In this document: positions 1 to 64,000 of the stretch, piece by piece
Position numbering within the stretch: the stretch's first letter is position 1
Layout of the letters: every line of letters starts with the position of its first letter
NCBI GenBank assembly: GCA_031292455.1
Contig: JARLHC010000120.1
Span: forward strand, 1-64,000
DNA: 64,000 bases
DNA from: Ignavibacteriaceae bacterium
Lineage (GTDB): Bacteria; Bacteroidota; Ignavibacteria; Ignavibacteriales; Ignavibacteriaceae
Direction of reading: 5' to 3'
The notes under the pieces: model-generated
Told to the model about the DNA's origin: nothing
Database searches by the model: none
The model's input: only the letters and a program-made list of their open reading frames with translations
Position numbers and translations under genes: made by a program

Positions 1-591
1 GACATGAACCAGCCGCTTGGCAATTATATAGGCAACTGGTTAGAAGTATATGAGTCAGTTCTGGTTTTAAAGGGAGAAGCAAAAGGAGATCTTTATGAAT
101 TGTGCCTTAATCTTGCCGGCGCGATGATCTTTTTAGGTAAAAAAGCATCTTCAATAAAAGAGGGAATTGAGATATCCAAAGAAATGATAAATAACGGCGA
201 AGCTTATAAGAAATTCATAACTATGGTTAAGATACAGCATGGTAAGACTGATGTAATTGAAAACTCTTCAAAATATCCAAAGTCTAAATTCTATGAAACA
301 ATTTCTGCTCAGAACGGTTATTTAAGCAGTGTAGATAATTTAGAAATAGGAATGGCAGCTCTTGAGCTTGGTGCGGGGAGAATGACTAAGGAAGATATTA
401 TCGATCATAAAGCTGGTATCATATTTTGGAAGAAAATAGGCGATTCAACAAAGAAAGGGGAAGTATTAGCAGAATTGTATAGTGATTCAAAGGACAAACT
501 TAAGTCAGCAAAAGAGAGGATTTTAAGAGCAGTTGAATATTCGAATAAAAAGGTAAGCAGCCCTAAACTGATTAAGAAAATTATTTATTAA
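1..591 (+). CDS. deoA: Thymidine/pyrimidine-nucleoside phosphorylase, C-terminal part (gene cut by window edge)
   Basis: The frame is open from base 1, so the gene begins upstream of the window; about 196 residues remain. The opening DMNQPLGNYIGNWLEV matches the conserved block of the phosphorylase family before its C-terminal domain, and the block ALELGAGRMTKEDIIDHKAG is the typical alpha/beta C-terminal domain. The family cleaves thymidine, and in many bacteria uridine, with phosphate to give the base and (deoxy)ribose-1-phosphate in the cytosol. Ending in a stop at 591, it reads toward the SPFH gene with a 99-bp gap. Whether it is deoA-type or the broader pdp-type cannot be told from this half. 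Confidence 0.9.
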   Translation, partial: DMNQPLGNYIGNWLEVYESVLVLKGEAKGDLYELCLNLAGAMIFLGKKASSIKEGIEISKEMINNGEAYKKFITMVKIQHGKTDVIENSSKYPKSKFYETISAQNGYLSSVDNLEIGMAALELGAGRMTKEDIIDHKAGIIFWKKIGDSTKKGEVLAELYSDSKDKLKSAKERILRAVEYSNKKVSSPKLIKKIIY

Positions 592-620
592 TAGTATAAT
601 TGTATTAAGGGGGATATAAT

Positions 621-647
621 ATGAATAACGGTAACACAACTAATTAA
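621..647 (+). other. Possible 8-codon mini-ORF with strong Shine-Dalgarno
   Basis: An ATG at 621 follows AAGGGGGATATAAT and opens an 8-codon frame (MNNGNTTN) closed by TAA at 645-647, 43 bases before the SPFH start. The ribosome-binding site is stronger than that of most genes here. It may be a leader peptide, a remnant of a gene start, or chance. Confidence 0.25.
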
Positions 648-690
648 TATTTAATTATATTTAATAATTAAAATTTGAATTGAGGACAAA

Positions 691-1563
691 ATGTTATTTA
701 TAATAGCTACTTTAGCCGCCTTTATTGCTGCCCTGGTTTATTTTAGTGCAAAGAAGAGATTCAATAAATCGGAATCAACGTTTGCTTTTATCGGACTCAT
801 AGTTGCTGCAATCATTGCCGTAATGCAATGCTGGACAATAATTCCCGCAGGTCATGTTGGAGTAGTGGATTTTCTTGGAAATGTAAGTGACAATACTTTA
901 AAACCAGGAGTAAATCTTGTTAATCCCATGGCAAATGTCGTAAAGTTCGATGCCAGGACTCAGGAATTAAAAGAGACAATGAATGTTCCTTCAAAAGAAG
1001 GATTAACGGTTACGCTGGAGATAAGTTTACTGTACAGTTTAAGTTTTGATTATGCAAACAGGATATACAAAACCGTAGGCGAAAATTACGTAGAAACAAT
1101 TTTAGTACCTCAATTCCGATCTGTAGTCAGGGGGGTAACTGCAAATTATGATGCCAAGGCGTTATATACTGCCGAAAGGGAAGCACTTGCAAACAGAATT
1201 GAACAGGATTTATCTAAACTTGTAAAATCGAGAGGGATTACACTTGAGGCTGCTGCATTGAGGCAGATTACCCTTCCTCCCGGACTTACAGCTTCGATAG
1301 AAGAGAAGTTAAAAGCCGATCAGGAAAGCCAAAGGATGCAGTTTGTACTATTGAAGGAATCCCAGGAAGCAGAACGTAAAAGAATTGAAGCCAAAGGTAT
1401 TGCAGATTTTCAGGATATAGTATCTAAAGGGATAAGCGAACAGCTTCTTAAATGGAAAGGAATTGAAGCTACAGAAAAATTAGCGGCATCAGCAAATTCA
1501 AAAGTTGTAATAATCGGTTCAGGGAAGGAAGGTCTTCCGGTAATTTTAGGAGGGGATAAATAG
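691..1563 (+). CDS. SPFH/prohibitin-family membrane protein
   Basis: A 290-residue protein with two hydrophobic N-terminal segments (about 1-20 and 31-52), then a Band 7/SPFH domain (about 50-220, beginning IIPAGHVGVVDFLG) and a charged helical stretch rich in E, K and R (about 200-260). This matches bacterial prohibitin-like proteins, which oligomerise at the inner membrane, often as scaffolds for proteases or lipid microdomains. A GAGGAC ribosome-binding site lies just before the ATG. No FtsH or NfeD gene is adjacent, so its partner is not shown by context. The family call is firm; the specific role is not known. Confidence 0.88.
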   Translation: MLFIIATLAAFIAALVYFSAKKRFNKSESTFAFIGLIVAAIIAVMQCWTIIPAGHVGVVDFLGNVSDNTLKPGVNLVNPMANVVKFDARTQELKETMNVPSKEGLTVTLEISLLYSLSFDYANRIYKTVGENYVETILVPQFRSVVRGVTANYDAKALYTAEREALANRIEQDLSKLVKSRGITLEAAALRQITLPPGLTASIEEKLKADQESQRMQFVLLKESQEAERKRIEAKGIADFQDIVSKGISEQLLKWKGIEATEKLAASANSKVVIIGSGKEGLPVILGGDK

Positions 1564-1568
1564 ACAAT

Positions 1569-1595
1569 TTATCATAAGCAATCAGCTTATGATAA
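1569..1595. terminator. 11-bp perfect hairpin between convergent genes
   Basis: TTATCATAAGC and GCTTATGATAA (1569-1579 and 1585-1595) are perfect inverted arms around a 5-base loop. The hairpin sits between the ends of the SPFH gene and mfd and contains the mfd stop codon (1587-1589). There is no long U-run on either side, so it is a probable bidirectional end-of-transcript structure, not a textbook terminator. Confidence 0.5.
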
Positions 1596-4500
1596 TCCGG
1601 TGAGAGCCGGAACAGGACTTTCTATAGGTTTATTATTAAACAGCTTCATTATATCAATGCTGAATTTAATGAGGAAGTCGGATATTTTGTCCGGGTTTTC
1701 AAAATTATTGGTAATTACTAATTTCATTACATCTTTCTGCTGGCTGAACTTAACTGAAGTTTTGTAGTTATCCAATATAAAGCGCATCAATTCTATAAAT
1801 TTTACTTTATAATATTCTTCTTTCTGTTCCCTGGGCAGGATAATAAAAATATACTTTCTCTGAATTATAATTCTTTCGAACAGAGCTCTTGAGGCATAGT
1901 ATTTCAATGTAGCTGCAGCAATAAGTCTTTTCACAATTATAGGAAGAGGTCCAAACCTGTCGATGATTTCATCCTTAAGCTCATCTATTTCAGTTATATT
2001 ATTTATTGAATACAGGGCCGTATAGAAATTGAGCCTGTCGATTTGTTCGGGCATATATTCCTGAGGAATGCCAATATCAAAGAATGTATCGATTGTCGGT
2101 TCTGTTTTTTCTTCTGTTTTGGGAAGGTCTTTGAAGATTTCTTTGAATTCAAGGTATTTAAGTTCTTCGACAGCTTCGTTAATCATTTTAACATAAAGAT
2201 CAAAACCGACGTCATTAATAAATCCCGACTGCTGAGTACCCAAGAGGTTTCCAGCTCCTCTGATTTCAAGATCCCGCATTGAAAGACTGAATCCTGCGCC
2301 CACATCGGTAAATTCTTCAATTGCCTGGAGCCGTCGTAAAGCTTTTTTTGAAATTCCATTGAGAGAAGGGACAATGAAATATGAATATGCCTGTTTATTT
2401 GAGCGTCCTACACGACCTCTGAGTTGATGAAGCTCAGCAAGGCCGAAGCGGTCAGCCCTATTTACTATTATAGTATTTACATTAGGAATATCGATACCTG
2501 ACTCAATGATTTTTGTAGAGAGGAGCAGATCAAATTTTCGGTTAAGGAATCCATGGATGACCTCTTCAAGCTGGGCAGGTTTCATTTGTCCATGTGCAAT
2601 TGCAACTCTTAAGTCGGGCATATATTTATGGAGGTAACCGGCAAGTTTATCGATTGACTGAACCCGGTCATGAACAAAATAAATCTGACCGGACCTGCGG
2701 AGTTCATTTGTGATCCATTCTTTAATTTTCAACACATCAAAGACTGAAACGGTTGTGTAGATCGGCTGCCGGTTAGGAGGGGGAGTTGCAATTATTGACA
2801 GATCCCTGGCGCCCAGCAGAGAGAGATTTAATGTTCTTGGAATAGGAGTGGCAGTCAGGGTAAGTGTATCCACATTTTCTTTTAACGACCGCAGTTTTTC
2901 TTTTGCCATTACACCGAAACGGTGTTCCTCATCAATAATTAGAATTCCCAGATCTTTGAATTTAACATCTTTTGATAATAGCCGATGAGTGCCGATCAGG
3001 ATATCTACTTTTCCTTCTTCGAGATCTTTTAGTATTTCAGTCTGTTGTTTTCTTGTCTGGAACCTTGATATTACAGCAACTTTAATCGGGAATTGGGACA
3101 GCCTGTCGTTAAACGTATTGTAATGCTGTTCAGCTAAAATTGTGGTAGGGACAAGCAGAGCTGCTTGTTTATTATCCTGGACTGCCTTAAAAGCAGCGCG
3201 TACTGCAACTTCAGTTTTCCCGAATCCTACATCGCCGCAAACAAGACGATCCATGGGGCTTTCAGCTTCCATATCTCCCTTGATTTCTTCAGTAACTTTG
3301 GCCTGATCGGGAGTATCTTCATAAAGGAATGAGGCTTCAAGCTCTTTCTGCCAAACCGTATCGGGGTTAAAAGTATAGCCTTTAGTAGCTTTTCTTTTAG
3401 CATAAAGTTCAATCAGCTCGCGTGCAGCCTCCTTAATTTTCTTTTTGGTTTTACGTTTAATAGAAACCCAGTCGCCGGTACCGAGGGTAGAAAGAGAAGG
3501 GGTAAGATTTTCATTAGATGAATATTTCTTAACAAGAGTAAGGTAGTTTAGATTTACATAAACCACGCCTCCTTCATTATAAAGGATCTTCATCGATTCC
3601 TGATTGGCCTCACCAATTTTTATTGTTTCGAGTCCTGCGTACTTTCCAATGCCGTAATCTTCATGGACAACATAGTCCCCTTTTTTAATTGAAGCAAAGG
3701 CCTTTGATTTTGACTTCTTATACTTACGACTCTTAATAATTTTAGTTCTGTAGGGTTTATTAAAAATCTCATAATCCGTAAGGAGAAGAAATTTTTCAGA
3801 CTTTGAAATAAACCCTTTTTTTATTGCAAGAGTTTCTATCCTGACTTTGTCTGTATCGATAAGACGGGCAAGTTCATCTCTGAACTGGGAAAGAAGATCC
3901 TTAAGGCGCTCTGACTGAAGTTCATTTTCTGACGTAATAATAATTTCGTAATGATCGGCTGAATATCCCTGGAGAATATTGAACAGGATTTCATAGTTAC
4001 TATTTATAGCCGGCGAATCAGAGAGACCTAAATCTATTCTATCGGCAGAAGCGCCAAGTTCATCTTCTATAAGCCATCTTTTGTTTTCAGTATTTATTAA
4101 TGCATCTATATTATTATTAAGAATAGTAATGGCAACTTCCTGAGCTTCTACGGCAAGGGCTTCGGGGAATTCATCTTCTGGGATTATTTTCTCAGTCACT
4201 TCTTCACTGATAACAGCAGGAGATTCCTGCACCTTAAAACAATTGAATTTTGAAGTATCAATTGAATGCAGCTCATAGGAAGAGGCGAAGACAAGGGGGT
4301 CCTTTAAATAGCTGAATATATCGGATGTTTCCCTCCCCTGCTGATTTATAAGAGAGCCAGCAAGAGTGGCCGTTTCTATATTGTCGATTGAACGCTGGCT
4401 TTCAGGATCAAAATACCGGATAGATTCAAGGAAATCACCGTCAAACTCAAGCCGGACAGGATATTTTTCACTATAAGACCAGAAGTCAATTATTGATCCC

Positions 4501-4997
4501 CGCAACGAATAATCTCCAGGTGCTTCGACGAATTTATCCTTCTGATAATTAAGCAGGTTGAGATATTCTATTATTTCATTATAACCGAGCTGGCTTCCGG
4601 CAGAAATTTTTGTAATAGACTGTTCTATCCTTTCTTTTGAAGGGAGTTCACAATTCAGGATACTGTAATCAGCAAGGAGGATGAGTTTTTCTTTTTTAGA
4701 TATATCAGTAAGTTTTTCCTGCAGGTCTTCCGGTTTATATTCTGTTATTGTAATTACATGTGGCGTAAGGTTGAGAATATCAAGTTCAACCTGAAATTCC
4801 TCGATATATTTTATTCCGGGGAAAAGCACAACAATCTGGTTCTCCGTTTCGAATAATTTCATAAGAACCAGGCTTTTAGAGGAACCGGATAAAGGAGAGA
4901 TAAAAACATGGGCGGTCCTCTCCCCCAGCATTTTTCTTAAATGCTTAATTGAATCGAACCTTGAGAACCTGTTTATAACAGAACTGCTAAAATCCAT
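1587..4997 (-). CDS. mfd: Transcription-repair coupling factor Mfd
   Basis: About 1,136 residues, normal for Mfd. Order: UvrB-homology N-terminal region, RNA-polymerase-interaction domain (KKGDYVVHEDYGIGKYAG, near residue 445), then a RecG-like translocase with Walker A GDVGFGKTE (near 587), DEEH box (IIDEEHRFGV, near 686), helicase motif VI (QLRGRVGRS) and the C-terminal TRCF domain. Mfd removes RNA polymerase stalled at lesions and recruits UvrA. I chose ATG at 4997; an in-frame TTG two codons earlier (5003) would add Met-Phe. The gene stands alone, separated by a repeat-rich gap from the PAP2 gene upstream. Confidence 0.97.
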   Translation of the reverse strand: MDFSSSVINRFSRFDSIKHLRKMLGERTAHVFISPLSGSSKSLVLMKLFETENQIVVLFPGIKYIEEFQVELDILNLTPHVITITEYKPEDLQEKLTDISKKEKLILLADYSILNCELPSKERIEQSITKISAGSQLGYNEIIEYLNLLNYQKDKFVEAPGDYSLRGSIIDFWSYSEKYPVRLEFDGDFLESIRYFDPESQRSIDNIETATLAGSLINQQGRETSDIFSYLKDPLVFASSYELHSIDTSKFNCFKVQESPAVISEEVTEKIIPEDEFPEALAVEAQEVAITILNNNIDALINTENKRWLIEDELGASADRIDLGLSDSPAINSNYEILFNILQGYSADHYEIIITSENELQSERLKDLLSQFRDELARLIDTDKVRIETLAIKKGFISKSEKFLLLTDYEIFNKPYRTKIIKSRKYKKSKSKAFASIKKGDYVVHEDYGIGKYAGLETIKIGEANQESMKILYNEGGVVYVNLNYLTLVKKYSSNENLTPSLSTLGTGDWVSIKRKTKKKIKEAARELIELYAKRKATKGYTFNPDTVWQKELEASFLYEDTPDQAKVTEEIKGDMEAESPMDRLVCGDVGFGKTEVAVRAAFKAVQDNKQAALLVPTTILAEQHYNTFNDRLSQFPIKVAVISRFQTRKQQTEILKDLEEGKVDILIGTHRLLSKDVKFKDLGILIIDEEHRFGVMAKEKLRSLKENVDTLTLTATPIPRTLNLSLLGARDLSIIATPPPNRQPIYTTVSVFDVLKIKEWITNELRRSGQIYFVHDRVQSIDKLAGYLHKYMPDLRVAIAHGQMKPAQLEEVIHGFLNRKFDLLLSTKIIESGIDIPNVNTIIVNRADRFGLAELHQLRGRVGRSNKQAYSYFIVPSLNGISKKALRRLQAIEEFTDVGAGFSLSMRDLEIRGAGNLLGTQQSGFINDVGFDLYVKMINEAVEELKYLEFKEIFKDLPKTEEKTEPTIDTFFDIGIPQEYMPEQIDRLNFYTALYSINNITEIDELKDEIIDRFGPLPIIVKRLIAAATLKYYASRALFERIIIQRKYIFIILPREQKEEYYKVKFIELMRFILDNYKTSVKFSQQKDVMKLVITNNFENPDKISDFLIKFSIDIMKLFNNKPIESPVPALTGLS

Positions 4998-5003
4998 GAA
5001 CAA

Positions 5004-5535
5004 AAAAGTTACTTATATTGTATGTGAGATACAATACAAAAAGAATAGTAGCACTAATACTTTTGGTACTATTCATTGGAGAAAAGTACAAGAAGAACTT
5101 TGTCTGCGAATAAAATTCTTATTCTACTTTTCGCTTGATCGAGTAGGCAAAAGATCAAGGCTTAAAATATTTTACTATAAATTCAGCTCCATTCCATTGC
5201 GAAGAAAGAACTCGTTGCACTCAAACAGCTTTCTTCGCTGCCATTCCATTTCGCTGAATTTATTTAACGCAAAATATTTAAGGCCGGAGAATACGATCCA
5301 AATTAAAACCAAATAAGAACAATCTATTACGCTGATTTTTTTAACGTAAAATACTTAAGGCCAGTAAATAAGAACTAAATAAGGACAAACATTTACCGCC
5401 GTTCACTTCATTACGCAAATTTTTTTAACGCATTTTATTTGATGCCCCTTAAATAAGAACCAAATAAGGATATTCCATGCAAAATATTTAAGGCCGGATA
5501 AATACTGACATATACAATGGAGTGGAAAAAGAGAG
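5004..5535. repeat. Repeat-rich intergenic region with a MITE-like inverted repeat
   Basis: No credible gene lies in this 532-bp gap. It holds a small dyad (TTGTAT/ATACAA, 5018-5034), a hairpin CTTGATC/GATCAAG (5134-5159) and a large imperfect inverted repeat (5157-5285) that includes perfect inner arms TAAATTCAG/CTGAATTTA (5178-5186, 5254-5262) and GCGAAGAAAG/CTTTCTTCGC (5199-5208, 5229-5238). The right end is followed by degenerate direct copies of the unit AACGCAAAATATTTAAGGCC plus AAATAAGAACCAAATAAGGA (around 5265-5310, 5335-5385, 5425-5470 and 5478-5500). This looks like a non-coding mobile-type or REP-like repeat, decayed and partly duplicated. Confidence 0.7.
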
Positions 5536-6303
5536 TTAATTAAGCGGTATGCTGAAATTGATGCCATAATCCTGAGATGGTGTTAAAAGCTGTTCGGAAC
5601 GATTTTCCGGATCATGGGAAACATAATCGCCAATAAAATAACCGATAGCCGATCCCATTACAACATCAGATAACCAATGTTTATCGTGGTAGATCCTTGC
5701 GGTTCCGACCATGGAGGCCAAAGAATACCAGCCGATTTTCCAATATATATTATCTAAATAATTTGCCATAACTGAAGAAACAGCAAAGGCAAGAGTTGCA
5801 TGTCCTGATGGAAAGGAAGTCTGATCAGTATTAAATTGAACGGGATGCCAATCCATATTTCCTTTGCCGACATACGGGCGGGAGCGTCCTGCTGCTGATT
5901 TTATAACAGATGTAACGATTCCTGCATAGGCGCACGATTCAACAAGCTGAAGCCCCAGGTTTCTGACTTTCGGATCGTCAAATATTAAACCGCAGCCATA
6001 AATTCCAACTATAGCTATAGCAGGTCCCGTAACATTAAAAGCATTATCAACCGAGAATAAATTATCTCCGAAAGCTGATTTAGAAAAAATCCTTGTATGA
6101 TCATCGAGTAGAAACGAACCTGCTGTTGCAGCAACAGTACCGGAAAAAACAATCCAATCAGTTTTGTCCCATTTAGAGGGAGAAATAAAAACATCCTTCC
6201 CTGTGATAAAGAATCTATTAAAATCAGAACCCATTTCCTTGAACTGAGGAGAGGCAGTTGAATAAAGCAGAGTTATGAACAGGAGAATATTTTTAAGTTT
6301 CAT
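5536..6303 (-). CDS. Secreted PAP2-family phosphatase
   Basis: A 255-residue protein with an N-terminal signal peptide (MKLKNILLFITLLYSTASPQ) and all three PAP2 motifs: KSAAGRSRP (135-143), PSGH (165-168) and R203-x5-H209-x3-D213. The family removes phosphate from lipid phosphates such as undecaprenyl pyrophosphate or phosphatidate, usually facing the periplasm. Its start lies 15 bp after murQ, so it probably belongs to the mnmE-mnmG-rsmG-murQ transcript. Unlike PgpB it has few clear membrane helices, which fits a periplasmic or outer-membrane-associated enzyme. The substrate is not known. Confidence 0.88.
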   Translation of the reverse strand: MKLKNILLFITLLYSTASPQFKEMGSDFNRFFITGKDVFISPSKWDKTDWIVFSGTVAATAGSFLLDDHTRIFSKSAFGDNLFSVDNAFNVTGPAIAIVGIYGCGLIFDDPKVRNLGLQLVESCAYAGIVTSVIKSAAGRSRPYVGKGNMDWHPVQFNTDQTSFPSGHATLAFAVSSVMANYLDNIYWKIGWYSLASMVGTARIYHDKHWLSDVVMGSAIGYFIGDYVSHDPENRSEQLLTPSQDYGINFSIPLN

Positions 6304-6318
6304 AAAATGGAAGGTAAT

Positions 6319-7248
6319 TTAGTTATGAATTATAGCTTCTCTGACAAAACCATCAGAAGACTTTAGGCGGTTTTTGGCTTCTTTAGAAGAGACACCTGCC
6401 AGAATCATTACTAATGCTGTTTTAACATGTCCCCCGGATTTCTCCAGAAATATTTCAGCTTCCTTATAAGATATGCCAGTTATAGCCATAAGAGTTCTTT
6501 TAGATCTTTCGGAAAGTTTTTTATTAGTAATATGGAGATCGATCATCATATTATCATATACTTTTCCCATCCGGATCATTGCAGTAGTAGTTATCATATT
6601 AAGAATTAGTTTCTGGGCTGTACCGCTTTTCATTCTTGTAGATCCCATTATGACTTCGGGGCCAACATCAGCGCAGACAGCGACATCAACATTTTTAAGA
6701 TCGAACTGATTTCTGGGATTGCAGGTAATATAAATTGTAGCAGCGCCAAGCTCTTTTGCTTTGTTGATGGCGCCGATAACATAAGGGGTTCTTCTGCTTG
6801 CAGCTATGCCACAGATAACATCTTTACTATTAACTTTAGCCGCAATAATTTCTTTTGCTCCGTTTTCTTCAAAATCTTCTGCACCCTCCTGAGCTTTAAA
6901 CATTGCTTTTTTCCCACCGGCAATATGACCCTGAATAAGTTTATAGTGGGTGCCGAAGGTAGGAGGGCATTCGGAGGCATCGAGAATTCCGATTCTTCCG
7001 CTAGTTCCCGCACCGAAGTACAGGAGTCTTCCCCCATTTTTAAATCCTTTGATAATTAATTCCACGGCCTGAGCTATATAGGGGATTTCCTTTGCAACAG
7101 CAGAAGGGACCTTATGATCTTCTGCATTGATAATTTTCAGAATATCAGAGGTTGTGAGCCGGTCTATATTTTTAGATTCAGGGTTTCTCTTTTCAGTTGT
7201 AATATCTTCAAGTTCATCGAATAAAGATTTGTTCTCTTTATCCGTCAT
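6319..7248 (-). CDS. murQ: N-acetylmuramic acid 6-phosphate etherase MurQ
   Basis: A 309-residue protein with a SIS-type sugar-phosphate fold. The family signature GAGTSGRIG (79-87) is followed by ECPPTFG (93-99), and the C-terminal helical domain carries the usual GISYKEAEIFLEKSGGHVKTA-type segment. MurQ cleaves the D-lactyl ether of MurNAc-6-phosphate to give GlcNAc-6-phosphate, a cytosolic step of peptidoglycan recycling. The start overlaps the rsmG stop by 4 bp (ATGA type), so translation is likely coupled. No other recycling gene (anmK, nagA, a MurNAc PTS) is beside it. Confidence 0.96.
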   Translation of the reverse strand: MTDKENKSLFDELEDITTEKRNPESKNIDRLTTSDILKIINAEDHKVPSAVAKEIPYIAQAVELIIKGFKNGGRLLYFGAGTSGRIGILDASECPPTFGTHYKLIQGHIAGGKKAMFKAQEGAEDFEENGAKEIIAAKVNSKDVICGIAASRRTPYVIGAINKAKELGAATIYITCNPRNQFDLKNVDVAVCADVGPEVIMGSTRMKSGTAQKLILNMITTTAMIRMGKVYDNMMIDLHITNKKLSERSKRTLMAITGISYKEAEIFLEKSGGHVKTALVMILAGVSSKEAKNRLKSSDGFVREAIIHN

Positions 7249-7928
7249 GTATTAATTTCCAGAAGGATTAATTTTTTCCCTTTCTGATTGCGCATATTAG
7301 ATGGTTTATAAAAGAGTTCGAAAATAGTAGACTTCTTGATAAAGGATTTATACTTCATCTCTGCCTTTTTAAACTCCTCCTCGATATCTCCACCTTTTAT
7401 TGCAACAAGGAAAGATTTTTCTTTTATCAAGGGTAATGCATAGCGGAAAAGGATTATCAAAGGGACAGTTGCCCTACTGATAACGAGATCGAACGATTCC
7501 TTATATTTGAAAATAAACTCGGGGCTTTCTGCCCTATCATTTACGGCAGTAATATTTCCAAGTTTCAGCTTATGGACAAATTCCTTAACGGCCTCAATCT
7601 TTTTACCGGTTGAATCAACCAGCACACCTGTCATTTCGGGGCGCACGATTCCGAGGGGGATACCCGGGAAACCACCGCCGGTACCGATATCGAGGAAGTT
7701 AGTACATTTTTCGGGGATGTATTTAGTGATATAAGAAGAGAGGAATATATGATTCTCGATAATCGAATCGATATCCTTTCTTGAGATCAGATTAACAGAC
7801 TCATTTTTTTCAGCAAGCAGTTCGGCAAAATAAGCCAAACGTTCAATTTTCATAGTATCAGGATTAAAACCATTCTCCCAATAGAATGAAGATAGTTCTT
7901 TATAATATTTTTCCTGAACGTCTACCAT
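7245..7928 (-). CDS. rsmG: 16S rRNA (guanine-N7)-methyltransferase RsmG (GidB)
   Basis: A 227-residue Rossmann-fold methyltransferase with the SAM-binding motif LDIGTGGGFPGIPLG near residue 78 and the family block FDLVISRATVPL. RsmG makes m7G527 in 16S rRNA, and loss often gives low-level streptomycin resistance. It follows mnmG by 14 bp and overlaps murQ by 4 bp. The mnmE-mnmG-rsmG order is the classic gidA/gidB arrangement, often found near the replication origin beside parA and parB; here murQ takes the next place. Confidence 0.95.
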   Translation of the reverse strand: MVDVQEKYYKELSSFYWENGFNPDTMKIERLAYFAELLAEKNESVNLISRKDIDSIIENHIFLSSYITKYIPEKCTNFLDIGTGGGFPGIPLGIVRPEMTGVLVDSTGKKIEAVKEFVHKLKLGNITAVNDRAESPEFIFKYKESFDLVISRATVPLIILFRYALPLIKEKSFLVAIKGGDIEEEFKKAEMKYKSFIKKSTIFELFYKPSNMRNQKGKKLILLEINT

Positions 7929-7942
7929 AAAACCCTTTTAAA

Positions 7943-9814
7943 TTAGTTCTTTAAATATACCAATAAAATAGAAATATCTGAAGGTGTTACGCCCGAAATC
8001 CTTGATGCCTGACCCAGGGAACGGGGCTTAACCTTATTCAGTTTTTCCCTTCCTTCAGTTGATAAAGCTTTAACATTATGATAATTCAATGTTAAAGGAA
8101 TCTTGGCAGATTCATATTTTTCCATACGCTCAACCATCTCATACTGTCTTTTAATATATCCTTCGTATTTAAGTTCAATCTCGACCTGTTCCAATGCTTT
8201 CTCGTTTTGCAGGAGAGTTCCAATCATAGGATCCTTATCGTTTATAAGGCCGATTACTTCTTTGATTGACAGCTCGGGGCGTTTACATAATTTAGAAATA
8301 GTTTCGGTAGAATCAATTTCCGAGAGTCCTTTATTCTCAAGGAAAGAATTTACAACTCTGGCGTGCAGCTTAAGATTATTGAACAGATTTATTGAATTGT
8401 TAATAAGAGATTCATCCTCAGATATTTTTTCCAAAGAATCAGACGGGATAAGGCCGTAACGGTTACCATAGAGGAACAATCTCCTGTCAGCATTATCCTG
8501 TCGAAGCAAAAGTCTGTGTTCAGCTCTTGAAGTGAACATTCTATAGGGCTCCTCAGTAGATTTGACAACGAGATCGTCGATTAATACTCCGATATAGGCC
8601 TCGCTGCGTTTGAGTACAAATTCCGGCAGACCTTTAACCTTAGCCGCAGCGTTAATTCCTGCTACTAATCCCTGGGCAGCGGCTTCTTCATAACCGGAGG
8701 TGCCGTTAATTTGTCCTGCAAAGTATAATCCATTGATCAGCTTAGTTTCAAGAGTAAGGTCAACCTGCTGAGGAGGAAAGAAATCATATTCTACTGCATA
8801 GCCGGGGCGTACAAGTTCGCAATCTTCAAGGCCTTTTATTTTATGAAGGGCTTCGATCTGGATATTGGCCGGGAGAGAGGTGGAGAATCCATTTACATAA
8901 ATAAGGTCAGAATCGAGACCTTCTGGTTCTAAAAAGAGCTGATGTCTTTCTTTATCGGCAAACCTTACGATTTTATCTTCGATTGAAGGGCAATACCGAG
9001 GGCCAGTTCCCTTAATAATTCCTGTAAACATAGGAGATTCTTTAAATCCCTTTTCAAGAATTTTGTGTACTTCCCTATCGGTATAGGTGATATGGCAAGG
9101 GACCTGATCAAGGAAAGGGAAATTTGACCGATCAGTAAAATGGGAGAACGGCTGAGGGTTTTGGTCCCCGGGCTGATACTCCAGATCATCAAAATGGATA
9201 GAACTCTTTTTAAGCCGAGGAGGAGTGCCAGTTTTTAGTCGTGCCGATTCAAAGCCCAATTTATGGAGGGATTCGGTAATTCCAATTGAAGGGAGTTCGC
9301 CGAATCTCCCCCCCTGGGTTGATTTTAATCCGGTATGCATCAAGCCATTAAGGAAAGTGCCGGAAGATAAGACCAAAGTAGTGCATTGGATTTCATTTTC
9401 ACGTGAAGTTCTAACGCCTTTAATAATATTTCCTTCAGCGATAATTTCTATTACAGAATCCTCGATTATTTCGAGGTTAGGTGTAGAGCTTATTAATTCA
9501 AAAGCAGCCTCAGAATAAAGTTTTCTATCGGACTGGCACCTGGGGGACCAGACTGCCGGGCCTTTTGATTTATTAAGCATTCTGAACTGAATGCCTGTTT
9601 TATCAGCCAATTTTCCCATAATTCCGCCCAGGGCATCGACTTCCCGGACGAGGTGGCCCTTAGCGGTTCCTCCGATGGCAGGATTGCATGACATTCGTCC
9701 GACCGCATGTTTGTCCATAGTCACTAATGCAGTAAAGCATCCCATAACGGCTGCAGCGTGAGCAGCTTCGAGTCCTGCATGTCCTCCACCAATAACTAAA
9801 ACATCATATTTCAT
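7943..9814 (-). CDS. mnmG: tRNA uridine-5-carboxymethylaminomethyl modification enzyme MnmG (GidA)
   Basis: A 623-residue protein, normal length. It has the N-terminal FAD-binding motif VIGGGHAGLEAA (residues 6-17), the conserved CNPAIGGTAKGHLVREVDAL block, the CPSIEDK motif and the C-terminal helical domain (TLNYHNVKALSTEGREKLNK). With MnmE it installs cmnm5 at U34 of certain tRNAs, using FAD and methylene-tetrahydrofolate. A 79-bp gap holding two parS-type palindromes separates it from mnmE upstream. The start is ATG at 9814 with a short GGAGA-type site (reverse strand) just ahead. Confidence 0.97.
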   Translation of the reverse strand: MKYDVLVIGGGHAGLEAAHAAAVMGCFTALVTMDKHAVGRMSCNPAIGGTAKGHLVREVDALGGIMGKLADKTGIQFRMLNKSKGPAVWSPRCQSDRKLYSEAAFELISSTPNLEIIEDSVIEIIAEGNIIKGVRTSRENEIQCTTLVLSSGTFLNGLMHTGLKSTQGGRFGELPSIGITESLHKLGFESARLKTGTPPRLKKSSIHFDDLEYQPGDQNPQPFSHFTDRSNFPFLDQVPCHITYTDREVHKILEKGFKESPMFTGIIKGTGPRYCPSIEDKIVRFADKERHQLFLEPEGLDSDLIYVNGFSTSLPANIQIEALHKIKGLEDCELVRPGYAVEYDFFPPQQVDLTLETKLINGLYFAGQINGTSGYEEAAAQGLVAGINAAAKVKGLPEFVLKRSEAYIGVLIDDLVVKSTEEPYRMFTSRAEHRLLLRQDNADRRLFLYGNRYGLIPSDSLEKISEDESLINNSINLFNNLKLHARVVNSFLENKGLSEIDSTETISKLCKRPELSIKEVIGLINDKDPMIGTLLQNEKALEQVEIELKYEGYIKRQYEMVERMEKYESAKIPLTLNYHNVKALSTEGREKLNKVKPRSLGQASRISGVTPSDISILLVYLKN

Positions 9815-9823
9815 CTTATCTCC

Positions 9824-9839
9824 TGTTTCACGTGAAACA
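9824..9839. promoter_or_regulatory. parS: parS centromere-like site, perfect 16-bp palindrome
   Basis: TGTTTCACGTGAAACA is a perfect palindrome and equals the consensus chromosomal parS site bound by ParB. It lies 10 bp upstream of the mnmG start. ParB loaded here would spread and recruit ParA and SMC for origin segregation. No parA or parB gene is in the window. Confidence 0.9.
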
Positions 9840-9879
9840 CAAATTCTATTGAAAGAACTTGTTTAATATTTGGCATATA

Positions 9880-9895
9880 TGTTTCACGTGAAACT
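9880..9895. promoter_or_regulatory. parS: Second parS site, overlapping the mnmE stop codon
   Basis: TGTTTCACGTGAAACT differs from the consensus parS by only the last base. It is centred 56 bp from the first site and its right end runs into the mnmE stop codon (9894-9896). Two sites this close make chance very unlikely. Confidence 0.85.
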
Positions 9896-11246
9896 ACTTT
9901 CCTATACAAAATTTCGTAAATATATTATTAAGCACATCTTCTGAGGTAACCTCTCCGATTATTTCGCCAAGACTATTTATTGCATTTCTAAGATCTACCG
10001 AAATGAATTCGCCGCTCATATTATTTGATGTAGATTCCCGAGCTTTGGACAGATCTTCCTGACATTTAGTTAAGCACTGGTAGTGCCTTAAGTTTGAGAC
10101 AACGGCTGTTTTTTCACTATAATTAGAGTTAATTAAGGCGCTATTTTTTAGAGATTTTAGCAGTATATCTATTCCCTCCCCTGTTAAGGCAGAAAGAGTA
10201 AGGTCATATTTTTTATCTCCTTTATAACCCTTGTCAATTTTATTAAGGAGAGTAATGATTTTACTTTTCTTATTAAGCTTAAGGACATCATTGTAGAGGA
10301 GCTGATCAAAATCCTGCTCAACATCATTTATAAAGAGAACGATGTCGGCGCTTTGAATCGCTTCCCTACTGCGGTTTATTCCCTCAAGTTCGACGGGATC
10401 TTTGGAGAATCTCAGTCCTGCGGTATCGAAAAGTTTAAAAAGGAATCCGTCAATGCTGACCTCCTCGCGGATAATATCTCTTGTTGTACCGGGAATTTCA
10501 CTTACGATAGCTCTTGATTCTTTTAGGAGATAATTTAACAGAGAAGATTTACCCACATTTGGGACACCGACAAGGGCGACGTTAACGCCATCGCGCAGGA
10601 TTCTTCCGAAGGAATAAGTACTTAATAAAGTGTTAATCTCTGCCAGAATATTGTCGATTCTTGCTAATAAATCCTTTTTTCCGATGAACTCGACATCTTC
10701 CTCGGCAAAATCGAGTTCCAGTTCTACGAATGAAGCGGCATTAAGTAAAAGGGATCTGAGTTCATCAACTTTAAGGGATAAAAGTCCGTTAAGCTGGTTT
10801 CTTGCACCTCTTAAGGAGGCTTCGGTATGTGAACTAATTACATCGGCAACTGCCTCGGCCTGTGACAGGTCGAGCCGGTTATTGAGGAAAGCCCTTTTTG
10901 TAAATTCGCCGGGTTCAGCCAAGCGGACATTATTTTTAGTAAGGAGCTCCAGTATGGTTTTTGCAATCAAGGGGTTTCCGTGGGTGCTTATTTCAACTGA
11001 ATCTTCGCCCGTATATGAGTTAGGTGCCTTAAATATGGTAACCAGGACATCATCAATCATTTCATCCGAATTAAATATTTTTCCATAATGGACCGTATGG
11101 GATTTGGCCACACTAAGTTTTCTTTTTCCGATAAAAATATTATCTACAGCGGCAATTGAGGCCTCCCCGCTGACACGGATTACGGAAATAGCTCCGAATC
11201 CCGGAGGAGTTGCTAATGCAGTTATTGTATCTTCAATAAATGACAT
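9894..11246 (-). CDS. mnmE: tRNA modification GTPase MnmE (TrmE)
   Basis: A 450-residue protein with an N-terminal folate-binding domain (DTITALATPPGFGAISVIRVSG), a helical domain, and an inserted G domain with G1 GVPNVGKSS (about 224-232), G3 DTAG and G4 NKID, ending in the hallmark FCIGK. The C-terminal cysteine is present. MnmE is the potassium-dependent GTPase partner of MnmG in U34 tRNA modification. It is the first gene of the leftward operon; the 426-bp gap before it separates it from the divergent chaperone block. Confidence 0.97.
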   Translation of the reverse strand: MSFIEDTITALATPPGFGAISVIRVSGEASIAAVDNIFIGKRKLSVAKSHTVHYGKIFNSDEMIDDVLVTIFKAPNSYTGEDSVEISTHGNPLIAKTILELLTKNNVRLAEPGEFTKRAFLNNRLDLSQAEAVADVISSHTEASLRGARNQLNGLLSLKVDELRSLLLNAASFVELELDFAEEDVEFIGKKDLLARIDNILAEINTLLSTYSFGRILRDGVNVALVGVPNVGKSSLLNYLLKESRAIVSEIPGTTRDIIREEVSIDGFLFKLFDTAGLRFSKDPVELEGINRSREAIQSADIVLFINDVEQDFDQLLYNDVLKLNKKSKIITLLNKIDKGYKGDKKYDLTLSALTGEGIDILLKSLKNSALINSNYSEKTAVVSNLRHYQCLTKCQEDLSKARESTSNNMSGEFISVDLRNAINSLGEIIGEVTSEDVLNNIFTKFCIGK

Positions 11247-11370
11247 AAAATCTTAAAAAATGATCTGCAAAAATAATCAAATAAGTAAGGATTAACAATC
11301 CTTAAAAATATCCAAGAATCCCTTTAATGATGGAATTTTGAAGGAGTTTGGTTGAACTAAGAGAGGATTC

Positions 11371-11412
11371 AGATCTCTGGGTATTCTGCGGGTATTCTGT
11401 GGGTATGAAGAA
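11371..11412. repeat. 42-bp dispersed element, copy 1 (11-bp tandem unit)
   Basis: The sequence is built on GGGTATTCTGC repeated twice, with one T for C change in the second unit, followed by a third partial GGGTAT. The copy at 63844-63885 matches at 39 of 42 positions, including the flanking ATCTCT and AAGAA. Both copies lie outside genes. Function not known. Confidence 0.75.
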
Positions 11413-11523
11413 TGCCGTACAACTCATTAAGAAGGATGGATTGAGCAGGGAAAGTTGATATAATACCCATCCTGTCAGTAATTTAAGAAATTTTGACACA
11501 TTCAGTGCAATATTATCCGATTA

Positions 11524-11542
11524 GTCCGCCATATTGGCAGAC
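11524..11542. promoter_or_regulatory. Dyad upstream of hsp20, possible operator
   Basis: GTCCGCCA and TGGCAGAC are near-perfect inverted arms around TAT, 130 bp before the hsp20 start. It does not match CIRCE. It could be an operator for a heat-shock regulator of this lineage, but only the symmetry supports this. Confidence 0.3.
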
Positions 11543-11672
11543 ATATCATAATTTCCGAATAAATCCATAAGATTATGTAATACAAATAGTTATAGACGAA
11601 ATACGGTTCGGCATAAATATTGTGTATGTCATTACGATAGGATATTAAAAATAAACTATGGAGGTTATTATT

Positions 11673-12137
11673 ATGGCAATCGTAAGATGGAATCCCATGA
11701 GGGATTTAATGAGTGTGGAGAGGGAGTTTAACAGAATATTCAACTCTCTTGACAGGAAATTAGGTTTCGGCGAAAGCGACCGTGAGAATGAAGAATTCGA
11801 AAATGCCGTTTGGATGCCGTTGACAGATATATTGGAAGATGATAACCAATATTATCTCAATATAGATCTTCCCGGAATAAAAAAAGAAGATGTAAAGATT
11901 AATTATACTAACGGACAGTTAAGCATAAGCGGTGAAAGGAAAATGGAATCAGAAGAAAAAAATACTAAGTATCACCGTGCTGAAAGATCTTACGGGAAGT
12001 ATTACAGATCGTTTACTTTACCTCAGAAGATAAAAGAGAATGAGATCAATGCTGAATTTAAAGACGGACAATTGAAGATCTCGATTCCTAAATCGGAAGA
12101 GGCAAAACCGAAGCAGCTTGAAATCAAAGTTAAATAA
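11673..12137 (+). CDS. hsp20: Small heat-shock protein, Hsp20 family
   Basis: A protein of about 154 residues with an alpha-crystallin domain: the beta-strand motif YYLNIDLPGIKKEDVKI, then a GERK-type loop, and the FTLPQKIKENEINAEFKDGQLKI block. Members form large oligomers that hold unfolding proteins for refolding by DnaK and ClpB. I chose ATG at 11673, 9 bases after a GGAGG site; the ATG at 11658 includes that site itself and is unlikely to be used. It heads a rightward chaperone block with dnaJ-like, htpG and clpB genes, which suggests heat-shock control. Confidence 0.95.
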   Translation: MAIVRWNPMRDLMSVEREFNRIFNSLDRKLGFGESDRENEEFENAVWMPLTDILEDDNQYYLNIDLPGIKKEDVKINYTNGQLSISGERKMESEEKNTKYHRAERSYGKYYRSFTLPQKIKENEINAEFKDGQLKISIPKSEEAKPKQLEIKVK

Positions 12138-12180
12138 TGAATCAATGTTGTTCGGCCTGAAGCACGTTTCGGGAATTATG

Positions 12181-12209
12181 GAAAGGGTAGCTTTAATGCT
12201 TCCCTTTTC
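12181..12209 (+). terminator. Hairpin between hsp20 and the dnaJ-like gene
   Basis: AAAGGG-T-AGC pairs with GCT-T-CCCTTT around TTTAAT, followed by a T-rich run. It could end or attenuate the hsp20 transcript, letting hsp20 be made in excess over the genes downstream. Confidence 0.5.
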
Positions 12210-12244
12210 ATTTATTTATAATTTCCTTTAGGAGGGAATGAAAA

Positions 12245-13165
12245 ATGGAATTTAAAGATTACTATAAAACTTTAGGTGTTGATAAATCTGCAACGAAAGA
12301 TGATATTAAAAAAGCTTTCAGGAGGTTAGCCAAGAAATATCATCCCGATAAAAATGCGGGTGATAAGGCATCAGAAGAAAAATTCAAAGAGGTAACAGAG
12401 GCCAACGAAGTTTTAAGTGATCCGGAAAAGAGGAAGAAATATGATCAGCTTGGATCGAACTGGAAAAATTATCAGAATGCAGAACCGGGAGGGAGTGAAT
12501 GGTACAGGAATTACCAAGGCACCCAAGGGGGCGAAGGTGCGCATTTTTCAGGTAACTATGATGAGCTGTTTGGAAATGTAGGCGGCTTTTCCGATTTCTT
12601 TGAAAGTTTCTTTGGCGGAGGAATGAGTCAATCAAAACAAGCGCGCCCGAGGAAAGGAAAGAATTATGAAGCTTCACTGAGCATCTCGCTTGAAGAAGCT
12701 CACAGAGGCACGGAAAAGGAATTTACAATTGACGGGAAGAAGATAAGAATTAAAATTGCTCCCGGAATTGAACATGGAAAGAAGCTTCGGTTAAAAAACC
12801 AAGGTTCCCAGGGAATTGCCGGAGGAGAGAAAGGAGATCTTTATATAACCATTAAAGTTGAAAGCCATCCTCTTTTTGAAAGAAACGGCAATGACCTTTA
12901 CTACAATTTAAATATTGATTTATATACAGCAATATTAGGCGGGAAGAAAACAATACTGACACTTGACGGAAAGAAAATTAATGTTAATATTCCCCCGGAA
13001 ACAGAGAACGGCGCTACGTTAAGAATTAAAGAAATGGGGATGCATTATCCTGATAACAATGATTTAAGGGGGGACCTTTATGTAAAAATAAATGTCAAGC
13101 TACCTAAACAATTAAGTACCAGGGAAATAGAGTTATTTAAAGAATTATCGTTACTAAGAAATTGA
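12245..13165 (+). CDS. cbpA: CbpA-type DnaJ co-chaperone
   Basis: A 306-residue Hsp40. The J domain fills residues 4-70 with the HPD triad at 33-35; a Gly/Phe-rich linker follows (about 85-140), then the two C-terminal peptide-binding domains ([17 protein letters not shown] onward). The four CxxCxGxG zinc motifs of true DnaJ are absent, which makes it the class II (CbpA) type. It stimulates DnaK ATPase and hands over unfolded substrates. An AGGAGGGAATGAAAA ribosome-binding site precedes the ATG, and htpG follows after 18 bp. Confidence 0.93.
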
Positions 13166-13183
13166 AAAAACAAAGGAGCAACA

Positions 13184-15091
13184 ATGTCAAAAGAAACCAC
13201 AGCACACAAGTATGAATTTAAGGCAGAGATAAAACAACTGCTTGATATACTAGTTCATTCATTATATACAAGTCGTGAAATCTTTTTAAGAGAGTTAATA
13301 TCGAACTCATCGGATGCGCTTGATAAACTGAGATTTGAATCCACAAAGGGAACCGACATACTTGATAAAGAGCTTCCGCTGGAAATTAGGATAGAATATG
13401 ATGAGAAGAAAAATATCTTAAAAATAAAAGATACCGGAATAGGGATGACTCATGATGAAGTTATTTTGAATATAGGAACTATTGCGAAAAGCGGGTCGGC
13501 AGAATTTATTAAGCAGCTTGCTGAGAGCAAAGCAGATGTAAATAACATTATCGGAAAATTCGGTGTAGGTTTCTACTCAGTATTTATGGTAGCGGAGGAG
13601 GTAATAATAAAAACCAAGTCATATAAGAAAGATGAACCTGCAGTTGTATGGCGTTCAAAGGGATCTGGAGAATATGAGATAGAAGAACTTGAAGAAAAGC
13701 TTCCAAGAGGCACGACAATCGAGATCCATCTAAAAGAAGATGCAAAGGAGTTTACGGAGAAATACAAACTGGAAGGAGTTATTAAGAAACATTCCAATTT
13801 TATTTCTTTCCCGATCTATCTTGAAAAAGAAAAAGTAAACACTGTTTCAGCGATATGGCGCGAGCCCAAATCAACAGTTAAGAAGGAGCAATACGATGAA
13901 TTTTATAAATTCCTGACCTACGATAATGAAGAACCAGCGGATGTTCTTCATATTTCCATTGATGCCCCGATACAGTTTAATGCATTGTTATTCATCCCGA
14001 AGAAGAACACTGATTTTTTCGGGTTTAACCGGGAAGATTACGGACTTGATCTATATGTAAGGAGAGTACTTATTCAGCATAAGAATAAAGAGCTTCTTTC
14101 GGAATATTTAAGTTTTGTAAAAGGTGTTGTAGATTCAGAGGACCTTCCGCTAAATATTTCAAGAGAAACATTGCAGGAGAATTCTATCTTTTCAAAAATT
14201 TCCGGTAACGTTAAAAGTCAGATACTTGCCTATCTTGCGAAAAAGGCAAAGGATGAACCAGAAAAATATGCTGAGTTCTGGAAAGAGCACGGAAGAGTAT
14301 TCAAGTTAGGATATATGGATTTTGCAAATGTTGAGAAGTATTCGTTGTTGTTAAGGTTTAATTCCTCCTTTAACGAAAAGGACTCTGACAACAGTTCACT
14401 TGAAGATTATGTTTCAAGGTTTAAGGAAGGGCAGAAAGAAATTTATTATGCATTCGGGACAAGCAGGGAATCTGTTAAACAGGATCCCCATCTTGAGATA
14501 TTTAAAAGGAAGGGGTTGGAGGTACTATACTTATTTGATCCGATTGATGAATTCATTGTTAATGCGATCAGGAAATTCAAAGATTACGATTTCAAGTCAG
14601 TTGATAATGTAGATCTGAAAGGATTAGATAACTTTAAGGAATCCGAAGAAAAGGAAAAGAAATTTGAAGACCTTAACAAAACTGATGAGAAACATTTTGA
14701 TAGTCTTCTTGGCAAGATTAAGAAAATTCTGGGAGACAGAGTAACAGATGTAAAAGAATCAAAAAGACTGGTTGACAGTCCTGCATGTCTTGTTTCTCCA
14801 GATGAAGGATTTTCATCGCAGATGCTAAAGATGATGAAGATGACCAATAAAGATATTACGATGCAGAAGAAAATATTTGAAATTAATAAGGATCATAAAT
14901 TAGTAAGAAACCTATTGAAGGTATTTAAGGCCAATAACAATGACGAATATATAACAGATGTTGTAGAGCAGTTATACGATTCAGCTTTGTTACAGGAGGG
15001 TACGCTGGATGATCCGCATAATCTTATCAGCAGATTAAACCGGATGCTTGAAGAGTCAAGCGACTGGTACACAGAAGTAAAAAAGATATAA
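13184..15091 (+). CDS. htpG: Molecular chaperone HtpG (bacterial Hsp90)
   Basis: A 635-residue protein with the GHKL ATPase domain (LYTSREIFLRELISNSSDALDKL near residues 24-44; DTGIGMT; GKFGVGFYSVFMV), middle domain and C-terminal dimerisation domain, all of normal length. It is an ATP-driven dimeric chaperone that remodels late folding intermediates with DnaK. The start has a strong AAAGGAGCAACA site. It lies 18 bp after the dnaJ-like gene, so the two are probably co-transcribed. Confidence 0.97.
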   Translation: MSKETTAHKYEFKAEIKQLLDILVHSLYTSREIFLRELISNSSDALDKLRFESTKGTDILDKELPLEIRIEYDEKKNILKIKDTGIGMTHDEVILNIGTIAKSGSAEFIKQLAESKADVNNIIGKFGVGFYSVFMVAEEVIIKTKSYKKDEPAVVWRSKGSGEYEIEELEEKLPRGTTIEIHLKEDAKEFTEKYKLEGVIKKHSNFISFPIYLEKEKVNTVSAIWREPKSTVKKEQYDEFYKFLTYDNEEPADVLHISIDAPIQFNALLFIPKKNTDFFGFNREDYGLDLYVRRVLIQHKNKELLSEYLSFVKGVVDSEDLPLNISRETLQENSIFSKISGNVKSQILAYLAKKAKDEPEKYAEFWKEHGRVFKLGYMDFANVEKYSLLLRFNSSFNEKDSDNSSLEDYVSRFKEGQKEIYYAFGTSRESVKQDPHLEIFKRKGLEVLYLFDPIDEFIVNAIRKFKDYDFKSVDNVDLKGLDNFKESEEKEKKFEDLNKTDEKHFDSLLGKIKKILGDRVTDVKESKRLVDSPACLVSPDEGFSSQMLKMMKMTNKDITMQKKIFEINKDHKLVRNLLKVFKANNNDEYITDVVEQLYDSALLQEGTLDDPHNLISRLNRMLEESSDWYTEVKKI

Positions 15092-15169
15092 AGAGTAAGC
15101 GGGGTATTTCCCTGGTTACAACAAACAGTCCCGCATAAAAGGGCTGTAAATCATAAAGGAAGAAATACA

Positions 15170-17794
15170 ATGGCATTTAATTTTAATAAGCTGACCGTGA
15201 AGGCACAGGAGACGATACAGAACGCAATTGAAATTGCACAGAATTATAATAATCAGATAATAGAGCCCGAGCATTTACTTGCTGCGCTAATACAGGAGAA
15301 AGGGAATATTGCCGACACAATACTTCAGAAGACGGGAGGGAATGTTAACCCGATAAAAATTAAGATAAACCATTCGATGGAATCCCTTCCCAAAATTTCA
15401 GGAAGCAGTATAGGAAACCAGCAGATGTCGAACAATATGGGGACACTTTTAGAGGATGCTGCAACAGAGGCAACGAATTTAAAGGATGAATTTGTATCAA
15501 CAGAACATCTACTTCTTGCATTATCAAAAAACCAGGGGCATGCCGGGCAGCTATTGAGAGATAATGGTATTTCGCATGATGAAATACTGACTGCCTTAAT
15601 GGAAGTGAGAGGCAACCAGCGAGTTACCACACAGAATCCCGAAGATACTTATCAATCGCTGCAGAAATACGGAAGGAATCTTAACGATCTTGTTAAAGCG
15701 GGGAAACTGGATCCGGTTATCGGAAGAGATGAAGAGATACGCAGGGTACTTCAGGTATTATCCCGGAGGACAAAGAATAATCCTGTACTTATAGGCGAGC
15801 CGGGAGTAGGTAAAACGGCAATTGCTGAGGGGATTGCTCACAGAATAGTAAGTGGCGATGTTCCAGAAAACTTAAAATCAAAACAGATAATAGCTCTTGA
15901 TATGGGAGCACTTGTTGCAGGGACCCAGTTCCGAGGGCAATTTGAAGAAAGGCTAAAAGCAGTTATTAAGGAAGTAGAATCATCTGCAGGAGAGATAGTT
16001 CTTTTTATAGATGAACTTCATACACTGGTAGGTGCGGGAGCGGTTTCCGGATCAATGGATGCAGCGAACATACTTAAGCCAGCTCTTGCAAAAGGAGAAC
16101 TGCATGCTATCGGAGCCACCACATTGAATGAATATAAAAAATATGTTGAAAAGGATGCAGCACTTGAGAGGAGATTCCAGCCAGTTTTAGTAAGTGAGCC
16201 AACAGTAGAAGATACAATATCAATATTAAGAGGGCTGAAGGAGAGATATGAAGTCCATCATGGAGTAAGGATAACCGACGGGGCAATAATAGCGGCTGCA
16301 CAGCTTTCTCACCGTTATATAACTGACCGGTTTTTACCCGATAAAGCGATAGATCTTATAGATGAATCAGCTTCCAAATTAAGAATGGAGATTGATTCAA
16401 TGCCTGAGGAGCTTGACGGGGTTGAGAGGAAAATCAAACAGCTTGAAATAGAGCGTGAAGCATTGAAAAGGGAAAAGGACGAGATTTCTGAAAAAAGAAT
16501 AATCGAGCTTCAGCATGAATTGAGTGAGCTAACTGAAGAAAGAGATAAATTCCGTTTGCATTGGAATCTTGAAAAAGATAAGATCCAGAAAATCAGAAAG
16601 ATGAAGAGTGATATAGAAAATGCAAAGTCCCTTGCTGATAAATACGAACGTGAAGGGGACCTAGGAAAAGTTGCAGAATTAAGATATGGAAAAATAACAG
16701 AGTTAGAGAAAAATCTAAAGAATGAGACAAAAGAGTTGTCCGACATACAGAAAAATAAAAAGATGCTTAAAGAGGAAGTTGATGCTGAAGATATAGCCGA
16801 AGTAGTAGCAAAATGGACGGGCATACCAGTAAGCAAGATGCTTGAGACTGAAAGAGTAAAATTATTGCGTCTTGAAAGTGAACTTCATAAGAGGGTGGTT
16901 GGGCAGAATGAAGCAGTTTCTGCAGTTGCAAACGCGATAAGAAGATCCCGTACAGGTTTACAGGATGCAAACAGGCCAATTGGTTCATTCATCTTTCTGG
17001 GGACTACTGGTGTAGGAAAGACAGAACTTGCCCGAACGCTTGCAGACTTTTTATTTGATGATGAGCATGCGATGATCAGGATAGATATGTCGGAATATAT
17101 GGAGAAGTTTTCGGTATCCCGGCTAATCGGAGCACCTCCCGGATACGTAGGATATGAAGAGGGGGGGCAACTAACTGAAGCTGTAAGAAGGCGTCCTTAT
17201 TCTGTTGTTCTACTTGATGAGATTGAAAAGGCACACCCGGATGTATTTAATATTTTACTTCAGGTGCTTGATGACGGGCGATTAACCGACAACCAGGGAA
17301 GAACGGTCAACTTCAAAAACACAATAATAATAATGACGTCGAACATTGGTTCACATTTAATCCAGGAAAGACTGGAACATGTGGAAGATGATGAAGTGGA
17401 GAATGTTCTGGGTGACCTTCGCTATAACCTGATAGATCTATTAAGAAAAACGATCCGTCCGGAATTTCTCAACAGGATTGATGAAGTGGTCTTATTTAAA
17501 CCTTTAAACAGAAAAGAGATAAGGGAAATTGTGAACATCCAGATAGATAAAGTAATAAAACTGTTAAAAGATAAAGACATTAATCTTGAAGTTGATGATG
17601 AAGCAAAAGACTGGTTAGCAAAGTTAGGATATGATGTAACATACGGGGCACGGCCATTAAAGAGGACAGTACAGAAATACCTAATTAATCCGTTATCCCA
17701 GGAACTACTTGCTGCACATTTTGAAAGCGGGGATACAGTAATGGTAACACAATCATCGAATGCCGGGCTTGAATTCAATAAAAAGAATAAATAA
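15170..17794 (+). CDS. clpB: Disaggregase ClpB
   Basis: An 874-residue AAA+ protein. The N domain (1-150) is followed by the first AAA module with Walker [10 protein letters not shown] (near 209), the coiled-coil M domain (about 400-525) that marks ClpB against ClpA and ClpC, and the second AAA module with Walker [10 protein letters not shown] (near 610). It has no ClpP-binding IGF/L loop that I can see. With DnaK it extracts polypeptides from aggregates. It ends the chaperone block and is followed by a strong terminator hairpin. Confidence 0.97.
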
Positions 17795-17824
17795 CTATTA
17801 AAGCACACTGCGTTAGAAAGAAAG

Positions 17825-17846
17825 TCCCTGCTTTTGCAGGGATTTT
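17825..17846 (+). terminator. Rho-independent terminator after clpB
   Basis: TCCCTGC-TTTT-GCAGGGA followed by TTTT, 28 bp after the clpB stop. The 7-bp GC-rich stem with a U-run is typical. Confidence 0.85.
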
Positions 17847-17903
17847 CAATATACTCCGGTTTATATTCCTGGTAAAACGATCTATATTAGTTCATTCCTA
17901 TAA

Positions 17904-17936
17904 AAAAGTGTCTGCGAATCAGCAGAAAGCACTTTT
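17904..17936. terminator. Second hairpin downstream of clpB
   Basis: AAAAGTG-T-CTGC pairs with GCAG-AAAG-CACTTTT around GAATCA. With A-runs on the left and T-runs on the right it could act in both directions. It lies between the clpB terminator and the HD-domain gene. Confidence 0.5.
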
Positions 17937-18065
17937 AAAGCAATGAGAGGTGGGACACGGGCATTTGATAAAAAGAAACTTATAGAATATTTTTATCCCC
18001 TGAAGAAAAACAAATGCAGATGAAGTATGATTTTATTAATAAAATGTTAATCAGATAGATCTAAT

Positions 18066-18665
18066 ATGGATAATATAGTTAAAACTGCCTCAGAATATGT
18101 AACCGATCTTTTTAATAAAAACCTTCCTTCCGTATATACATATCACAATCTCAGGCATACGCAAGAAGTATTTGATGCAGCTACTGAATTAGGCGAAGGT
18201 TCAAGCGTGTCTTCAGAAGAATTAGAAATAATACAGATTGCCGCATGGTTTCATGACACTGGTTTTACGAAAGATTACCAGGATCATGAAAATAAGAGTG
18301 TTGAGATTGTTAAAGAGTTTTTAGAAAGTGCTTATTATAATGGCAATAAAATCCGTAGGATAACTGACATAATAAAAGTAACCAAAAAGGGAAATGTACC
18401 CGAAAGTCTATCCGGAAAGATCATAAGGGATTCCGACATTATTCATATCAGTAAAGAAGATTTTTACCCCAGATCGCTTTCATTAAAAGCCGAATGGGAA
18501 TACATCGACGGCAAAAAATTTACCGAATCCGAGTGGATGCAATCCAGCCTTGAATTTATAAAGAGAACGTTATTTTATACAGACTATGCTAGATTAAAAT
18601 ATGAGAAAGGGCGGGAGAAGAATATACTCCGTCTGACTGAGCTTGTTAAATTAACACAGAGTTAA
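18066..18665 (+). CDS. HD-domain phosphohydrolase
   Basis: A 199-residue protein with the metal-binding residues of the HD superfamily: H in HNLRHTQEV (near 23-27), the HD pair in AAWFHDTGFTKDYQDHE (near 64-65), and a later Asp in RDSDIIHISKEDF. Small HD proteins of this kind hydrolyse nucleotides or cyclic (di)nucleotides; the substrate cannot be told here. The stop codon overlaps that of the convergent hybrid regulator gene (shared TTAA at 18662-18665). Confidence 0.8.
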   Translation: MDNIVKTASEYVTDLFNKNLPSVYTYHNLRHTQEVFDAATELGEGSSVSSEELEIIQIAAWFHDTGFTKDYQDHENKSVEIVKEFLESAYYNGNKIRRITDIIKVTKKGNVPESLSGKIIRDSDIIHISKEDFYPRSLSLKAEWEYIDGKKFTESEWMQSSLEFIKRTLFYTDYARLKYEKGREKNILRLTELVKLTQS

Positions 18666-21600
18666 TTTACCGGTTCAGTAGGAAGCTTTCCGAATTCAGC
18701 CCGGTAGCATTTAGAAAAATAAGATAAGTTATCAAATCCGACAGCATATGCTGTTTCAGACGCTGATTTTCCTTCTTCTTTGATTAACTTTTCAGCTTTA
18801 TATAACCGGTATTTAAGAATAAATTCATTCGGGGATTTATTAAATAGGGCGGACATTTTTCTTCTTAATTGAGAATGGTTCATTTCTAAATAACTGCAGA
18901 GCTGTTCTATCTTAAAATCAGGAGATGTATAATTACTTCCTACTATCTGAACAAGTTTATTTACGAAATCGCTGTCGATCCTGCCCAGTTTAATATCGGA
19001 AGTAAAGGCAAATTTAAAACCTGTAATAGTTTCCTTACTAAGTATTTCCCTGTTTTTCCTTCTTAAAGAAATTAAGCTTTTAATTTTGATCAAGAGTTCT
19101 ACTTTATTAAATGGTTTAGTTAAATAATCGTCAGCGCCGGTTTCCTTTCCGAGTAAATTTTTATCAACTGAATTTTTTGGAGTAAGAAGGATTATTGGAA
19201 TATGACTTGTTTTGAAATCATTCTTTACTAAAGCACAAAATCCTGATCCGTCAATGTCAGAATTCTTAATATCATAAACAATAACATCAGGGATAAACTC
19301 TTTAGCTTTTTCCAATCCTTCGGTTCCGTTTGGAGATTCATAAATAGCATAATTCTCTTCAAGCTGGGAAGCAATTAATCTGCGCATTTCAGAATTCTCT
19401 TCTATCAACAGGACAATCTGTTTTTCGTTATGGTCCAGAAAGGCACTACTGATTTCATTTTCCATGCTAAGAGGGCGAAAGGACAAATTTATTAAATCGG
19501 GTTCGGTTATTTCAGATAAATGATAGATTTTATCATCAGTGTTTAACCAAAAAGTAAAAGTTGTACCCATTCCGGGAGTACTTGATACCTGAACATCTCC
19601 TTTATGGAGTTCCACTAATTTTTTAGTAATTGTAAGTCCCGTGCCAGTTCCGCCAGATTCCTTACCGGAAGGAGCAGAAGTTGTATAGAACCGGTCAAAA
19701 ATGAGGTGGAGTTTTTCAGGTGGTATTCCAATCCCATTGTCTTTAACCCTGATATAAAGCCGATTTGATTTTAATTCCAAAGCAATTAATACAGTACCCC
19801 CTGCCTGAGTAAATTTAATGGCGTTGGACAAAAGGTTAAAAATAATCTTCTCAATTTTATCAGGATCAAAGCAGATATTTATATGATCCATTGGCGAATG
19901 GAGCGAGAGCTTAATATTCTTTAATTTAGCGGATATTTCAAAATTCATTATTAAGCTTCTAATGAAGGGGACGAAATCATTCCTGGAGACCTGGAGTTTC
20001 ATATTACCTGCTTCCAGCTGGGACATATCGAGGAACTGATTTATTTGTTGGAGCAATTGCCTAGCATTATTTTCAACAAGATCGATAGTTTGTTTATCAT
20101 CCGGATCAGTTATTTTATCTTTTAACTTACCGAGCAGTTCAGAAATCTGAATAAGAGGAGTTTTTAATTCATGTGAAAGATTTGCGAAGAAAACAGATTT
20201 TCCTTTATCTGCTTCAAGTAAGATTTCCGCTTCCATTTTTTTCAATTTCAGATCATTCCTGATCTTTAATTTCTTAAATTCATATTTTCTTACTGCCAGA
20301 TAAATCAAACAGATCAGGATAAGAATCAAAGAAAAGAACCACCAGGATCTGTACCAAGGAGGAAGGATATTCAGTTTAATTACCAGGCCGGACTCATTCC
20401 AGAGCCCGTCATTATTAGCGGCTTTAATTCTCAGAGTGTAAGAGCCCGGATCCAGATTAGTATAAGAAATTTCCCGGTTTGAATTTATATAATGCCACTC
20501 ATTATTAAATCCATCCAATTGGTATGCATATTGATTTTGCTGGGGGTTAATATAATTGAGCGCTGCTATTTTGAAAGAGATTTCATTCTGCTTATAGGGG
20601 ATATCAATTTCAGAGGCGTATGCTGTTTCATAATTTAAATTGACTTCTTTATCAAAGATTTTAAAAGAAGTTAATACAACAGGAGGGAGATATTTATTAC
20701 TATAAATATCAGACGGATAGAAAGAGAAAATTCCGTTACTGGTTCCAAAGAAAAACTCGCCTGATTGAGAAACCCATGAAGAATTAGGTAAAAACTGATT
20801 TGAGGGGATACCGTCGTTTGTTGTATAATGAATTATATTTCCAAATTGCCTGTTAAATTTAACAAGTCCCTTATCCGTTCCTAACCAAAGGAAACCATTT
20901 GAATCTTCAAGGATGGAGAGGATATTATTGGTCGGAAGTCCATTTTCTTTTTTATAGGAGACAAATTGATTTGTTTCAGTATTAAAATACTTTAGTCCCC
21001 CCTCTCTAGATCCGAGCCACAAATGTCCTTCCCAATCCTGAAATAATGTTGAGAATTGGTTTTCGATATTATAGGGGTCAATATCGCGGAATAATTTCAA
21101 TATATTTTTCTTCGGATCATATTTATATAATCCGTTGGAAGAACTTATCCAGATATTTTCATTTTCACACAAAATGCAGCTGATATTAAAATTATAGTTT
21201 AAAGAAAACGTATCGGATTTAAGATCCACAATCAAAGTTTCATTCTTTTGATGGTCATACCTGATCAAATGATTGTTAATGCCAAGCCAGATGAAGCCCG
21301 ATATGTCCTGGGCAATTGCATTAACCGGTTGATCCTTGATTATATAGCTGCTGAAGGAAACCTTTTCGAAAGCCACATTATTCAGTCTTTGAATAAAAAG
21401 GCCATCAGTTGTACCCACCCATAAGTTTCCAAAGTTATCCTTAAGAACCGAGTTGATTATGCCTCCTTTAACGGGGAGATCGGTAAATGTTTTAGTTCCC
21501 GGATTAAATGAGAGAGTATTCGGGTTTCCGGGATTATGGCTAATGATATTGAAAGGTTTATGATAAGGATGAAGTATAAAGAGTCCATTATTGAGTGAAG

Positions 21601-22546
21601 AGAACCAAATTGATCCCGCATTATCGGCAAAAATATTTTTATAAACAGCAGATGCATTACTGTTAACATTAGTTTTGGTCCCATTTTTAATGTCATATAG
21701 GAAAATTCCGTTTGCAGTATTAGTACACCAAAGTTTCCCATCTTTTGTTATAATCAAGTCATATACGGGATCGGGCAGAAGTTTCTGGAATTGCTTATTT
21801 AATTTATTAAACTGATAAAGGCCTTCATCGGCACCTATTAAAAGATTAGATTCATTCTCTTTAATTAATGATTTTAAATGAAATTCTCCCTTCTGACCCA
21901 AAGTATAGTTTGAAAAGGAATTATTTTGCGGATTGAATTCAGTCAGTCCATCGAGCGTACCGATCCATAGAACGGCATTATCCTTAATTATTTTTGATAC
22001 TGAAGCGTGAGTCAGGCCAGGAATTGAAGCCAGATAATCAGTTGAGTTATTATCAGAGTAACTGAGTTTGGAAAACCCGGTTTGAGTGCCCACGAAAAGA
22101 GTTCCACGGTCTTCAAACAGAGCAGTAATAACTATATTATGAAAAGAATTTGTATCATTAGGAAGATATTTAACGGAAGAAAATTTATTAAGAAAGCGGT
22201 TGAATTTATTTAATCCTCCATTCTGTGTGCCAATCCAGAAATTACCGGCAGAATCTTCAAGAATTGATGTTATGATATCGTCAGATAAGGAATTTATGTC
22301 ACCTTTTTTATGGCGATAGATTTTGAAATTATAAGCATCGTATCTTACAAGCCCCTTGTTTGTCCCGATCCAAATAAAGCCTTTTTTATCCTGATACAGG
22401 CAATTGACAGAATTAGAAGGAAGCCCCTGATCAACAGTTAAATTACCGAGGTGAACGGGGTTATATTGTGCAGAAGACTCTGAAAATGAGAGGAAAATAA
22501 TTATTACAGCTATTAAGCAATGAGTAAATATTTTAAGTTGCGACAT
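18662..22546 (-). CDS. Hybrid two-component system regulator (sensor kinase, receiver and AraC-type DNA-binding domain in one protein)
   Basis: About 1,294 residues from the chosen ATG at 22546, which opens a signal peptide (MSQLKIFTHCLIAVIIIFLS..SSAQ); the longer frame from 22645 adds 33 residues with no function apparent. Order: about 14 periplasmic beta-propeller repeats of the GFIWIGTNKGLVRYD type, a Y_Y_Y domain, one membrane helix (WWFFSLILILICLIYLAV), HisKA (His in NLSHELKTP, near 790), HATPase (GGTGTGLTITKKLVELH), an intact receiver domain (Asp in VYDIKNSD, Lys in LTKPF) and a C-terminal AraC helix-turn-helix. In Bacteroidetes such proteins sense glycans and control nearby sus-like genes, but none is adjacent here. 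Confidence 0.93.
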   Translation of the reverse strand: MSQLKIFTHCLIAVIIIFLSFSESSAQYNPVHLGNLTVDQGLPSNSVNCLYQDKKGFIWIGTNKGLVRYDAYNFKIYRHKKGDINSLSDDIITSILEDSAGNFWIGTQNGGLNKFNRFLNKFSSVKYLPNDTNSFHNIVITALFEDRGTLFVGTQTGFSKLSYSDNNSTDYLASIPGLTHASVSKIIKDNAVLWIGTLDGLTEFNPQNNSFSNYTLGQKGEFHLKSLIKENESNLLIGADEGLYQFNKLNKQFQKLLPDPVYDLIITKDGKLWCTNTANGIFLYDIKNGTKTNVNSNASAVYKNIFADNAGSIWFSSLNNGLFILHPYHKPFNIISHNPGNPNTLSFNPGTKTFTDLPVKGGIINSVLKDNFGNLWVGTTDGLFIQRLNNVAFEKVSFSSYIIKDQPVNAIAQDISGFIWLGINNHLIRYDHQKNETLIVDLKSDTFSLNYNFNISCILCENENIWISSSNGLYKYDPKKNILKLFRDIDPYNIENQFSTLFQDWEGHLWLGSREGGLKYFNTETNQFVSYKKENGLPTNNILSILEDSNGFLWLGTDKGLVKFNRQFGNIIHYTTNDGIPSNQFLPNSSWVSQSGEFFFGTSNGIFSFYPSDIYSNKYLPPVVLTSFKIFDKEVNLNYETAYASEIDIPYKQNEISFKIAALNYINPQQNQYAYQLDGFNNEWHYINSNREISYTNLDPGSYTLRIKAANNDGLWNESGLVIKLNILPPWYRSWWFFSLILILICLIYLAVRKYEFKKLKIRNDLKLKKMEAEILLEADKGKSVFFANLSHELKTPLIQISELLGKLKDKITDPDDKQTIDLVENNARQLLQQINQFLDMSQLEAGNMKLQVSRNDFVPFIRSLIMNFEISAKLKNIKLSLHSPMDHINICFDPDKIEKIIFNLLSNAIKFTQAGGTVLIALELKSNRLYIRVKDNGIGIPPEKLHLIFDRFYTTSAPSGKESGGTGTGLTITKKLVELHKGDVQVSSTPGMGTTFTFWLNTDDKIYHLSEITEPDLINLSFRPLSMENEISSAFLDHNEKQIVLLIEENSEMRRLIASQLEENYAIYESPNGTEGLEKAKEFIPDVIVYDIKNSDIDGSGFCALVKNDFKTSHIPIILLTPKNSVDKNLLGKETGADDYLTKPFNKVELLIKIKSLISLRRKNREILSKETITGFKFAFTSDIKLGRIDSDFVNKLVQIVGSNYTSPDFKIEQLCSYLEMNHSQLRRKMSALFNKSPNEFILKYRLYKAEKLIKEEGKSASETAYAVGFDNLSYFSKCYRAEFGKLPTEPVN

Positions 22547-22708
22547 GGGACTACTATTGAAATAATTAGTTTTAAAGATATGGTATTCTATTAAAAAAAA
22601 GAACTCTACATTAAGTTCACTTTGCAAAATTGGTCTAACAGGCATATCTTAAGCGGAAGAATTTCAAAAGATTTTTCAATTCCTTATTAAAGAGAAACAA
22701 CTACAAAC

Positions 22709-24487
22709 ATGTCCAGCAAATATCAAATTTTTTATCTAATCGGGTTAATCTTTATTATATCATCGTGCAAGCAGGATAATAAGATTACACTAACAAATGG
22801 GACTAAATATAATATTCCATCAATTGATTATAGTGCAGATTTACAGATGAGATTTAATAAGCAAGACACATCGTATTCAATTAGCCCTTCTGATATTGAA
22901 TATTTTGATACTCTTAAATATTTTTATAAGGAACGCAAGTTTGAACCGATATTTATTAAAGGTTCTGATAATACATCTCTTGATTCCATCTTAAATTTAT
23001 TAGCAAATTCGGGAGAACATGGAATTCAACCCCAAAGGTATCATGTTGAACAGATAAAAAGCGATATAGCAAAAATATCCGCCAATAATGGCGAGCAAAA
23101 AAAATATATGGCTAACAGTGAGCTATTGTTAGCAGATGCAGTTTTGAAATACGCATATAATTTACGTTATGGTGTAGTTAATCCTTATAAATTATTTCCG
23201 GAGAGTTATGTAATTCCGGCAGTTGATTCAGCCAAAAGAGATATTTTTAAACCGTTTTACCAGGAAAACGTTTTTGATTATCTGAGAGGGTTACAACCAA
23301 AAAATCCCCAGTACAAAAAATTGCAGGGAGCATTAAAGCATTTCAGCAGTTTACCTATTGCCGGATGGGAACAGATAGAAAGTCCTTCACAAATTGATCT
23401 AATAACAAGAAGGCTGGCGGTGCTTGGTTTTATTGATACAACAAAAATTAATATAGATGAGTTGAGCAGGAAAGATTCCGTATTTATTAAAGCAGTTGCC
23501 GATTTTCAAAAAGCGAACGGTTTAACCGGAGATGGGACAATTGGCAAACCAACTTTAGAGAAGCTAAATGTAACTCCTGACGAATATATACAGAAGATTG
23601 AATTAAGTATGGAAAGATTAAGATGGAGTAATTATTCAGACAGTACGCGTTATATATTGGTAAACATTCCGGAATTTTATCTGCATGTGATTGATAATGG
23701 AAGGGATAGATTAGATATAAAAGTATGCACCGGAAAAAAAAGGCCGGCTAATTATTCAGAGCGGATTAAGAACTACCTGAAGAATAAACGGAGCAGGCCA
23801 GATGACTGGCAAACTCCTCAATTAGGTGGAGAAATATCGCATTTAGTTTTGAATCCAACCTGGACAGTTCCGCCAAGTATAGTTAAGGAAGAAATCCTGC
23901 GTGAGACAGCGAAAGATTCCAATTATCTGGCGAAGAGAAACTTTAAAGTATTCAGGAATGGCAAGCGTGTTGATCTAACAAAAGTAGACCTTAAAAAGTA
24001 TTCGCCAAACAAAATTCCCTTTTCATTTGTACAGGACCCGGGTGCAGGAAATGCATTGGGAAAAATCAAATTTATGTTTCTGAACAAGTTTGGAGTTTAT
24101 CTGCACGATACTCCTACAAGGGGTCCTTTTTCAAGATCTTACAGAGCAGTAAGTCATGGTTGCATCAGGGTTGAGAAGCCATTTCAGCTTGCAGAATTTC
24201 TTTTAGCCAACAATTCGAATTGGACACTTGATGATATAAAAATTGAGACCGGGAATGCAGTTGCCGATAAAACTAAAGTTGCGGAATACAAGCTGAGGCG
24301 AGGAGAATTAAGAAAAAATTCAAGCTATGGCAAGACAACAGTAGTAAAATTTGACCATGATATTCCTGTAATTATAGATTATTATACTGCCTGGGTAGAT
24401 GAAAATGGGATTGTAAACTTCAGAAACGATGTTTACGATAAAGATAAAATATTGGCCAAGTATCTTTTTGAACAGGAGGCAAAGTAG
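22709..24487 (+). CDS. L,D-transpeptidase lipoprotein (YcbB/LdtD-like)
   Basis: A 592-residue protein with a lipobox (FIISSC, Cys20). It has an N-terminal helical domain, a peptidoglycan-binding module (LTGDGTIGKPTLEKLN, about 270-290) and a YkuD catalytic domain ending in SHGCIRVEKP with catalytic Cys485. The large split domain layout resembles YcbB, which makes 3-3 cross-links between meso-diaminopimelate residues. It is divergent from the hybrid regulator gene (162 bp between the chosen starts), so that regulator may control it; this is inference from position only. Confidence 0.9.
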   Translation: MSSKYQIFYLIGLIFIISSCKQDNKITLTNGTKYNIPSIDYSADLQMRFNKQDTSYSISPSDIEYFDTLKYFYKERKFEPIFIKGSDNTSLDSILNLLANSGEHGIQPQRYHVEQIKSDIAKISANNGEQKKYMANSELLLADAVLKYAYNLRYGVVNPYKLFPESYVIPAVDSAKRDIFKPFYQENVFDYLRGLQPKNPQYKKLQGALKHFSSLPIAGWEQIESPSQIDLITRRLAVLGFIDTTKINIDELSRKDSVFIKAVADFQKANGLTGDGTIGKPTLEKLNVTPDEYIQKIELSMERLRWSNYSDSTRYILVNIPEFYLHVIDNGRDRLDIKVCTGKKRPANYSERIKNYLKNKRSRPDDWQTPQLGGEISHLVLNPTWTVPPSIVKEEILRETAKDSNYLAKRNFKVFRNGKRVDLTKVDLKKYSPNKIPFSFVQDPGAGNALGKIKFMFLNKFGVYLHDTPTRGPFSRSYRAVSHGCIRVEKPFQLAEFLLANNSNWTLDDIKIETGNAVADKTKVAEYKLRRGELRKNSSYGKTTVVKFDHDIPVIIDYYTAWVDENGIVNFRNDVYDKDKILAKYLFEQEAK

Positions 24488-24660
24488 CCGGGGAGCAATA
24501 TTATGCCGTAAGTCACCCCCCTCTCCATATATATAATCTATCTATATATATAGGTATTGGGAGAGGTAAAAAGTGTCTTTAGTAGAAATTAAGTATTGTT
24601 CCTTAGGAAGTTTGCAAATTAAGGCCAGAAATAGGGATTATTGGTATGAGGGGAGTAATA
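24488..24660. repeat. Intergenic inverted repeats
   Basis: The gap holds an imperfect hairpin CCTCTCC-(A/T-rich)-GGGAGAGG (24519-24566) with alternating TATA tracts in the arms. Two similar blocks, GGGGAGCAATATTATGCC (24490-24507) and GGGGAGTAATATTACC (24650-24665), flank it. The second block covers the stop codon of the epimerase gene. Probably an end structure for both convergent genes. Confidence 0.45.
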
Positions 24661-25647
24661 TTACCTAAAACCTTTTTGAAACCAGCCGATTATCTCATCA
24701 ATTTTCCAATTTATACTGTTATCTATTAACTGGCGAAATTTATCACCCAAGTACCATTCTGTAATTTCACGGACTCCCTGGCTGAAAGGGATAGCTGCGG
24801 TAAATTCCGGAACCAGTTTTTTGATCTTGGAATTGTCAAATATCATGCAATGTGATTTATCGCCCAAGAGTCCATCTCCCCACTCGGAGTCAAAATGTTT
24901 AATAAAATCGGATGGAATGTGTATAATGTTGGGATCAACTCCGAGAGATTTTGCCATAGTAATGCAAATCTGGTTCCAGGTGAGGACTTCATCTGAAGTA
25001 ATATGGTAAGCCTCCCCGATCGCTTCTTTTTTTCCAAGCAAGCCAATAAATCCTTTGGCAAAGTCCTTATGATGAGTTAGAGTCCATAATGATGTACCAT
25101 CGCCGTGGATAATAATTTTTTTCCCTTTTAGCATTCGGTCAATAGTGGTATAACCACCGAACAGAGGGATTTTAGTTTTATCATATGTATGTGAGGGGCG
25201 TACAATAGTAACCGGGAAACCGGTCTGCCTATAGAGTCCCATAGCAGTTTCTTCACATTTTATCTTGGCCTGGGCGTAAGCCCAGTAAGGATTATTAATC
25301 GGTGTATCCTCAGTAACGGGTTTCCATGAAGAAGGTTTTTGATAAACGGAAGCAGAGCTTATTAAAATATACTGTCCGATTTTTCCCTGAAACAAATCAA
25401 AATCAGCAAGGACGCGATCGTATGAGAATCCAATCCATTCAACCACCACATCAAAGTAATGATTCTCAAGGAGAGATCTTACATGATCAAAGTTCCATAT
25501 ATCCCCTTTCATCAATTTAAGATTCACTGACTGAGGGAGTTTAGCATTTCCGCGATTAAGTAAATAAAGGTCATATCCTTTTTGGCTGCAAAGTTCCGAA
25601 CAGGCGCTGCTTATAACACCGGTTCCGCCAATGAATAATACTTTCAT
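24661..25647 (-). CDS. NAD-dependent epimerase/dehydratase-like protein (extended SDR)
   Basis: A 328-residue Rossmann protein opening with the nucleotide-binding motif FIGGTGVISSACSELC, a slightly altered GxxGxxS form. Further SDR marks are the ILISSASVYQKP strand and YAQAKIKCEE, where the usual YxxxK catalytic pair is kept as Y-A-Q-A-K. It resembles the CSP41/isoflavone-reductase-like branch of NAD(P)-binding proteins, so a nucleotide-sugar epimerase role is possible but not shown. No sugar gene is adjacent. Confidence 0.75.
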   Translation of the reverse strand: MKVLFIGGTGVISSACSELCSQKGYDLYLLNRGNAKLPQSVNLKLMKGDIWNFDHVRSLLENHYFDVVVEWIGFSYDRVLADFDLFQGKIGQYILISSASVYQKPSSWKPVTEDTPINNPYWAYAQAKIKCEETAMGLYRQTGFPVTIVRPSHTYDKTKIPLFGGYTTIDRMLKGKKIIIHGDGTSLWTLTHHKDFAKGFIGLLGKKEAIGEAYHITSDEVLTWNQICITMAKSLGVDPNIIHIPSDFIKHFDSEWGDGLLGDKSHCMIFDNSKIKKLVPEFTAAIPFSQGVREITEWYLGDKFRQLIDNSINWKIDEIIGWFQKGFR

Positions 25648-25741
25648 AATAACACCGGCATCGTATAGTTATAAATTCAATTCACAATATTAAAGATAAT
25701 TGAACAAATGAAATAAAATAAAATGAAATTATGGGATTAAA

Positions 25742-26197
25742 CTATTTCCATTTATTTGCGGGGTTGACTTTATCTATTTTTTTGAGGGTACCGTGGTCAT
25801 CATAATAGAGATCCATTTTATTTTTTCCTTTTGTAATTTCAGTTTCGTAAGTAACCATTCCACTCTTCTCAATTTTAGTAGCTTCGGTAATTTTATATTT
25901 GGGATAATCTTTAGCAACCGATTCTCTTATTTCCACCGGGAGATTAGATATTTGAGTTTCAGTTTCGGTTTCAACGATTTTACCATCTTCATCAAGATTT
26001 ACAGACATTTTCTTTTTTCCGAATGTAAAACTTGCCTCGTAAAGGGAATTTTCGATGGTCCAGTTGACATTTATAGCCTTTGAATAAACTGACTTAAATT
26101 TATATTTAACCTTTTGTGGAATATTTTTAGAGTCAATTGATTGTGCATGAGTGATGCTGAAAAGAAGAGTGAATAATAAAATACTGATGATTTTCAT
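25742..26197 (-). CDS. Secreted PepSY-like protein
   Basis: About 151 residues from ATG at 26197, which opens a clean signal peptide (MKIISILLFTLLFSITHAQ); the longer frame adds 12 residues before it and is unlikely. The rest holds two tandem PepSY-like modules with the family pattern PxxVKxxFKSxYxxAxxVxW, then a strand pair ending in DLYYDDHGTLKKI. Such proteins in Bacteroidetes often lie beside OmpR-type two-component genes, and here it follows the kinase gene after 43 bp. A periplasmic regulator or sensor accessory role is plausible inference. Confidence 0.7.
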   Translation of the reverse strand: MKIISILLFTLLFSITHAQSIDSKNIPQKVKYKFKSVYSKAINVNWTIENSLYEASFTFGKKKMSVNLDEDGKIVETETETQISNLPVEIRESVAKDYPKYKITEATKIEKSGMVTYETEITKGKNKMDLYYDDHGTLKKIDKVNPANKWK

Positions 26198-26240
26198 AAT
26201 GCTTCCGTTTAAATGTTTTAATTGATGATGCAAAATTCAG

Positions 26241-27500
26241 TTAGAAAGTAATTTTTATTTCGTGAATAGGATGTTGATAAATATAATTAACATTGAATTT
26301 ATTATTATCACAAATTTGTTTTACTATGGAGAGTCCCAGACCTATTGATTCATGTGAATTGCTTTCCTTGACAAACCGGCCGAATAATTTTTCCGGACGT
26401 ATTTTTAAATCATTTCCGGTATTTTTTATAGAAAGAGAATCTTGAGTAAGGTTTATGTTTATTTCCCCGCCGTAAATATTATGCTTAATCGAATTATTGA
26501 GAAGGTTAGAAAGCAAAATATCCGCCAAAGATGAATTCATGTTAACGAAGACTATTTTATTAATAGTTTTAGTTAATTTAATATTTTTCATTGTAATCAA
26601 CTCATTGAGTTTTTCCAATTTAGTCTCTAAAAGCCGGCCTAAATCGATCTTTTCTGACTCCTGATACTGGAGGTTTTCAATTTTCATTAATTGCAGGAGT
26701 GCCTGGTTTAGTTTAGAAAGCCTGGTAGCTGTTTCATTAATGCTCATAATTTCTTTGAGTGTTTTTAAATCGAGATCTTCCCTTTGCAGCAGCATTTCCG
26801 ATTTAGTTTTAATAACAGCCAGCGGTGTCTGAATTTCATGAGAAGCATTTTCAGTAAACTGTTTAAGATTGATAAAGTCATTCTGGACTTTTGCGACCAA
26901 TCTTTCAATAACATCATTTAGTTTACTGAATTCAGAGATATTGCTAGCGGGAAATCCGCCAATAATTTCACCAGCAGGCCGGTAGTCTTTAATCTTGTCC
27001 AATACGGAGTAAAAAGGTTTCCAGATTCTTTTAGAGATATAATAATTAAGGAGGGCCCCTCCTCCTAATAACAAAGAAAAAATTATTGATACAGCCATAG
27101 CTATTCCATCTACAAGACTATCCGAATCAGTGACTGACCGAAGTATATTTATATGATAAGGGGTATTATTGATATCAGTTATGAAAGAAAGGCGTCGGAA
27201 TTGTTCACCTTCCTTTTCGCCAGGATTGAAAATGAGAGTATCGCTAATTCCAAGAGGAATGCCGGATTTATCATTTATTCTATTTATACTTACCTCACCT
27301 CCCGCAGCTAATTCCTTAATATATTTTTCACCACCGGAGTTTAATTGTTTAATAATTGTGTCCTTTCTGAACAGAAGCGCCTCATCTATTTCTTCATATA
27401 TCTCATTTTGTATAATATAGAAGAAAGCAAACCCCCCGATAATAAAAATTATAAGAGCAAATAAAGTATAGTACAGGTTTGTTTTGGTAAGTAATTTCAT
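26241..27500 (-). CDS. Two-component sensor histidine kinase
   Basis: A 419-residue kinase. Two membrane segments (about 10-30 and 131-155) enclose a periplasmic sensing loop of about 100 residues. Then come HisKA with His221 in FTENASHEIQTPL, an N-box (LLSNLLNNSIKHN) and the G box IGLGLSIVKQ; the ATP-binding domain is short at its end. It overlaps the response regulator gene by 4 bp (ATGA). The pair is divergent from a TolC/MFP/RND operon, so control of that pump is likely by analogy with CusRS-type systems. Confidence 0.93.
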   Translation of the reverse strand: MKLLTKTNLYYTLFALIIFIIGGFAFFYIIQNEIYEEIDEALLFRKDTIIKQLNSGGEKYIKELAAGGEVSINRINDKSGIPLGISDTLIFNPGEKEGEQFRRLSFITDINNTPYHINILRSVTDSDSLVDGIAMAVSIIFSLLLGGGALLNYYISKRIWKPFYSVLDKIKDYRPAGEIIGGFPASNISEFSKLNDVIERLVAKVQNDFINLKQFTENASHEIQTPLAVIKTKSEMLLQREDLDLKTLKEIMSINETATRLSKLNQALLQLMKIENLQYQESEKIDLGRLLETKLEKLNELITMKNIKLTKTINKIVFVNMNSSLADILLSNLLNNSIKHNIYGGEININLTQDSLSIKNTGNDLKIRPEKLFGRFVKESNSHESIGLGLSIVKQICDNNKFNVNYIYQHPIHEIKITF

Positions 27501-28174
27501 AGAATAATAAATTTATATCCCATCCCATAGATAGTTTGAATATGGTCTTTCCCGCCAAGGTCCAGGATCTTTTTACGAAGGTTTTTAATATGAGTATAGA
27601 TAAAATCAAAAGAATCTGTAGTATCTATAGAGTCTCCCCATAAATGTTCTGCTATAGATTCTTTAGTAATAACCCTATTTATATTTGCGGCAAAAAAAAG
27701 GAGAAGTTCATATTCTTTTTTAGTTAAACTCAGGGGCTTGTCATAAATCAATATCTGGGAATCATTTAAAGTCATTTTTATTTCATCGATGATAATTTCT
27801 TTATTACCAGAAAAATTTCTTCTTCGAAGAATGGACTTAATTCTTGCATTTAATTCTGATAGGTAGAATGGTTTAGTAAGATAATCGTCTGATCCTGTCT
27901 CGAGTCCCATAATTCTATCATCAAGGGAATTCTTCGCCGAAATAATAATAATTCCTGTATTAAGAAGTTTTTCTTTAATCATCCTGATCAGGTCCAATCC
28001 GTTTCCGCCAGGGAGAGTGATATCAATTATAACGCAGTCATAATCATAGAGAGAGAGTTTTTCCCGACCTTCATTATAGGTTGATGCAGACTCTATTAAA
28101 TATCCTTCCTCAATTAAATATTTACTAATATCGGAAGCAAGTTCCTTTTCGTCTTCTACTAACAGCAGTTTCAT
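27497..28174 (-). CDS. OmpR/PhoB-family response regulator
   Basis: A 225-residue protein with a receiver domain (acidic pair VEDE 6-9, phospho-acceptor Asp51, Lys101 in LTKPF) and a C-terminal winged helix (LTKKEYELLLFFAANINRVITKESIAEHLWG). It precedes its kinase with a 4-bp overlap. The 115-bp gap to the efflux operon is the likely place for its operator, though I see no clear direct repeat there. Confidence 0.94.
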   Translation of the reverse strand: MKLLLVEDEKELASDISKYLIEEGYLIESASTYNEGREKLSLYDYDCVIIDITLPGGNGLDLIRMIKEKLLNTGIIIISAKNSLDDRIMGLETGSDDYLTKPFYLSELNARIKSILRRRNFSGNKEIIIDEIKMTLNDSQILIYDKPLSLTKKEYELLLFFAANINRVITKESIAEHLWGDSIDTTDSFDFIYTHIKNLRKKILDLGGKDHIQTIYGMGYKFIIL

Positions 28175-28289
28175 TTAATATACTACTCAGATGTTTTTTA
28201 ATATAAAAAATAATTCTGAATAAAATCTGTTTTATTTCGTTCCCTTAAAATAGTTATATTAACGCCTGATATTTTAAATGCCGGATATA

Positions 28290-29564
28290 ATGAAAAGAAA
28301 TATTATTTTATCCTTTTTACCTCTTTTTCTCTTTTTGGGCTCATTATCCAGGGCGCAAAATAGTCTGCAATATTATCTTAATGCAGCTTATAGTAATAAT
28401 CCTTCCATGAAAGAAAGCGTAAATAATATAAAGATCAAAAATTTAGACAAGTCATTAAATAAAGCAGAATATATACTTCCCCAGGTTAATTTAACAGCCA
28501 ATTATCTATTTGTCCCGTATTTTAATAATGATAAAATAGTGACGACCAATCCTGAATCAAATGCGATTGGATATGATGCTTCGATAACAAACGGAGGATT
28601 ATATTCAGCACAGATAAATGTGACTAAGAATCTCTTTACCGGCGAAGTAGTTGATGCTTACAATAACCAGGCAGACTTGCAGATTAAGAGCAATGAATAT
28701 AATTATGAATTAGCAAAACATAATCTGGAAAAAAGTATAGTCGATCAATATATTAATTGTTGGCAAGCCCAGGAGCTCTACAGACTTTCAGGTTTGACGG
28801 CCGATACACTAGAGCAGCAACTTCATATAACTGAAAACCTGATGCTAAGTGGATTAGTTAAACAATCCGATTATCTTTTATTAAAGGTAGAATTTGATAA
28901 TCAGCGTCTTGCTGCACTACAGGCTCTCAATTCCGTAAAAAGTAATATGTATGAACTTAATGTTTTAGCCGGAATTAAAGATACATCAATTGTTTACCTG
29001 GATAAATTATCCTTGAATAAAATTGATCTAAAGGGATCTTCCAAGTTCTTTAATCAATATGAAAACGATAGTCTTTTAATATTAAGTCAGCAGAATGTAT
29101 TTGAAACAAAATATTATCCCCTTCTTAATGTATTTTTTAACGCAGGATTAAATGCAGTTGAATTTAAAGATATTCAAAGGAAGTTCGGGTTAAGCGCAGG
29201 GTTAAATTTCTCACTTCCCATATATGACGGTAACCAGAAAAGTATTACATGGCAGCAGTCACAGATAAATTTAAATACAATACACTCAAACAAAGCAAAC
29301 CAGGAAATCCTTATAAAAAGTAAAATTAAAGAAAGCGCATCCCAGGTAGAATATTATTTCAGTCTGCTTCAATCTATTAGTTCACAGCTTAACGACTATT
29401 ATAAAGTTATGCTACTTGTACATTCAGAGCTTATGCATGGGCAGTTATCCATGATTGATTACATTACGATAGTAAAAAACTATCTTGACTTTAAAAAGAA
29501 TGAAATCTCATCCTCGGCTGCCTACCAACAAGCGGTCAATCAATTTAATTATTGGAATTGGTAG
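28290..29564 (+). CDS. TolC-family outer membrane efflux protein
   Basis: About 424 residues with a signal peptide (MKRNIILSFLPLFLFLGSLSRAQ), for which I chose the ATG at 28290 over 28278. It has the two-fold OEP repeat pattern: long helices with LKVEFDNQRLAALQALNSVKSNMYELNVLAG in the first half and the VEYYFSLLQSISSQLNDYYKVM helix in the second. It would form the outer membrane channel of the tripartite pump made with the two genes downstream. Its stop lies directly before the start of the fusion protein gene. Confidence 0.9.
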   Translation: MKRNIILSFLPLFLFLGSLSRAQNSLQYYLNAAYSNNPSMKESVNNIKIKNLDKSLNKAEYILPQVNLTANYLFVPYFNNDKIVTTNPESNAIGYDASITNGGLYSAQINVTKNLFTGEVVDAYNNQADLQIKSNEYNYELAKHNLEKSIVDQYINCWQAQELYRLSGLTADTLEQQLHITENLMLSGLVKQSDYLLLKVEFDNQRLAALQALNSVKSNMYELNVLAGIKDTSIVYLDKLSLNKIDLKGSSKFFNQYENDSLLILSQQNVFETKYYPLLNVFFNAGLNAVEFKDIQRKFGLSAGLNFSLPIYDGNQKSITWQQSQINLNTIHSNKANQEILIKSKIKESASQVEYYFSLLQSISSQLNDYYKVMLLVHSELMHGQLSMIDYITIVKNYLDFKKNEISSSAAYQQAVNQFNYWNW

Positions 29565-29565
29565 A

Positions 29566-30486
29566 ATGAAAAGCAATAAAATGAAAGTAATTTTCTTTCT
29601 TATATCGATTTTTTTCCTTATTAATTTAATATCCTGTAGCAAAAAGGAAGCAGAGGATTCGGACACCCCCCTAAAGGGTGTAGAAATAAGTGCCGGTACT
29701 CCGGTACAGACAACGATGACTGATTATTTAGATCTTAATGCAAGCACTGTTTTTTTATCCCAGGAAATTGTAAGAGCTACTTTCCCGGGGTTTATTATAA
29801 GGACCGGCAAAAATCCGGGGGATCATGTTAAAATTGGAGAACTTCTTTTTTCTATTAAGACAAAAGAGGCAAGTGCATCTGATAGCACTGATATAGGGAA
29901 ACAATTTAACGGACTAGTAAATATATATGCACGTACAAACGGAATATTAACAGAACTCAGTTACCAGACAGGAGATTATATAACAGAGTCGGATCGGCTA
30001 GCCTTAATTGTTGATCCCTCATCTTTAAGGATTATGCTGAATGTTCCTTATCAATATTCCCCAAATATAAAAGTATCCGATTCTTTTCCCATCAAGCTTG
30101 CTGATAATAAAGAGTTCACCGCAAAGGTGATTAAAAAGATACCATCCATTGATGCAGCTAACCAGACACAATCATTCGTTTTAGAACCGGATATTCCAGT
30201 TAATGTTCCGGCGAACCTTAACTTAATTGTGAAGATCCCCCTTAAAAGCATAGCTCATGCTATTGCGCTTCCAAAGTCTGCGATTATAACGAATGAAACA
30301 GAATCGGAATACTGGGTAATGAAAATGATTAATGATTCAACGGCAGTGAAGTTGGATATAACAAAAGGAATTGAGACAGATTCTCTTGTCCAGGTTATAG
30401 AACCTAATTTATCCATGAGTGACAGGTTTATAACAGAGGGTGCTTACGGTCTACCCGACACAGTTAAAGTAGTGGTTAAGAAATAA
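29566..30486 (+). CDS. RND efflux periplasmic adaptor (membrane fusion) lipoprotein
   Basis: About 306 residues from ATG at 29566 (ATG at 29581 is also possible); a longer frame from 29485 overlaps tolC and is unlikely. A lipobox ISC places the lipid Cys at 24. The biotinyl-lipoyl-like hairpin is split around residues 80-140 (FPGFIIRTGKNPGDHVKIGELLFSI; ARTNGILTELSYQTGDYI), followed by a beta-barrel domain. It links the TolC-like channel to the RND pump. At this length the helical hairpin is very short, as in CusB-like adaptors. Confidence 0.87.
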   Translation: MKSNKMKVIFFLISIFFLINLISCSKKEAEDSDTPLKGVEISAGTPVQTTMTDYLDLNASTVFLSQEIVRATFPGFIIRTGKNPGDHVKIGELLFSIKTKEASASDSTDIGKQFNGLVNIYARTNGILTELSYQTGDYITESDRLALIVDPSSLRIMLNVPYQYSPNIKVSDSFPIKLADNKEFTAKVIKKIPSIDAANQTQSFVLEPDIPVNVPANLNLIVKIPLKSIAHAIALPKSAIITNETESEYWVMKMINDSTAVKLDITKGIETDSLVQVIEPNLSMSDRFITEGAYGLPDTVKVVVKK

Positions 30487-30491
30487 GCTTA

Positions 30492-33400
30492 ATGAAAAAG
30501 TTTTATACAGAATTCAAAGGTCCCATAGCTGCAATATTAATATTTATCCTTCTAGGCGGGATTTACTCACTGACAAATATTCAAACCGGCTTATTTCCGG
30601 ATATAACCTTTCCCAAAATAAAAATTATAGCAGAAGACGGGCAGCAGCCGGTCAATAAAATGATGGTAACGGTTACTATTCCAATGGAAAATGCCATAAA
30701 GAAAGTTCAAAATCTTCATCTTATCAGGAGCACAACATCAAGGGGAAGTTGTGAAATATCGGCATTTCTTGAATGGAATACGGATATCGATTTAGGTAAA
30801 CAGCGTATAGAGGCACAGATCAACGCTATAAGGCAAGACCTTCCGCAGGATATCAGTATTAGCGTTGAAAAGATGAATCCTTCTATACTACCCGTGATGG
30901 GATATTCGCTTGAAGGTGAAAGAATGAGCCAGATTGAACTACGGCAGATAGCAGAATATACAATTAAACCATTCCTTTCAAGGATTCCGGGTATAGCTGA
31001 AATTGCGATCATTGGGGGAAAGACGAAAGAATACCGTGTAATACTTGATCCTCTTAAAATGAGCAATTTAGGGATCACCCCACAGAACGTTTCTATGGTT
31101 TTATCACAGAGCAATTTTATTACATCCAATGGATATCTTAATGAATATAACCGCTTATATCTTAGTATCACAAATACTGCAGTAAATAATAAAGAGCAAC
31201 TTGAAGAAGTTATAATAAAAAGCACTCCTCAGCGTTCTATTCAACTGAAAGATATTGCCAATGTAGAGATAGCCGAGAAAAAGGAATATATTAAAATTAA
31301 TGCGAATGGTAAGGATGTCCCATTGGTAGCGATAATAAAGCAACCAAATGCAAATCTTGTAAATCTTTCCAAAGAAGTAATTTCTAAAATTAAGGATCTA
31401 AACGAAATCCTCCCCAAGGGTGTAAAACTTGTGCCTTATTATAATCAGGCGGATTTTGTAAATGAATCTGTGAGCAGTTTAAGGGATGTCTTATGGATTG
31501 GTCTCTTGTTAGCTCTGATAGTCGCATTCATTTTTCTGCGGTCATTAAAGGCCAGTTCGGTTATCTTTGTTACAATTCCAATCACACTTTCATTGACAAT
31601 AATTATTCTTTTTGCAGCGGGTTATACGTTTAATATAATGACCATAGGGGCGATTGCAGCTGCAATCGGATTGATAATTGATGATGCGATTATCGTTGTT
31701 GAACAGATCCACCGCACGCATGAAGAACATCCTGATGAAAATAGCTTCACGCTGGTAAATGCTGCGATAAGGTACTTATTCCCAGCAATGGTAGGTTCTT
31801 CATTGAGTACTATTGTAATTTTTCTTCCATTTGTTCTAATGAGCGGAGTGGCGGGAGCTTATTTTAAAGTAATGACGGATACGATGATCATTACGTTAGT
31901 GGCTTCATTTATTACAACATGGATGGGGTTACCGGTTGTTTATATTCTTTTTTCCAAAGAAGTTCATAATATCGGGAAATCTAAAGAAGTAAAACAGAGG
32001 AACTGGATAAGCTATTTCATTCAACGGCCGAATATTTCTATAATTTTTTCCATGGGGCTAATACTGCTTGCACTTATTATACTTCCTAAATTGCCAAGCG
32101 GTTTTTTGCCAGATATGGATGAGGGGTCTCTTGTTCTTGACTTTAAAAGCCCCCCCGGTACTTCTCTTGAAGAAACAGACCGCATGCTTCAACAGGTTGA
32201 TGTTATAATTAAGAATAATCCTGATGTTGAGAAATTCTCCAGGAGGTTAGGGACTCAGATGGGTTTTTTTATTACTGAACCCAATAATGGAGATTATCTC
32301 ATTCAATTAAAAGCAAAACGCTCTAAAACAACCATGGATGTAGCGGATGATATCCGAAAAGATATTGAATCAACATTACCCTCGCTTAAAGTTGATTTTG
32401 GCCAGGTAATAGGCGATATGCTTGGTGATCTTATGAGTTCTACCCAGCCGATTGAAGTTAAGATTTTTGGGGACGATGAAGAAGTACTTCAAAAACTAGC
32501 ACAGCAAGCCACTGAAGTGGTAGAAAATGTTAAAGGAACCGCCGATCTGTTCAACGGTATTACTATTGCAGGTCCAGAAATGGAAGTTGAACTTAATATA
32601 GCAAAGTTAGCACAGTATAACCTTACACCATCTGACTTCCAGTATCTCATGCAGAATAAAATCGAGGGAAATTTAGCGGGAAGCATTTTAGAGAGTAATA
32701 AACTAACCAATATCCGTCTCATCGAAACAAATACTAATTCTGTTTCTTTAAATGATATTAATAATTCACAGATTGCACTACCGAACGGGCGATTAAAACC
32801 CATCAGTGAGTTTGCAAAAATCACTCTTAATCCCGGAGTTGCTGAAGTAGAAAGAGAAAACCTGAAACCGATGATTGCAATTACTGCCCGACTGAATAAC
32901 CGTGACCTTGGCAGTACGATTAAAGAAATTCAAAGGAAGATAAAGTCTGAGCTGATACTTCCTGTCGGTTACAGCATAGAATACGGCGGCGCTTATGCTG
33001 AGCAGCAGCAAGCATTCAGTGAACTATTATTAATCTTAATAAGTTCATGTTTTCTTGTATTTGTTGTTATACTATTTTTATTCAAAGACATAAAAGTTTC
33101 ACTTATGATTATATTAATTGCTATACTAGGTGTTGCGGGAAGTTTTATTGCTTTGTTTATAACCGGGACTCCGCTAAACGTGGGCAGTTATACAGGAATA
33201 ATAATGATTGTGGGGATTATCGGTGAGAATTCTATTTTCACATTTCAACAATTCAGAACCGAAAGGGAAAAAAGCGGGAGGGACAGTGCGATAGTATATG
33301 CTATTTCGACAAGATTGAGGCCTAAGCTGATGACAGCACTAGGAGCCATTACAGCATTATTTCCCCTGGCCCTGGGGATAGGAACTGGAGCTCAGATGCA

Positions 33401-33500
33401 TCAACCTCTGGCTATAGCTATAATTGGAGGACTTATCATAGCACTTCCTTTATTATTAATTGTGCTTCCTTCATTTCTCAGAATTATAGAAAAGAAATAG
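30492..33500 (+). CDS. RND-family efflux transporter permease
   Basis: A 1,002-residue protein with the AcrB fold: first helix near 12-28, a large periplasmic loop, helices 2-6 with the proton-relay Asp pair in AAIGLIIDDAIIVVEQIHR, a second loop (FLPDMDEGSLVLDFKSPPGTSLEE) and helices 7-12. The Asp pair favours proton coupling. MDEGSL is a motif seen in several RND pumps, including CusA-like ones. The metal-binding methionines of CusA are not obvious, so I do not name a substrate. It is 5 bp after the adaptor gene. Confidence 0.93.
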   Translation: MKKFYTEFKGPIAAILIFILLGGIYSLTNIQTGLFPDITFPKIKIIAEDGQQPVNKMMVTVTIPMENAIKKVQNLHLIRSTTSRGSCEISAFLEWNTDIDLGKQRIEAQINAIRQDLPQDISISVEKMNPSILPVMGYSLEGERMSQIELRQIAEYTIKPFLSRIPGIAEIAIIGGKTKEYRVILDPLKMSNLGITPQNVSMVLSQSNFITSNGYLNEYNRLYLSITNTAVNNKEQLEEVIIKSTPQRSIQLKDIANVEIAEKKEYIKINANGKDVPLVAIIKQPNANLVNLSKEVISKIKDLNEILPKGVKLVPYYNQADFVNESVSSLRDVLWIGLLLALIVAFIFLRSLKASSVIFVTIPITLSLTIIILFAAGYTFNIMTIGAIAAAIGLIIDDAIIVVEQIHRTHEEHPDENSFTLVNAAIRYLFPAMVGSSLSTIVIFLPFVLMSGVAGAYFKVMTDTMIITLVASFITTWMGLPVVYILFSKEVHNIGKSKEVKQRNWISYFIQRPNISIIFSMGLILLALIILPKLPSGFLPDMDEGSLVLDFKSPPGTSLEETDRMLQQVDVIIKNNPDVEKFSRRLGTQMGFFITEPNNGDYLIQLKAKRSKTTMDVADDIRKDIESTLPSLKVDFGQVIGDMLGDLMSSTQPIEVKIFGDDEEVLQKLAQQATEVVENVKGTADLFNGITIAGPEMEVELNIAKLAQYNLTPSDFQYLMQNKIEGNLAGSILESNKLTNIRLIETNTNSVSLNDINNSQIALPNGRLKPISEFAKITLNPGVAEVERENLKPMIAITARLNNRDLGSTIKEIQRKIKSELILPVGYSIEYGGAYAEQQQAFSELLLILISSCFLVFVVILFLFKDIKVSLMIILIAILGVAGSFIALFITGTPLNVGSYTGIIMIVGIIGENSIFTFQQFRTEREKSGRDSAIVYAISTRLRPKLMTALGAITALFPLALGIGTGAQMHQPLAIAIIGGLIIALPLLLIVLPSFLRIIEKK

Positions 33501-33553
33501 AAGTTATAATACCAGATAAACGGGGCAATATATTTATATAGGAAAGATAAAAG

Positions 33554-34924
33554 TTACAGTCCGGGTAACGATATTCCTTTTATTTTTCTATATAGGGAGA
33601 CTGCATAAGAATCTGTCATACCCGAAACAAAATCCGTTATTAATAATAATCTTGTATAAAGATCATCATGCGGTCTTCCGCTACTATATAAGAATTGAGT
33701 TGGAATCAGTTTCAGCAGGTTGTTATTCTTAAACGAAGCTTTTTCTTTAGATGCTTCATTTACAGCGTTGATAAAAGCATCGAGTAAACCTCCCAATACC
33801 TCATAACCCGCAGCTTCTCTTTCTACCACACTGCGATAGGAATATATCTTAATAACCGATATATCTTTTATCATCTTTAATGCTTTTGCAGAAGGTATAA
33901 CCGATATAAGGTCATTTTCAAAATTATCCGTAAGGATATTATTCTCTTCTTCGACAAATATGTTAGCAAGCTGCTGAACCATATTACTAACACTCTTTGC
34001 TCTTAGATATCCAATTTTATCATTCTCATTACGTTCACGATAGCCTTTCAACTTTTTATTTTTAATAAGTGAGTTTAAGATTTCTTCAGTTTCATTAAAA
34101 GTAAGTAGTCCTAGCCTGAAGCCATCCTCAAGATCCATTATCCTGTAGCAGATATCATCGGCTGCTTCGACCAAATATGTTAAAGGATGTCTACTCCACC
34201 AGTCTATTTTATTAAATTCTTTTTTAATCAGTCCGGTTTCTTCTGCGACTTCCTTAAATAATTTTTTTTCAGACTGGAAGAAACCGAATTTTTTATAAAA
34301 CTTACCCTTGACAGGTTTAATAGCTATTGATTCAGGCAGGCCTGATTCTTTTGGATATTTGGTAAAGGCACCAAGAGTTGCATGGGTTAACCTTAAGCCC
34401 CCTTTTATATTTGGATTTTGAAGTCTGGTAATAATTCGAAACCCCTGGGCATTGCCTTCAAATTTTATAAGATCATTCCAGAGTTTTTCATTATTTAATG
34501 ATTTCTCAAATTGTTTACCATTTCCTCTTTTGAAATATTCAGCAATCGCATCCTCTCCAGAATGACCAAATGGAGGGTTACCAATATCGTGTGCCAGACA
34601 TGCAGCTGCAACAATTTCACCAAAGTGGAAGTTTGTATACTCTTTCTTCAGAGATTTATGACGGTCGATTATTGTTTTACCAATCAGGTTTCCAAGTGAT
34701 CTTCCAACGCATGATACTTCAAGACTATGAGTAAGGCGGGTATGCACAAAATCATTTTCAGGAAGCGGAAATACCTGTGTTTTATCCTGAAGCCGTCTGA
34801 AAGCCGAACAGAATACTATTCTGTCAAAATCTCTTTGGAACTGACTTCTTCCATCAACGATCTTATTATCTTTTGTTGAATGTCCGCCCAAGATTTTATC
34901 CGATAATAATTTATTCCATTCCAT
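33554..34924 (-). CDS. dgt: Deoxyguanosinetriphosphate triphosphohydrolase (dGTPase)
   Basis: A 456-residue HD-superfamily enzyme. Metal-binding residues are visible in THSLEV (His) and LAHDIGNPPFGHSGEDAI (HD pair), with a distal Asp in EAADDICYRIMDLEDG; FRRLQDKTQVFPLPENDFVHTRL is the family signature. It hydrolyses dGTP (or other dNTPs) to the nucleoside and triphosphate, tuning dNTP pools. It is divergent from recG. A TAnnTTTG promoter box lies 33 bp before the start. Confidence 0.95.
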   Translation of the reverse strand: MEWNKLLSDKILGGHSTKDNKIVDGRSQFQRDFDRIVFCSAFRRLQDKTQVFPLPENDFVHTRLTHSLEVSCVGRSLGNLIGKTIIDRHKSLKKEYTNFHFGEIVAAACLAHDIGNPPFGHSGEDAIAEYFKRGNGKQFEKSLNNEKLWNDLIKFEGNAQGFRIITRLQNPNIKGGLRLTHATLGAFTKYPKESGLPESIAIKPVKGKFYKKFGFFQSEKKLFKEVAEETGLIKKEFNKIDWWSRHPLTYLVEAADDICYRIMDLEDGFRLGLLTFNETEEILNSLIKNKKLKGYRERNENDKIGYLRAKSVSNMVQQLANIFVEEENNILTDNFENDLISVIPSAKALKMIKDISVIKIYSYRSVVEREAAGYEVLGGLLDAFINAVNEASKEKASFKNNNLLKLIPTQFLYSSGRPHDDLYTRLLLITDFVSGMTDSYAVSLYRKIKGISLPGL

Positions 34925-34956
34925 ATAGCATTACTCATTTATTAAGGCATTATTAA

Positions 34957-34964
34957 CAAATATA
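34957..34964 (-). promoter_or_regulatory. Bacteroidetes-type -7 box upstream of dgt
   Basis: Read on the minus strand this is TATATTTG, matching the Bacteroidetes -7 consensus TAnnTTTG, 33 bp before the dgt ATG. The -33 box is weak. Confidence 0.45.
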
Positions 34965-35025
34965 AATATATAATTGTAAATCCTTAATTGAAATTTTATC
35001 TTTCCATTAATAATTGTAGATTTTA

Positions 35026-37230
35026 ATGAATCAAACCCCTGAAGAAATATTAAATAAACCTGTTCAGTTTCTTAAATCAATCGGGCCAAAGCGGGCTGAA
35101 TCATTTAAGAAATTAGGAATTGTTACTGTCAGGGATCTTCTTTTTTATTTTCCTTCAAAACATTTAGACAGGACAACAATATTAACTGCTATAAAAGCTT
35201 ATGGTATTTTAATAAATGGTTATGAAGGGGAACTTACAATAGTCGGTAGTGTATATGAAGTTGAAAAAATAAGGTTCAGGCAGAAGCAAATCCTCAAGGT
35301 TCATTTCAGGGATAAATCCGGAATGTTTGAATGTATTTGGTTTCAAGGATTAAATTATTTTGCGGAACTGTTCCATGCAGGGGACATATATGCATTATCC
35401 GGGAAACCGTCTCTTTCCAGGTACGGCAATCTCCAGTTTACTCATCCTGATTTTGACAGGATAACTGAAGATGAATCAAACAATCTTCTAAATACAGGAA
35501 AAATCATTCCTTTTTACAGAATACCCAAGGATCTCCGCCAAAAAAGCATAGGTGATTTTAGTCTTAGGAAAATCATTAGTTCTGCAGTAGTAGAGTATTC
35601 TTCATTTATACAGGAGACCTTACCTGCTGAAATTATACACAACAAAAAATTAATTTCGATATCAGAAGCCGTTAAAAATTATCATTTTCCTGAAAGCCCT
35701 GATTTGCTTAATGCGGCATTACAAAGACTAAAATTTGAAGAAATGTTTTACCTTGAAATTCTTATTGCATTAAGAAAACATAATCACAAAACTTCTCAGC
35801 CCGGTCAATCAATGAAAATAAGGTCACGTCTTATTTCTGAATTTCTCAAGATACTCCCTTTCCAATTGACTAAATCACAGTTAAAAGTTTTAACCGAGAT
35901 TAAAAGGGATATGGAATCTGAATCACCAATGAACCGTCTTTTACAGGGAGATGTTGGAAGCGGGAAAACAATTGTAGCCCTTATTGCCATGTTAATTGCC
36001 GTTGACAATGATTATCAAGCAGTACTAATGGCCCCCACAGAAATATTAGCGGATCAACATGCTAAAAGAATTTCAAGTTTGATGAAAGAACTTTCCCAAG
36101 TTTATAAGGATAGGGTCATTAGAGTAAGTCTTGTCATAGGGGGGCAGAAAAAATCAGAAAGGGAAACTAGATTATCCAATATTGAGCTTCAGGGATCTGA
36201 TATTATTATTGGAACTCACGCTTTATTCGAAAAGGAAGTAAAGTTTAAAAATTTAGGACTGGTTATAGTAGATGAACAACATAGATTTGGTGTAGAACAA
36301 AGGGCAAAATTAATTAACAAAGGAATTACACCAGATGTTATAGTAATGAGTGCCACCCCTATTCCAAGAACTCTGTCTTTAACATTATATGGAGATCTTG
36401 ATGTTTCTACTATTTCCGAAATGCCACAGAACAGAAAGCCTATAAAAACATTTTTAAGAGGAGAAAGTAAACTTCCCGAAGTATATAAATTCATTGAGGA
36501 GAAAACTAAGGAAGGCTATCAGTCCTTTATAGTTTATCCACTTATAGAAGAATCGGAAAAACTGGAATTAAAATCCGCGACAACTTATTACAAAGATTTA
36601 AGTCAAACTTATTTCAAAAATATTAGACTTGGCTTAATTCACGGAAGGATGTCGTGGCAGGAGAAAGAAGAAATCATGTCCCTCTTTCTTGCCAAGCAAT
36701 TTGATGTGTTGATCTCCACCACAGTTATAGAAGTAGGGATAGATATCCCTGATGCAAATATTATGTTGATAAATGATGCTCATCGTTTCGGATTATCCCA
36801 GCTTCATCAATTAAGAGGGAGAATAGGACGGGGTAATATGCAAGCATATTGTATTCTCATTATAAAAGACGAGTATGTGTCAAAGGATAGAATTCCGAAT
36901 CTTGATTATCTGTCCAACGCGCAGATTGAAAAACAAAAAGCAATAGTGCGGCTTCAGACTATGGCTCAATATAATGATGGCTTTAAAATTTCTGAAATTG
37001 ATTTGAAACTAAGGGGACCCGGTGATATCTTTGGCACTGTCCAGAGCGGATTTCCTCAACTCAGATATATAGATGTAATCAGAGATTCTGACATAATTAT
37101 GGATGCAAAGAAATCTGCTTTCGAAATAATTAAATCTGATCCCCATCTTTTACTTAACAACCATCTTGTTATTAAGAATGCACTTCTAAATTATTACAAA
37201 GAAAATTTAAAGTATGCAAAGATTGCATGA
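35026..37230 (+). CDS. recG: ATP-dependent DNA helicase RecG
   Basis: A 734-residue protein with an N-terminal wedge/OB domain (LTIVGSVYEVEKIRFRQKQILKVHF), Walker A GDVGSGKTI (near 307), DEQH box (VDEQHRFGVEQR, near 415), motif VI QLRGRIGRG and the C-terminal TRG segment. RecG remodels stalled replication forks and R-loops. It is divergent from dgt, and 209 bp of AT-rich DNA separates it from the ATP-grasp operon downstream. Confidence 0.97.
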   Translation: MNQTPEEILNKPVQFLKSIGPKRAESFKKLGIVTVRDLLFYFPSKHLDRTTILTAIKAYGILINGYEGELTIVGSVYEVEKIRFRQKQILKVHFRDKSGMFECIWFQGLNYFAELFHAGDIYALSGKPSLSRYGNLQFTHPDFDRITEDESNNLLNTGKIIPFYRIPKDLRQKSIGDFSLRKIISSAVVEYSSFIQETLPAEIIHNKKLISISEAVKNYHFPESPDLLNAALQRLKFEEMFYLEILIALRKHNHKTSQPGQSMKIRSRLISEFLKILPFQLTKSQLKVLTEIKRDMESESPMNRLLQGDVGSGKTIVALIAMLIAVDNDYQAVLMAPTEILADQHAKRISSLMKELSQVYKDRVIRVSLVIGGQKKSERETRLSNIELQGSDIIIGTHALFEKEVKFKNLGLVIVDEQHRFGVEQRAKLINKGITPDVIVMSATPIPRTLSLTLYGDLDVSTISEMPQNRKPIKTFLRGESKLPEVYKFIEEKTKEGYQSFIVYPLIEESEKLELKSATTYYKDLSQTYFKNIRLGLIHGRMSWQEKEEIMSLFLAKQFDVLISTTVIEVGIDIPDANIMLINDAHRFGLSQLHQLRGRIGRGNMQAYCILIIKDEYVSKDRIPNLDYLSNAQIEKQKAIVRLQTMAQYNDGFKISEIDLKLRGPGDIFGTVQSGFPQLRYIDVIRDSDIIMDAKKSAFEIIKSDPHLLLNNHLVIKNALLNYYKENLKYAKIA

Positions 37231-37382
37231 CAGTAATTCCGGATAATTTTTTGATGGGAGGATTGTCAGAAAATATTTTCAAAATATTTTTTATTTTAAA
37301 TTATTTTTAAATATGTTTAATCATAGTTAACAAAGAAATATTTTTTTGGGAAAAATTATTTTTATACAGTAGACAGAAATCA

Positions 37383-37412
37383 TTGACTTCAATTTATTAA
37401 TAGTTATATTTG
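37383..37412 (+). promoter_or_regulatory. Bacteroidetes-type promoter of the ATP-grasp/KamA operon
   Basis: TTG (37383-37385) and TATATTTG (37405-37412) are 19 bp apart, matching the -33 TTTG / -7 TAnnTTTG promoter of Bacteroidetes. This predicts a transcript start near 37419, then an AAAGGA ribosome-binding site at 37428-37433. It supports translation beginning soon after, well upstream of the first ATG at 37773. Confidence 0.65.
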
Positions 37413-37439
37413 TTTTAAACAAAACGTAAAGGAAAAAAA

Positions 37440-38522
37440 ATTTTATCTTCTTTCTTTAGTTCAAGACTGAGTGTTGCATTAACCTTTAATGTCAAACCAG
37501 AAAGCAAAACTTTCCTTGAAAATTTATCCCCTAAACTGAAAAAAAGAATTAATCATCAGAATTTTACCGTAGATACATTTGCTGAATGGGATTCATGGGA
37601 TACTATAACTGCTGTTAAAAATGCTCTGGAGATTTTCCACAACGTTTCTCTCGTTGAAGCTGACCTTTCATCATTTGAAAAATTAAAAAATCTTGATCCT
37701 GATATTGTATTTAATATTGCAGAAGGATTTTACGGAGAAAGCAGGGAAGCACAGATTCCCGCAATACTTGAAATGCTCCAGATCCCATATTCAGGGTCTG
37801 ATCCATTGACGCTTGCGACCTGTCTTGATAAAGCCAGGACAAAAGAAATATTATCATATCATGGAATACCTAACGCTCCATTCTTCATAGCAGCGCATGT
37901 AAGTCAGATTGAGAATAAAAATTTAACTTATCCCCTGTTTGTAAAGCCTATTTGGGAAGGATCAAGTAAAGGAATATTTACATCCTCCTTTGTTAATAAC
38001 AGGAAGGAATTGTCTGAACAGGTTGAAAGAATTAACACAGAATACTCACAACCGGCATTGATTGAAGAGTTTCTATCCGGCAGAGAATTTACAGTTTCAA
38101 TTTTGGGTAATGGAGAAGAAGCTGAAGTTCTGCCAATTGTTGAAATAGATTATAAAGACTTTCCTGAAGGGTTTATACCTATATATTCATATGAAGCTAA
38201 ATGGATTCTTGATACGAAAGAGAATCCCCTCGATGTATTTTCATGTCCGGCGAAATTGAATCCGGTACTTGAAACAAGAATAAGGCAGATTGCTTTACAG
38301 GCATACAACTCTTTAAGATGCAGGGATTGGAGCAGGATAGATATCAGACTGGATGCAAATGATAATCCCAATATCATTGAAATAAATCCACTTCCCGGTA
38401 TATTACCTGATCCCAAAGAAAATTCTTGTTTTCCAAAAGCAGCGAGAACAGCAGGAATTTCATATGATGAAATGCTAAATAAAGTACTTCTAGCTGCAGC
38501 CAGGAGGAATAATCTTTTATGA
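37440..38522 (+). CDS. ATP-grasp ligase, D-Ala-D-Ala-ligase family, with non-standard start
   Basis: The frame is open from 37419 to 38522. From 37440 it gives about 360 residues, the size of the paralogue next to it. ATP-grasp marks: FNIAEGFYGESREAQIP, CLDKARTKEIL, LFVKPIWEGSSKGIF, IEEFLSGREFTVSILG and the Mg-binding NIIEINPLPG. Starting at the first ATG (37773) would remove the N-terminal domain and the first signature. No ATG, GTG or TTG is in frame before that. Candidates are ATT at 37440, 6 bases after AAAGGA, or CTG at 37467, where family members usually begin (xSVALTFN). The family joins two amino acids through an acyl phosphate; the substrates are not known. Its end overlaps the next gene by 4 bp. 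Confidence 0.85.
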   Translation: MLSSFFSSRLSVALTFNVKPESKTFLENLSPKLKKRINHQNFTVDTFAEWDSWDTITAVKNALEIFHNVSLVEADLSSFEKLKNLDPDIVFNIAEGFYGESREAQIPAILEMLQIPYSGSDPLTLATCLDKARTKEILSYHGIPNAPFFIAAHVSQIENKNLTYPLFVKPIWEGSSKGIFTSSFVNNRKELSEQVERINTEYSQPALIEEFLSGREFTVSILGNGEEAEVLPIVEIDYKDFPEGFIPIYSYEAKWILDTKENPLDVFSCPAKLNPVLETRIRQIALQAYNSLRCRDWSRIDIRLDANDNPNIIEINPLPGILPDPKENSCFPKAARTAGISYDEMLNKVLLAAARRNNLL

Positions 38523-39586
38523 AAACGATAGCCAGAATCTTAATCTGTTATAATTCACCGGTAAGTCTATTCAGCATTTATAATGGCAAACCAATAACTG
38601 ATGATTCAATTCCTAATGATTTGTCCGAAAGCGGCTTTTCTAAGGAAATACATAAAATCAAAAGATATTTACTTGAAAATTTCACAGAAGTCAATTCTTT
38701 TGCAATAAACAGTAATGTAGAACGAACTATTAATAAATTAAACGCATATTCTCCAGACGCGATATTCAACTTTGTTGAATCTATTGATGGTGTTTCTTCT
38801 TATGAATATTGCCTAGCAGGCCTCTTTGAGATGCTTGGATTTGATTTCACCGGGAACCTACCTGCGAGTTTGGGTAACTGTCTTAATAAAGCAAAAGCAA
38901 AAACTATTCTTCGCTCTTTTGGAATTAATACTCCGGATTCGATGATTATAAAAATAGGGCAATCAGATAGGTTCAATTCTGACAATTTTGTATTAAAATT
39001 CCCGGTTATTTTAAAATTATTAAATGAAGATGCAAGCATTGGTATATCTGAACTATCAGTTGTGAATGATTATGATTCGTTAAATAAACATATCAGTTTT
39101 TTGAAATCTACATATTGTCAGGATATACTTGCTGAAGAATATATAGATGGAAGAGAGCTGAATATTGCTGTTCTCGGAAATAAAGCTCTGCCTATATCGG
39201 AAATAAAGTTTGATGGACTTCCGAAAGGGCTACCCCAAATTGTTACATATGACGGCAAATGGATTGCCGATAGCATTTATTACGAAAACACTAAACCAAG
39301 TTGTCCGGCTCAATTAAATCCTGAGCTTAGAGTTAAAATTGAGGAGACTGCCATTCTGGCTTTTAATGCAATGGACTGCAGAGACTATGCACGCGTGGAT
39401 ATGCGTCTTAACAGAATGAATATTCCCTATGTAATTGAAGTAAATCCAAATCCGGATATTTCGATGGATTCCGGATTTGCAAGGGCTGCAGCCGCAGCGG
39501 GAATGAGTTATTCTGACTTACTTTTTACAATTACGGGTTTCGCTTTGAAAAGAAAAAATTATGATACGAAAATTAAAGCCGGGTGA
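38519..39586 (+). CDS. Second ATP-grasp ligase, D-Ala-D-Ala-ligase family
   Basis: A 355-residue paralogue of the gene before it, sharing the layout FNFVESIDGVSSYEY, CLNKAKAKTIL, FPVILKLLNEDASIGIS, AEEYIDGRELNIAVLG, DGKWIADS and YVIEVNPNPD. The start overlaps the first ligase stop by 4 bp and the end overlaps the GNAT gene by 26 bp, so the four genes are strongly coupled. True peptidoglycan Ddl enzymes are usually single and lie with mur genes. A tandem pair beside an aminomutase suggests amino acid or dipeptide ligation with unusual substrates. The shared KWI and CPAxLNP blocks in both copies suggest related substrates. Confidence 0.88.
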   Translation: MKTIARILICYNSPVSLFSIYNGKPITDDSIPNDLSESGFSKEIHKIKRYLLENFTEVNSFAINSNVERTINKLNAYSPDAIFNFVESIDGVSSYEYCLAGLFEMLGFDFTGNLPASLGNCLNKAKAKTILRSFGINTPDSMIIKIGQSDRFNSDNFVLKFPVILKLLNEDASIGISELSVVNDYDSLNKHISFLKSTYCQDILAEEYIDGRELNIAVLGNKALPISEIKFDGLPKGLPQIVTYDGKWIADSIYYENTKPSCPAQLNPELRVKIEETAILAFNAMDCRDYARVDMRLNRMNIPYVIEVNPNPDISMDSGFARAAAAAGMSYSDLLFTITGFALKRKNYDTKIKAG

Positions 39587-40046
39587 TCCCGAGCCTCTCA
39601 GAAATATGCTGGAAAGGATACCAAACTTTTCCGATAAAGAAGTTGATATCGCTATGGAGCTTATAGATATTGCTGCTTTTAATCCGGATCAGAAGGACTA
39701 CCATATTTACATATATGAATATGAAAGTAAAGTAGTGGGATATTATTGTGTCGGGAGGAGACCTTTAACTGATGCAACTTTCGATTTATACTGGATAGCA
39801 GCTGATCCAGAAGCTGGAATTAAAGGAATCGGAAAATGTCTGCTGGAACATGCAGAAAATTTTGTTTTACAAAATAATGGCAGATGGATTTTAGCTGAAA
39901 CATCTTCCAAAGAAAATTACTCAAATACGAGAAACTTCTATTTGAAGAATAATTATTCGATTGTCGCTCAGATAAATGACTTTTATTCATTGGACGACAA
40001 TCTAATAATATTCGGAAAGTATTTCGCAATAAAAAAACAAAACTGA
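39561..40046 (+). CDS. GNAT-family N-acetyltransferase
   Basis: A 161-residue protein with the GNAT fold: N-terminal IRKLKPGDPEPL, the strand VVGYYCVGRR, the acyl-CoA loop region DPEAGIKGIGKCLLEHAENF (a form of the Q/RxxGxG/A motif), and FYLKNNYSIVAQINDFYSLDDNLIIFGK at the end. It starts inside the end of the second ligase gene. In the known abl system an acetyltransferase acetylates beta-lysine from a lysine 2,3-aminomutase; this protein is shorter than AblB, so the same role is only a possibility. Confidence 0.85.
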   Translation: MIRKLKPGDPEPLRNMLERIPNFSDKEVDIAMELIDIAAFNPDQKDYHIYIYEYESKVVGYYCVGRRPLTDATFDLYWIAADPEAGIKGIGKCLLEHAENFVLQNNGRWILAETSSKENYSNTRNFYLKNNYSIVAQINDFYSLDDNLIIFGKYFAIKKQN

Positions 40047-40055
40047 GGAAAAGTC

Positions 40056-41216
40056 ATGGAACTGTGGCAGCAAATGGTAAGAGACAGTATTCACTCTGTC
40101 GATCAGTTAGTGGAGAAATTCGGAATAGAGCGTCAGACAGCTGAGGACCTCGACGAATTCTTCCAAGCCAGGATAAATCCATATTATTTAAGCCTCATAC
40201 GTAGTCCCGGAGATCCTATCTGGCTCCAATGTGTCCCTACCAAACAAGAATTAGAAGACATAGGTGCTGAGGAAGATCCCTTAATGGAAGATGCGATGAG
40301 CCCTGTTCCCAATATTACTCACCGCTATCCCGATAGAGCACTATTTCTTGTAACAAGTCAATGCGGTTTATATTGTCGATTCTGCACAAGAAAAAGAAAA
40401 GTTGGTGATTATGATAAAATTTCAATGAAGGGATTGGAAAGCGCCTTTAGATATCTCGAACAGCATACTGAGATTAGGGATGTAATTCTTTCCGGCGGCG
40501 ATCCTTTAATGCTTACGGATATTATGCTCGAAAAAATTCTTCAGAGGATAAGAGCAATTCCTCATATTGAAATTATCAGAATAGGTTCGAAAATGCCTTG
40601 TGTATTACCACAAAGAATAACCCCACATCTATGTGATATGATTAAGAAATATCATCCGGTTTATTTGAATACACATTTTAATCATCCATGGGAGATTACT
40701 CCTGAAAGTTCAAAAGCATGCGAGATGCTAGCTGATGCAGGTATACCTGTTGGTAATCAAATGGTTCTAATGAAAAATATTAATGATGATCCGGCAGTTG
40801 TCAAAGAGTTAATGCAAAAACTTCTTAAAATCAGGGTCCGTCCTTATTATATGTACATGGCAGACGAAACTAAGGGAGCTAATCATTTCAGAACTTCCAT
40901 TGAAACAGGAATAGAGATAATTGAAAACCTGAGAGGGCATACAAGCGGGCTTGCAATACCACATTTTGTAATCGATGCCCCTGGTGGAGGTGGGAAAATT
41001 CCTCTGCTCCCCAACTATGTGCTGCATAAGGATGATGAGAAAATTGTACTTAGGAATTATAAGCACAAGATATATTCCTATAGGAACTATCATGATAAGA
41101 ATAATCCGGAAAAAGAAAATACAACACCATCAACAATTAAGATTGTAAAGCAGAAAACGAAGGCGATGAAGGTAACTAAAGTTAAGTTACCCAGAATGGA
41201 AAAAATAAAAAATTAA
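40056..41216 (+). CDS. kamA: Lysine 2,3-aminomutase-type radical SAM protein
   Basis: A 386-residue protein of the KamA family. The [4Fe-4S]-SAM motif C103-x3-C107-x2-C110 sits in SQCGLYCRFCTRKR, and the PLP lysine is K314 in APGGGGK. D270 and D307 align with Asp293 and Asp330 of clostridial KAM, which hold the lysine side-chain amine; spacing D270-D307-K314 equals D293-D330-K337 exactly, and R112 aligns with Arg134. So lysine is the likely substrate and beta-lysine the product. The C-terminal CxCxxC zinc site of clostridial KAM is absent, replaced by a Lys-rich tail (about 348-386). Start has a GAGGAAAAG site; 9 bp after the GNAT gene. Confidence 0.9.
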   Translation: MELWQQMVRDSIHSVDQLVEKFGIERQTAEDLDEFFQARINPYYLSLIRSPGDPIWLQCVPTKQELEDIGAEEDPLMEDAMSPVPNITHRYPDRALFLVTSQCGLYCRFCTRKRKVGDYDKISMKGLESAFRYLEQHTEIRDVILSGGDPLMLTDIMLEKILQRIRAIPHIEIIRIGSKMPCVLPQRITPHLCDMIKKYHPVYLNTHFNHPWEITPESSKACEMLADAGIPVGNQMVLMKNINDDPAVVKELMQKLLKIRVRPYYMYMADETKGANHFRTSIETGIEIIENLRGHTSGLAIPHFVIDAPGGGGKIPLLPNYVLHKDDEKIVLRNYKHKIYSYRNYHDKNNPEKENTTPSTIKIVKQKTKAMKVTKVKLPRMEKIKN

Positions 41217-41238
41217 TAAAAGTACAGAGATATAGAAC

Positions 41239-42135
41239 TTATTCCAGATTTTTAGAAATATGAGTTCTTAAATCTATACCCCAATGCAGTTTTGTTCTTA
41301 AAGTTCCAAAATAACTGGACAAAGAGGTATTTACCAAATTAAATGGTCTATCGCTCTTTTTAATCCTAATTTCAAGAGGGGGCGAAAATGCAAACACACG
41401 TTGTCCATCACAATTAATCTGAACTTCCTTATATAGAGAATCGGCCCGTATAATAATTTCTTTATTGCTAGGCAATACGAGAGGACGAATACTCAAGCTA
41501 TGAGGGCTGATTGGGCTAAGAGTTATTACTTCAGATTGAGGGCTGACTATTGGACCTCCAACTGAAATAGAATATCCCGTAGATCCAGTTGGTGTAGCAA
41601 CAATTAATCCATCAGCAGCAAAAGTGGCCACATATTCATTATCCACTAAAATAGTTATATCGATCATTTTAGGCCAGGCGCCTTTATCAATTACAAGATC
41701 ATTGATAGCATAAAGCTGCTCAATTTTATGACCTCTGCAGGTCCCTGTAATTATCATTCTTTCTTCTATAGTATAATCGCCTTTTTTTAATTCCTTTATA
41801 AGGCTGTCCATCTGGTTAATATTAACTTCTGCCAAGAAACCTAATTTACCAAAATTCAGCCCGAGCACAGGCTTACTATAGAATTGTGCAATATAGGCTG
41901 TTGCGAGCATTGTACCATCACCGCCAATTGAAATGATCATATCACTTTTCTGACATAATTTTGTATCACTTAGAAATTTACTTTGCGCAACTTTAGTTTT
42001 TAATAGATCTTTTTGGGAGGAAAGAGAATCACTTAAATAAAAATCAATCTCATTAGCTTTCAGTTTTCCGATAAATGAAGAAACTATTTCGAACACATTC
42101 TCTTTGGTTACGTTAGCAATGATTCCAAGTTTCAT
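41239..42135 (-). CDS. nadK: NAD kinase
   Basis: A 298-residue protein with the GGDGTMLATAY motif that binds ATP and NAD, the NDLVID strand, and the second signature TPTGSTGYSISVGGPIV. It phosphorylates NAD+ to NADP+ in the cytosol. Its start overlaps the upstream glycosyltransferase stop by 4 bp, and it is convergent with kamA with 22 bp between them. Confidence 0.96.
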   Translation of the reverse strand: MKLGIIANVTKENVFEIVSSFIGKLKANEIDFYLSDSLSSQKDLLKTKVAQSKFLSDTKLCQKSDMIISIGGDGTMLATAYIAQFYSKPVLGLNFGKLGFLAEVNINQMDSLIKELKKGDYTIEERMIITGTCRGHKIEQLYAINDLVIDKGAWPKMIDITILVDNEYVATFAADGLIVATPTGSTGYSISVGGPIVSPQSEVITLSPISPHSLSIRPLVLPSNKEIIIRADSLYKEVQINCDGQRVFAFSPPLEIRIKKSDRPFNLVNTSLSSYFGTLRTKLHWGIDLRTHISKNLE

Positions 42136-42896
42136 AAACTTTCTTTCCTTTTTAGCTCCCAGAATTTACTATATTTTGTAAAAACATATGCTGTTGAAAA
42201 GATTGAGAGAATAAAGCCCTGTATGCCGTCTAAAAATCCTAATTTAATTATATACATTTTCATAAATATTACAATTGGTCGTATTATTAGATCACTTAAA
42301 TGAAATCTTTTGCCATTTTTCTGCAGATCCCTAGCAGCTAAAGAGGTATAAGTATTAAACTTAATAAAATAATGAGAAACCGAGGGATCGGTATAATGCT
42401 CCAAATCATTTACCAATTGTCCGATTTTTCCATTGACATTAAGATTCTCATGAACATTATTAGAATTAAAAGAAGCATGATTTTTATTAAATAAACGAAT
42501 GACCCTGCCCGGATACCATCCACAATGTTTTATCCATTTTCCAAGGAAATAAGCTTTTCGCGGTACGGAATAAGCAAAATATGTTGGAACTGAATTCTTA
42601 AAATTCAGGAGCTCCTCATTTAATTTTTTAGAAAATGCTTCATCCGCATCTATCCAAAATACCCAATCATTTGAAGTTAAAGAAATTGCTTCTTTTTTTG
42701 TTTCTGAATATCCTTTCCATTTAACTATTGCCGATTTTACTTTAGAATAAGAATTTGCAATTTCAGTAGTTTTATCTGTTGATTTTTCATCAATAAGTAT
42801 AACTATCTCATCTATGCAGCTAAGCTGACTTTCTATACAACGCCTTATATTAGATCCCTCGTTATTTGCAATAACAATAGACGAAATATTAATCAT
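42132..42896 (-). CDS. Glycosyltransferase family 2 (LPS core WaaE/KdtX-like)
   Basis: A 254-residue protein with a short GT-A domain: N-terminal SSIVIANNEGSNIRRCIESQ, the DEKSTDKTTEIA strand-loop and the metal-binding WIDADEAF. The WKGYSETKKEA segment resembles the GYGxQKNxA motif of WaaE/KdtX-type core glucosyltransferases. It probably adds a hexose to the lipid A core or a surface glycan. It leads into nadK with a 4-bp overlap. Confidence 0.85.
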   Translation of the reverse strand: MINISSIVIANNEGSNIRRCIESQLSCIDEIVILIDEKSTDKTTEIANSYSKVKSAIVKWKGYSETKKEAISLTSNDWVFWIDADEAFSKKLNEELLNFKNSVPTYFAYSVPRKAYFLGKWIKHCGWYPGRVIRLFNKNHASFNSNNVHENLNVNGKIGQLVNDLEHYTDPSVSHYFIKFNTYTSLAARDLQKNGKRFHLSDLIIRPIVIFMKMYIIKLGFLDGIQGFILSIFSTAYVFTKYSKFWELKRKESL

Positions 42897-42996
42897 TTTA
42901 ACTTCACGAAATTAATCCTTAAATAAATATAATAAGTCATTTTCATTTAGTCACTATACTATTAGGGCTTTCATATTTTTTATTAAGAAAAGGTTT

Positions 42997-44175
42997 CTAT
43001 CCGGATACTATTTCATTGATACATTTACGTAATTCATTTTTATAATTATCCAGGCTGTTGGTTGTTGTAACTTCTTTACCGCATTTTATACTCATTTCTG
43101 TGATTTCTTTATTTTCCATTTGGATTACATGATCAATTACGGATCGGATGCTATCATGATTTATCTTATCAAAAATAAACCCATAATCATGAACATCAAT
43201 TGTTGCCTCCTTTGAAATCAGGGGGATTAATCCACCATTACCGCATATATTCAAAACTGAAGGTGAACCTCCTTCAGAACATGAAGGGAAAATAACGAAG
43301 GCACATTTTTGAAGTAACTCTTTGAATATTTCTGATTTTAATGAAATAAAGCCGTAATAGTGAATATTAGGCATTCTGTTTAATTCATTGTAATATGTAC
43401 GTTGAAAATCAGGTTCTTTGTTAAGGGGGCCACAAATATGCAGATAAATATCTCTTCTTCCTGAAAATATTTCCAACAGTAAATCAAGCCCTTTATGAAT
43501 CATACCCGAACTTCCAAACCATAAGAAATGCCTCTTCGCCTGGTCAAATATTTTAGAATTAACAATTTCCTTATAATCAGTAAATTCTAAAAACATTGCA
43601 GGAATATTATATGTCTTTCCAGTGAAGTAAGGAGAATATGTTTTAGCTGCTTCTAAATTACCCAGAAGTATCATTGCGTCAACTAGTGTTGTCTGAATAC
43701 TCCACGCTTTATCAACAATTCTCCCAGACTGTGGCAAATAAGCCCCTTTTTTATTATAAACTTCCTTTATTCTGCCGAGAGAATTATTATTCTGAGTATG
43801 AATATGCAAACCCGTACCATAATAAATTGTAATGATTTTTTTCTCCCTTTTATAAAAACTATTGACTAGAGGCTCACCAAAGCCGAATATCAAATCGTAT
43901 CTGGAATAATTAATAAATCCTTTATAATCATAGTCAGCTATGTCAACGTTAAATCCGGCATCTTGAAGTGCCCTAGCTATTTCCGTAGCCTCAAATGTGT
44001 TAGTATGGCTTAAATTTAGTCCCTTTCTAAACGGATATGTAATATATGAAACAAGAGCATTTCTGGGAAAAGATGTTTTATAATAATTAATAATAGGGGA
44101 TCTTAATAGAATTTTGGCTGATAATTTAAATTCTTTTGAAAAAGAAGATATAATATTTAGCAAATTTAAATTCAT
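42997..44175 (-). CDS. Glycosyltransferase, GT4-like
   Basis: A 392-residue protein. The N-terminal half is atypical; the second half has a GT-B nucleotide-sugar domain: HFLWFGSSGMIHKGLDLLLEIF, IHICGPLNKEP and the donor-binding FVIFPSCSEGGSPSVLNICGNG. The E-x7-E motif of GT4 retaining enzymes is altered (EGGSPSVLN), so the exact family is uncertain. It lies among surface polysaccharide genes read leftward. Confidence 0.72.
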   Translation of the reverse strand: MNLNLLNIISSFSKEFKLSAKILLRSPIINYYKTSFPRNALVSYITYPFRKGLNLSHTNTFEATEIARALQDAGFNVDIADYDYKGFINYSRYDLIFGFGEPLVNSFYKREKKIITIYYGTGLHIHTQNNNSLGRIKEVYNKKGAYLPQSGRIVDKAWSIQTTLVDAMILLGNLEAAKTYSPYFTGKTYNIPAMFLEFTDYKEIVNSKIFDQAKRHFLWFGSSGMIHKGLDLLLEIFSGRRDIYLHICGPLNKEPDFQRTYYNELNRMPNIHYYGFISLKSEIFKELLQKCAFVIFPSCSEGGSPSVLNICGNGGLIPLISKEATIDVHDYGFIFDKINHDSIRSVIDHVIQMENKEITEMSIKCGKEVTTTNSLDNYKNELRKCINEIVSG

Positions 44176-44255
44176 ATTATACGTTGTTCCATAGAAATGT
44201 GATTTGAGTGCCTATTGACAGAATTTATTCTGATAAGGACCTTTGTAATATAAAA

Positions 44256-45431
44256 CTAAGGTAATAGATTTTTCATAATATTTATTATCCGTTCGGGTTT
44301 AATTTTATTTATATTGATTGAAGAACCAAATCTCAGTTTGTTTTTGTCTTTTTCACTTATCTCATCCGGATACACGAAGTACCCTTTATCGAATATTTCT
44401 GGTGGATATGGGTTGAAACGTCCAATATGGTTACCGTTGGATATACATATAAATTGTTTTTGAAGTGCTGCCGATATATGGATGGCACTTGTATCGTTTG
44501 CTATAAGAAGTTCTGCTCCAGATAGTATTTTAATTAATTCTAATAATGAAGTTCGCCCCGTATAATCATGAACTTTTTCTGAACGGCTTTCCTTAAATAT
44601 TTTGACTGATTCATGTTCGTCTTGTAATGAACCGCAAATTAAAACATCGTAACTGTAATTACTCAGGATATATTTAGTAATTGAAATGAAATTATTAGCC
44701 CCCCATCTTCTTCCTCTGTTATAGGCCCCCGGAAAGATAACCAAATATTTATTATAAGGAATATCATAATTTATTGTTTCGGCTTCTATATGTGGTCCTG
44801 ATAACTGAATATTTTTATTTAATAAGTTGTTAAAAAATTCTTTATTTCGATAAAATTCGAATAAATTTTCTTCAGATGCGGGTATTAATCTTGTGTAGTA
44901 TGAATCCGATAGTAATCTTCTTTTCCATCTTAACGCTTTATCTGGTGCACCTTCACTTCCTACTTTATTGTCTGCAATACTTGCTTTTACTAATGTATCA
45001 TCAAACAAAATGCCTCGTGTGAAAATGGGGTTTATTACTATATCAAACCCAGAACTATTAATAAATTTAAGTATCTGAAATTTATAAAATGGATTGGAAT
45101 AAAATCTATCTCTTTGTATCCAAATGAATTGGTCAATATAATCCTTATCAAGAAATTCCGCCATATTTTTCCATAACACATTTCCGGCTAATGTAATTTT
45201 ATAACCTTTGAAATTGTTATCTTCTTTAACTTCTTTAATAAAATTTCTAAATAAAACATAATCTCCAATGGAATCCAGTCTAATTAATAGTAGTTTTTTC
45301 GTTCCAGATTCTTTTTTCTTATCGGTCAGGAAAATAAAGAGGATTGACAATTCCAAGAAATTCAAGATATTGAGAAATTTCCTAAGATATACCTTCAGCA
45401 TAAGGATCCTTTCCATTTTAAATTTCGCCAT
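44256..45431 (-). CDS. Glycosyltransferase family 9 (heptosyltransferase-like)
   Basis: A 391-residue protein with the ADP-heptose-transferase fold: LLIRLDSIGDYVLFRNFIKEVK at the start of the fold, a central YLVIFPGAYNRGRRWGANNF donor-site block and LIANDTSAIHISAAL near the end. It probably transfers heptose or a similar sugar to the core oligosaccharide. The listed start overlaps the GT2 gene upstream by 37 bp; later in-frame Met codons at 45416 and 45401 would shorten this overlap, and the last may be the real start. Confidence 0.85.
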   Translation of the reverse strand: MAKFKMERILMLKVYLRKFLNILNFLELSILFIFLTDKKKESGTKKLLLIRLDSIGDYVLFRNFIKEVKEDNNFKGYKITLAGNVLWKNMAEFLDKDYIDQFIWIQRDRFYSNPFYKFQILKFINSSGFDIVINPIFTRGILFDDTLVKASIADNKVGSEGAPDKALRWKRRLLSDSYYTRLIPASEENLFEFYRNKEFFNNLLNKNIQLSGPHIEAETINYDIPYNKYLVIFPGAYNRGRRWGANNFISITKYILSNYSYDVLICGSLQDEHESVKIFKESRSEKVHDYTGRTSLLELIKILSGAELLIANDTSAIHISAALQKQFICISNGNHIGRFNPYPPEIFDKGYFVYPDEISEKDKNKLRFGSSININKIKPERIINIMKNLLP

Positions 45432-46207
45432 ATCTTAACAATCATATGTAACCCCATTATTGCTAAAAATGACTTTATCCTAGTCCTGAAAATCCTCACC
45501 CAATAATATTTTGCAGTATTAAAATTCCACATGTCATTTGCCAATAGTGATATCTTAACCTCTTTTAATGCTTTTAATTCATTTTTCCAAGAAGCACCGC
45601 CGGCTTTCATTCTAACCAGAGGATGGTTAATGTAAGAAGAGATATCTTCAATGTTCGAAAACTCCTTTTTTAATCTGAAAAAAAAATCAACATCCATTGC
45701 ATAATGCATATCCGATTTATATAATCCAATTTTTTTGTATAATTCTCTCTTGATAAACATTCCAGGATGATTGAATTCCACACCAACCCCTTTATTCTTT
45801 AAAGGAAATCTAATATTTGAACCAAAGATATGGTCCTCAAAAAAAATATTACCATGAGCTAATAATTTATTGGGTGCTGATAAAGCCGCATTTACTAATG
45901 AAAGGACGGAATCATCATAGAATATATCATCACTATTTATTATCCCGACTATTTCGCCGGAGGAAGTAGTAATTCCCTTATTGAAAGCATCTGATATCCC
46001 ATCATCTTTTTCCGAGATAATTTTAAGCTTGGACAGGATGCCAAGATCATCATAAATCTTTGTAATTAATTTCAGAGTATTATCTTCACTGAGATTATCT
46101 ACAATAATGTGTTCATAGTTACCATAAGTCTGGGAAATGATAGATTTTACAGTTTCTTCAATTGTTTTTGCAGAATTAAAAGTTGGTGTTATTATAGAAA
46201 TTAGCAT
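45395..46207 (-). CDS. Glycosyltransferase family 2
   Basis: A 270-residue GT-A enzyme opening SIITPTFNSAKTIEETVKSI, with the HIIVDNLSEDNT loop, the SEKDDGISDAFNKGI block and metal-binding NSDDIFYDD. These are typical of WcaA-like transferases of O-antigen or capsule loci. It is the first gene of the leftward glycan operon and is divergent from the rightward GT4 genes, with a 124-bp AT-rich gap that should hold both promoters. Confidence 0.9.
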   Translation of the reverse strand: MLISIITPTFNSAKTIEETVKSIISQTYGNYEHIIVDNLSEDNTLKLITKIYDDLGILSKLKIISEKDDGISDAFNKGITTSSGEIVGIINSDDIFYDDSVLSLVNAALSAPNKLLAHGNIFFEDHIFGSNIRFPLKNKGVGVEFNHPGMFIKRELYKKIGLYKSDMHYAMDVDFFFRLKKEFSNIEDISSYINHPLVRMKAGGASWKNELKALKEVKISLLANDMWNFNTAKYYWVRIFRTRIKSFLAIMGLHMIVKIWRNLKWKGSLC

Positions 46208-46331
46208 TTAGTTTTCAGGCGATAATGTTTTTTACTATTTTGCAACAAGAATATTAAAAACTGACAGATAAATAGTTCGGAATAAAAATATATTGTTAAA
46301 AATAGTTAATTCTCAATAAAGATTATCCATT

Positions 46332-47435
46332 ATGCTAAAAATAGTAATTGATGCCAGAATGATAAACCATTCAGGTATTGGCACTTACATGAAAAATCTC
46401 CTTAATGTATTAGTGGACGATTATCAATTGATTTTATTAGGAGATGCGAACGAAATAAGGAAATTCGTAAAATCTGGTAATATTCAAATAATAGAATTTC
46501 ATTCACCAATATATTCCATATCAGAACAACTAATATATTCCTTAAAAATACCTAATTGTGATATTTTCATCTCCCCTCATTACAATATTCCTTTGTTCCC
46601 TATCAGGGCAAGAAAAAGAATAGTAATTATTAACGATGCTAATCATCTGGCTTTTTATAACCTGCTTACATTTACTCAAAAGATATATACTAAAATCATG
46701 ATGAACAGGGCTGTCAATTTATCGGATAAAATAATTGCAATCTCGGAATTTTCCAAATCTGAGATTTTAAAATATCTTACAGTTGAATCTGATAAAATTA
46801 AAGTCGTTTACTATGGCATTGATCCTGAAGATATTAATTCAGAATTGCAAAAAGAAACCAAATCATTTATAAACATACCCGAAAAATATTTTTTATATGT
46901 TGGGAATATAAAACCACATAAAAATCTGGTTACCTTGTTAAAAGCATTTGAATTAATACTTAATTTTCAAAAGGGTTATAAGCTTATAATAGTAGGGAAA
47001 AAAGAAGGGTTTATAACAGGGGATAATGAAGTTTTTAAGTTGGTTCAAAATAATAAGACGTTGAGTGAGAATATCATATTTACCGGTTATATAGATAACA
47101 GAGAACTTTATAATTACTATAATAAAGCCTCTATTTTTATATTCCCATCTTTGTATGAAGGGTTTGGAATCCCCCCCCTTGAAGCTATGATTTGTAGTTG
47201 CCCCGTAATTGCATCAGATTTAACAGCTATTCCAGAAATATGTGGCAATGCAGTACTTTACATAAATGCCATGGATCCAATTGATATAGCAGAAAAAATC
47301 AAACTCTTAATCAATGATAATAGTCTTAGAGAAGAACTTGTAAAAAATGGGAAATTACAACTAAGTAAATTTTCTTTGGCTAAATTTTCTCATAATTTAA
47401 AAGAAGTAATTAAAGATGTTATTAATAAAGGATAA
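46332..47435 (+). CDS. Glycosyltransferase family 4
   Basis: A 367-residue GT-B enzyme with the opening VIDARMINHSGIGTYMKNLL of the mannosyltransferase-type GT4 group, LYVGNIKPHKNLVTLLKAF, and the donor motif SLYEGFGIPPLEAMICSCPVI, where the E-x7-E pair (E in YEGF and in LEAM) is intact. It starts the rightward arm of the glycan locus, and its stop touches the start of the next gene. Confidence 0.92.
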   Translation: MLKIVIDARMINHSGIGTYMKNLLNVLVDDYQLILLGDANEIRKFVKSGNIQIIEFHSPIYSISEQLIYSLKIPNCDIFISPHYNIPLFPIRARKRIVIINDANHLAFYNLLTFTQKIYTKIMMNRAVNLSDKIIAISEFSKSEILKYLTVESDKIKVVYYGIDPEDINSELQKETKSFINIPEKYFLYVGNIKPHKNLVTLLKAFELILNFQKGYKLIIVGKKEGFITGDNEVFKLVQNNKTLSENIIFTGYIDNRELYNYYNKASIFIFPSLYEGFGIPPLEAMICSCPVIASDLTAIPEICGNAVLYINAMDPIDIAEKIKLLINDNSLREELVKNGKLQLSKFSLAKFSHNLKEVIKDVINKG

Positions 47436-48563
47436 TTGTTGAAAACTGCAATCATTCATGAGTGGTTGGTTAATTATGCCGGTTCTGAAAGATGTGTTGA
47501 ATCATTTACAAACATATGGCCAGAGTCCCCGGTCTTTACCCTTGTTGATTATTTGAACGAGGAGGAAAGAAAAATAATATTAAAAGGAAGAAAAGCGAAT
47601 ACTTCATTCATTCAGAAACTCCCATTTTCAAAAACACAACATCGGAAATACCTTCCTCTTTTTCCGCTGGCAATAGAACAGTTTGACCTTAGTGAATTTG
47701 ACATTGTATTATCCAGCTCACATGCTGTAGCCAAAGGTGCCTTAACAAATTCATATCAACTTCATATTTGCTATTGTTATACGCCAATGCGTTATGCATG
47801 GGATCTTTATCACAGTTATTTAAAAGAGGCTGGTTTGCAGTCGGGCATTTCAGGTCTTGCAGCGAGAATGATCTTATATAAATTAAGGACATGGGACATT
47901 ATTTCTTCTAACAGAGTCGATCATTTTATTGCGATTTCAAATCATATATCGAAAAGAATAAAAAAAACATATAATAGAGACTCTATCGTAATTTATCCAC
48001 CAGTTGATGTTCATCTTTTTGAGTGCAAATCCGAAAAGGATGATTTCTATTTAACTGCTTCAAGATTGGTCCCTTATAAAAGAATTGATATCATCGTTGA
48101 TGCTTTTTCGGCCATGCCTGACAGAAAATTAGTCGTTATTGGAGATGGTCCGGAAATGAAAAAGATAAAATTCAAAGCTGGTAAAAACATAGAAATCCTT
48201 GGTTACCAAGACTTTGCTTCATTAAAATCTTATATGCAGAGAGCAAAAGCTTTTATTTTTGCAGCAGAAGAGGATTTCGGAATTATTGTTGTTGAGTCGA
48301 TGGCTTGTGGTACACCCGTAATTGCTTTCAACAAAGGAGGTGCATCTGAAACTGTAAATAATAGTAATCTTGGAATTTTATTCAATGAACAGACTCCCGA
48401 ATCAATCAAAGATGCTGTTATAAAATTTGAATCGATCCAGGATAAGTTTAATCCCGCCGTTATCAATGCTCATTCAATACAGTTCGGCAGGAATATTTTT
48501 GAAGAAAAAATAGCAAAATTTATAAATGAAAAATCTAATGAATTCTTCCTTAATAAAAGATAA
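47436..48563 (+). CDS. Glycosyltransferase family 4 (WbaZ-like)
   Basis: A 375-residue protein that starts with TTG at 47436 or 47439 directly after the previous stop; no ATG fits. It begins TAIIHEWLVNYAGSERCVE and contains HICYCYTPMRYAWDLYH, YLTASRLVPYKRIDIIVDAF and EEDFGIIVVESMACGTPVI with an intact E-x7-E pair. This pattern is that of WbaZ-type mannosyltransferases. Translational coupling to the upstream gene would explain the weak start codon. Confidence 0.88.
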   Translation: MLKTAIIHEWLVNYAGSERCVESFTNIWPESPVFTLVDYLNEEERKIILKGRKANTSFIQKLPFSKTQHRKYLPLFPLAIEQFDLSEFDIVLSSSHAVAKGALTNSYQLHICYCYTPMRYAWDLYHSYLKEAGLQSGISGLAARMILYKLRTWDIISSNRVDHFIAISNHISKRIKKTYNRDSIVIYPPVDVHLFECKSEKDDFYLTASRLVPYKRIDIIVDAFSAMPDRKLVVIGDGPEMKKIKFKAGKNIEILGYQDFASLKSYMQRAKAFIFAAEEDFGIIVVESMACGTPVIAFNKGGASETVNNSNLGILFNEQTPESIKDAVIKFESIQDKFNPAVINAHSIQFGRNIFEEKIAKFINEKSNEFFLNKR

Positions 48564-48565
48564 AA

Positions 48566-49969
48566 ATGTTTGCTAATAAAAAAACGTTGTATTATTTCAG
48601 GTTGATAATCGATTTAATACTGTTAAATTTTTCTTTTATTGTCTCTGCTATATTGGCTCAGTCGTTTCATATCCTTCTATCAAGAAACCATATGTTTATT
48701 CTCGAGATGGGGCTTAATTTTGTATGGCTATTCTTTGCGAATGTTATAGGTTTTTATGAGGATACAGATGCCCGCTATTTTGCCTACCAGTTTGTAAATA
48801 TTCTAAAAAATGTATTTGTACAGGGATTTACTGCTATTATTTTCATTTTTCTAATTAAAGAAGATCTTTTTACAAGAAATTTTATTATCTATTATTCGGT
48901 TATTTTAATATTTTTAATCGGTATCAGGATTATTGTCTTCAAGATAATTATCATTTCATTGCGGAAATCAGGTAAGGGGATAAGAAATTTACTTATAATC
49001 GGGGCTGGAGAAGTAGCTTCAAATTTTCTCACTGTAGTGCAGAAGAATCCCGAATTTGGATATGATTTTATAGGTTTTCTTGATGATAAAAGTGTACCCA
49101 CAATAAGTGGAAATATATTAGGTGGTATTGACAGTCTCGAAAAAGTGATAACCGAAAAAAAAATAGATGAAGTTGTAATTGCTATTCCCGATTATGCAGC
49201 TTCTCTGCTGGATGGAATCATTAAAATCTGCAATAAGACGGCTGTAAGAACGCATATCATTCCTGACTATTTCAGATTCCTATCTAAAAAATTTAAGATT
49301 TCCATGATAGGCAATTTCCCTCTTATCAGTGTTCGCAGTGAACCTCTTGAAGAGATTCATTGGAAGGTGTTAAAAAGAACTTTCGATATATTGTTTTCTC
49401 TTATTTTTATTGTCCTCATTTATAGCTGGTTATTTCCTGTTATTGCATTTTTTCTTAAAAAAGATTCTAAAGGACCAGTTATTTTTAAACAGGATAGAAT
49501 CGGTGTAAAAAATAAAAAATTTATCTGTTATAAATTCAGGACACTGTATACAGAAAAAAAAGGAAATGAACAATTCGTTCCTGTTATTAAGGATGATCCC
49601 CGTATTACCCGATTTGGTAATATTTTAAGAAAATCTAATCTAGATGAGTTGCCCCAATTTATTAATGTTTTAAAGGGAGAAATGTCAGTTGTGGGTCCCA
49701 GGCCACATGCGATCCCTTACAATGATAAATATAAAATGATTGTTGAAGAAATAAAATTAAGACATAATGTAAAACCAGGAATTACAGGATGGGCTCAAGT
49801 ACATGGGCTAAGAGGCGATACTTTCAGCGAAGAGGAAAATACAAGACGTACAATTAAAAGGATAGAACACGATATATGGTATATCGAAAACTGGTCTTTT
49901 TGGCTTGATATACAAATTATAATTCTAACAATATGGCAAATGATAAAAGGGGATACGAAGGCAATCTGA
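48566..49969 (+). CDS. Polyprenyl-phosphate sugar-1-phosphate transferase (WcaJ/WbaP family)
   Basis: A 467-residue protein with four N-terminal membrane helices (about 10-115), a CoA-binding-like Rossmann domain (LLIIGAGEVASNFL, near 143), then one helix and the catalytic domain with KRTFDILFSLIFI, GPVIFKQDRIG, KFRTL, DELPQFINVLKGEMSVVGPRP and ITGWAQV. It moves a sugar-1-phosphate (usually glucose or galactose) onto undecaprenyl phosphate, starting repeat-unit synthesis. It ends the glycan locus; no Wzx or Wzy is in the window. Confidence 0.93.
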   Translation: MFANKKTLYYFRLIIDLILLNFSFIVSAILAQSFHILLSRNHMFILEMGLNFVWLFFANVIGFYEDTDARYFAYQFVNILKNVFVQGFTAIIFIFLIKEDLFTRNFIIYYSVILIFLIGIRIIVFKIIIISLRKSGKGIRNLLIIGAGEVASNFLTVVQKNPEFGYDFIGFLDDKSVPTISGNILGGIDSLEKVITEKKIDEVVIAIPDYAASLLDGIIKICNKTAVRTHIIPDYFRFLSKKFKISMIGNFPLISVRSEPLEEIHWKVLKRTFDILFSLIFIVLIYSWLFPVIAFFLKKDSKGPVIFKQDRIGVKNKKFICYKFRTLYTEKKGNEQFVPVIKDDPRITRFGNILRKSNLDELPQFINVLKGEMSVVGPRPHAIPYNDKYKMIVEEIKLRHNVKPGITGWAQVHGLRGDTFSEEENTRRTIKRIEHDIWYIENWSFWLDIQIIILTIWQMIKGDTKAI

Positions 49970-49991
49970 ATTTATAAGATAATGCAGTAAA

Positions 49992-50576
49992 CTATAATTC
50001 CGAAAAATTCTTCAGCAACATTAAACCAGCTTTCTCTGATTCTTCAGGGTGGAATTGAACACCATAGAAATTATCCTTTTTAATTGCTGCTGAAAAGCTA
50101 ATTCCGTTTACTGCTGTCGCCCAAGTGTAGTCCCTAACAGGAAGATAATAAGAATTTCTGAATCTAAATTCTGCCGATCGTTCTATATTTTGAAATAGCA
50201 GGCATTCCTTTTCAATCTTTACAGTATAGTTACCAGAGAATGGGACATTTGAAATTGTATCGGTAAATTTTTCCACTATTCCCTCAAATTTTCCTAAGCA
50301 AGCAACATCACCCTCCCTTGAAAATTCACTTAATAGCTGCATTCCCAGGCCTATTCCTAATACAGGCTTTTTAATTATTCTTAGAACTGTAAAGAGATTA
50401 AGTAAATGAAGCTTTTTAACTGCCGAGAATGCTTCTTCCGTACCTGGCAGAATTATTCTCTCAGCCCCTATTATATCATTTTCATTCTTGGTTATTTTAT
50501 ACTTTATTCCAGTTAGCGTTAGAGCATTTGCCAGACCGTCAACGTTTCCAAGATTATAATCTATTATAGTTATCAT
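49992..50576 (-). CDS. hisH: HisH-like glutamine amidotransferase lacking the catalytic cysteine
   Basis: About 194 residues from ATG at 50576; a TTG at 50600 would add 8. The opening IIDYNLGNVDGLANAL is that of HisH, the glutaminase of imidazole glycerol phosphate synthase. The nucleophile elbow, normally GICLGMQ, reads GIGLGMQ here: Cys is Gly76 (codon GGC). His176 and Glu178 of the triad remain (QFHPEES). The oxyanion PGVG motif is PGTE and the PHMGWN block is VPFSGN. It probably cannot hydrolyse glutamine. No hisF or other his gene is beside it, so it may be a paralogue with another role, or a decaying copy. Confidence 0.8.
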   Translation of the reverse strand: MITIIDYNLGNVDGLANALTLTGIKYKITKNENDIIGAERIILPGTEEAFSAVKKLHLLNLFTVLRIIKKPVLGIGLGMQLLSEFSREGDVACLGKFEGIVEKFTDTISNVPFSGNYTVKIEKECLLFQNIERSAEFRFRNSYYLPVRDYTWATAVNGISFSAAIKKDNFYGVQFHPEESEKAGLMLLKNFSEL

Positions 50577-50627
50577 ATCTTTAATTTTCAATAAGAACAA
50601 TTTCTAAGCAGCCGAATGAAATCTTGT

Positions 50628-50942
50628 TTACTCTATTTCTATTAACAAATGATTTTTCATTACGGTTTCCCCTTCCTTAACATAGATTTTTTTAATTTTT
50701 CCTTCGATAGAAGAAAGTAATATGTTTTCCATCTTCATAGCTTCTAATAATAACAGGCTTTCTCCTGCCTTTACCTTCTTGCCTTCATGAACAAGTATTT
50801 TGCGAACAATACCTGGAATAAAAGCATTAATTCCCCCCGGATCATTTGGCAGGAATTTTTTTCTTCTTAGGTACTTTGATGTTAACTTAGTTTCGTATAA
50901 TGTTGAATCTATCTCAAGCGTTATTAATTTTTCTTTGTTCAT
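50628..50942 (-). CDS. Biotin carboxyl carrier protein (biotinyl domain)
   Basis: A 104-residue protein: a short N-terminal region, then a biotinyl domain with the carboxylase motif EAMKM (Lys70 to be biotinylated). It lies one base after the carboxyltransferase gene and so is surely its partner, acting in acyl-CoA carboxylation or decarboxylation. The small size is like the gamma subunit of decarboxylases or the free carrier of propionyl/acetyl-CoA carboxylases. No biotin carboxylase gene is in the window. Confidence 0.92.
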   Translation of the reverse strand: MNKEKLITLEIDSTLYETKLTSKYLRRKKFLPNDPGGINAFIPGIVRKILVHEGKKVKAGESLLLLEAMKMENILLSSIEGKIKKIYVKEGETVMKNHLLIEIE

Positions 50943-50943
50943 A

Positions 50944-52488
50944 TTAAAATGGAGGAATCCCGTGTTTTTTATTAGCCCGGTTTTCAGATTTATTTACAGA
51001 AATTTTTAATGAGTGAATCAGAAATTCTCTAGTTTCCTCAGGACTGATTACCGCATCTATATGTCCATTAGCCGCAGCAATATAAGGATTTGCAAATTTT
51101 TCTGTATACTCCTGAACTTTTAATTTTCTCATTTCATTCGGATCAGCCGCATTTAGGATTTCATTTCTAAAAATAATATTAGCTGCCCCTTCGGGTCCCA
51201 TTACTGCGATTTCAGCTGTAGGCCAGGCAAATACAAAATCAGCACCCAGATGTCTAGAGCACATAGCAATATAACCACCCCCGTATGCTTTTCTTAATAT
51301 TATAGTAATTTTAGGAACAGTGGCTTCGCTATATGAATAAAGTAATTTAGCACCGTGCCTAATAACTCCCGCATGTTCCTGATCAACTCCGGGAAGATAT
51401 CCAGGCAAGTCAACTAAAGTAATTAAAGGAATATTGAAAGCATCACAAAAGCGAATAAACCTAGCAGCTTTATCAGAAGAATCAACATCCAATACGCCAG
51501 CCATTACCATTGGTTGATTAGCTACAACTCCAACGGTTTCCCCGTCTAACCTTGCGAATCCCACAACAATATTAGCTGCCCATCGTTCGTGAATTTCAAA
51601 GAAATCTGAATCATCACATACTGCTTTTATAACATTCCTTACATCATAAGGTTTTGTTGGTACCTGGGGAATAATTTTTTCAATCTTATACAGTTCTTTG
51701 GGCCGTTTTGGTGGAAATGCTGTAGCTTTTTTTGTGTTATTCCATGGAATATAAGTTATTAATTTTTTAATCTGTTCAAAACACTCCGCTTCACTGCTTG
51801 AAAAGAAGTGAGCATTTCCGGTAATTTCTGTTTGTACTTTTGCTCCCCCAAGATCCTCCATTGAAATCTCTTCTCCAAGTACTGTTTTTATAACTTCAGG
51901 ACCGGTAATAAACATTTTTGAAATATTATCTACAACAAACACAAAATCAGTAAGAGCGGGAGAATAAACCGCGCCACCGGCACAAGGCCCTAATATTACG
52001 GAAATCTGTGGAATAACACCGGATGCTAATGTATTTCTATAAAATATTTCGCCGTACCCAGCTAAAGAATTTACTCCCTCCTGTATCCTTGCACCCCCGG
52101 AATCATTAATACCAATTAGTGGTATTCCAAGTTTAACTGCATGATCCATAATTTTAGTAATTTTTCTCGCATGCATTAAGCCTAAAGACCCGCCTGCAAC
52201 AGTAAAATCCTGTGCATATATTCCAACCGGATGACCGTATATTGTACCTGTTCCTGTAATTACGCCATCAGCAGCAAGCTGTTTTTTATCCATATCAAAA
52301 TCTTTGCATTTATGCTCGACAAATAAATCATATTCATGAAATGAATTAGGATCAAGCAAGGCTTTTATTCTTGCGCGGGCTGTCATTTTCCCCATTGACA
52401 TTTGCTTTTCTAAAGCTTTTTGTCCTCCTCCTGTTTGAATTTTTTCTTTTCTTTTGAAAAGTTCAATTATCTTTTGTGCAATTGACAT
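50944..52488 (-). CDS. Acyl-CoA carboxyltransferase (PccB/MmdA-type)
   Basis: A 514-residue protein of the carboxyltransferase family, two crotonase-like halves: GGGQKALEKQMSMGKMTARARIK at the start, DFTVAGGSLGLMHARKI and LIGINDSGGARIQEGV in the first half, and LVDLPGYLPGVDQEHAGVIRHGAK, AYGGGYIAMCS and WPTAEIAVMGPEGA in the second. These are typical of propionyl-CoA carboxylase beta chain or methylmalonyl-CoA decarboxylase alpha chain. The carrier protein follows directly. Which of the two reactions occurs cannot be told without its partner subunits. Confidence 0.93.
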   Translation of the reverse strand: MSIAQKIIELFKRKEKIQTGGGQKALEKQMSMGKMTARARIKALLDPNSFHEYDLFVEHKCKDFDMDKKQLAADGVITGTGTIYGHPVGIYAQDFTVAGGSLGLMHARKITKIMDHAVKLGIPLIGINDSGGARIQEGVNSLAGYGEIFYRNTLASGVIPQISVILGPCAGGAVYSPALTDFVFVVDNISKMFITGPEVIKTVLGEEISMEDLGGAKVQTEITGNAHFFSSSEAECFEQIKKLITYIPWNNTKKATAFPPKRPKELYKIEKIIPQVPTKPYDVRNVIKAVCDDSDFFEIHERWAANIVVGFARLDGETVGVVANQPMVMAGVLDVDSSDKAARFIRFCDAFNIPLITLVDLPGYLPGVDQEHAGVIRHGAKLLYSYSEATVPKITIILRKAYGGGYIAMCSRHLGADFVFAWPTAEIAVMGPEGAANIIFRNEILNAADPNEMRKLKVQEYTEKFANPYIAAANGHIDAVISPEETREFLIHSLKISVNKSENRANKKHGIPPF

Positions 52489-52583
52489 ATAGCTAACATA
52501 TTATGATTTAATCAGCAAAATTAAAGATTTTTTGTTCGATTTACTATCTTTTTTTATTTCCACTTTAATATATTCAGTCTATA

Positions 52584-53849
52584 ATGAAGAAAATTATTAT
52601 TATAGTATTCTTATTCCCTTTCTGCGCTATACGCATTGCCTTTTGCCAGAGTCTATGGATAAAAAATCAGTCTCCCACTACTAAAAATTTACAAAAAGTT
52701 GTATTTATAGATAGCCTGACTGGGTGGGCAATCGGCGATTCAGGATTAATAATTCACACATCAAACGGTGGAATGAATTGGGATATTCAGAATTCGAATA
52801 TAGATTTAGATCTGTTAAGTGTCACATTTCCGAATAAAAATATCGGATGGGCGTTATCATGGACAGATTCCCCGCCTTATGGAACTGTGATTCTCAATAC
52901 TTCAGATGGAGGACATTCATGGAAAAACGAATTTTATAATGGGGCGGATGTTTATCTAAAATCTATATATTTTGTTGACTCTCTGAATGGGTTTATTGGG
53001 GGTTATTCCAACGGTATCCTTTATACAACTGACGGTGGTAATGTCTGGAATCAGGCTGAAATAGACTCTTTTGTTGGTTATCCAATTTATAATATTGTTT
53101 TTGCAAATAAATATTACGGGTTTGCGTGTGGAGGGAGTACAGATATTATGGGGGTAATATATAAAACTACAAATGGAGGAAAAAACTGGAGCGGGAAATC
53201 TGTTTCTGCCGACCCAATCCACAGCTTAGTGATATTAGATTCTTTACATATTGTCGGAATAGGAGGGGACATTGAATTCGGTGGAGGAATTGTAAATTCT
53301 GATAATGGTGGTCTAAGTTGGAATTATAAAATATTAAATATTGCCGGAACAGGTCTTGCAATTTCATTCAGAACTCTATCAGAAGGATGGGCATTGATAA
53401 AAGGCGGACCATTTATTGTTACATACGACAAAGGTTTTATTTGGAATAATTATTCTTTCCCCGAAAGCCCAATAATTGCTGATATTGCTTTTACTGATTC
53501 TTTACATGGTTATGCGGTCGGCATTGGTGGTACTATTTTAAAATATAATATACCGTTGACTTCCATTGATGAAAAAATTGAATTAGCCGCTGCTTTTTCA
53601 TTAAATCAAAATTATCCAAATCCCTTTAATCCATCGACCACAATCTCTTTTTTTATCCCAAAGATGTCAAAGATAATTTTGAAAATCTACGATATTTTGG
53701 GACAGGAGGTGAAATCGTTTGAACATCAAATGGATGCCGGGGAGCATAATATCAAATTGACATTTAACAATCTTTCCTCGGGTATTTATATATACACACT
53801 TACTGCTGGTGGATATAGGGCGTCAAAAAAAATGATATTTAAGAAGTAA
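52584..53849 (+). CDS. T9SS-exported protein with YCF48-like propeller
   Basis: A 421-residue secreted protein: signal peptide (MKKIIIIVFLFPFCAIRIAFCQ), a beta-propeller of YCF48/Asp-box repeats (for example WAIGDSGLIIHTSNGGMNWD and FIGGYSNGILYTTDGGNVWN) and a C-terminal T9SS type A sorting domain (FSLNQNYPNPFNPSTTISF to the end). The NYPNPFNPST linker is characteristic of Ignavibacteria and relatives. The protein should be exported and anchored or released by the type IX system. Propellers of this kind bind other proteins or glycans; the ligand is not known. Confidence 0.9.
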   Translation: MKKIIIIVFLFPFCAIRIAFCQSLWIKNQSPTTKNLQKVVFIDSLTGWAIGDSGLIIHTSNGGMNWDIQNSNIDLDLLSVTFPNKNIGWALSWTDSPPYGTVILNTSDGGHSWKNEFYNGADVYLKSIYFVDSLNGFIGGYSNGILYTTDGGNVWNQAEIDSFVGYPIYNIVFANKYYGFACGGSTDIMGVIYKTTNGGKNWSGKSVSADPIHSLVILDSLHIVGIGGDIEFGGGIVNSDNGGLSWNYKILNIAGTGLAISFRTLSEGWALIKGGPFIVTYDKGFIWNNYSFPESPIIADIAFTDSLHGYAVGIGGTILKYNIPLTSIDEKIELAAAFSLNQNYPNPFNPSTTISFFIPKMSKIILKIYDILGQEVKSFEHQMDAGEHNIKLTFNNLSSGIYIYTLTAGGYRASKKMIFKK

Positions 53850-54258
53850 TTATTTCTTCCAATACTCTTTAATGTGATCTATGAGCGATCTTTCAAATGC
53901 ATCACGATAACTGAGGAGATAGATCAACTATTAAAATAATTTAAAAAAAAGTTGACTTTATCCTACTTTTTTATGAATTTCCAATATATTTCTGTGATAA
54001 TATAATATCACAGTTTAAAGCGATTTGCTCTGGAAATTATTTTGTCAATAATTTGAAGGAATTAATTTGATATCAGTTGGATTACTCTTTTTCCATTATA
54101 AATACTTCATTTCTTATTATCCGGGTAAATCACCTGCCGATTTTATTCCTGTTTTAATATTTAAATTTCAAAATTAATATGAATCTAAACAAAGGATGCC
54201 ATCAACCAGCATTCACTATTAAAATAACACAATCTTTCACCGTTATAGGAGAGATAAT
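53850..54258. promoter_or_regulatory. Gap upstream of the TonB receptor operon with an inverted repeat
   Basis: No gene is seen in these 409 bp. A perfect inverted repeat TGTGATA-ATATAA-TATCACA (53993-54012) is a candidate operator; its TGTGA/TCACA half-sites look like a CRP-type site but are 10 bases apart instead of 6. A TTGACT box at 53952 has no clear partner. A GGAGAG ribosome-binding site (about 54248-54253) precedes the receptor ATG. Confidence 0.45.
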
Positions 54259-57200
54259 ATGAAAAGAATGATAACCGTTCTGTTTTTCTTACTGTTTTTG
54301 CCGGCGTTTATACATGCTGGTACGGTAGGGAAAATTAAAGGTAAGGTTACAGACCTCCAGTCAGGTGAGCCACTAATTGGAGCCAACGTTATAGTTGTTG
54401 GTACTTCAAACGGTGCCGCTTCTGATGTTAAAGGAGAATTTGTAATCAATAACCTAAACGCTGGTACCTATACATTAAAAGCATCATATATAGGATACCA
54501 GACCATAACTGTCAGTAATGTCCGAGTAAATTCGGAATTAACGACTGAAATGAACTTTCAACTTCCTGCTGAAGGTATAAGTACCAAGGAAATAAATATT
54601 ATTGCTCAAAAACCATTAGTTGAACCCAGCAATACAAATGCTATCCGGAACACAACTAGTGATGATTTTAACAAACTCCCTGTCAGGGGAATAAATTCAA
54701 TCCTTGCACTTACACCCGGTGTTAATTTACAAGATAACAATATCTATGTAAGAGGTGGAAGGCAGGATGAAGTTGGTTTCTATCTTGAAGGAACAAATAT
54801 AACTAACCCACTTGTCGGAGGCCGCGAGGTTGGCATTTCACAGGATGCTATTGAAGAAATCCAGGTACAGGCAGGCGGTTATACTGCAGAATTCGGCGGA
54901 GCTAATGCCGGTATTGTTCGTCAGCAATTAAAAACCGGCGGTCCGGAATTTAAATTGAGTGCCGAATATATTACCGATAATTTGGCCTTACAAAGTTCCA
55001 ATGATAGATTTAATGGTAAACAAAAACTTGGATCTTATTGGTGGGGATACAGTGATTTTACAGGTACGGTTAGCGGCCCGATATTAGGAAATACGATTAA
55101 ATTTTTCGGATTATTTAATTCGAATTTCCAGAATGATGTTAACCCGCAGCCATTTCCCGGAATTAACCTTGGCTGGATCAGGGATCCAAATGCGCCAATA
55201 AAAGGAGATTCAGTTAATTTTAATTATCCCGCAGGGCCAACCTATAAAAATTCAGCTCAAACATATGAAGGTACCGGAACACTTACTTTTGATCTGAATC
55301 CAATTCAGATAAGATTAACCGGGACTTATTCCAGTGTTTCCGGTTTCGGAGGCTCTACTGTTGGAAACTTATTCGATATTCTTGATTTAAATAGAATACA
55401 AGTGGATGATCAAAAAAATGGATCATTTAATCTGAAATTAACTCATATTATAAATCCATCCACATACTATGAATTATCAGGTGGGTATACGTTTAATTAT
55501 AATCATAATTATGATCCTTATTTAGTTGACAATTTTGTAGGATACGGGGACAGCGTTGCAAATACTGCCGCCGGCGTACCCTGGGCAAGACGTCCCGGTG
55601 ACCATACTGGGGATGTAAATGGCAGATATAATCAACCCACAAATTATTCTGTATATAACTTCAGCTTTGATGCCCCTAATAGTGTCTCTTCCACTTATTT
55701 GAAACGTAATCAGGAGACTTTTAACTTCGCAGGTGCATTTTCTACTGATTTAAGTAAGGAAAATAACTTAAAAATTGGTGGCGAACTTCAAATGTACAAA
55801 ATCCGCAACTATAGTTTTAATAATGCCGGGGTAATTTCACTTGCCGGTCAAATTTATACTAATGATACTATGGCGGCTACTAATCCTCATAAAACTTCAC
55901 GTGAGGCAGTTTATATAAAACAAGGCGTTAATAATTATGGCTATGATGTATTTGGCAATGAATATAATGGTGCGGATAATTTTGCGACAGGCTCATTAGC
56001 TCCCAAAAAACCAGTTATCGCCGGTATTTATGTTCAAGATAAACTGGAATATAAGAATTTAATTGTTAATGCAGGACTTCGCTGGGACTATATAAATATA
56101 GATAATTATGCATTCAAAGATCCATCTCGACCCCAAGATGCAATGGACTATACTACGGGAGCCATTAATCCAGATGGACTTGTCAAGGTACCTTCTTTCC
56201 AATCCTTAAGCCCACGTCTTGGTTTTTCATTTCCGATAACTGATCAAACTATTTTCCACGCTCAGTATGGAAAATTTGTTCAACAATCCAGATTAAGAGA
56301 TGTTTACCAAGGACTTTATGCTACCCATATTAACATAAAAGGAGGTCTTTTTATTTCCAACCCAGTGGGATTTAACATAAGACCAACAAGAACTACTCAA
56401 TATGAAATCGGATTTACACAGCAGATAGCTAATTTTGCTTCATTTGATGTTACAGGTTATTATAAGGATATACAGGACCAGATTGTAGTTGCTCTTCAAC
56501 AGATAACCGGCCAAACACAATATCAGGATTATAATATCTATACAAATGGCGATTTTGCTACTACAAAAGGTGTAGAGGTTGCTTTCAATATGAGAAGAGT
56601 TGAAAGGATACAGGTTAACGGTTCTGTTTCATTCCAGGATGCACGTGGTACCGGTTCATTCCCAAGTTCCGATGCAGGAATAGTTGGTGCACCGATTGAT
56701 GGGAAAACAATATTTAAACCTGTTTATGTTGATCCTTTAATATTTAATAATGCGTTCAGAGGAAACATCAGTTTTGATTACCGTTTTGGTAAAGATGACG
56801 GTCCTTCTGCTCTGCAGCAGTTAGGGTTAAATGCACTTCTAACTTTTACAGGCGGACATCCTTTTACGCTTGGAGCTGGAAAAGGAGATGTTAACGGTGC
56901 TCTGGAAGGTGATGCAAGGTTCAGATCCCCTACAGAACCCCTTAATTCATCTACGACTCCCGGGACATTCCAAGTCGACCTTCGTCTTGATAAAACAATT
57001 ACAATTTATGATAAACTCAGTGCAAATATATATTTCTTAGTTATAAATGTATTTGATGCAAAGAATGTAGAAAATGTTTTTCTAAGAACCGGAAATGCAT
57101 CTGATGACGGATATTTAAGCGATCCAAACTTAGGTGGTCAGTTGGCAACAAAGAATGGAGCTAAGTATTCAGAATTATACAAGGCACTTAATATTGATTA

Positions 57201-57306
57201 TTATCAGGCTTATCAGATTGCCGGCGGTATTCAACAGGGATTTGGTTCAGCATTAATGTATGGGCCTCCCCGTGAAATCAGATTTGGAATCCGTTTGGAA
57301 TATTAA
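54259..57306 (+). CDS. TonB-dependent receptor with carboxypeptidase-regulatory-like N-domain
   Basis: A 1,015-residue outer-membrane protein: signal peptide (MKRMITVLFFLLFLPAFIHAG), a CarboxypepD_reg-like domain (GKVTDLQSGEPLIGANVIV, about 28-110), a plug (KLPVRGINSILALTPGV; VRGGRQDEVGFYLEG) and a 22-strand barrel ending in an aromatic-like strand (EIRFGIRLEY). No SusD partner follows, so it is not a classic sus system. Two bases after its stop the next large secreted protein frame begins, which suggests one functional unit. The substrate is not known. Confidence 0.93.
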   Translation: MKRMITVLFFLLFLPAFIHAGTVGKIKGKVTDLQSGEPLIGANVIVVGTSNGAASDVKGEFVINNLNAGTYTLKASYIGYQTITVSNVRVNSELTTEMNFQLPAEGISTKEINIIAQKPLVEPSNTNAIRNTTSDDFNKLPVRGINSILALTPGVNLQDNNIYVRGGRQDEVGFYLEGTNITNPLVGGREVGISQDAIEEIQVQAGGYTAEFGGANAGIVRQQLKTGGPEFKLSAEYITDNLALQSSNDRFNGKQKLGSYWWGYSDFTGTVSGPILGNTIKFFGLFNSNFQNDVNPQPFPGINLGWIRDPNAPIKGDSVNFNYPAGPTYKNSAQTYEGTGTLTFDLNPIQIRLTGTYSSVSGFGGSTVGNLFDILDLNRIQVDDQKNGSFNLKLTHIINPSTYYELSGGYTFNYNHNYDPYLVDNFVGYGDSVANTAAGVPWARRPGDHTGDVNGRYNQPTNYSVYNFSFDAPNSVSSTYLKRNQETFNFAGAFSTDLSKENNLKIGGELQMYKIRNYSFNNAGVISLAGQIYTNDTMAATNPHKTSREAVYIKQGVNNYGYDVFGNEYNGADNFATGSLAPKKPVIAGIYVQDKLEYKNLIVNAGLRWDYINIDNYAFKDPSRPQDAMDYTTGAINPDGLVKVPSFQSLSPRLGFSFPITDQTIFHAQYGKFVQQSRLRDVYQGLYATHINIKGGLFISNPVGFNIRPTRTTQYEIGFTQQIANFASFDVTGYYKDIQDQIVVALQQITGQTQYQDYNIYTNGDFATTKGVEVAFNMRRVERIQVNGSVSFQDARGTGSFPSSDAGIVGAPIDGKTIFKPVYVDPLIFNNAFRGNISFDYRFGKDDGPSALQQLGLNALLTFTGGHPFTLGAGKGDVNGALEGDARFRSPTEPLNSSTTPGTFQVDLRLDKTITIYDKLSANIYFLVINVFDAKNVENVFLRTGNASDDGYLSDPNLGGQLATKNGAKYSELYKALNIDYYQAYQIAGGIQQGFGSALMYGPPREIRFGIRLEY

Positions 57307-57347
57307 TTATGAACACTCTATTAAAAGATATAGGAGTTTTAAAAAAT

Positions 57348-60300
57348 ATGATCTCTAAAAAATTTATATACTTATTAGTTCTTACAATAGGTATTCTATT
57401 TCTCCTGCAGGCTTCAACCCCTGCCAAAGTTGGAGTAAAGGATATTAATAAGAACAATAATGTTCACAAATCCCTGGATCAGGTTGCCAGGACATTTATG
57501 GACATAAATAATATATCCACTCAATTTTATAATAATGGAATTGGTGATATTGATCCCAGTGGAAACTCTGGATGTGTTTATCCAAAAGGCAGTGGTAAAA
57601 CATGCGTCTTTACTTCAGGTCTCCTTTGGGGAGGTTTTGTACAAGGCGATCCTCAGGTAAGAGTTGGCGGTACAGCATACAGAACAGGCCTTCAACCAGG
57701 GGCTATTTTATCGAATGGACTGGCGGATGATAATACACTATCCAAGTATAGAATTTATCGTGTAAGACCGGATGTAAAGCCAGGCGGGCCTGCTGTTGAT
57801 TTGTCTGCAGAAGCATCAAATGAAAATACAACTACTGATATATTACGTACACAGTATGAAGCAGACTGGAGGGAATGGCCTGGTAATTCAGGAGCTCCAT
57901 ATACAGATGTAAACGGAGATGGTGTTTATGATCCAACTGTTGATATTCCTGGTGTTCCGGGAGCTGATATGACGGTTTGGTATGTTGCGAATGATATGAG
58001 CTCGACTACATCTACATATCTTTATGGTGCTCAGCCAATGGGAATTGAAATGCAGGCCACATATTGGGCATATTCTCAAACCGGTGCCCTTGGCAATATG
58101 TATTTCAGGAAATACAGGTTAGTAAATAAAGGTGCGGATCATAATACTATTAGCGATATGTACCTTTCATTTTTCGCCGATGTTGATGATGGTGATTCAG
58201 GAGACGACTTTGTAGGAGTTGATACAACCCGCAGTCTTCAGTATTGCTATAATGCAGCTGCAACTGATGCAGTTTATAACCCCCTACCTCCCCCTGCAGT
58301 AGGATTTGACTTTTTCCAGGGACCATTGGCTAAGGGTGTTGCTGGTCAGGATCTAAACAAGAATGGTATTGATGATGCTCAGGATTACGCTATATTTAAT
58401 GGAAAGAAGGTTGGACCCGGATATATTAACCTTCCTATGACCGCAGCCTATTATTTCGCTAATGGCGACTTGAATATCGGTGATCCTCCCCAGGGTGATC
58501 TCCAGGGATCAACCCAGTTTTATAATTTCTTCAGAGGCAGATATGGAACAAGTGGTGCACCATTTATTGATCCTACAACAGGACAAGTAACTACCTTTGC
58601 TTTAAACGGTGATCCACAGACGAGAAAAGGATGGATAGATGGAAGTCAATTACCTGCCGGTGATCGTCGTCAGGGAAGTGCATCCGGTCCATTTACTTTA
58701 GCTCCCGGAGATACTCAGGAAGTTGTAATTGCAGAACTTGTTGCAGGTGCCCAAACAGGTGTGGACAGACTGGCAGCAATTGGATTATTAAAGTTTTATG
58801 ATGATCAGGCACAGCTTGCTTATAACAACTTTTTCAATCTTCCTACAGCTCCTCCTGCTCCTATAGTAAAAATAACTCCTTTAGATAAAGAAATAGTTCT
58901 TGACTGGGGAGAAGACACAAGTACGGTTTTAACTACTGAAAGGAATGTTACTAAAGGATATTCTTTTGAAGGATATAATGTTTATCAGCTGCCAAGCGCA
59001 AGTGCTACGATTGATCAGGCAGTACGTTTAGCGACATACGATGTAGTAGATAATATTTTAAAAATAGAGGATCAATTTTTCGATCCTAAAAGCGGTGTCG
59101 TAGCAGTTGGTGTTAAACAATTCGGTAACGATACCGGTATTAAAAGATTTATTGATATTACATCGGATCAGGTAAAAGGCGGAATTCCATTAGTGGACGG
59201 AATAAAATATTATTATGCTGTAACCGCATATAGTTATAATCCTGATCCTACAGCGGTTCCGAATAATCTTGAAAACCCGATTGCAATTTTTACAGTGGTG
59301 CCGCAGTCACCTAATCCCGGAGTAAATATACCTACTCCTACGGGTGCCTTTAATAATGTAATCCATAAAGGTACCGCAGACGGTAGTGTATCAGTTACAA
59401 CTGTTGATCCTACAAAAATCACCGGTGATATCTATCAGGTATTCTTTAATGAACGCTCTGAGATAAGGAATCCAGACGGTGACTGGATCCCCGCATCTTC
59501 TAAGAAATTCAAAAGCGTAAGAGGTAATTTCAATAAACCTGATACGTTAACCGGTTCTTCAATTGACTTATCTGCTACTTATGGTCCACAGACCGGAGTT
59601 ACCAGCTTGAATTTCACACTGAATTTAGTTTCACAAGATAAAGATAATGCAGATGGTATAAAATTAGTTTTACCGGCGGGAGTAACGATTGTAAGTTTCC
59701 CGCAATTCTCAACTAATAATTCGGCGACTATCATTCCGAAAATTTCCGGTAATGTTATTGCTCTCGGAGATACCGCACATGGATTTAGCGGAAACGGTCC
59801 ATTTGCCGGCGACGAAACATGGAGCATACTGGTTAAAGGTAATTTGCCCATTGCAGCTGATTGGACAATTTATGATGATGGAGCTGCTGGCGGACCTGTT
59901 GATGCATCCGGTACAACAACTGTATCCACAATTGGAAGTATTGCCAGAACAGCAAAATATTGGAATGTAAAAGATTCAACTACCGGTTTAGTGAAGGCTA
60001 TAAATCAGTCTATTGTAGCCGGTGTTGATTTATACCCACGCAGAAATGATATACCTGTAAAAGTTGGAGTTGATGCCAATCCTATTATAGATGGTTTACA
60101 GATTGGAGTTGATATAGGTTATGAATCTCCGATTGAATTCTTAAGCACAAAACTAATACCAGCTCCTTCTTCTACTACTGTATTAGCTAATGCCTCAACA
60201 GCAGACACTGTTAGATTAAGCATTGTAAATTATACTATTTACGGATATCCTACCAGTCATGCGTTTGATGATTTTGGAAAAGGTACTACTGATATCAACG

Positions 60301-61136
60301 AACTTCAGAAAGACTATATTCTAAAGTTTACCGGAGTTTGGGATTCTACAGTTAACAGCACTACCGGACAGATTGACTATTTTGTGAAAAGCGGTGGTCA
60401 GATGGCTACATTATACTATGCTAATAATTATGACTTAAAGGATAATCCTTTTAATACGGCTGCTGCTAGTGCTCCATTCCTAGTAAGAATACCTTTTGAG
60501 GTTTGGAACAAGGATGATAACAGACAGGTTAATTTGGTATTCAGAGACCGTGCAAGTAAGTTAACCGATCATAATTTCTTTGCCTGGAATATAGATAATA
60601 GAAATTATTCTATTATCATTAATTCAGCATATGATTCAACAACTGCAATACCTGGTCCTAATGCATTGGCAACCTGGGTGCTCGTATTTTATGGTACTCA
60701 TTATACATTAGGTGATCAGGTAGTTGTAACATATGCCAACCCAATTCAGCTTGGCAAAGATACATATACATTCCAGTTGAATGCCAAATCATACAATAAC
60801 TCCCAGGCTAAGACTGACGTACAAAGAATAAATGTTTTCCCTAATCCTTATTATGGTGTAAACTCTGAAGAGCTCAATAAATACAATCGTTTTGTTACCT
60901 TCAACCATTTACCTGCAATTGCGACGATACGAATCTTCAATTTAGCAGGGGTTTTGGTTCAAACGATCGAAAAGAATGATCCCGGCCAGTTTGCCAGATG
61001 GGATCTGAATAACCAATCCAATTTGCCTGTAGCCAGCGGATTATATATCGCATATGTAGATATGCCGGGACTTGGTACTACTAAGATCCTAAAGATAGCT
61101 ATAATCCAGGAACAGCAGATTCTGGATAGATTTTAA
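57348..61136 (+). CDS. Large secreted protein with C-terminal T9SS-like domain
   Basis: About 1,262 residues from ATG at 57348, with a signal peptide (MISKKFIYLLVLTIGILFLLQAS); the frame from 57309 would add 13 residues and has no ribosome-binding site. I do not recognise the middle. Two short Asp-rich loops (DVNGDGVYD and DLNKNGIDDAQD) look like calcium-binding sites of the type 3 repeat or dockerin kind. A fibronectin-like segment (APIVKITPLDKEIVLDWGED) follows. The end (INVFPNPYYG, then TIRIFNLAGVLVQTIE and GLYIAYVD) is a T9SS C-terminal-domain-like sandwich. It lies between a TonB receptor and a PorV-like gene and is probably a T9SS cargo. Confidence 0.82.
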   Translation: MISKKFIYLLVLTIGILFLLQASTPAKVGVKDINKNNNVHKSLDQVARTFMDINNISTQFYNNGIGDIDPSGNSGCVYPKGSGKTCVFTSGLLWGGFVQGDPQVRVGGTAYRTGLQPGAILSNGLADDNTLSKYRIYRVRPDVKPGGPAVDLSAEASNENTTTDILRTQYEADWREWPGNSGAPYTDVNGDGVYDPTVDIPGVPGADMTVWYVANDMSSTTSTYLYGAQPMGIEMQATYWAYSQTGALGNMYFRKYRLVNKGADHNTISDMYLSFFADVDDGDSGDDFVGVDTTRSLQYCYNAAATDAVYNPLPPPAVGFDFFQGPLAKGVAGQDLNKNGIDDAQDYAIFNGKKVGPGYINLPMTAAYYFANGDLNIGDPPQGDLQGSTQFYNFFRGRYGTSGAPFIDPTTGQVTTFALNGDPQTRKGWIDGSQLPAGDRRQGSASGPFTLAPGDTQEVVIAELVAGAQTGVDRLAAIGLLKFYDDQAQLAYNNFFNLPTAPPAPIVKITPLDKEIVLDWGEDTSTVLTTERNVTKGYSFEGYNVYQLPSASATIDQAVRLATYDVVDNILKIEDQFFDPKSGVVAVGVKQFGNDTGIKRFIDITSDQVKGGIPLVDGIKYYYAVTAYSYNPDPTAVPNNLENPIAIFTVVPQSPNPGVNIPTPTGAFNNVIHKGTADGSVSVTTVDPTKITGDIYQVFFNERSEIRNPDGDWIPASSKKFKSVRGNFNKPDTLTGSSIDLSATYGPQTGVTSLNFTLNLVSQDKDNADGIKLVLPAGVTIVSFPQFSTNNSATIIPKISGNVIALGDTAHGFSGNGPFAGDETWSILVKGNLPIAADWTIYDDGAAGGPVDASGTTTVSTIGSIARTAKYWNVKDSTTGLVKAINQSIVAGVDLYPRRNDIPVKVGVDANPIIDGLQIGVDIGYESPIEFLSTKLIPAPSSTTVLANASTADTVRLSIVNYTIYGYPTSHAFDDFGKGTTDINELQKDYILKFTGVWDSTVNSTTGQIDYFVKSGGQMATLYYANNYDLKDNPFNTAAASAPFLVRIPFEVWNKDDNRQVNLVFRDRASKLTDHNFFAWNIDNRNYSIIINSAYDSTTAIPGPNALATWVLVFYGTHYTLGDQVVVTYANPIQLGKDTYTFQLNAKSYNNSQAKTDVQRINVFPNPYYGVNSEELNKYNRFVTFNHLPAIATIRIFNLAGVLVQTIEKNDPGQFARWDLNNQSNLPVASGLYIAYVDMPGLGTTKILKIAIIQEQQILDRF

Positions 61137-61168
61137 TAAAGCGAATGTATTAAACTCAAGGAGTTAAC

Positions 61169-62200
61169 ATGAAAAATAAAAATAAAATTTTGATTATAGT
61201 TCTTTTCCTAGCCCTGGCGATGGGTAACCTCTTCGCTAGTGGTGGTGATCGTACAGGTACAGCAGGCGGAGTACAGCTGCTTATACCTGTTGGTGCCAGA
61301 GGAATCGCAATGGGTTCCGGTAATATTTCCAATACATATGGTATTGAATCATTATTCTGGAATCCAGCAGGCGTTGCCAAATTAGACCACTCAGTAGACT
61401 TAACATTTTCGCATATGAATTATATAGCGGATATCGGTGTTGAGTACGGAGCTGTGGCAACTAAAATTGAAGGGTTCGGATCATTGGCCCTTAGTGTTAA
61501 AGCGCTGTCAATAGGAGATATTCCTATTACAACAACGCTTAACCCTGATGGTACAGGGGCTGTTTTCGCCCCCCAGATGTTGACCGCAGGTCTTACTTAT
61601 GCAAGACAGCTAACAGAAAGAATATCAGTTGGAGTAACTGCAAGTTATTTAACTGAGACACTTGATAAAGTTAGTGCAAGCGGATATGCATTTAATGCAG
61701 GTGTATGCTATATGGATTTAGCTGATATTAATGGATTAAGTTTTGGCTTAGTTCTTAGTAATTTAGGTCCACAGATGACATATAGCGGTTCAGGATTGCT
61801 GGTACTTTCTACTGTTCCCAATTTAAATCGTCCCCCAACGTATACTACTCTGAATGCAGCTTCTTTTGAATTGCCCTCTTCATTTCAACTTGGGTTAGGA
61901 TATAAACCACAGTTAGATGATATCAATTCATTACAGATAGCAGGTACATTTCAGAATAACAACTTTTCCGGGGATGAATATAAGATTGGAGCTGAATATG
62001 GCTACAATAATATGTTCTTTGCCAGAATTGGTTATCAAACTTCACCGAAATCACAGTCAGACGACTATATCTATGGTTTTACTGCCGGTGTGGGAATTAA
62101 CTATGACTTCGAAGGCATAGGACTTAAAGTTGATTATGCTTACCGCGCAGTTAAATACTTAGGCGATAACCATGTATTCGCTCTGTCCTTAGGATTCTAG
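61169..62200 (+). CDS. PorV/PorQ-family outer membrane protein
   Basis: A 343-residue protein with signal peptide (KILIIVLFLALAMGNLFAS) and the PorV/PorQ opening: TAGGVQLLIPVGARGIAMG followed by IESLFWNPAGVA. The rest is a FadL-like beta-barrel ending in an aromatic strand (VFALSLGF). PorV is the T9SS shuttle that carries cargo to the attachment complex. Being third in the operon after a TonB receptor and a likely T9SS cargo, it may serve that cargo. Start has an AAGGAG site, and a strong terminator follows. Confidence 0.92.
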   Translation: MKNKNKILIIVLFLALAMGNLFASGGDRTGTAGGVQLLIPVGARGIAMGSGNISNTYGIESLFWNPAGVAKLDHSVDLTFSHMNYIADIGVEYGAVATKIEGFGSLALSVKALSIGDIPITTTLNPDGTGAVFAPQMLTAGLTYARQLTERISVGVTASYLTETLDKVSASGYAFNAGVCYMDLADINGLSFGLVLSNLGPQMTYSGSGLLVLSTVPNLNRPPTYTTLNAASFELPSSFQLGLGYKPQLDDINSLQIAGTFQNNNFSGDEYKIGAEYGYNNMFFARIGYQTSPKSQSDDYIYGFTAGVGINYDFEGIGLKVDYAYRAVKYLGDNHVFALSLGF

Positions 62201-62249
62201 TTTCCGGAAGAGCTTATTAGAATATGATAAGCCCTCCATATCTCCTTTC

Positions 62250-62284
62250 AAATTCCGTGCAGTTATTCTGCACGGAATTTTTTT
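62250..62284 (+). terminator. Rho-independent terminator after the PorV-like gene
   Basis: A perfect 13-bp stem, AAATTCCGTGCAG and CTGCACGGAATTT, around TTATT, followed by a T-run to 62284. It closes the receptor/cargo/PorV operon. Confidence 0.92.
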
Positions 62285-62362
62285 ATGCGGTATAAAAGAA
62301 TAACGGGATTATGTTATTTACAGCTATAATTTTAAACTATTATAGCATTATCAATAATTATC

Positions 62363-62393
62363 TTTTATTTAAAACCCGGATTTCCTATATTTG
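62363..62393 (+). promoter_or_regulatory. Promoter of the 54-residue protein
   Basis: TTTT (62363-62366) and TATATTTG (62386-62393) are 19 bp apart, close to the Bacteroidetes TTTG/TAnnTTTG promoter. The predicted transcript start is near 62400, 17 bp before the ATG. Confidence 0.6.
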
Positions 62394-62416
62394 CTCACTA
62401 ATTTTTGGAGTAAAAT

Positions 62417-62581
62417 ATGGCTAAAACCCAAACCTTTGCTGATAAAGCAAAAAAAATAAAAGTTAATAACGGTGTTAGCGTTAAAATGATTAAGACCGTT
62501 AAATCGGAAAAGGGCTCATTTAAGTTCAATGAGAAGTTTGTTAGATTGGATGATATAAGTAAGATTGGTGAGCTGAAATAA
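62417..62581 (+). CDS. Small basic protein, 54 residues
   Basis: Too short for usual gene cut-offs but well supported: a TTTGGAGT ribosome-binding site, a TAnnTTTG promoter ahead and a terminator directly behind. The sequence (MAKTQTFADKAKKIKV then VKMIKTVKSEKGSFKFNEKF and VRLDDISKI) is rich in Lys. The second half recalls the short Bacteroidetes DUF4295-type proteins found with ribosomal protein genes (VKSPKTGAYTFKEE), but the match is by eye only. Being its own transcript suggests high expression. Function not known. Confidence 0.72.
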   Translation: MAKTQTFADKAKKIKVNNGVSVKMIKTVKSEKGSFKFNEKFVRLDDISKIGELK

Positions 62582-62588
62582 ATTTAAG

Positions 62589-62613
62589 AAGCGGTTCTTA
62601 CCGCTTTTTTTAT
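62589..62613. terminator. Terminator between the small protein gene and ogt
   Basis: AAGCGG-TTCTTA-CCGCTT followed by a T-run (62605-62611). The 6-bp stem sits 8 bp after the small protein stop and abuts the end of the convergent ogt gene at 62614. Confidence 0.8.
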
Positions 62614-63132
62614 TTATTCATCTTCAAACAGTTCCAGACTAAGTTTCCCCTCAAGTTCTAATAGTTTCTCTTTAACTTCCAGACCACCGGAGTATCCGCC
62701 CAGATTACCTCCAGTATTTATTACGCGGTGACAGGGTACTACTATGGGGATGGGATTTAATGCATTAGCCTGTCCGACAGCCCGTGTTTTCTTCTCGCTC
62801 CCCATTTTTACAGCTAATTCCTTATAGGTGATTGTTCTTCCGTACGGGATCTTTCTTAATTCTTTCCAAACGCCTTTCTGGAAATCTGTACCTCTGAGAT
62901 CAAGGGGCACATCAAACTTGTCTCTTTCGCGGTTAAAATATTCTTTAAGCTGTTTAAATATATTAAACATATACGGGTCATCAGGATGAAGTTTTATTGC
63001 TTCTCCCCGTTTTATTTTTGACCCCTTATCATTGATAAATATTTTAAGTATTCCTTTATGCGAAGCAAACACCTTAAAATTAATTCCATTAATAGTTAAG
63101 GTCGAATAAAAAAGCTGTTCAGTATCTTTCAT
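62614..63132 (-). CDS. ogt: Methylated-DNA--protein-cysteine methyltransferase
   Basis: A 172-residue protein with the C-terminal alkyltransferase domain: FQKGVWKELRKIPYGRTITY, then the active-site motif PCHRV with the acceptor Cys134, and the NLGGYSGGLEVKEKLLELE block. It removes O6-alkyl groups from guanine in a suicide reaction. It is convergent with the small protein gene. Length and layout are normal for Ogt, without an Ada-type regulatory domain. Confidence 0.95.
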   Translation of the reverse strand: MKDTEQLFYSTLTINGINFKVFASHKGILKIFINDKGSKIKRGEAIKLHPDDPYMFNIFKQLKEYFNRERDKFDVPLDLRGTDFQKGVWKELRKIPYGRTITYKELAVKMGSEKKTRAVGQANALNPIPIVVPCHRVINTGGNLGGYSGGLEVKEKLLELEGKLSLELFEDE

Positions 63133-63162
63133 TCTAAAAGGAAGAATGATTTAGTTAGTAAA

Positions 63163-63705
63163 TTATCCTGCAATAACTTCGATTGAAGGATCGATATCTC
63201 TCTTTAATAGACCCGCGATAGCAGTTAAGGTTGCAGATATAGAGCTAGGGCAGCTTCCGCAGGCACCCTGATACCTTATTGTAACAACGTTGCCATCAAG
63301 TCCCAGCACTTCCAAACCTCCGCCGTCGTTAGCTAAAGCCGGCCTTACTCTTTCATCGATTAATTTATTTATTTCCTTAAGCATAGCGCTGGAGTCATCA
63401 TTTCCCGGAACTCTTTCTTTCTCAGGGGGCAATAATTGCTTGTCAAAGGATTTTAAGAAATTAATAAACGGGCGCTGAATCATACTCCAGTTTGCTGTTT
63501 TGGATTTCTCAATTGATACGAACTTGTCCATATAGAAAACTGAAACGACGCCATCTATTTCAAAAATACCCTTGGCAAAAGGGTCATCCATTGCTGCTTC
63601 CTTATTCGAATAGTGGCGTTTCTCATGCAAAAGTAATTTTTCATTCAATACAAATTTTAAAGCATGCGGATTAGGTGTAAGATCGACATCCTGAACCATT
63701 AACAT
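63163..63705 (-). CDS. nfuA: Nfu-type Fe-S cluster scaffold/carrier
   Basis: A 180-residue protein with an N-terminal Nfu_N domain (TPNPHALKFVLNEKLL) and a C-terminal NifU-like domain with the cluster-binding C149-x2-C152 (GACGSCPSSI). It carries 4Fe-4S clusters to target enzymes; a need for this fits the many Fe-S proteins, including the radical SAM aminomutase. The gene lies 30 bp upstream of ogt in the same direction. A TATTTTTG box on the minus strand (63737-63730) may be its promoter -7 element. Confidence 0.92.
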   Translation of the reverse strand: MLMVQDVDLTPNPHALKFVLNEKLLLHEKRHYSNKEAAMDDPFAKGIFEIDGVVSVFYMDKFVSIEKSKTANWSMIQRPFINFLKSFDKQLLPPEKERVPGNDDSSAMLKEINKLIDERVRPALANDGGGLEVLGLDGNVVTIRYQGACGSCPSSISATLTAIAGLLKRDIDPSIEVIAG

Positions 63706-64000
63706 ATTTCAAATCTCCAATTATTTACACAAAAATATGAAAAAAACATCATTATTTGTATCCCTTTTCCCGGTAATGTTATTTTAGCGCAATTTAATAG
63801 AATTGCCTATTTTGCCGATTTAATGCCGATATAGTACCAATTCATATCTCTGGGTATTCTGCGGGTATTCTGCGGGTATCAAGAAAGCAAAAAGAGTAAT
63901 GGGTGAAAGGGAGACAACATGGTAGAATAATCATTTTTGTTCCATTTTGGGTAATTTCTTAGCTTTACATTGATGATTGATTACCTTTTTTATACTTATT
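63706..64000. promoter_or_regulatory. Upstream region of nfu to window end
   Basis: No gene is seen in these 295 bp. It carries the probable minus-strand promoter of nfu (CAAAAATA, 63730-63737) and the second copy of the 42-bp element (63844-63885). The next gene lies outside the window. Confidence 0.4.
63844..63885. repeat. 42-bp dispersed element, copy 2 (11-bp tandem unit)
   Basis: Matches the copy at 11371-11412 at 39 of 42 positions, in the same orientation. Here both tandem units are exact GGGTATTCTGC. It lies in the gap upstream of nfu. Function not known. Confidence 0.75.

Follow-up and report, generated by a model that had tools for sequence, protein, structure and literature searches.

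We found that the first gene of a four-gene ATP-grasp operon in an Ignavibacteriaceae genome lacks a usual start codon near its 5' end, and that an ATT at position 37440 is its best-supported start on sequence grounds. The gene lies in a 64-kb stretch of DNA (64,000 nucleotides, here called the window). The conservation counts across the order Ignavibacteriales place this start beyond chance, and the lack of a usual start codon is not a sequencing accident. The start-codon class is conserved and genes of the operon overlap; low yield, translational coupling and sensitivity to initiation factor IF3 are what we propose in addition. Taken together, we consider it likely that a selected, weak AUU start throttles the coupled operon, with a yield that falls when free IF3 is high. 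The features concerned are as follows.

37383-37412, + strand: candidate promoter by consensus match, TTGACT - 16 nt - TATATT(TG)
37428-37433, + strand: Shine-Dalgarno (SD) site AAAGGA, GG-to-ATT distance 9, with the ATT six bases after the site
37440-37442, + strand: predicted ATT start codon; ATT, ATC or ATA in 49/52 order members
37440-38522, + strand: first ATP-grasp gene (gene 1), D-Ala-D-Ala ligase-like, 360 codons plus stop; PF07478, 133 bits
37443-37466, + strand: predicted N-terminal extension, 8 codons ahead of the ancestral start residue; no in-frame stop in 49/49
37467-37469, + strand: CTG, at the residue where the ATG start of outgroups aligns
38519-38522, + strand: ATGA in which the stop of gene 1 and the start of gene 2 overlap; 4-nt overlap in 47/53
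38519-39586, + strand: second ATP-grasp gene (gene 2), D-Ala-D-Ala ligase-like; PF07478, 102 bits
39561-40046, + strand: GNAT acetyltransferase gene overlapping gene 2 (ORF and domain match)
40056-41216, + strand: KamA family radical SAM aminomutase gene; over the TIGR00238 cut-off

A base-by-base check showed an in-frame TAA at 37416-37418, an open frame over 37419-38519 and a TGA stop at 38520-38522. It confirmed every coordinate behind the claim of the first-pass annotation that no in-frame ATG, GTG or TTG (NTG below) occurs between 37419 and 37773. The first NTG is the ATG at 37773, 111 codons past the ATT, and the ORF listing indeed starts the gene there, giving 249 aa and losing 111 of the 360 residues, so the predicted truncation by more than 100 residues is borne out. 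Among the 45 long ORFs of the window, the first NTG lies more than 60 codons in for only one other, the plus-strand ORF 4795-5313, which partly overlaps a 1141-codon ORF on the minus strand (1590-5012). The promoter and the AAAGGA site that had been said to point to the ATT are both present. The promoter-like boxes are TTGACT (37383-37388) and TATATTTG (37405-37412), the latter of which may match the Bacteroidota TAnnTTTG box. In most order members, inspected by eye, the start is preceded at a short distance by a TATATTTG-like box.

We searched 59 genomes (the window's own and those of the same genus, family and order) with the protein and obtained 53 strong orthologs (E below 1e-120), a count that includes the window's own. 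The 5' end was readable in 52 of them (L043 was dropped at a contig end), and start positions were placed by eye, not blind, from the protein anchor LNVALTFN. The codon at the SD-spaced position was ATT in 42, ATC in 5, ATA in 2 and ATG in 3. Relatives with ATG at 37440, which the first-pass annotation had named as evidence against its proposal, were not encountered: at the SD-spaced place the same-genus relative has ATC, and the ATT/ATC/ATA class prevails among the order members. Protein identity to the window gene was 54-83% among 26 aligned order members. ATT was also found in the named strain Stygiobacter electus (Melioribacteraceae), where the gene order is the same by eye, and the ATT/ATC/ATA start occurs in single-contig genomes too. 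Two further order members carry ATT (L200) and GTG without an SD site (L201). A second scan of 80 named loci, which places the group as Ignavibacteriales, gave ATT, ATC or ATA in 74 and ATG in 4, two of these being Kryptonia, which are outgroups; one locus was unread at a contig end (L122), the fixed offset put another in the wrong place (L125), and 31 of the loci repeat sequences of the first set (L001-L053).

The three orthologs with ATG differ in their SD sites. Two members of one genus (L039 and L047) keep AAGGA within a perfect hairpin with a GG-to-ATG distance of 19 nt, as does the named locus L118, and the third (L050) has no SD-like site. Pairing a stronger start with a weaker site is consistent with selection for modest yield, although such cases are few.

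We also examined the sequence around the predicted start. An SD-like site was found in all 49 non-AUG genes. It had at least 5 bases in 38/49 of them versus 9/42 other window ORFs (Fisher p=8e-8; the search spans differ slightly). Among the 51 genes in which an SD-like site was found, the GG-to-start distance was 9 in 27, and the span 7-14 nt past GG held ATT, ATC or ATA in the coding frame in 49, versus 23 and 7 in the other two frames; no ATG, GTG or TTG was found in that span in any frame. The counts of ATT, ATC and ATA are 42:5:2 at the start codon, compared with 885:246:494 in the bodies of these genes, an enrichment of ATT over the other isoleucine codons (odds ratio 5.0, Fisher p=6.7e-6). 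The stretch between start and ancestral start residue carries in-frame stops in 0/49 genes, compared with 13/49 and 42/49 in the other frames, a count that is not independent because the start was chosen within an open frame. Third-base changes in the extension were in modest excess (82/197, p=0.009, from pairs that are not independent), and an upstream control had no excess (77/245). No NTG occurs between the stop and the ancestral start residue, inclusive, in 14/49 genes, the window's among them. Tested as an IF3-discriminated non-canonical start, the gene had no ATG, GTG or TTG at SD spacing, an appropriate SD distance and a conserved start class. In the window, the leader folds no better than shuffled sequences (z 0.71), giving no sign of RNA structure at the start. 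A frame shift from an upstream ATG was rejected, being opposed by in-frame stops within 12 nt upstream of the start in 15/49 genes and by the promoter just upstream.

The first-pass annotation had also stated that family members usually begin at the CTG at 37467. This holds for the outgroups, which have ATG exactly at the aligned residue; in most genes that position lies eight or nine codons downstream of the predicted start. Within the order the residue is a leucine codon in 44/49 genes (CTG in both the window and the same-genus relative). It is very unlikely that this codon is the real start (CTG 37467 here, TTG in relatives), with the upstream stretch a mere leader: the SD site is too distant, the stretch stays open in all 49 genes with an ATT, ATC or ATA kept after the SD site, and the codon is neither ATG, GTG nor TTG in 22/49 (TTA, CTG, CTT, CTA, TTT or TTC; 18 if CTG is also allowed), so the ancestral residue provides no common start. 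A different matter is whether many relatives use two starts, an AUU for a long form and a UUG for a short form, the second having been lost as CTG in the window lineage. The residue is TTG in 25/49, making up 57% of its 44 leucine codons versus 12% in gene bodies (p=7.5e-12); UUG may thus serve in those relatives alongside the AUU or in its place. The class families f15 and f8 have TTG or GTG at the aligned place. Against this, an SD-like site lies 3-16 nt upstream of the residue in only 3/49 genes, the same 22 genes have no such codon there, and the TTG may be left over from the old ATG rather than act as a second, SD-less start in those relatives. We regard the use of two starts as unlikely. 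Finally, the window comes from a draft genome in 171 contigs, which would leave room for a sequencing or assembly error or for a decayed gene. This explanation is refuted by the relatives, since the same feature recurs in 49 of 52 orthologs of other species-level genomes, some of them single-contig, and the conserved columns of the protein are kept; we give it practically no weight.

Outside the order, a search of the class found orthologs in 135/197 genomes. We fetched 58 class loci and read 56 (L194 and L259 had no motif), and all class and outgroup starts were assigned by eye. Family f13 has four ATT starts and two ambiguous reads. Six members of f14 (L185, L186, L243-L246) have CTG at SD spacing, and in three of these none of ATG, GTG and TTG precedes the domain. 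Nine members of f20 and f24 are ambiguous, with ACG or ATT and, three codons on, a TTG; in L172, L173, L184 and L247-L251, ACG stands at the SD distance where L183 has ATT, with TTG three codons later. TTG was found in three members of f15 and in three of f8, which also has one GTG and one ATG, and f5 has mostly TTG, with ATG possible in 2/10. Families f18, f19, f7, f10 and f12 have ATG in 17/17. Outside the class, four of five loci were read (L267 was dropped) and all have ATG at the residue aligned with CTG 37467, as does the outgroup Kryptonia. The presence of ATG in these five families and outside the class makes it the probable ancestral codon, and weak starts are likely to have arisen on more than one occasion. 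A wider reading, doubtful at present, is standing selection for weak starts across much of the class, with the codons reached independently (ATT, ATC or ATA in Ignavibacteriales and f13, CUG in f14, ACG or UUG in f20 and f24, and UUG in f5, f8 and f15). If true, the operon and infC would form a small IF3-gated regulon that makes a biosynthetic pathway responsive to the condition of the translation machinery.

Returning to the weak AUU start of the window gene, its effect could pass down the operon. Gene 2 begins with ATG in 51/53 orthologs; in the count of its overlap with gene 1, one row (L026, offset -31) looks like a script artefact. The ordinary initiator tRNA would read the AUU with a third-base mismatch, and a well-spaced SD site on a short leader, about 20 nt as estimated from the consensus promoter match, would help initiation. 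The weak start would limit translation of gene 1, and the 4-nt overlap would pass this limit to gene 2 and probably to the rest of the ATP-grasp/ATP-grasp/GNAT/KamA operon. Since IF3 rejects AUU, AUC and AUA starts, high free IF3 would lower the operon yield. We recovered 39 distinct tRNA genes, of which only one has an initiator stem, with anticodon CAU; a special initiator tRNA reading AUU was thus rejected, with the proviso that the genome is 96.7% complete and a gene may have been missed.

The comparison with infC drawn in the first-pass annotation proved apt, as infC of the same genome itself appears to start with ATC (AAAGAGGTACTTT-ATC). We read 28 of 30 infC loci in the order (L054, L135-L163; L142 and L149 were dropped), and by eye 25 of them have an apparent ATC start after an SD site such as GAGAGGT. 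An IF3 loop therefore probably exists here. The infC genes of three genomes (L150, L153 and L154, in G025, G010 and G035) have no ATC start; the same three genomes have no strong ATP-grasp ortholog.

For the operon, we infer IF3 control by analogy with infC, sigR and the staphylococcal cvfC1 and ccpN. The AUU could instead set only a constant low yield, with IF3 never varying enough to matter, to which we give somewhat less than an even chance. A title cited in PMC9410913 presents the AUU start of E. coli pcnB as limiting its translation, and staphylococcal cvfC1 yields about 10% of AUG from its AUU, with no media effect (PMC13009471). Pointing the other way, IF3 represses Streptomyces sigR by way of the GTC start of that gene (PMC5472188), and infC itself begins with ATC in this order.

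AUU-type starts as a kind are already known, and the ATP-grasp gene is probably a further case. With AUU or AUA as the start, the yield in S. aureus in poor medium was about 10% of that with AUG (PMC13009471). Among 61,358 ancestral AUG starts, Belinky et al. recorded 1 switch to AUU (PMC5622118), and SD use for Ignavibacteria is given as 32, in a table column that we read as percent (PMC10783764). Staphylococcal cvfC1 (AUU) and ccpN (AUA) resemble the present case in having an ATT/ATC/ATA-type start, a strong SD site and conservation among relatives, and cvfC1 is likewise the first gene of an operon. They differ in that their starts were demonstrated by ribosome profiling and reporters whereas ours is predicted from sequence, that they encode a small protein and a regulator rather than a ligase, and that their conservation is within staphylococci, extending to B. 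subtilis for ccpN (PMC13009471). E. coli infC and pcnB share the AUU start, but IF3 autocontrol is established for infC, whereas no translation factor is among the ATP-grasp operon products (PMC9410913, PMC5472188). Streptomyces sigR likewise lies outside the translation genes, and annotation had overlooked its non-AUG start; in contrast, its start is GTC, it encodes a stress sigma factor, and the IF3 effect was measured (PMC5472188).

We found no earlier description of the start of the ATP-grasp gene in the open-licence literature. Proved AUU-type starts are few, and in the present case a metabolic gene keeps the AUU class across an order. The comparison offers a route to finding such starts, a natural series of ATT, ATC, ATA and ATG for testing IF3 selection, and a warning that automatic callers cut 111 residues off the window protein.

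To describe the protein, we compared gene 1 with D-alanine--D-alanine ligase (Ddl). It is over the Pfam cut-off for Dala_Dala_lig_C (PF07478, 133 bits versus 24), and the best PDB matches of its product are Ddl enzymes. However, it falls below the curated NCBIfam Ddl cut-offs (198.8 versus 243 at best, among the best 25 of 42 matches), and it belongs to a tandem pair beside GNAT and KamA genes. The KamA gene is below the TIGR03820 cut-off for the lysine 2,3-aminomutase AblA (475.5 versus 525.4). Nothing on the function of the operon was found in the open-licence literature, and none of the viral contigs encodes a relative of the ATP-grasp gene. In the AlphaFold model of the gene 1 product (pLDDT 82.5), the first strand comprises residues 11-16 with no secondary structure before it, so the 8-codon extension is predicted to precede the protein core; with a start at 37773, residues 1-111 of the model would be lost. 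A third related ATP-grasp gene was found elsewhere in the same genome (G000:C95:13285-14121).

Follow-up and report, generated by a model that had tools for sequence, protein, structure and literature searches.

A stand-alone HisH paralogue without the catalytic cysteine in Ignavibacteriales that may retain a second, histidine-independent function of an ancestral HisH

Introduction

In HisH of imidazole glycerol phosphate synthase from T. maritima, the catalytic triad consists of hC84, hH178 and hE180 and the oxyanion strand is h49-PGVG (PMC8115485, PMC9052757), with PGVG described as the HisH oxyanion strand in PMC9052757. At the boundary between the subunits, hN12 meets fD98 of HisF (PMC8115485, PMC9052757) and hW123 sits at the interface (PMC8115485). 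In the literature searched we found no report of a HisH pseudoenzyme or of a Cys-less HisH family, an absence that is not proof, and no relevant report of HisH moonlighting or of histidine loss in Ignavibacteria. Mammalian carbamoyl phosphate synthetase I contains a class I amidotransferase glutaminase domain that has no nucleophile Cys and is fused to the synthase.

Here we describe a HisH-like gene of the window, by which we mean the whole stretch of 64,000 nucleotides that was analysed, together with its relatives in the order Ignavibacteriales. The explanation that we prefer, and regard as fairly probable, is that the window protein is a catalytically dead HisH paralogue which, of the two functions of the order's ancestral HisH, keeps only the second, the one independent of histidine.

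Results

A HisH-like protein without the nucleophile

The gene and the sites at which it can be compared with working HisH are:
49992..50576, minus strand: Cys-less stand-alone HisH paralogue with class I glutamine amidotransferase fold, 194 aa plus stop
50436..50447, minus strand: PGTE (residues 44-47), a degenerate oxyanion strand where HisH has PGVG
50349..50351, minus strand: Gly76 codon, occupying the position of the catalytic Cys (T. maritima hC84); the sister species likewise has Gly
50229..50246, minus strand: VPFSGN (residues 111-116), a degenerate V-PHMGW block, which is a HisF contact (T. maritima hP119-hW123)
50049..50051, minus strand: His176 codon (T. maritima hH178), kept in the window protein and in 14/34 family members
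50043..50045, minus strand: Glu178 codon (T. maritima hE180), kept in the window protein and in 24/34 family members

The window protein is a HisH by profile, scoring 145.7 bits with TIGR01855 (NCBIfam HisH) against a cut-off of 105.4, and its AlphaFold2 model is a confident class I amidotransferase fold (pLDDT 93.5, pTM 0.91) whose best PDB match is V. cholerae HisH (4gud; TM 0.95, 39% identity). An alternative TTG start at 50600 is possible, and the ATG at 50576 fits the family. The nucleophile elbow reads GIGLGMQ, with Gly76 at the Cys position. This substitution, the PGTE and VPFSGN segments and the kept His176 and Glu178 had been pointed out in a first-pass annotation of this DNA, and all are present in the 194-aa translation. 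By established chemistry, the presence of Gly at the hC84 position should prevent the thioester mechanism from running; the missing nucleophile thus implies glutaminase inactivity, in agreement with the annotation's expectation that ammonia would not be released from glutamine. At the sites of HisF contact, P112 and Asn11 (the hN12 equivalent) are retained and N116, R138 and E179 replace Trp, Tyr and Lys.

The annotation had also suggested looking for a second, intact hisH beside hisF, and such a gene exists. The window's genome (G000; 171 contigs, 96.7% complete) encodes an intact HisH with GICLGMQ at G000:C59:33443-34018 within hisB-hisH-hisA-hisF, so that HisF is encoded in the same genome, on another contig than the window gene. 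Both HisH-type genes are found too in a genome of the same genus (G001), in which the orthologue of the window protein is 74% identical and has the same Gly, GIGLGMQ and VPFSG.

A Cys-less family and its neighbourhoods

The family was gathered by searching relatives, class and order and then reading the loci. This gave 47 rows of Cys-less stand-alone HisH paralogues from 46 genomes of the order; the Cys was absent in 47/47, and none of the loci read from the order had his genes beside the paralogue. In the alignment, Cys was missing from all 34 stand-alone paralogues and present in all 38 operon HisH of the same order, which upholds the annotation's view that more than one random change is involved. 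Gly, Asn, Asp, Ala, Ser, Met or Leu stands at the Cys position. Several stand-alone paralogues, that of the window included, pass the curated HisH cut-off, so there is a risk of misannotation: profile annotation would call Cys-less paralogues functional HisH, and genomes without the pathway could be credited with a histidine gene.

On the tree the stand-alone paralogues group together beside the order's operon HisH, and a single clade for them is not rejected (AU p 0.31); the tree has a midpoint root and long branches, and finer reading of it is unsafe. One row is placed astray (L066, from G051), and it shares its gene neighbours with other stand-alone copies. Cys-keeping HisH2 genes with an adjoining HisF-like gene were observed at L089, L092, L093, L094, L095, L099, L146 and L148 and probably encode amidotransferases of surface-polysaccharide loci; the six HisH2 genes placed on the tree form a clade of their own.

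Around the window gene, the following neighbours provide context only:
48566..49969, plus strand: exopolysaccharide-type sugar transferase, convergent neighbour
50628..50942, minus strand: biotin carboxyl carrier protein (BCCP), 104 aa, 51 bp upstream on the same strand, the same neighbour in G001
50944..52488, minus strand: acyl-CoA carboxylase carboxyltransferase

The BCCP and carboxyltransferase genes lie in tandem (window 50628-52488), with no biotin carboxylase gene directly adjoining. The order of sugar transferase, HisH-like gene, BCCP and carboxyltransferase is common to the window and G001, and BCCP/carboxyltransferase neighbours of the stand-alone gene belong to the window's genus. 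The polysaccharide and carboxylase setting mentioned in the first-pass annotation is conserved within the genus, but it is not the general context of the family. Stand-alone loci differ by lineage, with thioesterase, AcsA, ClpB, MscS, sugar and carboxylase genes; a 4HBT thioesterase follows the gene in nine loci, AcsA is a neighbour in four and ClpB precedes it in three. As no neighbour is general across the stand-alone family, gene neighbourhood was rejected as a guide to function. A role in defence was likewise rejected, since PADLOC returned no match. A promoter scan around the window gene gave a signal no higher than in shuffled sequences.

Constraint has moved to Glu32 and helix 54-71

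Column entropy was compared between the 34 stand-alone paralogues and the 38 operon HisH of the order. The paralogues are more divergent overall (mean column entropy 2.05 versus 1.31), and the columns of the active site and HisF contact, almost all invariant in operon HisH, are among the freest in the paralogues. N12, S15, P119, W123, Y138 and K181 (T. maritima numbering; residue 15 is Asn in T. maritima and Ser in the order's operon HisH) are invariant in the 38 operon HisH and free in the paralogues. Conversely, E32, K/R54, L58, N60, S/T63 and R66, together with adjacent residues of helix 54-71, are tighter in the paralogues than in operon HisH. In the window these residues fall in two features:
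50481..50483, minus strand: Glu32 codon, invariant in all 34 aligned stand-alone paralogues
50364..50417, minus strand: residues 54-71, KKLHLLNLFTVLRIIKKP, the conserved face and proposed binding surface, tighter than in operon HisH

Asn60 is also invariant (34/34), and the family pattern of helix 54-71, KKLHLLNLFSxLRMIKKP, is stricter than in working HisH. Judging from fold topology and not from distances on coordinates, Glu32, where the helix following strand 2 starts, and helix 49-67, which follows strand 3, are expected to share one side of the sheet, away from the end that faces HisF. E32 and N60 may be structural residues (helix caps) rather than contact residues. No second copy of the helix motif was found elsewhere in the genome. 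The face was absent from 20 HisH of the class's other families and from Bacteroidota.

Such a conserved set of polar residues (E32, N60, R66, K70), together with the presence of His176 and Glu178 in the window copy, might be expected if the old fold had become a new enzyme whose chemistry has changed, either at the original site or at another one. We consider this unlikely: no constant residue takes the place of the Cys, His176 is retained in only 14 of the 34 paralogues, and the stand-alone copies of one genus (g30; L147, L153, L154) are shortened to about 150 aa, having lost the His/Glu subdomain while retaining the face. These comparisons make catalysis at the old site unlikely, since that site varies across the family and tolerates outright deletion.

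Independence of histidine synthesis

A stand-alone copy without an operon-type Cys HisH was present in 29 genomes, and the HisB dehydratase domain (PF00475) was missing from every tested genome that has only the stand-alone copy. The complete, single-contig genome G026 encodes neither HisF nor HisA, its sole strong PF00977 protein being a HisA-like one that is found class-wide. Retention of the stand-alone copy in genomes without HisF indicates that the family does not depend on HisF. These observations bear on two related proposals of the first-pass annotation, namely that the protein is a structural or allosteric partner of HisF or that it uses free ammonia through HisF. An inactive or regulatory subunit of this kind, binding HisF, using free ammonia or regulating HisF, and competing with intact HisH, would be consistent with the HisH fold (TM 0.95 to a HisH), with the presence of HisF in the genome and with Asn11. 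But family members survive in genomes without HisF and HisB, the equivalents of W123, Y138 and K181 are lost in the window copy and are drifting in the family, and the stand-alone copy is never beside hisF. HisF is thus probably not the partner, and we rate the whole proposal as improbable, somewhat more so than a new enzyme.

The C156 locus (G000:C156:33089-33838; L060:9090-9839, minus strand) encodes a third PF00977 protein of the genome, HisA-like and 28% identical to HisA, with clear relatives in most of the class genomes searched, even those without any his operon. It was rejected as a partner because it is class-wide, occurs also where HisH is absent and gives no sign of a link. No PF00977 gene was found in the window's contig stretch.

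For each genome of the order the face was scored as E32, K/R54, H/Q57, N60, S/T63 and R66, with E32 decisive. In 44 genomes an operon HisH combines Cys and face and there is no stand-alone copy, in 17 a faceless operon HisH with Cys accompanies a face-bearing stand-alone copy, and in three a faceless HisH occurs by itself, without any stand-alone copy; a face-bearing operon HisH together with a stand-alone copy was found in none (0 genomes). The Fisher p for this complementary pattern is 8e-13, a value that ignores the kinship of related genomes. On the tree the independent changes are few: there are four independent pairs, of which about two are informative, both as predicted, and a sign test is not significant. 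The pattern is therefore better read as one gene's history than as many independent trials.

The operon HisH of the window's genus branches within the clade of face-bearing proteins and no longer has the face, with Glu32 replaced and the helix reading NRLHDNNLFGFLREIKKP, as expected once the stand-alone copy had taken that role. The remaining faceless operon HisH mostly fall outside that clade, some of them among HisH from other phyla, which makes it likely that their his operons were acquired later.

Retention of the paralogues

Between close pairs of stand-alone paralogues dN/dS is 0.04-0.19, which points to purifying selection. Decay of a duplicate that is heading for loss and has been retained by chance would account for the fast divergence, for the in-frame stop in one copy and for the genomes without the gene. 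This explanation is largely contradicted and seems to us very improbable: besides the low dN/dS, reading frames are intact in nearly all copies, E32 and N60 do not vary even though identity to the window protein is just 27-51% for most members, and copies occur in many genera belonging to two families of the order. The interrupted copy (L096:3042-3631, G029) has the stop near its end together with a frame change and may reflect decay or assembly error. No HisH match was obtained in eight of the order's 109 good genomes, the complete G002 among them, indicating that the second function is dispensable somewhere and not universal. In G002, G309, G058, G025 and G034 (92-99% complete), searches for HisH gave matches to GuaA only or none.

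One base can separate a Cys codon from this Gly codon, but the idea that Gly76 reflects faulty sequencing or assembly, or a mutation that recently arose in a working HisH, has a negligible probability and is refuted: a Cys in close relatives, which the annotation had named as the refuting result, was sought without success, the sister species G001 has the same Gly and Cys is missing throughout the family.

Discussion

We have characterized a HisH-like protein that, judged on sequence, is a HisH-derived pseudoenzyme and should not be filed as HisH, because the Cys, the HisF contact and the his context all fail despite its passing the profile. It is a homologue without a catalytic residue that is nonetheless under purifying selection. 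Among the options of the first-pass annotation, a new function fits best, and the protein is probably a non-enzymatic binding, scaffold or regulatory protein.

On balance we favour a history in which the Ignavibacteriales HisH is, or descends from, a bifunctional protein that both supplied ammonia to HisF and had a glutaminase-independent binding function on Glu32 and helix 54-71, and in which this second function was strong enough for the dead gene to be kept once histidine synthesis had been lost or taken over by another HisH. The ancestral HisH of the order would have gained the face and so become bifunctional. Upon loss of the histidine pathway, or in the presence of a second HisH, the copy with the face would then have persisted as a stand-alone gene from which the Cys disappeared. 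The window protein would be a case of subfunctionalization, retaining the second function and discarding the first. Less certainly, helix 54-71, which is hydrophobic and basic and flanks the alpha/beta fold, may be the docking site of a partner; a role for this helix in binding or as a scaffold would be the best-supported mechanism. If this history is true, a subunit of a textbook biosynthetic enzyme has a concealed second role across a whole bacterial order, and evolution has already split the two roles in several lineages, providing ready-made single-function proteins.

Comparison with described systems places the window protein close to, and apart from, each of them. It is like HisH of imidazole glycerol phosphate synthase (TIGR01855; 1gpw, 7ac8, 4gud) in fold, in length, in its 145.7 bits and in the His and Glu of the triad, but it has no Cys and its oxyanion strand and HisF-contact blocks are degenerate, while its family lies outside the his operon and is present without HisF. 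The HisH2/HisF2 amidotransferases of surface-polysaccharide loci are likewise HisH paralogues outside the his operon, and occur in the same order (L089, L092-L095, L099); they differ in keeping the Cys, in having an adjoining HisF-like gene and in forming a separate (starred) clade, whereas the window protein has neither the Cys nor a PF00977 neighbour. The carbamoyl phosphate synthetase I domain is fused to its synthase, whereas the window protein is free-standing and carries a conserved face that is new. Finally, the window protein resembles pseudoenzymes in general, in which a catalytic residue has been lost and selection kept, with a likely role as scaffold or regulator (reviewed in PMC10211241).
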